The translations under genes and the position numbers were made by a program. A DNA stretch of 25,467 nt. Source: a virus. This document shows positions 1 to 25,467 of the stretch, one piece after another (the stretch's first letter is position 1; the number at the start of each line of letters is the position of its first letter). The DNA lies in the IMG/VR virus record IMGVR_UViG_3300011114_000922, positions 1-25,467 of that record. One strand, written 5' to 3'. Under the pieces are notes generated by a model. It searched no databases, was not told the DNA's origin, and worked only from the letters and a program-made list of their open reading frames with translations.

Positions 1-127
1 AAAATGGACTGCACATGCCCTAGGTGCGGGTTTGAGTTTGACAATAAAAACGCCTGATTGTGCGTGGAATCTGGCCGACCTAGCCGCGGTGCCGCAAAAC
101 GGCATCAAGGTTATGTCAACCTTTGCT
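1..127. repeat. Left copy of 127-bp terminal duplication (circular contig overlap)
   Basis: Bases 1-127 are identical to 25341-25467. An exact 127-base overlap matches the k-mer size commonly used as the largest by de Bruijn assemblers, so this is best read as an assembly signature of a circular or circularly permuted molecule and not as a biological terminal repeat. The copy contains the last 57 bases of the ParB-like gene (its stop is at 55-57) and the start of the methyltransferase gene. Confidence 0.95.
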
Positions 128-1117
128 TGTGGCGGTGGCTCCAGCATGGGTTACAAGCTCGCCGGGTGTGAAGTGATAGCGGCAAACGACATTGACCCCG
201 AGATGGCTTGGCACTACAAGCTGAACATCAAGCCCAAGCATTACTACCTGTGCCCGATTCGTGACCTGTTGACCGCCGACCTCCCGCCTGAGCTGTTCAA
301 GCTGGACATTCTGGACGGCTCGCCGCCTTGCAGCACCTTTAGCATGGCGGGCAGCCGCGAGAAGGCATGGGGTAAGGAAAAGCACTTCAGAGAAGGCCAG
401 GCTAAGCAAGTTCTTTCTGACCTGTTCTTTGACTACCTCGACCTGGTGGAGCGGTTGCGGCCTAAAGTTGCCATTGCTGAAAACGTCAAGGGCATGATTA
501 TTGGTAACGCTAAAGGCTACACGAAGCTGGTCATGGCACGCTTCAAGGAGATCGGATATCGGCCGCAGCTTTTCTTGCTGAATGGAGCCGACTGTGGAGT
601 ACCACAGCGCAGGGAGCGAGTGTTCTTCTGTGCGGTGCGGGATGACATCGAGGCACGGCCGTTGAAGCTGGTGCCAACGCACAGGTGGATTTCAGCGGGA
701 GAAGCTACGGCGGATTTGCAGGTAATAACTCAATCAGAGATACTCGACACCGTGATGACAGGAGTCGACAAGGCGTGGCAACATACAGAAAAAGGAGGTT
801 GCTATGCCGACTACTACAAGCGAGCAGAAGGAAGGAACAACGCCTTCTCACACCAAAAACTTAGCGACAAGGAACCCGCGCCGACATTAACGGCTACGAC
901 GGCTAACTTCAAACACCACTCGATCCCAAGGAAACTAACATTCCGCGAATGGAAACGCCTCGGCAGTTTCCCTGACGACTACCACGCCAAAACCGACAAG
1001 ATCGGGAAATACATGATCGGCATGAGTGTGCCACCAAAAATGACCGAAGTTGTGGCTCGTGCCGTGATTAACCAATGGCTTTTGCCGAATCGGGAATCTT
1101 TTAAAGAAACCCCTTAA
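32..1117 (+). CDS. C5-cytosine-specific DNA methyltransferase (Dcm/HhaI-type)
   Basis: Transfers a methyl group from S-adenosylmethionine to C5 of cytosine in a specific DNA site, probably marking phage DNA against host restriction. The family motifs appear in order in 361 residues: motif I FACGGGSS (31-38) for cofactor, motif IV GSPPCS with catalytic Cys100, ENV (150-152, motif VI), QRRERVFF (192-199, motif VIII), a target-recognition region about 205-298, RKLTFREWKRLGSFP (300-314, motif IX) and IGMSVPP (329-335, motif X, where the usual Asn of IGNSVP is Met). The chosen start is TTG at 32, five bases after AGGTG; the first ATG (113) would cut into the motif I beta strand. It overlaps the end of the ParB-like gene by 26 bp, so the two are probably co-translated. 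G+C is much higher than in the rest of the genome, which hints at separate acquisition. Its stop shares three bases with the convergent gene's stop. Confidence 0.93.
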   Translation: MSLTIKTPDCAWNLADLAAVPQNGIKVMSTFACGGGSSMGYKLAGCEVIAANDIDPEMAWHYKLNIKPKHYYLCPIRDLLTADLPPELFKLDILDGSPPCSTFSMAGSREKAWGKEKHFREGQAKQVLSDLFFDYLDLVERLRPKVAIAENVKGMIIGNAKGYTKLVMARFKEIGYRPQLFLLNGADCGVPQRRERVFFCAVRDDIEARPLKLVPTHRWISAGEATADLQVITQSEILDTVMTGVDKAWQHTEKGGCYADYYKRAEGRNNAFSHQKLSDKEPAPTLTATTANFKHHSIPRKLTFREWKRLGSFPDDYHAKTDKIGKYMIGMSVPPKMTEVVARAVINQWLLPNRESFKETP

Positions 1118-1569
1118 AAATTGACACCAACCCCGCCGGTAACGTCCCCGTTTAACGGGTTCCAGCCGCCAGTTATTTTTAAATTCCCAATATTCAAAAC
1201 GCTTGCTACATTCTTTTTATCGTCTATGGCGATACTTACGCCTCTCAATATCCCGTTACTGTCGTTTATGCGCGCCTGAACCTCTTGAGCCGCAACAGGT
1301 GGCAACGATTGAACGCCCGCGCCAACAACTGCCGCTAAATGATCCGCTTTCGACAAATCACCCTTTAAAAGACCGAAATCCTTTGAAACCTGATATATAA
1401 TCTGTCCTATTTCAATAACTCGCCGAATATGGGCCGGCACCAAAAGCCACAAAATTACATTTTTTAATAACGTGAAGAACATGCGGTAGTACCTCCTGAT
1501 AATAAATATTGCGCCGATTGCAATAGCCCCGTACTCAATTATAGAAAAAAATAGCTCCATCTTTGTCAA
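1114..1569 (-). CDS. Two-helix membrane protein of the lysis cassette, unknown function
   Basis: A 151-residue protein with two hydrophobic stretches near the N-terminus (about residues 5-24 and 29-44), followed by a soluble tail ending in a Gly/Asn/Val-rich segment. I do not recognise the family. It lies directly downstream of the lysozyme, with TTG (1569-1567) overlapping the lysozyme TGA, and it is the last gene of the 23-kb minus-strand gene run. Position and membrane segments make a holin-like or other lysis-accessory role possible, but this is inference from context only. The start is ambiguous: TTG at 1569 sits seven bases after AAGGGGG, while ATG at 1560 would remove three residues. 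Its stop overlaps the methyltransferase stop on the other strand. Confidence 0.7.
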   Translation of the reverse strand: MTKMELFFSIIEYGAIAIGAIFIIRRYYRMFFTLLKNVILWLLVPAHIRRVIEIGQIIYQVSKDFGLLKGDLSKADHLAAVVGAGVQSLPPVAAQEVQARINDSNGILRGVSIAIDDKKNVASVLNIGNLKITGGWNPLNGDVTGGVGVNF

Positions 1570-2006
1570 GCCGGAACCCCCTTCATGAATAATTTGGCTT
1601 CTGCACTCCGCCGTTTAACCAACCCCGGTAAAACCTTACCGCCGCCCCTGTTCCATTTAGCGAATTCTAGCGCTGCCGAGGCTAGCTTGCCTTCGTTAAC
1701 ACATTTTAATAGGGTTGAGTTTGCTAGTGCACCTAATCCGCAATTATAGGCAAACGATACTAATGCCGAAAATTGACCATCGGTCATTTTTTTCTTTAAA
1801 AGTGATTTGACGCCTATAGCAAACCGATTGATATCGGATTCAAATAGTTTGTCTGCGTGCGCGTTTGTTATCGTCAGGCCAATCGTAACTTCTGACCCCG
1901 TGTGCCCATAACCAATTGTCGGTTTCCCTGCTGGGCATAGATAGGCAGTGAGCCTGAGCCCCTCGTAGGATTTTATTAAAGATATTCCTTCGGCAGTCAG
2001 TTTCAT
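1566..2006 (-). CDS. Endolysin: GH24 phage lysozyme (T4/P22 type)
   Basis: Cleaves the glycan strands of peptidoglycan at the end of infection. The 146-residue length fits lambdoid and P22-type GH24 lysozymes, and there is no signal peptide or SAR helix, so it needs a holin-type pore. The N-terminal active-site segment reads EGLRLTAY, LCPAGKP, TIGYGHTG: Glu15 is the catalytic acid and Thr30 matches T4 Thr26. The position of T4 Asp20 is Cys24, giving an E-C-T pattern instead of E-D-T. I recall the LCPAG form from other phage lysozymes, and a cysteine at this position is known to be tolerated in T4 lysozyme. The ATG is preceded by AAGGGG. The gene is flanked by two membrane-protein genes, as expected for a lysis cassette. 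Confidence 0.93.
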   Translation of the reverse strand: MKLTAEGISLIKSYEGLRLTAYLCPAGKPTIGYGHTGSEVTIGLTITNAHADKLFESDINRFAIGVKSLLKKKMTDGQFSALVSFAYNCGLGALANSTLLKCVNEGKLASAALEFAKWNRGGGKVLPGLVKRRSAEAKLFMKGVPA

Positions 2007-2016
2007 GATAAACCCC

Positions 2017-2319
2017 TTAGATTTTTTTGATTATCAGCCCAACAAAACCGCTAGCGATTAGGCTAGATATCCCCATAATTAACGCAACTTTTACACCCAA
2101 CCCCGTCATCTCGTCCAGTTTCAGTCTGACAAATTGCCTAAAATCCCGTGCCTCTTTTTGGTTTTCTTCTAGTGCCGCCAATCGGAGATCATGCCGAATT
2201 TGAGTATCATGGATATGATCGACCTTCATCCGGATATCCTGCGATAGCGTAATTTGCTTGGTCATATCTATTAATGCCGATTCTATGCGTTCGGATTCGG
2301 GTTTAGGTTTAGGTTGCAT
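2017..2319 (-). CDS. Coiled-coil protein with C-terminal membrane anchor (possible XhlA/holin-accessory type)
   Basis: About 100 residues: a charged, helical N-terminal part with coiled-coil character (MTKQITLSQDIRMKVDHIHD and following) and one hydrophobic helix near the C-terminus (about residues 79-96) ending in KKI. This topology recalls XhlA-like proteins and other small lysis-accessory proteins, and the gene lies just upstream of the lysozyme. The family assignment is inferred from shape and place, not from a recognised motif. I chose ATG 2319, which overlaps the upstream fibre gene by 11 bp. An in-frame GTG at 2382 would add 21 very hydrophobic residues and a second membrane segment but lies deep in the fibre gene and has no clear ribosome binding site. 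Confidence 0.65.
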   Translation of the reverse strand: MQPKPKPESERIESALIDMTKQITLSQDIRMKVDHIHDTQIRHDLRLAALEENQKEARDFRQFVRLKLDEMTGLGVKVALIMGISSLIASGFVGLIIKKI

Positions 2320-3649
2320 AGGTAATAAAAAGAAATCCTCGATTAAATGAGGTAGAATCAAAATTAGTGCTATCAAATACACCGCTAATCACTCGAACAA
2401 GCTGAACATTAGTACTGTCAATTGTTCCTGTGCCGCCGCCTATTGCGCCACCGGTAGTGACACTTTCAAGAGCAAAATATTGCGCTCCATCATCATGCAA
2501 TATCATCGCCCTTATGGCTCTTATTTTTAAATAGTTTGATGATAGCCCATGCGCAACATTAACTGCGTTTGTGCTATCCATATTCCAGTCTCCAATCTGA
2601 ATAATTTTGCATTTTAGCGTAGTCCCGTTTGCCCCGGCGTCAATTCCGCCCGTGGCGGTCAGCGTAGATGCCAGCTCAACCTTCCCATCTGTTTTAACTG
2701 TAAGCGCGATTGTTGGCGCGGTGTCCGTCGTGACGTCTCGAACTGCGATGAAAAATTCCGATTTTGTATTACCTGAGTCCAATACTGTTTTACTGCCAAT
2801 TATGACAGGCGGTTTAGTCGACCCATTAGACCAACCGAAACCAAGTTGGCAATGACCCCCAGTTGAACCCCCACCCTCTATAAAAGCGTCAACGCTACTT
2901 CCGAGAGTAGCCGATGACTGACCCTCAATTTCAAATTTAGCAAGGCCTGTTGTTTTTCCGAGGTACAATGATCCGCCCGTCAGTAGTCGCATAAGCTCTA
3001 CTGCATCGTGACCAAAAACTATATCTGCGGTATTTGAGACAGCGCCGGCTGGTGTCACCGCCGCTATAAAGGCATCGCCGCCGGATTTTGCAATCCTGAG
3101 CCGAAGTGCGGCAAATGGAAGCGTGGCTGTAGTGTTTGTATTTATCAGGGATAGAATATTTATGTTGTTATTACCAGCCTCATTCGGCGTATATTCTGTC
3201 GAATCATTCACAGTGAATGTGTTGAGGTCGACAGTTCCGGAGACCACAATTGATGTTTGCGTCCCCAGCCCTGTAATCCCCGTATAAGCGCCCGTGAGTC
3301 GTCCGGACGGCAACGTGCCCGCGCTTTGGTTGTCTGAGTTTTGGTAATATGAGCCCGTCTGATCGTCTAAAAAATCAGCATTCAGATTCGCGACTTTCGT
3401 AGTCGATGCGATAGAGAACGGCGCGGTGCCGGTTATTAAAGTAGAGGTGATTTGACCGGAAAAATTCCCCAAAACTGAATAGGTGTTGGAAAATCTATAG
3501 CTAGAACTACCTGCTGCAATTGTATTGTTGATCCCGTTCCCTGTGGCGTCGACAGGTAGCAATGCGTTTCCATAATTCACGTTCCTCCAATTGCCCATCG
3601 CGACCGAGGCTAGTACAGGGTCCCCTACTACTATTACTGTGAATGCCAT
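2309..3649 (-). CDS. Tail fibre / receptor-binding-type structural protein
   Basis: A 446-residue protein, low in Cys and rich in Gly, Ser, Thr and Asn, built largely of predicted beta strands. Residues about 90-120 contain NADFLDDQTGSYYQNSDNQS followed by AGTLPSGRL, a pattern typical of phage tail-fibre repeats (compare ADTLDGQHGSYY...AGTLP). The C-terminal roughly 120 residues look like a compact beta domain with a run of aliphatic and aromatic strands, plausibly the trimeric tip. It follows the hub-like protein and is the last structural gene before lysis, the usual place for fibre genes. ATG 3649 follows a strong GAGGGGGG site. Expected role: host recognition at the tail tip. The receptor cannot be guessed from sequence. 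Confidence 0.8.
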   Translation of the reverse strand: MAFTVIVVGDPVLASVAMGNWRNVNYGNALLPVDATGNGINNTIAAGSSSYRFSNTYSVLGNFSGQITSTLITGTAPFSIASTTKVANLNADFLDDQTGSYYQNSDNQSAGTLPSGRLTGAYTGITGLGTQTSIVVSGTVDLNTFTVNDSTEYTPNEAGNNNINILSLINTNTTATLPFAALRLRIAKSGGDAFIAAVTPAGAVSNTADIVFGHDAVELMRLLTGGSLYLGKTTGLAKFEIEGQSSATLGSSVDAFIEGGGSTGGHCQLGFGWSNGSTKPPVIIGSKTVLDSGNTKSEFFIAVRDVTTDTAPTIALTVKTDGKVELASTLTATGGIDAGANGTTLKCKIIQIGDWNMDSTNAVNVAHGLSSNYLKIRAIRAMILHDDGAQYFALESVTTGGAIGGGTGTIDSTNVQLVRVISGVFDSTNFDSTSFNRGFLFITYAT

Positions 3650-3662
3650 TTCTTAGCCCCCC

Positions 3663-4895
3663 TCAAACAATTTTTTCGCACCGAACAATCATACTCCAGG
3701 TTTCAATGTTTTTGATAACGCTAATTACCATCCACTCAGTGCCGAGGATGTTTATTGGCCCAATCAAATCAGCCCACTCTTGCCCATCGTCCCACGTGTT
3801 GCCATCATCATACCTAATAAAGTTCAACGGCTCTATATTCCCGTAAATCCGGATCGTGACGCGGTCCTTGGGTTTAATCTGGTTGACCATAAATCGGGTT
3901 GTGAATTCGATCACCGGTTTGTTTGTTTCCCAGTACGCGAGCAGCGAATCTAAAATTACCTGTTTGTCTCCGTCTGAGTATTTTGAGAGGTCCATTATTT
4001 GTGGATCGCTCAAATATTTACGCAACAAAACCGCGTTAGAAGAAATGGCGTCAATAGCGCTATCCTGCGCTTTCCAAAACACCCGCACCCGGTCGGCCCC
4101 TTCGTCGTCATAAAACCCAATAGACAAAATATCGGCTTGAGGATCGCCTAGTCCGGTAAACGTCCAAACGCTCGACGCGCTAGGATCTCGAGACGCAAAC
4201 GACCAGGCGCTTGCAATCAACATCGGAACCGAATTGGATTGATAGGCGAGATCTTGAATTATTTCCCAATACGTTCCCTCTAATAGTGAGGTATCCTGTA
4301 TAGTCGGGTTCGTTTCTGGGTTTGGCGCAATATACGGTATGAAATCGGTTATTTTTGACTGGTTCATTATTAAAGTGATAATTTGGCTCACGGTTTTTGA
4401 GCCGGTCATTGCCAGGTCGGAGATCGGGAACCGCTGCAAAATAGTTTGTAAACTCAAAACCGTCACATTGGCAACCTGATCCGGGCTTATTGTCACCGAA
4501 TTGACTACACCTCGAAACGTTTCCTCAACGCCCACTTCGTTGCCGTCCTCGTCTAGGTATCCGGTGTCTATTTTTAATAGGGTGTATTTCCGGTTTAGAT
4601 AGGTAGAGTCAGGGTAAAATAGGGAGTGTTGCCAGGTCTCAATATTCCAGTGACCCTCCGAGTTATCAAAAATCAATTGTATCTCTGACGCCTCAAAGCG
4701 GCTTATTTGTCCGGGCTGTGCGTCAATTAGAATTGATGCCGAACCAAAATCAAAAACCCTATTAATGCCCCGATAAAAGTCAACCCGTAGCCAGCTGCCT
4801 TCATACGCGCCATTTACTAGACGACGTTTTATATATACCCGCCTAATTGGCCTATGGAAATCCGATTTAATTAGCTGGGCGAGGGTATAGGTCAC
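3663..4895 (-). CDS. Tail tip / baseplate hub-like protein
   Basis: A 410-residue soluble protein with mixed alpha/beta character and many Trp and Tyr residues. It overlaps the upstream gene by ATGA (4892-4895), a sign of translational coupling. Place in the operon (tape measure, 257-residue protein, this gene, fibre) matches the distal-tail/hub segment of siphoviruses. Residues about 85-140 (ending FRGVVNSVTISPDQ) resemble the N-terminal module of gp27/Tal-like hub proteins, where an F-x-G-x-V/I strand is typical. That likeness is weak and by eye. No peptidase or lysozyme domain is visible, so any cell-wall cutting activity must lie elsewhere. Confidence 0.6.
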   Translation of the reverse strand: MTYTLAQLIKSDFHRPIRRVYIKRRLVNGAYEGSWLRVDFYRGINRVFDFGSASILIDAQPGQISRFEASEIQLIFDNSEGHWNIETWQHSLFYPDSTYLNRKYTLLKIDTGYLDEDGNEVGVEETFRGVVNSVTISPDQVANVTVLSLQTILQRFPISDLAMTGSKTVSQIITLIMNQSKITDFIPYIAPNPETNPTIQDTSLLEGTYWEIIQDLAYQSNSVPMLIASAWSFASRDPSASSVWTFTGLGDPQADILSIGFYDDEGADRVRVFWKAQDSAIDAISSNAVLLRKYLSDPQIMDLSKYSDGDKQVILDSLLAYWETNKPVIEFTTRFMVNQIKPKDRVTIRIYGNIEPLNFIRYDDGNTWDDGQEWADLIGPINILGTEWMVISVIKNIETWSMIVRCEKIV

Positions 4896-5665
4896 GACTC
4901 GTGAACTTCCATCCGGATTTGCACACCTAAGCCTAATAAATTTGATTTCAATTTTGGCTCAAATGAGTTTACCCAATTTACATAATACATGTCCGCTACT
5001 CTAAAACCGCGCTCAACGTTGCTTACGCCTCCGCCTGGGTAAATATAGAACGGTCTCCCCGCATCTTTTAGCGTCTGAAATAACGTCACGTCGGTATCGC
5101 TAGCGTCAGAAAACAGAATATCTGCCTGATATTTTTTTCCGAATAGGACTAGCAAGCTGCCGCCGGTTGAGCCAATATGCTCAATCGATTTATCCTGAAT
5201 TATTAAATCAATTGAGGTAGGGTCCGTCTCAACCGTTCCAAGTTCAACAAAGGCCCTCAGCTCGGCTATAAATTTTTGAACATTTGCGACCTGTGTCGTA
5301 TTCATCGTTAGCCGCAACCCTACCGTAGTCGTGACACTATTGAATTCGTAATAGTTTGAGCTGGCGGTATTGTTTGACCAAGATATTGGGGTGCTGAAAT
5401 CCACATAAGCGGCCCCGCTCCAGTATTTCAACGACCCCGCCTTTATATTGTGACCCCCAACAAATAAACGGTTAAAAGTCCTGGCAACTGAAAACGTGAT
5501 ATCCCACACCTCCGGCGTCGCGTCGTTTGATCCAATAGACGTTAATTTGCTTGTCATATCGTTGTCGAATACGTTTGAAGCTAAAGTTTCATCCGCACTT
5601 GTACACGCAAAAACAGAGTCAGAATCGATATAGTTTTTATCAAAAAATTTTAGTGTTCCAGCCAT
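4892..5665 (-). CDS. Distal tail protein-like structural protein with beta-sandwich N-terminal half
   Basis: A 257-residue protein starting one base into the tape measure stop (TAATG at 5665), so it is probably translated by re-initiation. The N-terminal half (about 40-140) has the strand pattern of a carbohydrate-binding or discoidin-like beta sandwich (NRLFVGGHNI, SLKYWSGAAYVDF, GLRLTMNTTQ). The C-terminal half (about 150-257) is again beta-rich and ends EVHES. Its position directly after the tape measure is where siphoviruses encode the distal tail protein joining tube and baseplate. I do not recognise a definite family, so the role is inferred from order. Confidence 0.6.
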   Translation of the reverse strand: MAGTLKFFDKNYIDSDSVFACTSADETLASNVFDNDMTSKLTSIGSNDATPEVWDITFSVARTFNRLFVGGHNIKAGSLKYWSGAAYVDFSTPISWSNNTASSNYYEFNSVTTTVGLRLTMNTTQVANVQKFIAELRAFVELGTVETDPTSIDLIIQDKSIEHIGSTGGSLLVLFGKKYQADILFSDASDTDVTLFQTLKDAGRPFYIYPGGGVSNVERGFRVADMYYVNWVNSFEPKLKSNLLGLGVQIRMEVHES

Positions 5666-7710
5666 TAACGACTCCTATCTGATAATTGCCCTGTTCGTTT
5701 CAATTCATCCGCTTTTCTGAAAATTCCTTTAGTCAAAATTGTCATCCCGTCGGCGTGTAAATAAACGTCCATAGTGCCGCCGCCCATACCGCCTAATGCC
5801 TCACGGCCACGGCGTGAATTAAGCGGAATCACGGCCTCACTTGAGCCTCCCTCGCCGATTGTCGCTTGAACGCCTCCAGGCCTAGCCGTAACCACGCCGC
5901 CCTCTGCTAGTTGAATGGAATTTACCGTTGAATGTACGGCTGCCACTGCTGCGCCTATTAATGCGGTCTGGACGGCTGCCGCTATTAATGAGCCCCCAAA
6001 TGTCCATAACGCATTTGCCCACGCAAAACTCCAGGCCTGTGATATTTGGCCTGCTGCCCAGATGTCAACCTGCGCCAAAACTTGTCGTTTTAGGATATCC
6101 AAACCGCCTTTTGCCACCTGTTTTTCTATTGATAATTTTTGATCGGCGTTATCTCCAAGAAATGCAACAAAATCGTTGGCCAACCCCTCACGATTGGCTT
6201 TCTCGTCCTCAGATATTTTTTTGACAGCCTTAGCTTGATCGTCCATTGCGTCGAATCGCAACTTGTCCGTAAATGTCTGAATAGCGAGGGTTTTTTCTGC
6301 CTGTTCAAGATCTTGAGCTGTACGAATTTTATTTTCTTCAACTTGCAACATTAGGACGATATCTTTGTGCTTGGCGTAGTCTGATTGCAATTTATTTATA
6401 TAGTTAAGTTGGGCGTTATAATTTTCTTCCCCCCCAAAAATCATAGAATCGACCATTATTTTGGAATTGCTTTGTATTTTATCAAAAAGCTTTTTATGCT
6501 CTTGCGCTTGGCGTTCTAACGATTCTTTTTTAGCTGCTTCAGTAGTAGCGTTTGCGGTTTTGTCATCTTCAATAATTTGAGTATTTGTATCAGAGTTGCT
6601 TTGCTTTTTTGATTTCGCGTACTCTGCATCAATTAGTTTTTTTTGAGCAACTGAATCTTTTCTTATTTTTAAAATTTCTTCTTCTAAAGAAAATTCTTCT
6701 TTTTTCTGTTTCGCCCGCTCTTGTGTCCCCCAGTTCAAATATTCTTTAACCCCACTTATGAGGCCCGAATATAGTTTGGCTTGAAAATCGATATAGGATG
6801 TTGCTAATTGAGAAAACGCCGAAATATAGATTGAGGGGTTTAATGGATCAAGCAATTTCTGTTTTATAAGTAGGCCCGAAATCCTGGCGTTCGCCTCCAT
6901 ATCTATAAGCCCAAATTTAAAAGCCCTTACAAGCGGTACTGGATCGATCTTGTCAAAAAATCCCATCACTTCCCTGGACAATTCGATTATTTTTTTAGTC
7001 ACCTCTGTTGCAATAGGTAGCAAAACCTTGCCCATAGATTCTTGGACCTTTTCGACGGCATTTCCTAACTGTTTAAATGGGTCCGCTATTGCAACGGCTG
7101 AGCCGCCAAATTCTGACGCTAGCTCTTTAAGAATAATTTTCTGTGCGCCCATCTTGTTGCCAGATTCCGACATGGCCTTGATCTGCTCTTTTTGCTGGTC
7201 GGTAAATGTAACACCGGCTCTTGTTAGTTTAGAAAGCCCCTCTGCTGGGTCATTCATCGCCTTTCCGACGAGCATTGCTGAGCTCTTTAAATCTGTCCCC
7301 AGGGCTGCAGACATATCCAATACAGCCTCTGTTGTTTTTGGAAAAACATCTTTTCCGATACCTTTGAACGTTAGTAATAGATTTTCAGCGCTTTGAATAG
7401 CCTCATCATCATAGGACGTCATTAAAGATAATGAGTCGGCTAATTTCGCAACAGACTCAGCAGTTACCCCTGCAACGCCGCCAGTAGATTTTATGACGGC
7501 TTCTGTCTGAGCCATAACCTGCCGCGATTCCTCGGCCGCTCTAATAGATGCCACGATCCCCTGCGTCAGATAGTCCATCGCGGCAGATCCGGCACTCCTC
7601 AACGAGTTGAACGGATTGATAGCGCTTAAAACAGTGCTCCCAAGCGATTTTAATCCTGAGCTCGCCTGGTCGATTAAACTATAGACAACTGAGACTTTTT
7701 CTTCAGCCAT
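5665..7710 (-). CDS. Tail tape measure protein
   Basis: The longest tail gene (681 residues), located between the tail chaperones and the distal tail genes. Residues about 55-235 form the typical TMP core: AAEESRQVMAQTEAVIKSTG, then GVTFTDQQKEQIKAMSESG (166-184) and LGNAVEKVQESMGKVLLPIA. A Lys/Glu-rich coiled coil spans about 330-520, followed by a hydrophobic stretch (about 555-597) that could enter the host membrane during DNA delivery. The C-terminus carries the EGGVVTARPGG and ATIGEGGSSEAVIPLN signature common at the ends of siphoviral tape measures. The protein sets tail length and occupies the tube. By the usual rule of about 0.15 nm per residue the tail would be near 100 nm, an estimate only. 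Confidence 0.93.
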   Translation of the reverse strand: MAEEKVSVVYSLIDQASSGLKSLGSTVLSAINPFNSLRSAGSAAMDYLTQGIVASIRAAEESRQVMAQTEAVIKSTGGVAGVTAESVAKLADSLSLMTSYDDEAIQSAENLLLTFKGIGKDVFPKTTEAVLDMSAALGTDLKSSAMLVGKAMNDPAEGLSKLTRAGVTFTDQQKEQIKAMSESGNKMGAQKIILKELASEFGGSAVAIADPFKQLGNAVEKVQESMGKVLLPIATEVTKKIIELSREVMGFFDKIDPVPLVRAFKFGLIDMEANARISGLLIKQKLLDPLNPSIYISAFSQLATSYIDFQAKLYSGLISGVKEYLNWGTQERAKQKKEEFSLEEEILKIRKDSVAQKKLIDAEYAKSKKQSNSDTNTQIIEDDKTANATTEAAKKESLERQAQEHKKLFDKIQSNSKIMVDSMIFGGEENYNAQLNYINKLQSDYAKHKDIVLMLQVEENKIRTAQDLEQAEKTLAIQTFTDKLRFDAMDDQAKAVKKISEDEKANREGLANDFVAFLGDNADQKLSIEKQVAKGGLDILKRQVLAQVDIWAAGQISQAWSFAWANALWTFGGSLIAAAVQTALIGAAVAAVHSTVNSIQLAEGGVVTARPGGVQATIGEGGSSEAVIPLNSRRGREALGGMGGGTMDVYLHADGMTILTKGIFRKADELKRTGQLSDRSR

Positions 7711-7918
7711 TTAATGCAATCCTTTGAAGAGAAAACTTTTGCGCTTCTGAAAATTCACCGCGACGCATTCGATAGTTTAAAACAGTAATTAAAAATAAAA
7801 CCCATCTCCAAAACTTTTCACGATCATCAATTATTGTTTTGATATAGGCAAAAGTTGGCGATTTATCGTTTAGAAAAAAAGTATAAATTTTGACAATTTG
7901 AGGTAATAATAATTTCAT
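7703..7918 (-). CDS. Small tail assembly chaperone partner (T-like), possibly also made as a frameshift extension
   Basis: A 71-residue protein lying exactly between the chaperone-like gene (4-bp ATGA overlap at 7915-7918) and the tape measure (8-bp overlap). In lambda-like phages this slot holds the T part of the G/GT tail chaperone pair. No family motif is visible; the sequence has an aromatic and hydrophobic first half and a basic second half. The frame is -1 relative to the upstream gene and is open back to an AAAAAAC run at 7947-7941, so a fusion product by -1 frameshifting is possible although the run is not in canonical slippery phase. The ATG has no strong ribosome binding site, which fits coupling or frameshifting. 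Confidence 0.65.
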   Translation of the reverse strand: MKLLLPQIVKIYTFFLNDKSPTFAYIKTIIDDREKFWRWVLFLITVLNYRMRRGEFSEAQKFSLQRIALNG

Positions 7919-8457
7919 CGGCGCTTCATAGTGGCCGCTTGTTTTTTGGCCTGCGTATTGTCAAAATTTATACCCTGGGTCATAACGAACGAATTGAACA
8001 TTTGCGCGTCTAGATCAGAATAACCTCCACCCGGAAACGCGCACTCAATCGGCGTTTTCCCGTACCGTTTAGCCTGGAAATCAAAAAATATAGCTTCGTC
8101 TCGCGTTAGGCTCATAGGGGCCCTGAAAAAGTTCAACGAAAGCTCTAAAATCGAGTTTATCACAAACGTACATTCAACGAGGTTTGTTTCGGTTTTCATA
8201 TAGTGATCCGCATCAAACGCTTTCCCGTCACACAATACAACGCCACGAGATAAGATCTTCTTCATAAATTCAATTTGCTTCTGATAATCCGATTCTGTGC
8301 CCAATTTCTGTGCGTCGCCTATAATTTGCTCGTACATCGTTTTAGGCGATTTAGCTTGAAAAAATTGAATAGGCAAACCGCCCTCACCGAAAAAATCGAG
8401 AGCGGTTAATTGTTTGATTTTAAATTCTTTTCCGAATAATTTTATCGTTTTAGGCAT
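7915..8457 (-). CDS. Tail assembly chaperone-like protein (G-like)
   Basis: A 180-residue protein between the tail tube gene and the small gene preceding the tape measure, the standard place of the G chaperone that coats the tape measure during tail assembly. The start is set at ATG 8457, which overlaps the tube-protein stop by 8 bp. A reading upstream to 8655 would only be the tube gene in another frame, as its Arg/Trp-rich composition shows. The N-terminal segment PKTIKLFGKEFKIKQLTAL looks like the usual beta hairpin start of such chaperones. The C-terminus is Lys/Ala-rich and contains the AAA AAA codons discussed as a possible slip site. The assignment rests mainly on position. Confidence 0.7.
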   Translation of the reverse strand: MPKTIKLFGKEFKIKQLTALDFFGEGGLPIQFFQAKSPKTMYEQIIGDAQKLGTESDYQKQIEFMKKILSRGVVLCDGKAFDADHYMKTETNLVECTFVINSILELSLNFFRAPMSLTRDEAIFFDFQAKRYGKTPIECAFPGGGYSDLDAQMFNSFVMTQGINFDNTQAKKQAATMKRR

Positions 8458-9454
8458 AGGTTGCGGTAGCGTCCACAATCCTAAACTCAGCTTGAACAAC
8501 GGCACTACTAGATCCTGTAGTTGCCCCACCATAAGAGCAGTCAAACGCCAATCCCATTGTAAGCCGATCATTTTCAAACGGTGTGCTCGTCTCCGGTGAT
8601 AGCTGCGCTTTAGGTATTTCAATCTCAACTTTATACGGAACTGCCCCGCCAGCAAATTCGTTCGAGGTGACGGTTAGAAGGTGGTCATAAAGTGTGTGTG
8701 CGTGTGCCGCTACGCCAAATTGTCTATCAGCGTCAATATCGCAATTAAGCATTGTGTTCGGGATAGTATTGAAAACAGGATTATTAATAAAACGTGACCC
8801 TGTTTTAAAATTCTCCAGTTCATACCCTAGGTCCAGTGAGAAATCAATTGAATTGCACGGCTGGTCAAACGCCGATGCATCCGCAGGGTCAATATTCAAA
8901 ACCGTCATTCCAAAACTTCCTGGGATTGCAGTCGGGTAGGTAAACGAGCTAATTCTAGCAACGTTTTCTGTATAAGTTTTTCCAACGCCGTCTAGTGTAA
9001 CAACAATTTGCCCTTGATTATCGAAAACAAATTTTATAGAGCTGAACACGCAACCTTCAAATTGCTCGGCCGTGTCGCCGCCTTTGGCAACCTGCATAGT
9101 GAACGATTTTCCAACACGTAGCCCCGTAATCGGCACTAACCATGTGTGAGTGTACGTGGAACTCGCACCCGCTGAATCGGCAGAGGTTCCCAATAATAAA
9201 TTCAGTAGTAACCCAATCAGAGTAAACGGTAAATTTAATTGTAGGCTGAATTTTACGGTTTGCCGTCCAATATTTGGTAGTTGTTTAACTCGACTACTAA
9301 TCACGTTTGAATTCTCAATATTTAAATCAACCGTCTCAAATGTTGACCCGGGCAACGCTGGCAATAAAGTCATGCTGTTCGTGACTGCCGTTCCCCACGT
9401 TGTTTCTTTTTGAATCCGAACGTATCCATCTTGTCCTAATCCTGAAACCGCCAT
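8450..9454 (-). CDS. Major tail (tube) protein
   Basis: A 334-residue beta-rich protein without Lys-rich termini, preceding the tail chaperone pair and the tape measure and following the tail terminator, as expected for the tube subunit. The start GLGQDGYVRIQKETTWGTAV is characteristic of phage tail tube proteins of the 'ETTWGTAV' type, where this strand docks on the neighbouring ring. Strand-rich repeats of the form FSLQLNLPF, SIKFVFDNQGQIVVTLDG and KVEIEIPKAQL follow. It probably forms stacked hexamer rings enclosing the tape measure. ATG 9454 directly abuts the stop of the upstream small gene. Confidence 0.85.
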   Translation of the reverse strand: MAVSGLGQDGYVRIQKETTWGTAVTNSMTLLPALPGSTFETVDLNIENSNVISSRVKQLPNIGRQTVKFSLQLNLPFTLIGLLLNLLLGTSADSAGASSTYTHTWLVPITGLRVGKSFTMQVAKGGDTAEQFEGCVFSSIKFVFDNQGQIVVTLDGVGKTYTENVARISSFTYPTAIPGSFGMTVLNIDPADASAFDQPCNSIDFSLDLGYELENFKTGSRFINNPVFNTIPNTMLNCDIDADRQFGVAAHAHTLYDHLLTVTSNEFAGGAVPYKVEIEIPKAQLSPETSTPFENDRLTMGLAFDCSYGGATTGSSSAVVQAEFRIVDATATYA

Positions 9455-9637
9455 TTATTCGCCCCCCTGTTTGACTTTTTTTTCTGTTACTAATTCCCAA
9501 TCGTCGTGCCCAATAAGCTCGTCAAATGCAACTGGTAAAACCGAAACCTCATCGCCTTTGTTGACGTACCCATTGAATCCGGGGCACTGTAAAAAAATAG
9601 GGTAGACCCCAATATATCTGATTTTTTTCATCTCCAT
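9455..9637 (-). CDS. Small neck/tail region protein, unknown
   Basis: A 60-residue protein between the tail terminator and the tube protein. It has an almost perfect ribosome binding site (AGGAGG, seven bases before ATG 9637), stronger than most in this operon. The sequence MKKIRYIGVYPIFLQCPGFN followed by a KGDEVSVLP segment and a final DDWELVTEKK recalls a widespread type of tiny phage protein with a small beta-barrel look (glycine turn, valine strand, then DW-E), found near connector and tail genes. Function is unknown. Confidence 0.65.
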   Translation of the reverse strand: MEMKKIRYIGVYPIFLQCPGFNGYVNKGDEVSVLPVAFDELIGHDDWELVTEKKVKQGGE

Positions 9638-10117
9638 TTAACGTCCTCCTAAAAAGAAACTTTTTGTTTTGATTAACACTACAATACGCACTTCAATAAC
9701 GCCATTGTCCTCTTCAATATCATACTCGTACCCAATCACAAAATCAGCTGTTGAATTTAGCGTGTTGTCTACGTCTCCTGTTGTATTTTTGTCTATTGTG
9801 TTTAGGATTTTTTCCAGTACATAAATTGCACCCGTAGTGTCGGCAACTTTGAATAGGGTGTTATTAGTTTCTGCTAGTTTTTTGTGAACAAGCAAAATTT
9901 CAATCCGCATCTCATCCCTAGCCTGCCGATTAGGGAGATTGGCCTCTTCGCGCCCACTTAGCAATTGGATATTTATAATAGGGAAATCGTTTTCTTTGCG
10001 CATTTCCTCAACGGAACCAATACGAATACGTTTGACCCCGACTAAAGCACCACCGCCGCTAATTGCGGTATTCAGGCGGGTATAAATTTCATTAATAACG
10101 TTGACTTTAACCCCCAT
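9638..10117 (-). CDS. Tail terminator-like protein
   Basis: A 159-residue alpha/beta protein that lies between the gp10-like neck protein (11-bp overlap at 10107-10117) and the small gene before the tail tube. The arrangement connector, gp10-like, terminator, tube is standard in HK97/lambda-type siphoviruses, where the terminator (gpU-like) caps the tube at the head-proximal end. Features consistent with this family are the N-terminal helix INEIYTRLNTAISG, a conserved-looking FPIINIQLLSG strand, and a closing strand EVRIVVLIKTKSF. Assignment is by order, length and fold guess. Confidence 0.6.
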   Translation of the reverse strand: MGVKVNVINEIYTRLNTAISGGGALVGVKRIRIGSVEEMRKENDFPIINIQLLSGREEANLPNRQARDEMRIEILLVHKKLAETNNTLFKVADTTGAIYVLEKILNTIDKNTTGDVDNTLNSTADFVIGYEYDIEEDNGVIEVRIVVLIKTKSFFLGGR

Positions 10118-10613
10118 GATTTTTCCTAATTGTTTTTATTACACGTCGGGTTATATCGCGAGCCGCTTCCGCTTTTGCCTTTTTTATAAATCCGGTCCCC
10201 TTAAACGCTTTAGCAGATTTTGCTAGTACATAATCAACGCCGAAAACTAATCCAGCCGGCATTTTCGCGCCAGTCCGCTTTGCTTTGCCTTTTTGCGATA
10301 ACGGAATATATAGCAATTTTGCTTTTTTTGGATAAACGGCCGCCCGGCCTTCGTCTAGTATTCTAACGATAAAATGCTTGCCGTCCGTTGTTTTAACCTG
10401 ATTATCCACCCTATATTCGGAGTCACCAAGTTTTTTTGGAATTGTCCAGCCTCTAGCCGTGGTTCCTGTTTTTCGATTAGTCGTGCGGGTTAGCTGGCTT
10501 TGACTGAGTAAAGCGGCTAATCGATAGTCACTATCAAACACCTGCCGAGCATTTGACATTTTTTTTATTTTTGCCATCAATTTATCATGCCCGATAAGCG
10601 TGATAGTTGACAA
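10107..10613 (-). CDS. HK97 gp10-like head-tail joining (neck) protein
   Basis: A 168-residue basic protein starting with a helix ITLIGHDKLMAKIKKMSNAR, typical of HK97 gp10-family neck proteins in which the first helix is followed by a segment of the type 'ALxxSQxxLTRTT.RKTG.. RGWTIP'. Here RTTNRKTGTTARGWTIPKKL matches that type well. The C-terminal third is rich in Lys and Ala and ends in a helix (AEAARDITRRVIKTIRKNHG), also typical. It should sit between the connector and the tail terminator. It follows the small gene at 10615-10803 with almost no gap and overlaps the terminator start by 11 bp. Confidence 0.7.
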   Translation of the reverse strand: MSTITLIGHDKLMAKIKKMSNARQVFDSDYRLAALLSQSQLTRTTNRKTGTTARGWTIPKKLGDSEYRVDNQVKTTDGKHFIVRILDEGRAAVYPKKAKLLYIPLSQKGKAKRTGAKMPAGLVFGVDYVLAKSAKAFKGTGFIKKAKAEAARDITRRVIKTIRKNHGG

Positions 10614-10614
10614 A

Positions 10615-10803
10615 TTACTTGGCTTTCACGCCAGCAATTGGCGCATCATCTTTTTCTGCTAGCTCTGATTGTTTTGGCTCTACATATTCCGATAGATTGC
10701 GGATTTTATTGACCAGAACTTCAACCTCGATCATTGGCCTAGCATAAAGATATTGAGCAACCGCTTGTAGCAACGCCTCATCGATAATGTATTTTTTTTC
10801 CAT
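10615..10803 (-). CDS. Small acidic protein of the connector region, unknown
   Basis: A 62-residue protein, one base from its neighbour on each side. The first 45 residues appear helical (ALLQAVAQYLYARP, then EVLVNKIRNLSEYV); the last part is Glu/Lys/Ala-rich and probably unfolded. The pattern 'LLQAVAQYLYARPMIEVEVL' resembles small helical proteins of about 60-70 residues often encoded near phage connectors, but I cannot name a function. Confidence 0.6.
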   Translation of the reverse strand: MEKKYIIDEALLQAVAQYLYARPMIEVEVLVNKIRNLSEYVEPKQSELAEKDDAPIAGVKAK

Positions 10804-10804
10804 T

Positions 10805-11386
10805 TTAAACGTCCCTCAAAATAAATTTTTCTAACGATTTTTTTGTTTCTGAGTGTATTGAGGTTCTGACCTGCTGAATAGTGCCGCCCTCTGTCTCTAT
10901 ATTAAACTTCCAAAGTCCGGATTTGGCGGCGGTCATTTCGACGGCGGCCTGCTTAATAGTTGCGAGAGATGTTGCGCTTCCACCTAGGCAAACTTTGCCG
11001 GTAATTTTTATCGCGAACGGCTCTAAACTCCACGGGTTGTTGGCTCTGATTAAAAAACCTTTTACGGGGTCCAAATAATAATCGTTTGAGCTCCCATAAC
11101 CGCTCACTGCCGAGAGCGTTACTCCGTTTTCTGTAATCGTCGTAATTGAATACAGGTCCCTATAAATGCCTTTCAAAAACAGTTGATCATTAATTATCTC
11201 GCAATTAAGGCCGTCCTGAAATAGCACATTTGTTACCGTGGTATCTGTGATTTTGCGGCCCAGCATCTGCTCAATCTCACTCTCAACCCTGGCGATTAGG
11301 TTAGTAATCGCCGTTTGTTGAGTGGTTTGAACGTCCGATGGGGTGCCGCAAAACTCGAAAACGTCAGAATAAACGATAATCGCCAT
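10805..11386 (-). CDS. Head-tail connector protein (HK97 gp6-like)
   Basis: A 193-residue protein with the layout of gp6/YqbG-type head-tail adaptors: an N-terminal helical part where ITNLIARVESEIEQMLGRKI forms the long helix that packs on the portal, followed by a beta-rich middle and a C-terminal helix (AAVEMTAAKSGLWKF) and a TSIHSETKKSLEKFILRDV end, which in this family plugs into the neck. It starts on the last base of the upstream gene's stop (TAATG at 11386). The order after the capsid gene supports the call. Confidence 0.75.
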   Translation of the reverse strand: MAIIVYSDVFEFCGTPSDVQTTQQTAITNLIARVESEIEQMLGRKITDTTVTNVLFQDGLNCEIINDQLFLKGIYRDLYSITTITENGVTLSAVSGYGSSNDYYLDPVKGFLIRANNPWSLEPFAIKITGKVCLGGSATSLATIKQAAVEMTAAKSGLWKFNIETEGGTIQQVRTSIHSETKKSLEKFILRDV

Positions 11387-11856
11387 TAGTTCTCCAGAGT
11401 TTCAGATTGATTATTAGATTCAACTATAGGCGGTTCAGGTTCAACTATAGGCTGTTCCGGTTCAACTGTAGGCGGTGCCGGTTCGATATTCAAGGCATTT
11501 TGTAGCCGGGCTATTTCCTGGCGAGCCGATCTCCAGCCTGCGGAAGCCTCTGCAATTGCCGCGTTTTTTTCTTCAATGTCACGGTCACGAATAGCGATAA
11601 TCTCCGCCCGTTCCTGTGATTCGCGCGTTAAATCCAAAACGTCTTGGCTAAGTCTTGAAATCCTGAAATCTTTTTTTTCAATTGATTCCTCAAAATTAAT
11701 GCTAATTTTTGGGTTTGAAATTATAGCGGTAATAAAGGCCCTGTCATCGTCGTTCAATCCGACGTGATTTAATCGGTTCTGTATTTCGCTCAATGCCTCT
11801 CGCAAATTGCGATGGCGACCGTTCGTGTTGTCGTTGCTCAGTCCTAGATCTGTCAT
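11386..11856 (-). CDS. Coiled-coil protein with C-terminal EPxxPIV repeats, unknown
   Basis: A 156-residue protein with an N-terminal globular or helical part (1-60), a long Glu/Arg-rich helix (about 60-120; EKKDFRISRLSQDVLDLTRE onward) likely to form a coiled coil, and a Pro/Glu tail in which a seven-residue unit (EPEPPIV-like) is repeated three times. The repeats are also visible in the DNA as 21-bp tandem units. It lies between the signal-peptide protein and the connector. AGGGAG lies nine bases upstream of ATG 11856. It could be a minor virion or assembly protein. No known family is recognised. Confidence 0.65.
   Translation of the reverse strand: MTDLGLSNDNTNGRHRNLREALSEIQNRLNHVGLNDDDRAFITAIISNPKISINFEESIEKKDFRISRLSQDVLDLTRESQERAEIIAIRDRDIEEKNAAIAEASAGWRSARQEIARLQNALNIEPAPPTVEPEQPIVEPEPPIVESNNQSETLEN
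11419..11481 (-). repeat. Three tandem 21-bp units encoding EPEPPIV-like repeats
   Basis: Three adjacent 21-base units begin at 11419, 11440 and 11461, each starting TTCAACTATAGG or TTCAACTGTAGG on the plus strand. They differ at a few positions only and stay in frame, giving a Pro/Glu linker at the end of the coiled-coil protein. This looks like recent slippage or duplication under coding constraint. Confidence 0.85.
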
Positions 11857-11896
11857 TAATATGTGCTCCCTATCAACACTACGGCCGCCGCTCGCA

Positions 11897-12310
11897 CTAG
11901 TTATTGCTCCGGCTTAATTCCACGTAGTCACCAGACCCACGAACAAATACTCTGATGGAGTGATTTGCTGAAGCCGTAAATGCTCCATTCAATTTGAACG
12001 CCCCGCTATCCGCTATTGTAGTAGCGTTAACCGTCGTCGAAGCGTTCCCGACAACAGTAAGAATATTTCCGATTTCCACGTTTGAAAATCCGGTAATAGC
12101 GGTCGATCCTGAGTTAATCCCAGTGATAAAAACAGTTCCTAACAAAACGTTAGGGGTGACCGTATTTGCTGCCAGGCTAACAACAGTATAGGCCGGTTTG
12201 TGGCTGAGTTCTAGTTTTCCAGTTGATCGAATTGTTCTGAATTGATCAGCAAAAACAAGGCCGGACATCATTAAAACCGCAAAAATTGAAATAAATAATT
12301 TGTTAACCAT
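11897..12310 (-). CDS. Sec-exported small beta-rich protein inside the head operon, unknown
   Basis: A 137-residue protein that begins with a textbook Sec signal peptide: Lys near the start, hydrophobic core FISIFAVLMMSGLVFA and a likely cleavage after Ala21-Ala22 (VFA|DQF). The mature part is beta-rich with Gly/Asn/Thr repeats (ITGFSNVEIGNILTVVGNAS, then FKLNGAFTASANHSIRVFV) that resemble beta-helix or fibre-tip modules of phage structural proteins. It overlaps the upstream small gene by one base and lies between the capsid gene and the connector genes, where an exported protein is unexpected. It could be a decoration or fibre gene that acquired a signal peptide, or a surface protein made during infection. 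Function is unknown. Confidence 0.7.
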   Translation of the reverse strand: MVNKLFISIFAVLMMSGLVFADQFRTIRSTGKLELSHKPAYTVVSLAANTVTPNVLLGTVFITGINSGSTAITGFSNVEIGNILTVVGNASTTVNATTIADSGAFKLNGAFTASANHSIRVFVRGSGDYVELSRSNN

Positions 12311-12531
12311 TAAAAGAGCTCCTTTTTTTGAGATTTTGGCGCCTTTTTGTTATCAGAAACAAGGTCGGCCTCTTCAATTCGGCCAGCGGCTACATGCGCT
12401 GCAATTTGAGAGTCAGAATATTGGGACAGGATTTCAACAGGAACAACCTGCCCTTTATGCAAAACAGCTACAGAATTCAAGCCGGGCCGACGCATATTGA
12501 TTGCGTCGGCTAATACTCGATATTGGCTCAT
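12310..12531 (-). CDS. Small protein following the capsid gene, unknown
   Basis: A 73-residue protein starting five bases after the capsid stop. ATG 12531 has GGAG ten bases upstream, within the end of the capsid gene. An in-frame ATG at 12567 lies inside the capsid gene and is less likely. The segment KGQVVPVEILSQYSDSQIAA with a short beta part followed by a helix, and a Lys-rich tail (KKAPKSQKKELF), recalls tiny proteins often found right after HK97-type capsid genes. The role is unknown; a small head protein is possible. Confidence 0.65.
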   Translation of the reverse strand: MSQYRVLADAINMRRPGLNSVAVLHKGQVVPVEILSQYSDSQIAAHVAAGRIEEADLVSDNKKAPKSQKKELF

Positions 12532-12536
12532 AATGA

Positions 12537-13940
12537 TTATGCTCCGGTGATTTCTTGTACTCGACAAATTCCGCCAGAAGCTGAGGTATTGTCAAAAAGA
12601 ACGTCCCAGCCCATACGCTCGACGCCGATAAATGTTGTTTGGTCGTACAGTGCGCGCTCGTCCATAGTTGTACGGATTCGCAGGCCGCCTTCCATTCCGA
12701 TGACAAATTTGGAGAAATCAACCAACATGATGACCGTATCTGTTCCGCCGGTGCTGTTGTCCTCTCCTACCTGTAAAACGTTGGTGATTTTTACGTTTCT
12801 GATGATCTCATATCCAAGAGGATTGAAAGGGCCGCCTGCATAATATGTCGGGAATAATGAAGCGCCGCCAGTGGATTCTAATTGCCCTAAAATGTTGTAC
12901 ATTTTTTGGTTCATTACCCAGCGAGTAGATCCCCAGTCGATTTCTTGATTAATGCTGTTTATCATCCCTGTCAACGTTGAAACAGAAACGCTACCAATTG
13001 CGACAGGGCTAGTTTCTTGAACGCCTAACCAGACAAGGCCGTCTTGGCTCTGAGATGCGCCGGTGATATTACCGATACAAGTTCTAGCGTCAATATAACG
13101 GGCTCTTGCAGACGCATAAGCTAGGTTAAATGCATTTGTAAGATCCGCGCCTTTTTCCCGTAAAATTGTATTTGATACGCGAGTAAATGCGCCAACGCGT
13201 TTCATTTCAATAGTAGGGTTGTAGAACGTTGGGTTTGATTCAGTAATTGCGCTGTCCTGATCGGCGATATCCGCCATTGTTACAGGCCCAATTACTGGGT
13301 AGATTTTGCCTTCAACCATAATAGTGTCAGTGTTTGCAACTGGTAAAATAACCGAGTTTGAATAGGTCATTTGATTGATAATACCCTCGACCTCAGTCGG
13401 AATTGCATATCCGCCAACGCTGTTTGAATCTGATCTAACGGTGGCTTTAGATCCGTACCGGCCGTTATCAGAATCGACTTCTTGTGAAATTTTAGAAGCG
13501 CTTCCAGTATCACCCGATGCGATAGCACATAAAAGATTATTCATCGTTTTGTATGACTCGCTAAATTGTCCTTCATTTACTGGGATAAACTCTTTTTTTC
13601 CGTGGTCCCAACGTTTATCGATTTTTCCATCATACTTTTTGCCCATTGGGTCAATATTGATTGATTTGAGTTTACGGGTCAAAAGCTCGTCTAAACGCTT
13701 TTCCTCGTCAGATTTTGCACGTGCATCATTTTCAAACTTTTTGTCGGCATCTTCTTTAGTTTTTAATGCTGAGACGATTTCTTCAGATTTTTTGATTGAG
13801 TGAATCATTTCGGCAATCGCTTTAGCGTCGACGCCTTCAGATTCGCCGGATTCTTTTTTGTGTTCTAATATTAATCTGGATACCTCGGCATCTGATTTGC
13901 CTTCGGTAAGCCACTGCTGAATTAATTTTTTAATTTCCAT
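12537..13940 (-). CDS. Major capsid protein, HK97 fold, with N-terminal scaffold domain
   Basis: A 467-residue protein forming the icosahedral shell. Residues 1 to about 115 are charged and helical (EIVSALKTKEDADKKF, DEEKRLDELLTRKLK), fitting the delta/scaffold domain that the upstream protease removes. From about 175 the phage_capsid pattern is clear: VGGYAIPTEVEGIINQM, then PVANTDTIM, a long P-domain segment with YNPTIEMKRVGAFTRVSNTI, and DARTCIGNITGASQSQDGLV. Later comes the strand GMEGGLRIRTTMDERALYDQ typical of the family's C-terminal end. The gene overlaps the protease by 11 bp. There is no obvious way to tell from sequence alone whether the subunits crosslink. Confidence 0.95.
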   Translation of the reverse strand: MEIKKLIQQWLTEGKSDAEVSRLILEHKKESGESEGVDAKAIAEMIHSIKKSEEIVSALKTKEDADKKFENDARAKSDEEKRLDELLTRKLKSINIDPMGKKYDGKIDKRWDHGKKEFIPVNEGQFSESYKTMNNLLCAIASGDTGSASKISQEVDSDNGRYGSKATVRSDSNSVGGYAIPTEVEGIINQMTYSNSVILPVANTDTIMVEGKIYPVIGPVTMADIADQDSAITESNPTFYNPTIEMKRVGAFTRVSNTILREKGADLTNAFNLAYASARARYIDARTCIGNITGASQSQDGLVWLGVQETSPVAIGSVSVSTLTGMINSINQEIDWGSTRWVMNQKMYNILGQLESTGGASLFPTYYAGGPFNPLGYEIIRNVKITNVLQVGEDNSTGGTDTVIMLVDFSKFVIGMEGGLRIRTTMDERALYDQTTFIGVERMGWDVLFDNTSASGGICRVQEITGA

Positions 13941-14646
13941 TATGGGAACTCCTTAAAATTTCGATAGTATTTAAAATGTGATGCGATTCGCTTTTCCTGT
14001 ATTCCGCAATCAATCCGGCTATCACTAGCTCCCGACGTTCGGGTTCGGTAATTTCTTGATATGATTTTGGTTTTTGGGTAGATGAAAGGGCGTTCCCGTC
14101 AGCGCCAATAGCTACGCCGCTGATCTCGTGGATGATCGCCTTGGTCAAGAATTTTGGATTGGCGGCGTCTTCAAAAAACCACTGACCACCAATCGAGAAA
14201 GCGCGGGCGAACCCGGACTTATAGGCCTCTACAGCGTGTTTGGCGATATCGGTTTGGGGGTTGTCCATTAAACGCAATTTTATGGCTAATCCATTTTCGT
14301 TCTCTTCGGTCGCGCCTTTGCCGAGAATATAAACGCCGAAAATATTTCCAACGCTGTTTCCGTGGTCAACTAATGCCACCGGATTTTTAGCAAACCGTGA
14401 TTTTAAATCATAAACGGGTTTGCCATCCAGGTTTGTAGGGATATCCCCGTAGGCGTCGGCTTTTCCTTTTGTGTTTGCATAACCCGTGATATAAAAGCCG
14501 TCGTCGGTCTGTTCCGCTTTAAAATCAATTAGATCAAATTGTTTTTTCTGCACTGTAGCCCTCCAAAATGTCGAAAAAAACTGCCTTAGTCCCATCTTAC
14601 CCCAATTTTTAACAGGGTCAAGCGTATTTGTTTTATCCTGGCTCAA
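13930..14646 (-). CDS. Prohead maturation protease (HK97 gp4-like, peptidase S78/U35)
   Basis: Cleaves the scaffold domain of the capsid protein during head maturation. In 238 residues the family signatures are visible: FYITGYANTKGKADAYGDI (51-69), VALVDHGNSVG with catalytic His95, FSIGGQW with nucleophile Ser151, and the EISGVAIGADGNA strand (174-186) in place of the usual EvSlV..PAn.. motif. The order portal, protease, capsid is classical. It overlaps the portal gene end by 14 bp and the capsid start by 11 bp. The first 30 residues are weakly conserved looking, so translation might begin somewhat later. ATG 14646 lies inside the portal gene. Confidence 0.92.
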   Translation of the reverse strand: MSQDKTNTLDPVKNWGKMGLRQFFSTFWRATVQKKQFDLIDFKAEQTDDGFYITGYANTKGKADAYGDIPTNLDGKPVYDLKSRFAKNPVALVDHGNSVGNIFGVYILGKGATEENENGLAIKLRLMDNPQTDIAKHAVEAYKSGFARAFSIGGQWFFEDAANPKFLTKAIIHEISGVAIGADGNALSSTQKPKSYQEITEPERRELVIAGLIAEYRKSESHHILNTIEILRSSHNGN

Positions 14647-16690
14647 TAGACGGGGCTAGAGATCCGATGTGATTTGGGTGGAACGTCAGCGTGTCAGCCT
14701 GTGATATTGGCACGCCTTGCCTCCCACAGTCGCTGTCGGGCTCAAACTGTGTGCACCCTACAACGTCGAGAGTTTGAACGCCGAGGTCTTTATAAGCGAC
14801 AATGGCGCCGACATCCCACGCCATGCGCGACTCTGTCCGGGCAATCATTCTGGCGCGGTACCCCTGGAACCCGTCGAATTTATCTTGTATAGCGTCCTGT
14901 ATTTGGTTTATATTCCACGACTCGTCCACCGATTTCACAATTATTTTTGATAAATCTTTCAGCGTATTACCTGGTACCTCACCCGTTATTTTCTGCCCTA
15001 ATTTCGCAATCGCCGCCTTCACGAACGGATTAGATAAATTAATATTTACGCCTGCTCCGGTGATAGTGTTAATATCAGAGATCCCTTTTTGAACCGCCGA
15101 CGTGTGAAGCGGTCGAATTTCGTCCTCTAAAAATCCTTTTTCAATATTCAGATCAAAAATCAATTCCGGCGTCAATTCTGACAGATCGGCTTTTGCTGAT
15201 TTTGAGTCATACCCGCGAAGATTTTGTAAAATTCGCTCCTCTTGTTTTTTGAAATATTCGGACAATTTGCCGACAAAGCGATCCTCAACCAAATTCCGAG
15301 ACCTTAACGCCGCCTCCAGGTAACGACGTTGGAACCGTTTGGGTTTCGTGGCCGATTTAATAAAATCCTCACAAATCGCTTTTACGTTGCGGGGGTCTAG
15401 TAAATTTGCGCCGGGTGTTCCGTTTGATTGGGCTTGTTGTGGTTGCTCTGGTGCAGTGTAACCTAACGGAATAAAAGAGGCCGGGAAATAATAGGCATTT
15501 CTTGTCTCGTCCGTGAGGTCGAATTCTTCGCCGCAAAGCTCGGCCGCTCTGTTAGGCGTTATAATTCCAGCCTCAACCTGATTTTTCACTGTCTCGATAT
15601 CTCCTGTAGGGTGAAGCCTAAATTTTAGATATAGATTGGAGTTATACCGTCTAATGTGTTGGCTCGTGAAATCGTCGGCCAATTCCCTCAATTTGGGGTT
15701 AATGGTGCTTTTATAATATCCGGAGAATTGACTATCAGAAGTCGCTTTATTTGAATTTTCCGGAACGCCAGCCACAACAGGCGGTACACCAAAAACGCTT
15801 AATTGGGTCTGTCGGCTGTCCTGCCTCAGGCCAAGAAATTCCATGTCTTTTTGTAGCAGATTGGATTGTACAAGGCTGACCCCTTCCCCGTTAATATAGG
15901 CCATCCTGTTTGAATATTTGGCCTTTAACATATCCTGAACCCGGGCCATATCGGCGGAATCCCGTGACCCGCTTTCGACAACGGTTAATAAGGGCATTTT
16001 TTTGGAATCTGATAGGAATGAATTAATGTACTCTGTCGCTGATATTTCACCCTCTGCTATCAATCGCATTTTCGTAATATTACCAATTCCCACAAAAGGG
16101 CTGATCATGGAATTTTGCCTAATGTGGATCATGTCATCTGGCATAACTTCGTGCTGTGAGCCATCGTCTAGCGTGACCTGGTAGCGCTCAATATTTAACC
16201 CGTTTTGATTCAATGTGATTTTAACGTTACGCGAACTCAACGGAATGAACGAATCCTGGATTTTATTGTAAACCCCCCAGGCTGTGCCCCTGACAACCCA
16301 TAGATAGGCGTTTCCTGTTAACAACAGATTGGGGACTGTGAATTTCAATATCTGAATAAAAGATAATCCGGCCCGATTAGATTCGAACGGGGCTTTTACG
16401 TTATCCGGAACCAGGCGCATATCAACGATTTTACCGTTAGCGTCTGTGAAGAAAAATTCCTGAGACGCTATATCTCTGGTTATACAGTCAACCGCAACCG
16501 ACACCCACGGCAATTCCCCGCGATAGGTGTTTAGTGCGTCCGAATCGTTTCGTATCACCGGCGAGCCGTTGTTGCTTGAAAACATCTGATTGACAACTTC
16601 CATAACCGTTAATGCTTTTTTTTGTGATTCTATTTTCGCTCTCAATTCCCTCGTCTCGTTTTTTGCTGTAAAAAAATCCAATAACCCCAT
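14633..16690 (-). CDS. Portal protein fused to a MuF-type minor head protein
   Basis: The 685-residue product joins two head proteins normally encoded apart. Residues 1 to about 410 match an HK97/lambda-type portal: VSVAVDCITRDIASQEFFFT, LLLTGNAYLWVVRG, MLKAKYSNRMAYINGEGVSL and the typical FGVPPVVAGVPENSNKATSD segment (portal pore region). A Pro/Gln-rich linker at about 418-430 leads to a C-terminal half that matches Mu gpF/SPP1 gp7: a helical part, ARMIARTESRMAWDVG (613-628), then Cys646, Cys655 and a terminal FHPNH. The usual HPNCRC ending is altered to HPNH. In other phages the MuF protein helps DNA ejection. The gene follows the large terminase with AAAGGGG upstream. Confidence 0.9.
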   Translation of the reverse strand: MGLLDFFTAKNETRELRAKIESQKKALTVMEVVNQMFSSNNGSPVIRNDSDALNTYRGELPWVSVAVDCITRDIASQEFFFTDANGKIVDMRLVPDNVKAPFESNRAGLSFIQILKFTVPNLLLTGNAYLWVVRGTAWGVYNKIQDSFIPLSSRNVKITLNQNGLNIERYQVTLDDGSQHEVMPDDMIHIRQNSMISPFVGIGNITKMRLIAEGEISATEYINSFLSDSKKMPLLTVVESGSRDSADMARVQDMLKAKYSNRMAYINGEGVSLVQSNLLQKDMEFLGLRQDSRQTQLSVFGVPPVVAGVPENSNKATSDSQFSGYYKSTINPKLRELADDFTSQHIRRYNSNLYLKFRLHPTGDIETVKNQVEAGIITPNRAAELCGEEFDLTDETRNAYYFPASFIPLGYTAPEQPQQAQSNGTPGANLLDPRNVKAICEDFIKSATKPKRFQRRYLEAALRSRNLVEDRFVGKLSEYFKKQEERILQNLRGYDSKSAKADLSELTPELIFDLNIEKGFLEDEIRPLHTSAVQKGISDINTITGAGVNINLSNPFVKAAIAKLGQKITGEVPGNTLKDLSKIIVKSVDESWNINQIQDAIQDKFDGFQGYRARMIARTESRMAWDVGAIVAYKDLGVQTLDVVGCTQFEPDSDCGRQGVPISQADTLTFHPNHIGSLAPSIEPG

Positions 16691-16706
16691 ATTAAAAAAC
16701 CCCTTT

Positions 16707-18200
16707 CTAACCTATGAAAATTTCTCTTTTACCGTCTGATTCAAGCGTATTTATAACTGCGTCCGAAATATCGTCATGTGGTGGCGCGTTTAGCGTTAAC
16801 TGTTCAATCGTTTCTAATCGCAGGGCGTCCGGTATAAGCATCGATATGAAGACCTTGTGGTTCTCAAATTTAGCTGACTGCGCCAATTTTCGAGTGATTT
16901 TATCTTTTGTTTCGTGTTTGCCTCTGATCGGTAAATCCGTAGTACGTTTGAGTTCATCAAATAAGGCTTGCCCTTTGTTTGTTTCGATCATCAACTCATT
17001 GAGTCGTAACCGTTTGCCCCAATTTTCAATAGCCAATTTGTTGGCGTTAAACGACAGTTTATCATTCGCGATATCATACACGTAGTAATTCCCTAGGCTG
17101 GTTTTAATAGTGGCGCATCTGGCCGTGAAATCGTTGATTTCCTTGGTTTTTTCGGCAGGATCAACAGCCCCACGGTTCCAGATAACGTATTCAGGCAATT
17201 CCGAAAGCGCGTCCATTTTTAATATTTTCTCTGCCTCGGTTTTGGTTGGGAACTGCCTGCCGTCATAAAATTGGATATCAGCTAATTTTATGATCGAGGT
17301 AGCATCATCTCTTACCTCGTTCTGTTTTTCGCGATTAAAAATGATACTGCCGTCATCGGCTTTATCTGCCACGAGGTCTTCGATACTTCTATGCTCAGGC
17401 CAGAGCACAAGGCCCTCGTCCCAGCTTTTGACCGCTTGGAATTTCGCGTACTTCCAGCGCTCAGATTTTTGTTTTTCGTGCAATAAATCCTCACGACTAA
17501 TAGCGGTACCCTGTAGGTGTATACAAGATGTTTTCCCAATCGCTACGCAGTAAGAAATCGAGCTTTTCCACCACCGATTAATTTTCCTGACGGCCTCTGG
17601 GTTCTCGATACAATCGTCGTCGTATAGATCGTCACCGATTAAATAATCAGGGCGTTGGCCTCTGTAGTTAATACCTCTGACGCTCTCGCCTGAACCAATA
17701 GCCGTAAAGACGACGCCATTTTTTAAAACAAATTGACGCTCCGTCCATTTTTGAGAATCCATCACGTCCCCGTAGTCGGCAAGCAGTTTTTCGTTTGCTT
17801 CAAGCTCCGTGCGGATAGCGATGTTAATCGCTTTCGCCTTTGTGCTAGTAGATTGAATATTCAGGTAGTGATTGAATTCTGATGGGCAATTTAAGGCCAA
17901 ATACAACGGGATAAGGAAACATTTTATCATGGTTTTTCCGTGCCCACGCGGTGCAAGCGTCGACGTGAACGGCTCGCGCATAATATCGACAAAATAACCG
18001 TGCAACTCATCACAATAGGGAATAGAGAATATGTGGGGGAAATAATACGCGCCCCAAGCCAAAACGTCTGCAGCCCTTGCATTAAATTCCAGTTCCTCAA
18101 CCATTTGTTCCGCGATTTCATAGCTGATAACGCCCTGGCTCAATAGATTTGCGATTTTTTTAGCCTGTTTTTTTACGTTTTGATTTTTTTGGTGTAGCAT
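16707..18200 (-). CDS. terL: Terminase large subunit
   Basis: The motor that pumps DNA into the prohead and cuts it. The 497 residues contain the N-terminal ATPase and C-terminal nuclease: Walker A-like LAPRGHGKT (82-90), a Walker B strand DYLIGDDLYDDD (185-196) with the catalytic carboxylates, and nuclease acids AVDPAEKT (Asp347) and HDDISDAV (475-482) of the RNase H-like fold. It follows the small terminase with a 41-bp overlap and is followed by the portal, the classical order. The ATG at 18200 has AGGGG three bases upstream, so it is usable though close. A later ATG (18104) would also leave all motifs. The packaging strategy (cos, pac or DTR) cannot be read safely. Confidence 0.95.
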   Translation of the reverse strand: MLHQKNQNVKKQAKKIANLLSQGVISYEIAEQMVEELEFNARAADVLAWGAYYFPHIFSIPYCDELHGYFVDIMREPFTSTLAPRGHGKTMIKCFLIPLYLALNCPSEFNHYLNIQSTSTKAKAINIAIRTELEANEKLLADYGDVMDSQKWTERQFVLKNGVVFTAIGSGESVRGINYRGQRPDYLIGDDLYDDDCIENPEAVRKINRWWKSSISYCVAIGKTSCIHLQGTAISREDLLHEKQKSERWKYAKFQAVKSWDEGLVLWPEHRSIEDLVADKADDGSIIFNREKQNEVRDDATSIIKLADIQFYDGRQFPTKTEAEKILKMDALSELPEYVIWNRGAVDPAEKTKEINDFTARCATIKTSLGNYYVYDIANDKLSFNANKLAIENWGKRLRLNELMIETNKGQALFDELKRTTDLPIRGKHETKDKITRKLAQSAKFENHKVFISMLIPDALRLETIEQLTLNAPPHDDISDAVINTLESDGKREIFIG

Positions 18201-18555
18201 CTGCCCCTAGATTATAAAGCCGTTTTGATAAATCTTTCGCCCGTTCTGATACTGGCTTAATTTCGCTTTTATCCTCAATCTCAATTGATTGTTTAATTGG
18301 CCCGTCCACCATATCCCTAATTTCTTTTATCGCCATTATATTGCCCCGCATAGCCTCACCGATGAGCTTCATAGCAACAGCTTCTTTAGCTGTGAATTGG
18401 GCCATTTCTTTGGTGAAAGGATCTTTCATGTCAATATTCTTTTCTAAAAATTGTCTTAAAATAATCTTAAAAGGCCTTGTCCCCGGAATTTTCCCTTTTG
18501 GATTTCCTGATTGTCCGGGCTTCCAGTGCGTCAAGTTTTGCAAATTCCCTCTCAA
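18160..18555 (-). CDS. Small terminase-like protein (DUF5681-type)
   Basis: A 131-residue basic protein directly before terL. The N-terminal motif WKPGQSGNPKGKIPGTR (residues 11-27) is the signature of the DUF5681 family, whose members commonly precede terminase genes and act as, or replace, the small subunit. A helical middle (AKEAVAMKLIGEAMRGNIMA) and a very basic C-terminus (PKKSKRKKTG) follow, fitting DNA binding. Translation starts at TTG 18555, supported by GAGGGG six bases upstream. It would recognise the packaging site and load the large subunit. Confidence 0.8.
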   Translation of the reverse strand: MRGNLQNLTHWKPGQSGNPKGKIPGTRPFKIILRQFLEKNIDMKDPFTKEMAQFTAKEAVAMKLIGEAMRGNIMAIKEIRDMVDGPIKQSIEIEDKSEIKPVSERAKDLSKRLYNLGADATPKKSKRKKTG

Positions 18556-18565
18556 TTAATACCCC

Positions 18566-18760
18566 TCAATCGTTATTTTTCACAATTCTATACCGTGTTT
18601 GAATTTTAACACGTTTGCCCTCTAGTTCAATCTCAGCGCTAGAAATCTGCTCGAAGATATTCCCGTGCTGGATAATATACTCACACCCATCTACCCGCAT
18701 CCGGCTAAACCTGTAGCGCGGATCGCTAACGATTCCAGCTACAAGCCGCACGTTTTCCAT
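18566..18760 (-). CDS. Small conserved-looking protein, unknown; start may lie upstream
   Basis: From the ATG at 18760 the protein has 64 residues, mostly beta strands (DGCEYIIQHGNIFEQISSAE, then VKIQTRYRIVKNND). The ATG has GGAG directly against it, with no spacing, so initiation there looks poor. The same frame stays open upstream for 17 codons encoding YQKENNGIILDLTPQE, which reads like real protein. That stretch begins at ATC 18811, seven bases after a perfect GGGAGG. No ATG, GTG or TTG exists between the upstream stop and 18760. Either an unusual AUC start is used (81 residues) or the ATG is used weakly. The family is not recognised. Confidence 0.7.
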   Translation of the reverse strand: MENVRLVAGIVSDPRYRFSRMRVDGCEYIIQHGNIFEQISSAEIELEGKRVKIQTRYRIVKNND

Positions 18761-18867
18761 CTCCTGCGGAGTGAGATCTAATATTATTCCGTTGTTTTCT
18801 TTTTGATAGATTTTAGTGCCTCCCGATCATTTTTTATTCACTGCAAAACTATTGCAGCCAATGTGTT

Positions 18868-19227
18868 TCAAAAATCGACATAAAGCCGATTCCTCACGTA
18901 TCCCCTGAGTCCCGAACTAAGCCCATCTAACTCGTGTGCACAATCGTGATAAATCCCGTAGCTCCCATATTTAACGCCGAATCCAAAGGTCACGTTTAGC
19001 GGCGACATTCCCAGCCCCTGTAGCTGCTCAATTTCGCTCTCAACGCCAGCTTGCAGGCTGAGTTGATTGGTGACCCTGATATTGGTTATCTCTCCGACTA
19101 TAACGTGCCCTCTGCGATAGCCCACGAAGAGCTTAATGCTGCTATCGTCGAACGGGTCATTTGTCAGTGAATAGGCAAGCGCTGGCTGGTTAAATACAAT
19201 TAAAAAAATCAAAAAAACTTTTATCAT
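18868..19227 (-). CDS. Sec-exported protein with beta-rich mature part, unknown
   Basis: A 119-residue protein with an N-terminal signal peptide: IKVFLIFLIVFNQPALA followed by YSL, cleavage likely after ALA. The mature part of about 100 residues is beta-rich (SIKLFVGYRRGHVIVGEITN, VTNQLSLQAGVESEIEQ), contains GIYHDCAHELDG near the end and closes with RLYVDF. The alternating strands and a terminal Phe are also seen in small outer-membrane barrels, so a periplasmic or outer-membrane location is plausible. ATG 19227 overlaps the endonuclease stop in ATGA; a TTG at 19260 would add 11 charged residues. A role in superinfection exclusion or in altering the host surface is only a guess from the signal peptide. 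Confidence 0.65.
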   Translation of the reverse strand: MIKVFLIFLIVFNQPALAYSLTNDPFDDSSIKLFVGYRRGHVIVGEITNIRVTNQLSLQAGVESEIEQLQGLGMSPLNVTFGFGVKYGSYGIYHDCAHELDGLSSGLRGYVRNRLYVDF

Positions 19228-19604
19228 TCGCTTAATAATTTCCTTATTTTTTGCACGCAACTCATTGGGTCAGTTGTGACTTGTGAGGTGCTAAACCGAA
19301 AAACGCGCCACCCCATTTCAGTGGCTGTATTAATTTTTTCCCTGTCTGAATCTTGGTTATGCCTACCTCCGTTTTTAATCCAGATTCCGCCGTCTATTTC
19401 GACTGCAACCATTTTTTCAGGCCAAGCAAAATCGAAGCGCCATTTTCTGGTCGGGTGAAATCTGTGCTCCTGTACTACTGACCTGTAGAGCGAAGAAAAC
19501 TCAGCTTTTAGCACTAACAAAAAAACGGCTTCCCCTTTTGAAGGGATTTTACCGAAAATTACCACGAGCTCTTGCGCCACTTCATCGAGTGCGTTTTGAG
19601 CCAC
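19224..19604 (-). CDS. PD-(D/E)XK-type endonuclease (DUF559/VSR-like)
   Basis: A 126-residue protein whose core reads WRFDFAWPEKMVAVEIDGG then GGRHNQDSDREKINTATEMG and WRVFRFSTSQV. This is the pattern of phage endonucleases of the DUF559/VSR-like group: an early Glu in KGEAVFLL, D of FDF, E-x-D in AVEIDGG as the metal ligands, and a later R-F strand. Such genes lie between replication and packaging genes and are thought to resolve or trim DNA branches before packaging; the exact substrate is not known here. Start choice is open: GTG 19604 overlaps the previous gene by 46 bp, GTG 19565 by only 7 bp (113 residues). Both keep all motifs. Confidence 0.8.
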   Translation of the reverse strand: MAQNALDEVAQELVVIFGKIPSKGEAVFLLVLKAEFSSLYRSVVQEHRFHPTRKWRFDFAWPEKMVAVEIDGGIWIKNGGRHNQDSDREKINTATEMGWRVFRFSTSQVTTDPMSCVQKIRKLLSE

Positions 19605-19798
19605 TTATTCAAATTCTCAATCCCTAAAAACGTCTCGGAAACTTTTGAGCCGAAAGCGGTGCTTGTGCTCATTTCGACAACGTTACGACCCCGGATATCT
19701 TGGTAATATCGCAGGGTGTAAAACCGTTGTTTTGAATCAATAACAGTCAAAAACCCGTCTGAAAAATCCTTTTTTTCAATCGGCCTTTTAATCCACAT
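19559..19798 (-). CDS. Small basic protein, unknown
   Basis: A 79-residue protein. Strand-rich start (FLTVIDSKQRFYTLRYYQDI) with several aromatic and basic residues, and a C-terminal helix ENLNKWLKTHSMKWRK. It begins inside the end of the hidden 33-residue membrane protein gene (11-bp overlap) and overlaps the endonuclease. The neighbourhood is replication/late junction. No family recognised. Confidence 0.6.
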   Translation of the reverse strand: MWIKRPIEKKDFSDGFLTVIDSKQRFYTLRYYQDIRGRNVVEMSTSTAFGSKVSETFLGIENLNKWLKTHSMKWRKSSW

Positions 19799-19889
19799 AG
19801 TCGTCCATATTTTCGCTATTATCGCGCCAAAACTCGAGCAGGTGAACGGCTATTGTTACGATGGCTAGGAACACTAGAAAAATCACCAT
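19788..19889 (-). CDS. 33-residue single-span membrane protein
   Basis: Reading the minus strand, ATG 19889 opens a frame of 33 codons ending TAA at 19788. The product has one hydrophobic helix (VIFLVFLAIVTIAVHLLEF) and an acidic C-terminal tail (DNSENMDDYVD). It overlaps the upstream gene's TGA by 7 bp and the next gene's ATG by 11 bp, exactly the coupling style used by its neighbours, and it fills an otherwise empty 84-bp gap. These features make it a likely real gene despite its size. Function is unknown; a lysis or membrane-signalling role is possible. Confidence 0.6.
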   Translation of the reverse strand: MVIFLVFLAIVTIAVHLLEFWRDNSENMDDYVD

Positions 19890-20431
19890 TGGACTAGCTC
19901 CGGAACCGGCTTTATAGCGGCCAGTGGCTCAAATGTGCGGCGCTGTTCGAGCCACGCTGAATCGTCACGATTGAATAACCGCTCAACATAATCCGGGTGG
20001 ATTTCAAATCCGACGGCCTTTAGCTGTGACAGTGTTGGTAGTGTTGTGATATTTGAACAGGGGCAGGCTGCGGAAACGTAATCGCCGGTATAATCGGGGC
20101 GTGCCATCTCGATAAATCCGGAACCGTCGCAAGTTCTAAGCCTACAAGGCATCGGCATTTTTGGCCCGAATGTTTGGATCGCTTTTTCTTTTAGCTCGAA
20201 CACCCTGGCTCTGATTTGTTTGTAGCTGGCTGGGAATTTGTCTTCGTTGTTGTACCAATTCAAGCAGGCCCGGTCAACGTCGTTTAGTGTGATAGCCTCA
20301 TAATCGGCTAGCGATGACGCCCACATACCCAGCATTTTTCCGGCTTTTCTATCGACGAATCTATACCAGAGCTCGTGTAGTGAGGCCTCGAATAAGCAAG
20401 CTCTGTTTAGGTCCTGAACGCCCGTTACCAT
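19883..20431 (-). CDS. Possible helicase loader / replication protein with four-Cys zinc site (P-like)
   Basis: A 182-residue protein co-transcribed with and overlapping (7 bp, ATGGTAA) the replisome organizer, the place of lambda P-type loaders. The N-terminal half is helical (HELWYRFVDRKAGKMLGMWA) and contains KFPASYKQIRARVFELK, similar in style to the 'FPP..EF' stretch of P-like loaders. The C-terminal half has CRLRTCDGSGFI (Cys96, Cys101) and AACPCS (Cys123, Cys125), a zinc-binding pattern also seen in some phage loaders. It probably brings the host replicative helicase to the phage origin; this is inferred, with no ATPase motif visible. Confidence 0.6.
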   Translation of the reverse strand: MVTGVQDLNRACLFEASLHELWYRFVDRKAGKMLGMWASSLADYEAITLNDVDRACLNWYNNEDKFPASYKQIRARVFELKEKAIQTFGPKMPMPCRLRTCDGSGFIEMARPDYTGDYVSAACPCSNITTLPTLSQLKAVGFEIHPDYVERLFNRDDSAWLEQRRTFEPLAAIKPVPELVQW

Positions 20432-21177
20432 TTTTTTGCCCGGGCTTTAACTTCGGCTAGAATTTTTTCCCGCTCTTCTGGCGATATGCCGTGGTCAAAT
20501 TCTTCACCTGTATCGGGTTTTGATTTGAGAGCGAAAAGCCCTTGCCATCCTGCGGCAATAGATTGCTCTACAACTGCGGCTTGATTAACGCCAAATTCAG
20601 CCATTTTTTTTGCGGCAGATTCAAGGCTCGGGCTTTTAATTGGTTTTAAAATTCCTTTCCGGTATGAGGTGTACCGGGTCCAGGCTTCAACGTCTAAACC
20701 GTCAATTTTATTGGGTTCAAAAATAAACTTTTTATCTTTAGGGGGTAGGGGGTTCTTATCTTCTCTTATCTTCTCTTCTCTTATCTCCCCCGTGCGTACA
20801 TGAGGGCTGTCGGTTACGTTCCGGTTACCACCGTCGGTTACGTAACCGGTTACATTTTCGTCAATTAAGCAGGATTTGCCCCTGAGATTCTCCCTATATT
20901 TGGCGACTTTTTCACGAGTTTTCCCCTTATTTTTCGCCGACTTCTCGACATCTTCCAGCACTTTATTGACGATTGATTGGAGATTATCGCCGAAACTTTG
21001 GAGTTTCTTCGCCAGTTTATCGACCGTTGATAGCCGAATTATCGTCGAAAGTTCGGCGTTTGAGGGTACCCTTTCTTTGCTGGCTACGAGGGCTTGGATT
21101 TTAATTAATCTGCCTAATTCCTCGTCTGTGTAGGGGCTATTTAAAATGTGATGCACTTTTATTTTAAACCAGTCCAA
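20425..21177 (-). CDS. Replisome organizer / replication initiator-like protein
   Basis: A 250-residue protein expected to bind the phage origin. The first 40 residues (MDWFKIKVHHILNSPYTDEE) resemble the winged-helix start of phage replisome organizers. The middle (about 60-145) is charged and low in complexity, with a REEKIRED segment commonly seen in such genes. The C-terminal part (about 165-215: EAWTRYTSYRKGILKPIKSP and QSIAAGWQGLFAL) matches the DnaT/DnaD-like module common in replisome organizers. TTG 21177 is supported by AGAGAGG six bases upstream. The gene itself contains a four-copy GTAACCG cluster (candidate origin). Neighbours are a possible helicase loader downstream and a structured intergenic region upstream. 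Confidence 0.8.
   Translation of the reverse strand: MDWFKIKVHHILNSPYTDEELGRLIKIQALVASKERVPSNAELSTIIRLSTVDKLAKKLQSFGDNLQSIVNKVLEDVEKSAKNKGKTREKVAKYRENLRGKSCLIDENVTGYVTDGGNRNVTDSPHVRTGEIREEKIREDKNPLPPKDKKFIFEPNKIDGLDVEAWTRYTSYRKGILKPIKSPSLESAAKKMAEFGVNQAAVVEQSIAAGWQGLFALKSKPDTGEEFDHGISPEEREKILAEVKARAKKW
20755..20853. other. Candidate replication origin inside the initiator gene: four CGGTTAC iterons beside a purine/pyrimidine tract
   Basis: Four exact copies of CGGTTAC (GTAACCG on the minus strand) start at 20811, 20822, 20835 and 20847, spaced 11, 13 and 12 bp, about one helical turn. The last two form perfect overlapping palindromes (CGGTTACGTAACCG 20835-20848 and GTAACCGGTTAC 20842-20853). 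Next to them, 20755-20788 is a strand-biased run of TTCTCTTATC-like repeats. Iterons plus an easily opened tract within the initiator gene is the arrangement of the lambda origin. Function as an origin is inferred. Confidence 0.6.
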
Positions 21178-21197
21178 TTGTGGCCTCTCTAATTAAA

Positions 21198-21225
21198 ATT
21201 AAACGCCTGAGAAATAGGGTAGCAA
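21198..21225 (-). promoter_or_regulatory. Weak sigma70-like promoter candidate for replication genes
   Basis: On the minus strand TTGCTA (21225-21220) is followed after 16 bases by TTTAAT (21203-21198, five of six consensus bases). The start point would lie just before the AGAGAGG site of the initiator gene. The very short leader and weak -35 keep confidence low; the position after a hairpin makes it worth listing. Confidence 0.3.
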
Positions 21226-21292
21226 AGGCCCTTATTTCTAATAAAAATCATCTTTAAATCAACGCGAGCGTCTAATTCTAATACAACAATTA

Positions 21293-21323
21293 GCGGGTCT
21301 ATCAGAATATCCGATAGGCCCGC
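21293..21323 (-). terminator. Hairpin, possible intrinsic terminator
   Basis: GCGGGTCTATC (21293-21303) pairs with GATAGGCCCGC (21313-21323) over 11 positions with one G-T type pair and a 9-base loop. On the minus strand the stem is followed by TAATTGTTGTATTAG, only moderately U-rich, so termination would be partial. It follows the end of the recombination genes by about 40 bases. A regulatory or origin-linked structure is an alternative. Confidence 0.45.
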
Positions 21324-21361
21324 CTTAAGGCGCACGTCGTTACTGAGGTGCATTAGTGTGA

Positions 21362-21847
21362 TCAGTACGGCACCTCACCGGTAAAAATGAGGTCATCGGA
21401 AATGTTTTCTTTTTGAGTTTTCTTGCCCCATTCTGAGCCGCTCCCATCTTCATCATACCTGAAATTTGTAAGCTGTATATATTTTTTTCCTGTGTTTGGA
21501 TTTGGTTGGCCGAATACCGAATCTGCCACAAACATTTTGCCCTGTAGGAACCGGAAAATATCAATATCTTCTCTGAGCAATTTATCCCCTAACGCCGATT
21601 CTGTATAAGATCCCGGAAAGCGTGTCAAAAAGAATTTTAGGAACCCGCTCCATTTGCCGGTTTCCTTATTGCGCCAAAATAAGACGTTCACGCGCTGTTT
21701 ATTAAATGGCGAGCCGACGACGTGACAAGCCACCTCGAATGCGCCCCTGTCGCTGATTTTGGCGGAATCAATCCGAAACTCTAACCCCTCCGATTCGCAG
21801 TTTAGATATTCAACGGCTTCAAAATCATCATTTCTAAAAATAGACAT
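21362..21847 (-). CDS. Possible ssDNA-binding / recombination partner protein
   Basis: A 161-residue, beta-rich and acidic-ended protein that starts on the last base of the annealing-protein stop (TAATG) with AAGGAG seven bases upstream. The layout of an N-terminal beta domain (LEFRIDSAKISDRGAFEVAC, VNVLFWRNKETGKWSGFLKF), a helix, and a low-complexity acidic tail (YDEDGSGSEW...ENISDDL) resembles phage ssDNA-binding proteins or DUF669-type proteins that accompany RecT-like annealing proteins. I do not see a decisive motif, so this is a call by company and shape. Confidence 0.5.
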   Translation of the reverse strand: MSIFRNDDFEAVEYLNCESEGLEFRIDSAKISDRGAFEVACHVVGSPFNKQRVNVLFWRNKETGKWSGFLKFFLTRFPGSYTESALGDKLLREDIDIFRFLQGKMFVADSVFGQPNPNTGKKYIQLTNFRYDEDGSGSEWGKKTQKENISDDLIFTGEVPY

Positions 21848-22602
21848 TATTGCGCTCCTTGTTCTGTTAATTTATCGATTCGGTTTAAACACTGTTTTTT
21901 TAAGAAATCCGGCGAGTTAAATGCCTTCATAACGTTGCTCAGATAGAGCAGGTCATCAACACTAGATACCGGTTTATCTATATAAGGGCCCGACTTAAAA
22001 ACCCATTCACCCTCACTAGTATCAGGTTTTAAAAGCGGCGTAACTTTTTCTAAAATTTCACCGCTTTTATGATCGGCTATTTCTCCGGTCTCAAAATCGA
22101 TCGGCACATATTGCGCGTTCGGTATTGTCTCAATCTCTGTTTCGTCTAGGATACCTAAACCGCAAATCCCCAACGTAGCCCTGCGCTTCGCTTTAGTAGC
22201 TGATTTCATTATCGCATTGGCCAACGCCTCCCCTTTTAAACCGATTATACTGACGGCTCCCAAATCGCTCTCAACCCGTCCATCAGGGGTTGAAACTGTC
22301 ACATCCGTTATACAAATATCATGTTGAATTGTTCGCGTTAAAGACTTGATAGAGATGCATTTGATGGCCCTTAGCTGATCCGTCGCGCCCTTGGTTGCGT
22401 AGAGCGTTAGTTTTCCATTCAGCACGATGTATTGAAAAGGCCTCGTCAGCCAATTTAAGCCGGTAGCCTCGCAAAATTTTTGGTAATAAGACAGCCTCTG
22501 ATCTGCGCTCAATTCCGATAAATCATTATTTATGACGATTTTTTCGAGCGCTAACAATGAATTTTGAACCTCTAGATTTTTTTTTGTTGTCATTTTTTTC
22601 AT
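21847..22602 (-). CDS. RecT/Rad52-like single-strand annealing protein
   Basis: A 251-residue protein of the recombination module. It carries a pattern I associate with a phage annealing-protein family: YYQKFCEATGLNWLTRPFQY followed by IVLNGKLTLYATKGATDQLR (residues about 39-78), and later GLKGEALANAIMKSATKAKR then RATLGICGLGILDETEIETI (about 124-163). Such proteins pair complementary single strands for recombination or end repair. The first gene-specific residues (KKMTTKKN) are variable. ATG 22602 overlaps the upstream gene stop in ATGA. No partner 5'-3' exonuclease (YqaJ-type) is found in this genome, so it may work with host nucleases. Confidence 0.75.
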   Translation of the reverse strand: MKKMTTKKNLEVQNSLLALEKIVINNDLSELSADQRLSYYQKFCEATGLNWLTRPFQYIVLNGKLTLYATKGATDQLRAIKCISIKSLTRTIQHDICITDVTVSTPDGRVESDLGAVSIIGLKGEALANAIMKSATKAKRRATLGICGLGILDETEIETIPNAQYVPIDFETGEIADHKSGEILEKVTPLLKPDTSEGEWVFKSGPYIDKPVSSVDDLLYLSNVMKAFNSPDFLKKQCLNRIDKLTEQGAQ

Positions 22603-23162
22603 CCTTTCGGGAATGACCAGGCGCGGCTAAAAGAGACCGAAATGTCCTTCACAACCTCGCCGGTTTTGATATCTACTACGTCGCCTGATTCTGTTACGGC
22701 CCACTCGCCGGCTGCCGTTTTTTTGTCAACGTATTCGTTGAAAACCGCCTTCGAGAATGCGGGCGCGGGTTGAGTGAAAAATATCGGATCATTAAGCCAC
22801 TCGCCTTGAGCCTCAAATTTTTCCGCTTTTTTGGTTGCGCTTATTTTGCCTACGTCGGGAATCTCAATTTTGAAACCGCCGGTTTTTGTGCTGAATGCTG
22901 GGGTGCATAAAAGGCTCTGTTTTAAAAAAACCTTGAACGACTCAACTTTTGATTTTTTAGCCTCAATCGCCTCGTCATATTTTGATATGATTGATTTCCT
23001 GGCCTCAACGATTCGGTTGATTTCCCGCTCCTTAAAAACAAGGGCCCAAGCATATTTGCGCCACTGGGAGACCTCAGCCTGAGGCGCTGGGAGTTCTGAT
23101 AAGTCGACATCCTCAATATCTGGGATGTCGACTTCTATTAATTCAATTATTTCAGGCAGCAT
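22599..23162 (-). CDS. Gp157/Gam-like coiled-coil protein of the recombination module
   Basis: A 187-residue protein with an acidic N-terminus, a long helix (about 40-85: EREINRIVEARKSIISKYDE and EAKKSKVESFKVFLKQSLL) and a short beta part (TKTGGFKIEIPDVGKISATK). This layout recalls siphovirus Gp157 proteins and, more loosely, Gam-type host-nuclease inhibitors, which often precede annealing proteins. The C-terminal segment EWAVTESGDVVDIKTGEVVK has a repeated strand-turn look. It overlaps the zinc protein upstream by 11 bp, with AGAGGG six bases before its ATG. Role inferred: protection of phage DNA ends or recombination support. Confidence 0.55.
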   Translation of the reverse strand: MLPEIIELIEVDIPDIEDVDLSELPAPQAEVSQWRKYAWALVFKEREINRIVEARKSIISKYDEAIEAKKSKVESFKVFLKQSLLCTPAFSTKTGGFKIEIPDVGKISATKKAEKFEAQGEWLNDPIFFTQPAPAFSKAVFNEYVDKKTAAGEWAVTESGDVVDIKTGEVVKDISVSFSRAWSFPKG

Positions 23163-23349
23163 TTAACACCCTCTCAAAAATAACTGGTTTGCGTTTCTGG
23201 ATTGTTGACCTCGACATATCACACCCACACCAGGCGTCCGAGATTCCGGATATCCCACGCCCGTCTTTTGAGTCCAAGCTGCAGCGACACCAGGCGCAGC
23301 GAACTTTTAGCACCGTGATTTCCGTGGTAGGCTGTAGTTGAGTTTTCAT
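23152..23349 (-). CDS. Small zinc-binding protein (CxxC...CxC)
   Basis: A 65-residue protein with CAWC (Cys18, Cys21), a Cys23, and CGC (Cys42, Cys44), separated by SLDSKDGRGISGISDAW. The pattern 'CAWC...GISHG.CP.C' is common in small phage proteins that bind one zinc; here the last pair is CGC. The ATG at 23349 has AGGGG six to seven bases upstream. A second reading frame (23219-23440, GTG start) covers the region just upstream and overlaps by 131 bp, discussed separately. The product may be a transcription or recombination accessory; nothing more is visible. Confidence 0.65.
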   Translation of the reverse strand: MKTQLQPTTEITVLKVRCAWCRCSLDSKDGRGISGISDAWCGCDMSRSTIQKRKPVIFERVLNAA

Positions 23350-23440
23350 TTTTTTCCCCTGGCTCGGCTTGATCCGCCGGGCTTGCTTCGTTCATATAGG
23401 CTAAAATCCCCGGTGAAACTGGTAAAAATTTTCTAGACAC
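23219..23440 (-). CDS. Overlapping small reading frame with strong ribosome binding site, unknown
   Basis: GTG 23440 follows GAGAGGG by seven bases, the best kind of site seen in this genome. The 73-residue frame (starts SRKFLPVSPGILAYMNEASP) overlaps the zinc-protein gene in another frame for 131 bp; its second half has the composition of a shadow frame. It could be a short separate gene, or the N-terminal part of the zinc protein joined by a +1 shift at the seven-A run near 23350. It fills the space upstream of the zinc gene, which otherwise would be empty. Confidence 0.35.
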   Translation of the reverse strand: MSRKFLPVSPGILAYMNEASPADQAEPGEKNENSTTAYHGNHGAKSSLRLVSLQLGLKRRAWDIRNLGRLVWV

Positions 23441-23499
23441 AATATATCCCTCTCTGAATTTTTTAATTTCAACAAATACTATTTAATCTATTTTGAGGC

Positions 23500-23688
23500 T
23501 TATTTATAAAGATTATTCAACGCCTGTTTTTGCCCTTTGCTGGGCGTGATATGTAAGCGACCATCCGGGCCCGCCTGCATTGCCTCTCTGATAATGTCTT
23601 GATATGGTTTGCTGGCTTGACGGCACCACTCCTTAAATTTGTCTAATTCCTCTAAATTGCATCGAACGTTAATTGATGTGTCGTTCAT
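23500..23688 (-). CDS. Ribbon-helix-helix (Arc/CopG-type) DNA-binding regulator
   Basis: A 62-residue protein of the MetJ/Arc type: a short strand TSINVRCN that would insert in the major groove as a dimeric beta ribbon, helix A LEELDKFKEWCRQA and helix B PYQDIIREAMQAG, then a basic tail (TPSKGQKQALNN). The start is ATG 23688, seven bases after AAGGAG; an in-frame ATG at 23718 lies within the promoter and is excluded. It is the first gene after promoter P3 and the only candidate transcription regulator in the genome, so it may repress the three similar promoters. Binding sites are not shown by sequence alone. Confidence 0.75.
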   Translation of the reverse strand: MNDTSINVRCNLEELDKFKEWCRQASKPYQDIIREAMQAGPDGRLHITPSKGQKQALNNLYK

Positions 23689-23696
23689 AATAATCT

Positions 23697-23751
23697 CCTT
23701 TGTGATTTGATAATTCAATTGTACTATACTTGATTAACTTTGTCAACTATT
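23697..23751. repeat. 55-bp direct repeat, copy 2 (promoter block)
   Basis: 55 bases identical to 24681-24735, covering the whole promoter and the front of the leader. The exact identity over a noncoding stretch suggests recent duplication or gene conversion between cassettes. Confidence 0.9.
23718..23746 (-). promoter_or_regulatory. Promoter P3 (sigma70 consensus) for the regulator and the long downstream gene run
   Basis: TTGACA (23746-23741), a 17-base spacer and TACAAT (23723-23718). It is within the 55-bp block shared with P1 and precedes the ribbon-helix-helix gene with a leader of about 24 bases. Immediately after the -10 is a 17-base block (23704-23720), also found at the other two promoters. 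This is the likely start of transcription for recombination genes and perhaps further. Confidence 0.8.
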
Positions 23752-23763
23752 AATTTACTTAAT

Positions 23764-24075
23764 TCATTGACCAAGCCACGCAGAAAAGGCGAACTCATTA
23801 AATTTAACGCGGTACAAATGCGGGGTGATGTGTTTGAAATCCCTACCCGGCTTATATCCCTGAAAATCTGAATCAAGGCGTACAATCTGACTCGCTCTGC
23901 ACTCGTCGGCAGCCCACCCAATAGGCTCCGCAATTAGTTCCTCATCAAGAAAAAATGTTAAAGGCTTTTTGTCGTTTATTTTATCGGGGTTCCCCCAATA
24001 TACCGGGTAAATACTAGCGGCAGCTTTTGACTCAATTTTTTTTATAAGATTTTTAACGTGAATTAATTTGTTCAT
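23764..24075 (-). CDS. Small early-region protein, unknown
   Basis: A 103-residue protein starting five bases after the stop of the 52-residue repeat protein, with no clear ribosome binding site (only A-rich sequence), so it is probably coupled to that gene. Lys-rich helical start (NKLIHVKNLIKKIESKAAAS), then a mixed part with SQIVRLDSDFQGYKPGRDFK and a final EFAFSAWLGQ. I do not recognise a family. Early position, between two promoters, suggests a host-takeover or defence-related role, which is a guess. Confidence 0.6.
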   Translation of the reverse strand: MNKLIHVKNLIKKIESKAAASIYPVYWGNPDKINDKKPLTFFLDEELIAEPIGWAADECRASQIVRLDSDFQGYKPGRDFKHITPHLYRVKFNEFAFSAWLGQ

Positions 24076-24080
24076 TTTTT

Positions 24081-24239
24081 TTATTTAACAATTATACTAT
24101 CAAAAGGTGGAACTTTTTTGCCGTCTATAAACCACGCTTTCGTTCCGTTCGCAAATTCAATAGCGGGACCGTCTAGGCGGTGCAGTTCGTCGTCTTTGTA
24201 CCAATATTTTCCGTCAAGCCGTTCAATTGGATTCGTCAC
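24081..24239 (-). CDS. 52-residue MORN-like repeat protein (short paralogue)
   Basis: GTG 24239 with AGGA eight bases upstream opens 52 codons, ending at TAA 24081. The product starts VTNPIERLDGKYWYKDDELH and contains RLDGPAIEFANGTKAWFIDG, i.e. about one and a half copies of the 23-residue repeat seen in the gene at 24312-24671. It has its own promoter (P2). It is a shorter paralogue, arisen by duplication with loss of repeats or as the ancestral unit. Function unknown. Confidence 0.8.
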   Translation of the reverse strand: MTNPIERLDGKYWYKDDELHRLDGPAIEFANGTKAWFIDGKKVPPFDSIIVK

Positions 24240-24270
24240 TTTGTTTTTCCTTTGCTGATTTGATAATTCA

Positions 24271-24299
24271 ATTATATCACTAATGATACAATTTGTAAA
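24271..24299 (-). promoter_or_regulatory. Promoter P2 (sigma70 type) for the 52-residue repeat protein
   Basis: TTTACA (24299-24294), 17-base spacer, and a perfect TATAAT (24276-24271), followed by the same 17-base block (24257-24273) present at P1 and P3. The spacer differs from P1/P3, so this copy is older or under other constraints. Confidence 0.75.
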
Positions 24300-24311
24300 C
24301 TATTGTTTTAC

Positions 24312-24671
24312 TTATTCAGCATTAATAGGTAGTATTTTTTCGCCGTTTAAATACCATTCTTTCGATCCATCCGCCCATTCAATTGCTGGCCCGTCTAGTC
24401 GGTGCCGTTCGCCGTTTATAAACCAATGTTTTGAACCTCCCGTGCCTTTAATTGCTGGCCCGTCTAGTCGGTGTAATTCGCCGTTTTTGTACCACTCTGT
24501 AGATCCGTCCGGGAATTCAACGGCGGCGCCGTCTAGTCGGTGACGTTTCCCGCCTTTGCACCAAACTTTCAATCCGTCCGCACGTTCAACCGCTGGCCCG
24601 TCTTCGCGGTGCAACATGTTATTTTTATACCATTCTAAAGACCCGTCATTGTATTTAATTGGATTAGTCAT
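24312..24671 (-). CDS. MORN-like repeat protein, 119 residues
   Basis: The protein consists almost wholly of about four and a half copies of a 23-residue unit of the form W-Y-x-N-G-x-x-H-R-x-D-G-P-A-x-E-x-x-D-G-S. Examples are EWYKNGELHRLDGPAIKG and HWFINGERHRLDGPAIEW. Such units occur widely in phage and giant-virus proteins and resemble MORN/YwqK repeats: short beta hairpins stacked into a ribbon, often with binding functions. It is the first gene after the divergent intergenic region, with promoter P1 and AAGGGG before ATG 24671, so it is probably expressed early. The role is unknown; target binding, for example to a host factor, is a guess. Confidence 0.85.
   Translation of the reverse strand: MTNPIKYNDGSLEWYKNNMLHREDGPAVERADGLKVWCKGGKRHRLDGAAVEFPDGSTEWYKNGELHRLDGPAIKGTGGSKHWFINGERHRLDGPAIEWADGSKEWYLNGEKILPINAE
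24342..24617 (-). repeat. Four tandem 69-bp units encoding the MORN-like repeats
   Basis: Units start at 24342, 24411, 24480 and 24549 on the plus strand, each near GCCGTTT/CCGCCTTT and ending GTCTAGTCGGTG or a variant. The 69-bp period equals 23 codons. The third and fourth units are more diverged. The 52-residue gene (24081-24239) carries further matching sequence. Confidence 0.85.
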
Positions 24672-24680
24672 TTTGTTTCC

Positions 24681-24735
24681 CCTTTGTGATTTGATAATTC
24701 AATTGTACTATACTTGATTAACTTTGTCAACTATT
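24681..24735. repeat. 55-bp direct repeat, copy 1 (promoter block)
   Basis: Identical to 23697-23751. It contains the complete promoter P1, the 17-base post-promoter block (24688-24704) and the front of the leader. Confidence 0.9.
24702..24730 (-). promoter_or_regulatory. Promoter P1 (sigma70 consensus) for the MORN-like gene
   Basis: TTGACA (24730-24725), 17-base spacer and TACAAT (24707-24702) on the minus strand; the start point near 24695 leaves a leader of about 24 bases before ATG 24671. The sequence is identical to P3. Confidence 0.85.
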
Positions 24736-24890
24736 GTTTTACCTCCATATATATACAATACCCTAATTTTCAAAACTCTAAACATATAAAACGCATACAA
24801 TGCAACTATTGTTTGTGTTCTATATAGGTATTTAATAGCGGAGATAAATTGCGGTGCTATAATAAAATATAAACTTTTAAAGGGGTTCTA
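24736..24890. other. Divergent intergenic region
   Basis: About 155 AT-rich bases separate the leftward early genes from the rightward ParB/methyltransferase operon. The motif AACTATTGTTT occurs in the promoter P1 flank (24730-24740), again at about 24802-24812, and near P2, which may be a regulator site. No gene is seen. Confidence 0.5.
24855..24863 (+). promoter_or_regulatory. Extended -10 promoter for the ParB/methyltransferase operon
   Basis: TGCTATAAT (24855-24863) is an exact extended -10 (TGn plus TATAAT). No good -35 is visible 17 bases upstream (ATAGCG), as is usual for extended -10 promoters. AAGGGG at about 24880-24885 is the ribosome binding site for GTG 24891. Confidence 0.65.
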
Positions 24891-25397
24891 GTGGAAATTA
24901 AACAAATTCCGGTTTCAGATTTGATCCCGTACCAAAAAAATGCCCGAACACATAGCGAAGCACAAATTGAGCAGATTGCCGCCAGTATTAAAGAATTTGG
25001 CTTTACTAACCCCGTTTTGTTAGACGGAAACAACGGAATTATTGCCGGCCACGGACGCGTTCTCGCCGCTCAAAAACTCGGAATATTAACCGTGCCTTGT
25101 ATCGAACTGGCACACCTAACGCCAACCCAAAAAAAAGCCTATATTTTAGCTGATAACAAAATCGCTCTTAATGCCGGCTGGGATGATGAACTATTGGCTC
25201 TTGAGCTAGGCGAACTAGATAAAATGGGTTTTAATCTTGAGTTGACGGGATTCAATCTATTAGAAATGGCCAATATTTTTGATAACCGTGTTATAAGCGA
25301 GCCTGAATCTAGCGCAAAAGAGATAAATACAGACGACTACAAAATGGACTGCACATGCCCTAGGTGCGGGTTTGAGTTTGACAATAAAAACGCCTGA
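24891..25397 (+). CDS. ParB/sulfiredoxin-fold protein with C-terminal zinc knuckle
   Basis: A 168-residue protein. Residues 1 to about 95 form a ParB N-terminal domain: IKQIPVSDLIPYQKNARTHS, then LLDGNNGIIAGHGRVLAAQK with the GHGR box (53-56), and TQKKAYILADNKIALNAGW. This is the form of ParB domain that phages and mobile elements often fuse to a DNA methylase; here it stands alone, and the methylase is the next, overlapping gene. The C-terminus carries CTCPRCGFEF (Cys154, 156, 159), an incomplete zinc-ribbon that may need a further ligand. GTG 24891 has AGGGG five bases upstream. The gene crosses the contig junction (stop at 25395-25397, equal to 55-57). A role in guiding or regulating the methyltransferase is inferred. 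Confidence 0.88.
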   Translation: MEIKQIPVSDLIPYQKNARTHSEAQIEQIAASIKEFGFTNPVLLDGNNGIIAGHGRVLAAQKLGILTVPCIELAHLTPTQKKAYILADNKIALNAGWDDELLALELGELDKMGFNLELTGFNLLEMANIFDNRVISEPESSAKEINTDDYKMDCTCPRCGFEFDNKNA

Positions 25398-25467
25398 TTG
25401 TGCGTGGAATCTGGCCGACCTAGCCGCGGTGCCGCAAAACGGCATCAAGGTTATGTCAACCTTTGCT
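25341..25467. repeat. Right copy of 127-bp terminal duplication
   Basis: Identical to bases 1-127; it includes the ParB-like stop and the first 96 bases of the methyltransferase gene (TTG at 25372). After removal of one copy the circle is 25,340 bp. Confidence 0.95.

Follow-up and report, generated by a model that had tools for sequence, protein, structure and literature searches.

A split pair of ParB-like and C5-methyltransferase genes in a viral genome, a probable variant of known ParB-modification loci

Two overlapping genes on the plus strand

The window, i.e., the whole stretch of 25,467 nucleotides analysed here (IMG/VR record IMGVR_UViG_3300011114_000922), has identical ends of 127 bp; its unit is 25,340 bp, and the contig is either circular or terminally redundant. 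Because the ends are identical, the C5 methyltransferase (MTase) gene begun at 25372 runs on into positions 1-1117. It follows a gene for a ParB-like protein, and the two ORFs, which lie in different frames, share 26 bp (Table 1); a second TTG, at 25378, is also possible as the MTase start. Every other ORF of the plus strand is either short or lies antisense to a longer one on the minus strand. This overlap, with TTG 25372 equal to position 32, had been described in an earlier note on this DNA, and both the ORFs and the identical ends bear it out; its claim that these are the sole plus-strand genes fits the layout as well, as judged from the ORFs rather than from a systematic annotation.

Table 1. 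Features of the gene pair and the terminase gene (window coordinates)
Feature	Position	Strand	Remarks
Terminase large subunit (TerL)	16707-18200	-	directly behind the pair and codirectional in most relatives; distant and opposite here
Extended -10-like element TGCTATAAT	24855-24863	+	upstream of the ParB-like gene; consensus match only
Shine-Dalgarno-like AAGGGG	24880-24885	+	5 nt ahead of the ParB-like GTG start
ParB-like gene	24891-25397	+	168 aa, GTG start; ParB_N / phrog_620
Exchangeable ParB core, residues 1-123	24891-25259	+	R19, GHGR 53-56, N89 motifs
C-terminal tail, residues 136-165	25296-25385	+	C156-P-R-C159-G-F-E-F; type fits the downstream enzyme
Possible MTase Shine-Dalgarno AGGTG	25362-25366	+	within the CPRC codons, 5 nt from TTG 25372
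C5 MTase gene	25372 (=32) to 1117	+	361 aa, TTG start; PF00145
C5 MTase 5' part	25372-25467	+	same letters as window 32-127
MTase motif IV PPC	323-331	+	within the C5 MTase gene
Variable target-recognition region (TRD), residues ~215-298	674-925	+	swapped independently of the ParB core

The same note had placed an extended -10 promoter ahead of the pair. The element itself is present; the word TGNTATAAT occurs twice in the genome for about 1.5 occurrences expected by chance, no -35 is recognisable for the TGCTATAAT element, and a consensus promoter scan gave no entry at 24855-24863. We consequently describe it as promoter-like only. Other signals lie nearby. A 65-bp element is found in three copies, 72-95% identical (23694-23758, 24247-24311, and 24678-24742), each ahead of a small minus-strand early gene, and its best copy carries TTGACA-17-TACAAT on the minus strand; the three probably serve as a common early promoter/operator, and one copy is divergent relative to the ParB-like gene. 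Two related small proteins with a weak DUF6745 match, encoded on the minus strand at 24081-24239 and 24312-24671, contain tandem 23-aa (69-nt) MORN-like repeats (WYKNGELHRLDGPA) and have been duplicated along with their promoters. Finally, the GC content of the 5' half of the MTase gene (window 1-800) is 0.53-0.56, versus 0.40-0.49 in the stretch that follows and 0.44 in the genome, which may reflect a recent acquisition.

A cytosine methyltransferase and a ParB/Noc-like protein

The downstream protein matches PF00145 (E=6.5e-47) and its catalytic motifs are intact, i.e., the invariant PPC (98-100), ENV (150-152), and R194 and R196 (QRR). By domain and motifs, it is a predicted C5-cytosine DNA methyltransferase. 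As a side observation, CGCG, GGCC, and GATC are under-represented relative to a Markov expectation over positions 1-25340, where the CpG observed/expected ratio is 1.26; the low counts perhaps reflect restriction avoidance, and as a pointer to the methylated site they gave no interpretable signal. Relaxed specificity is on record for proteins homologous to the m5C MTase of one Paracoccus phage, perhaps of another subfamily than the window MTase.

The upstream protein matches the phrog_620 "ParB-like partition protein" family strongly (E=1.4e-61) and the Pfam ParB_N domain (PF02195) with an E value of 5.6e-6, which falls just above the cut-off. The earlier note had proposed structure prediction as a check of the ParB fold, and the fold came through it: the AlphaFold2 model (pLDDT 90.7, pTM 0.70) has as its best solved matches Noc (7ng0) and CTP/CDP-bound ParB, with TM around 0.6. 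In this 168-aa model, both the helix-turn-helix (HTH) domain, which binds parS, and the C-terminal dimerisation domain are absent; past the core come short helices and a CPxC tail, modelled as a small hairpin (pLDDT ~83-90) after a less confident linker. We are confident, from this model, in assigning the protein a ParB/Noc-like fold minus the HTH.

Among the ParB-like proteins, the Box II arginine motif G53-H54-x-R56 is nearly invariant, and this arginine matters for nucleotide binding in the ParB fold (PMC12704722). A CTP-type switch is thus possible, on the grounds of the fold and of the conserved GHGR motif, the nucleotide itself not being readable from sequence or model; it is reported to be predictable neither from sequence nor with AlphaFold3 (PMC12704722). 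In a set of 77 diverse ParB-like proteins, the sole invariant residues are G53, C156, P157, and C159, and therefore the CPxC of the tail is conserved at least as strongly as the ParB signature. The tail had been called a zinc knuckle. In the window it reads CxCPxC, the invariant part being just the two cysteines of CPxC, and a third C/H stands two residues ahead of CPxC in 86 of 102 C5-type tails. There are therefore three possible ligands and no complete four-ligand site, so that the knuckle is retained in part only.

Recurrence of the split pair

A scan of viral contigs with the ParB-like protein gave 80 loci, in which the gene stands ahead of C5 MTases, ahead of Mom-family proteins, or fused to N6/N4 MTases. 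An independent viral scan, seeded by the MTase and hence free of ParB-seeding bias, gave 79 loci carrying the MTase. A ParB-like gene lies immediately upstream in 77 of them and the other two end at a contig edge, i.e., the pairing holds for 77/77 of the nearest viral MTases with room upstream. Over all scans (the viral scans, a genome scan, and two more, ParB-seeded scans included), 132/132 testable close MTases and 74/99 distant ones are paired. The paired genomes include Betaproteobacteria, Bacillus (for example Bacillus spizizenii TU-B-10, L179/L180), Paenibacillus, and Clostridia/Lachnospiraceae, while the distant MTases with no linked ParB, about a quarter, belong mostly to Bacteroidota. 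The search for other genomes with a ParB-only gene beside a C5-methylase, suggested in the earlier note, was thus amply answered. The outcome that it had feared, a widespread pair of unrelated neighbours, did not materialise: the same gene stands directly upstream of every testable close MTase. This rules out chance neighbours, an explanation to which we give practically no weight.

The split state, which the earlier note had described for the window, recurs too. None of the loci fetched contains a ParB-C5 fusion, and fusions of ParB to adenine MTases are common among them. No gene consisting of the tail alone, in the manner of Com, was found ahead of the unpaired MTases. Some loci have a more elaborate layout. 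In seven (L178, L193, L211, L221, L227, L232, and L233), the split pair is directly followed by a long ParB-like ORF, possibly a ParB-N6 MTase fusion; in three loci of Clostridia/Bacteroidales MAGs, two or three tandem ParB-like ORFs precede one C5 MTase (L194:3816-4966, L224:2963-4993, L228:4056-4987).

The position of the window pair is unusual. It lies ~6.7 kb from TerL and on the opposite strand, whereas in the relatives with a terminase match, TerL mostly begins 22-1106 bp past the MTase on the same strand. The exceptions are L355, whose TerL lies at a distance of 5.6 kb, L353, where it is on the opposite strand, and L158, where MTase and TerL occupy the two ends of the contig.

Exchange of core, tail, and target-recognition region

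In 84 C5 pairs, the mean identity is 72% for the MTases and 49% for the ParB cores, and cores as low as 21% identical are found beside MTases 80-90% identical; within the pair, the core varies most. Individual comparisons show how the parts are exchanged. L122 and L165 have MTases 95% identical and nearly the same tail, with cores of ~34% identity. Conversely, L006 (C5) and L015 (Mom) share cores 89% identical while tail and partner enzyme differ, and the cores of L102 (C5) and L069 (fused N6) are 93% identical. On the core tree, which is short (123 columns) and leaves many forks unresolved, partner labels change 25 times, at least three changes per group being forced by well-supported branches.

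This mobility raises the question of where sequence specificity resides. One reading makes the ParB-like protein the sequence-targeting subunit of the MTase, as the earlier note had suggested; the variability of the core would suit it, as would a weak partial correlation between core and TRD distances (r 0.17, permutation p 0.002). However, the MTase has a full TRD of its own, the ParB model has no HTH, and the TRD is exchanged under the same core in 28 of the 49 pairs with a core distance below 0.15. Since the TRD is swapped while the core stays constant, specificity most likely resides in the MTase and not in ParB, and we judge a targeting role of the ParB-like protein to be very unlikely.

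The tail behaves differently from the core. Its similarity is 0.115 between C5 and Mom loci versus 0.46 within C5, so that the two classes separate; for the core, the values are 0.466 and 0.365 and the classes do not separate. Indeed, the nearest neighbour predicts the partner rightly in 117/118 cases by the tail and in 101/118 by the core. The tail is constrained at the protein level, because its codons vary synonymously (the four codons for Pro, the four for Gly, and the two for Cys all occur) and because it persists in the Bacillus pairs, where the genes do not overlap (gap of +9 to +11). These same observations rule out that it is conserved merely through the overlapping frame. They also bear on a translational control of the Com type. 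In phage Mu, Com switches mom translation, and here a zinc-knuckle tail whose coding sequence covers the start of the downstream gene would bind the mRNA and switch translation of the modification enzyme. A small Cys motif in a gene that overlaps a modification gene, Mom genes included, is what such a control would look like, but the synonymous variation and the tails without overlap argue against it, as does the junction, where no structured RNA was detected in 45 loci (mean folding z between about +0.1 and +0.2). We accord this control very little credence.

A tail whose type tracks the enzyme suggests docking, with some reservations. Since the tail adjoins the partner gene, linkage alone could carry it along, and it is here that the docking argument is weakest. 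In the sequence comparison, no MTase residue change convincingly marked a docking site or a partner. Moreover, a CPxC tail is present in a ParB-like protein followed directly by a terminase, with no modification enzyme (L089), which calls for caution over a simple docking reading. This locus fits a cassette whose members never touch, held together by translational coupling and co-inheritance: ParB would act alone, an NTP-regulated nicking nuclease and a packaging factor being two possible roles, and protection of the phage DNA would fall to the MTase. The gene overlap agrees with translational coupling, and nuclease and nicking activities have been reported for the ParB-methylase Bce_0392 and others (PMC5512222). 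Against this stand the correspondence between tail type and enzyme, and the joint action implied by adenine MTases fused to this core together with the near-total pairing with C5 MTases. We regard a cassette without contact as unlikely, though as the most serious of the alternatives.

Related ParB-modification cassettes

A CPxC-tailed ParB-like gene, mostly overlapping a Mom-family gene, was observed in L010-L013, L015, L017-L019, L022, L030-L031, L033-L034, L036, L039, L043, L046-L047, and L056. PF25680 is found in the members scanned, and terminase-like genes usually come next; by its gene content, this is a second split ParB-modification cassette. In L060:5557-6681 and L088:3504-4574, the ParB-like gene is followed by an ABC-ATPase + GNAT acetyltransferase protein (phrog_11143), possibly another DNA-modification enzyme. 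In L061:5734-7579 and L038:814-2638, the genes behind it code for a protein with histidine phosphatase and cytidylyltransferase parts and for a TET-associated glycosyltransferase (PF20691). The domains were scanned in L061, and these loci would be candidate cassettes for base glycosylation. Finally, in L067:3831-4916 the ParB-like gene is followed by a protein of the PAPS-reductase family (phrog_2302) and by a further ParB/Srx-like ORF.

A model for the cassette

We propose that a ParB-type NTP-binding clamp or adaptor delivers to phage DNA a modification enzyme that can be exchanged, a model in which contact, nucleotide use, and methylation are all inferred and to which we give about an even chance. 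The ParB/Noc-type domain, devoid of an HTH, would probably be associated with phage DNA, acting as a clamp or adaptor under nucleotide control; the CPxCGF tail at its C terminus would probably dock the C5 MTase, whose own TRD would choose the target sequence. By this way, ParB would raise or time the contact of the MTase with phage DNA, typically around packaging, and the phage genome would become cytosine-methylated and could escape host restriction. Against this model weigh the distance of the window pair from the terminase and the roughly one quarter of distant MTases that do without a linked ParB. An anti-restriction role, marking the virus's own DNA, is plausible. The occurrence of the same core beside another modification enzyme, Mom (PF25680), leads to a wider and more tentative idea, which we consider possible but rather doubtful: a plug-in system, in which a freely swapped NTP-driven clamp core carries a CPxC tail specific to each enzyme class (C5 MTase, Mom, and others).

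Phage DNA-modification enzymes are frequently partnered by ParB-like proteins. The exchanges of core, tail, and TRD amount to natural swap experiments, with differing cores on the same enzyme and differing enzymes on one core. Should the tail be a docking code, this would account for the use of a single NTP-binding loader with many base modifications; if the plug-in reading is true, the same loader would bring different base chemistries to viral DNA. With two short genes, the published idea of a modification directed by ParB at packaging becomes directly testable.

Comparison with known systems

The earlier note had considered the pair a candidate for a little-described system. This does not hold, since ParB-Tls loci, composed of a ParB-like gene, DNA-modifying genes, and a terminase, are already published, m5C MTases included (Iyer et al. 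2013, as recounted in PMC6536676). Within these loci, 21 m5C MTases without a ParB domain are counted (PMC6536676), and the same article repeats an earlier proposal that ParB directs modification during packaging. Like them, the window has a DNA-modifying gene, here for a C5 MTase, directly downstream of its ParB-like gene, and most relatives of the pair directly precede TerL; unlike them, its own TerL is ~6.7 kb off on the minus strand instead of following on the same strand. The account of Iyer et al. 2013 given in PMC6536676 makes no mention of tail/core modularity.

A close likeness is found in Moraxella phage Mcat8 (AKI27363-AKI27362, KR093632), which has the same gene order, an 8-bp overlap, and a CPKCGYEF tail, with 51% (ParB) and 33% (MTase) identity to the window proteins; its pair, unlike that of the window, sits just ahead of the terminase genes, and is annotated only as hypothetical proteins. 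The ParB-N6/N4 MTase fusions (phrog_498), reported in a survey of the ParB fold (PMC12704722), have a homologous core, whose identity to the cores paired with C5 enzymes reaches 93%. However, they are one polypeptide with an adenine/N4-type MTase and no CPxCGF tail noted, whereas the window has two ORFs in different frames and a C5 domain only. The text of that survey contains no Mom and nothing on the C5 pair. ParB-Mom pairs (PF25680 / phrog_1384) share the ParB core, a CPxC tail, and an overlapping downstream modification gene, and differ in tail type (TEDDQGKLDELxPKxIxCPxCGxEFDAR) and chemistry. As for the chromosomal ParB/Noc CTPases, the window protein has their N-terminal NTP-binding fold (7ng0, 7bnk), but neither their HTH nor their C-terminal dimerisation domain, and no parS or ParA context was seen.

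In the literature searched, most subscription papers lying outside the search, we found neither the correspondence between tail and partner nor the exchange of core, tail, and TRD; this modularity, with the tail type tracking the enzyme, appears new. From the earlier reading, we keep a real and recurrent split pair, probably part of a functional cassette, and give up both its little-described status and the sequence-targeting subunit. Judged from sequence, the window pair would be a displaced C5-type form of the known ParB-modification loci, to which it adds a new structural regularity.
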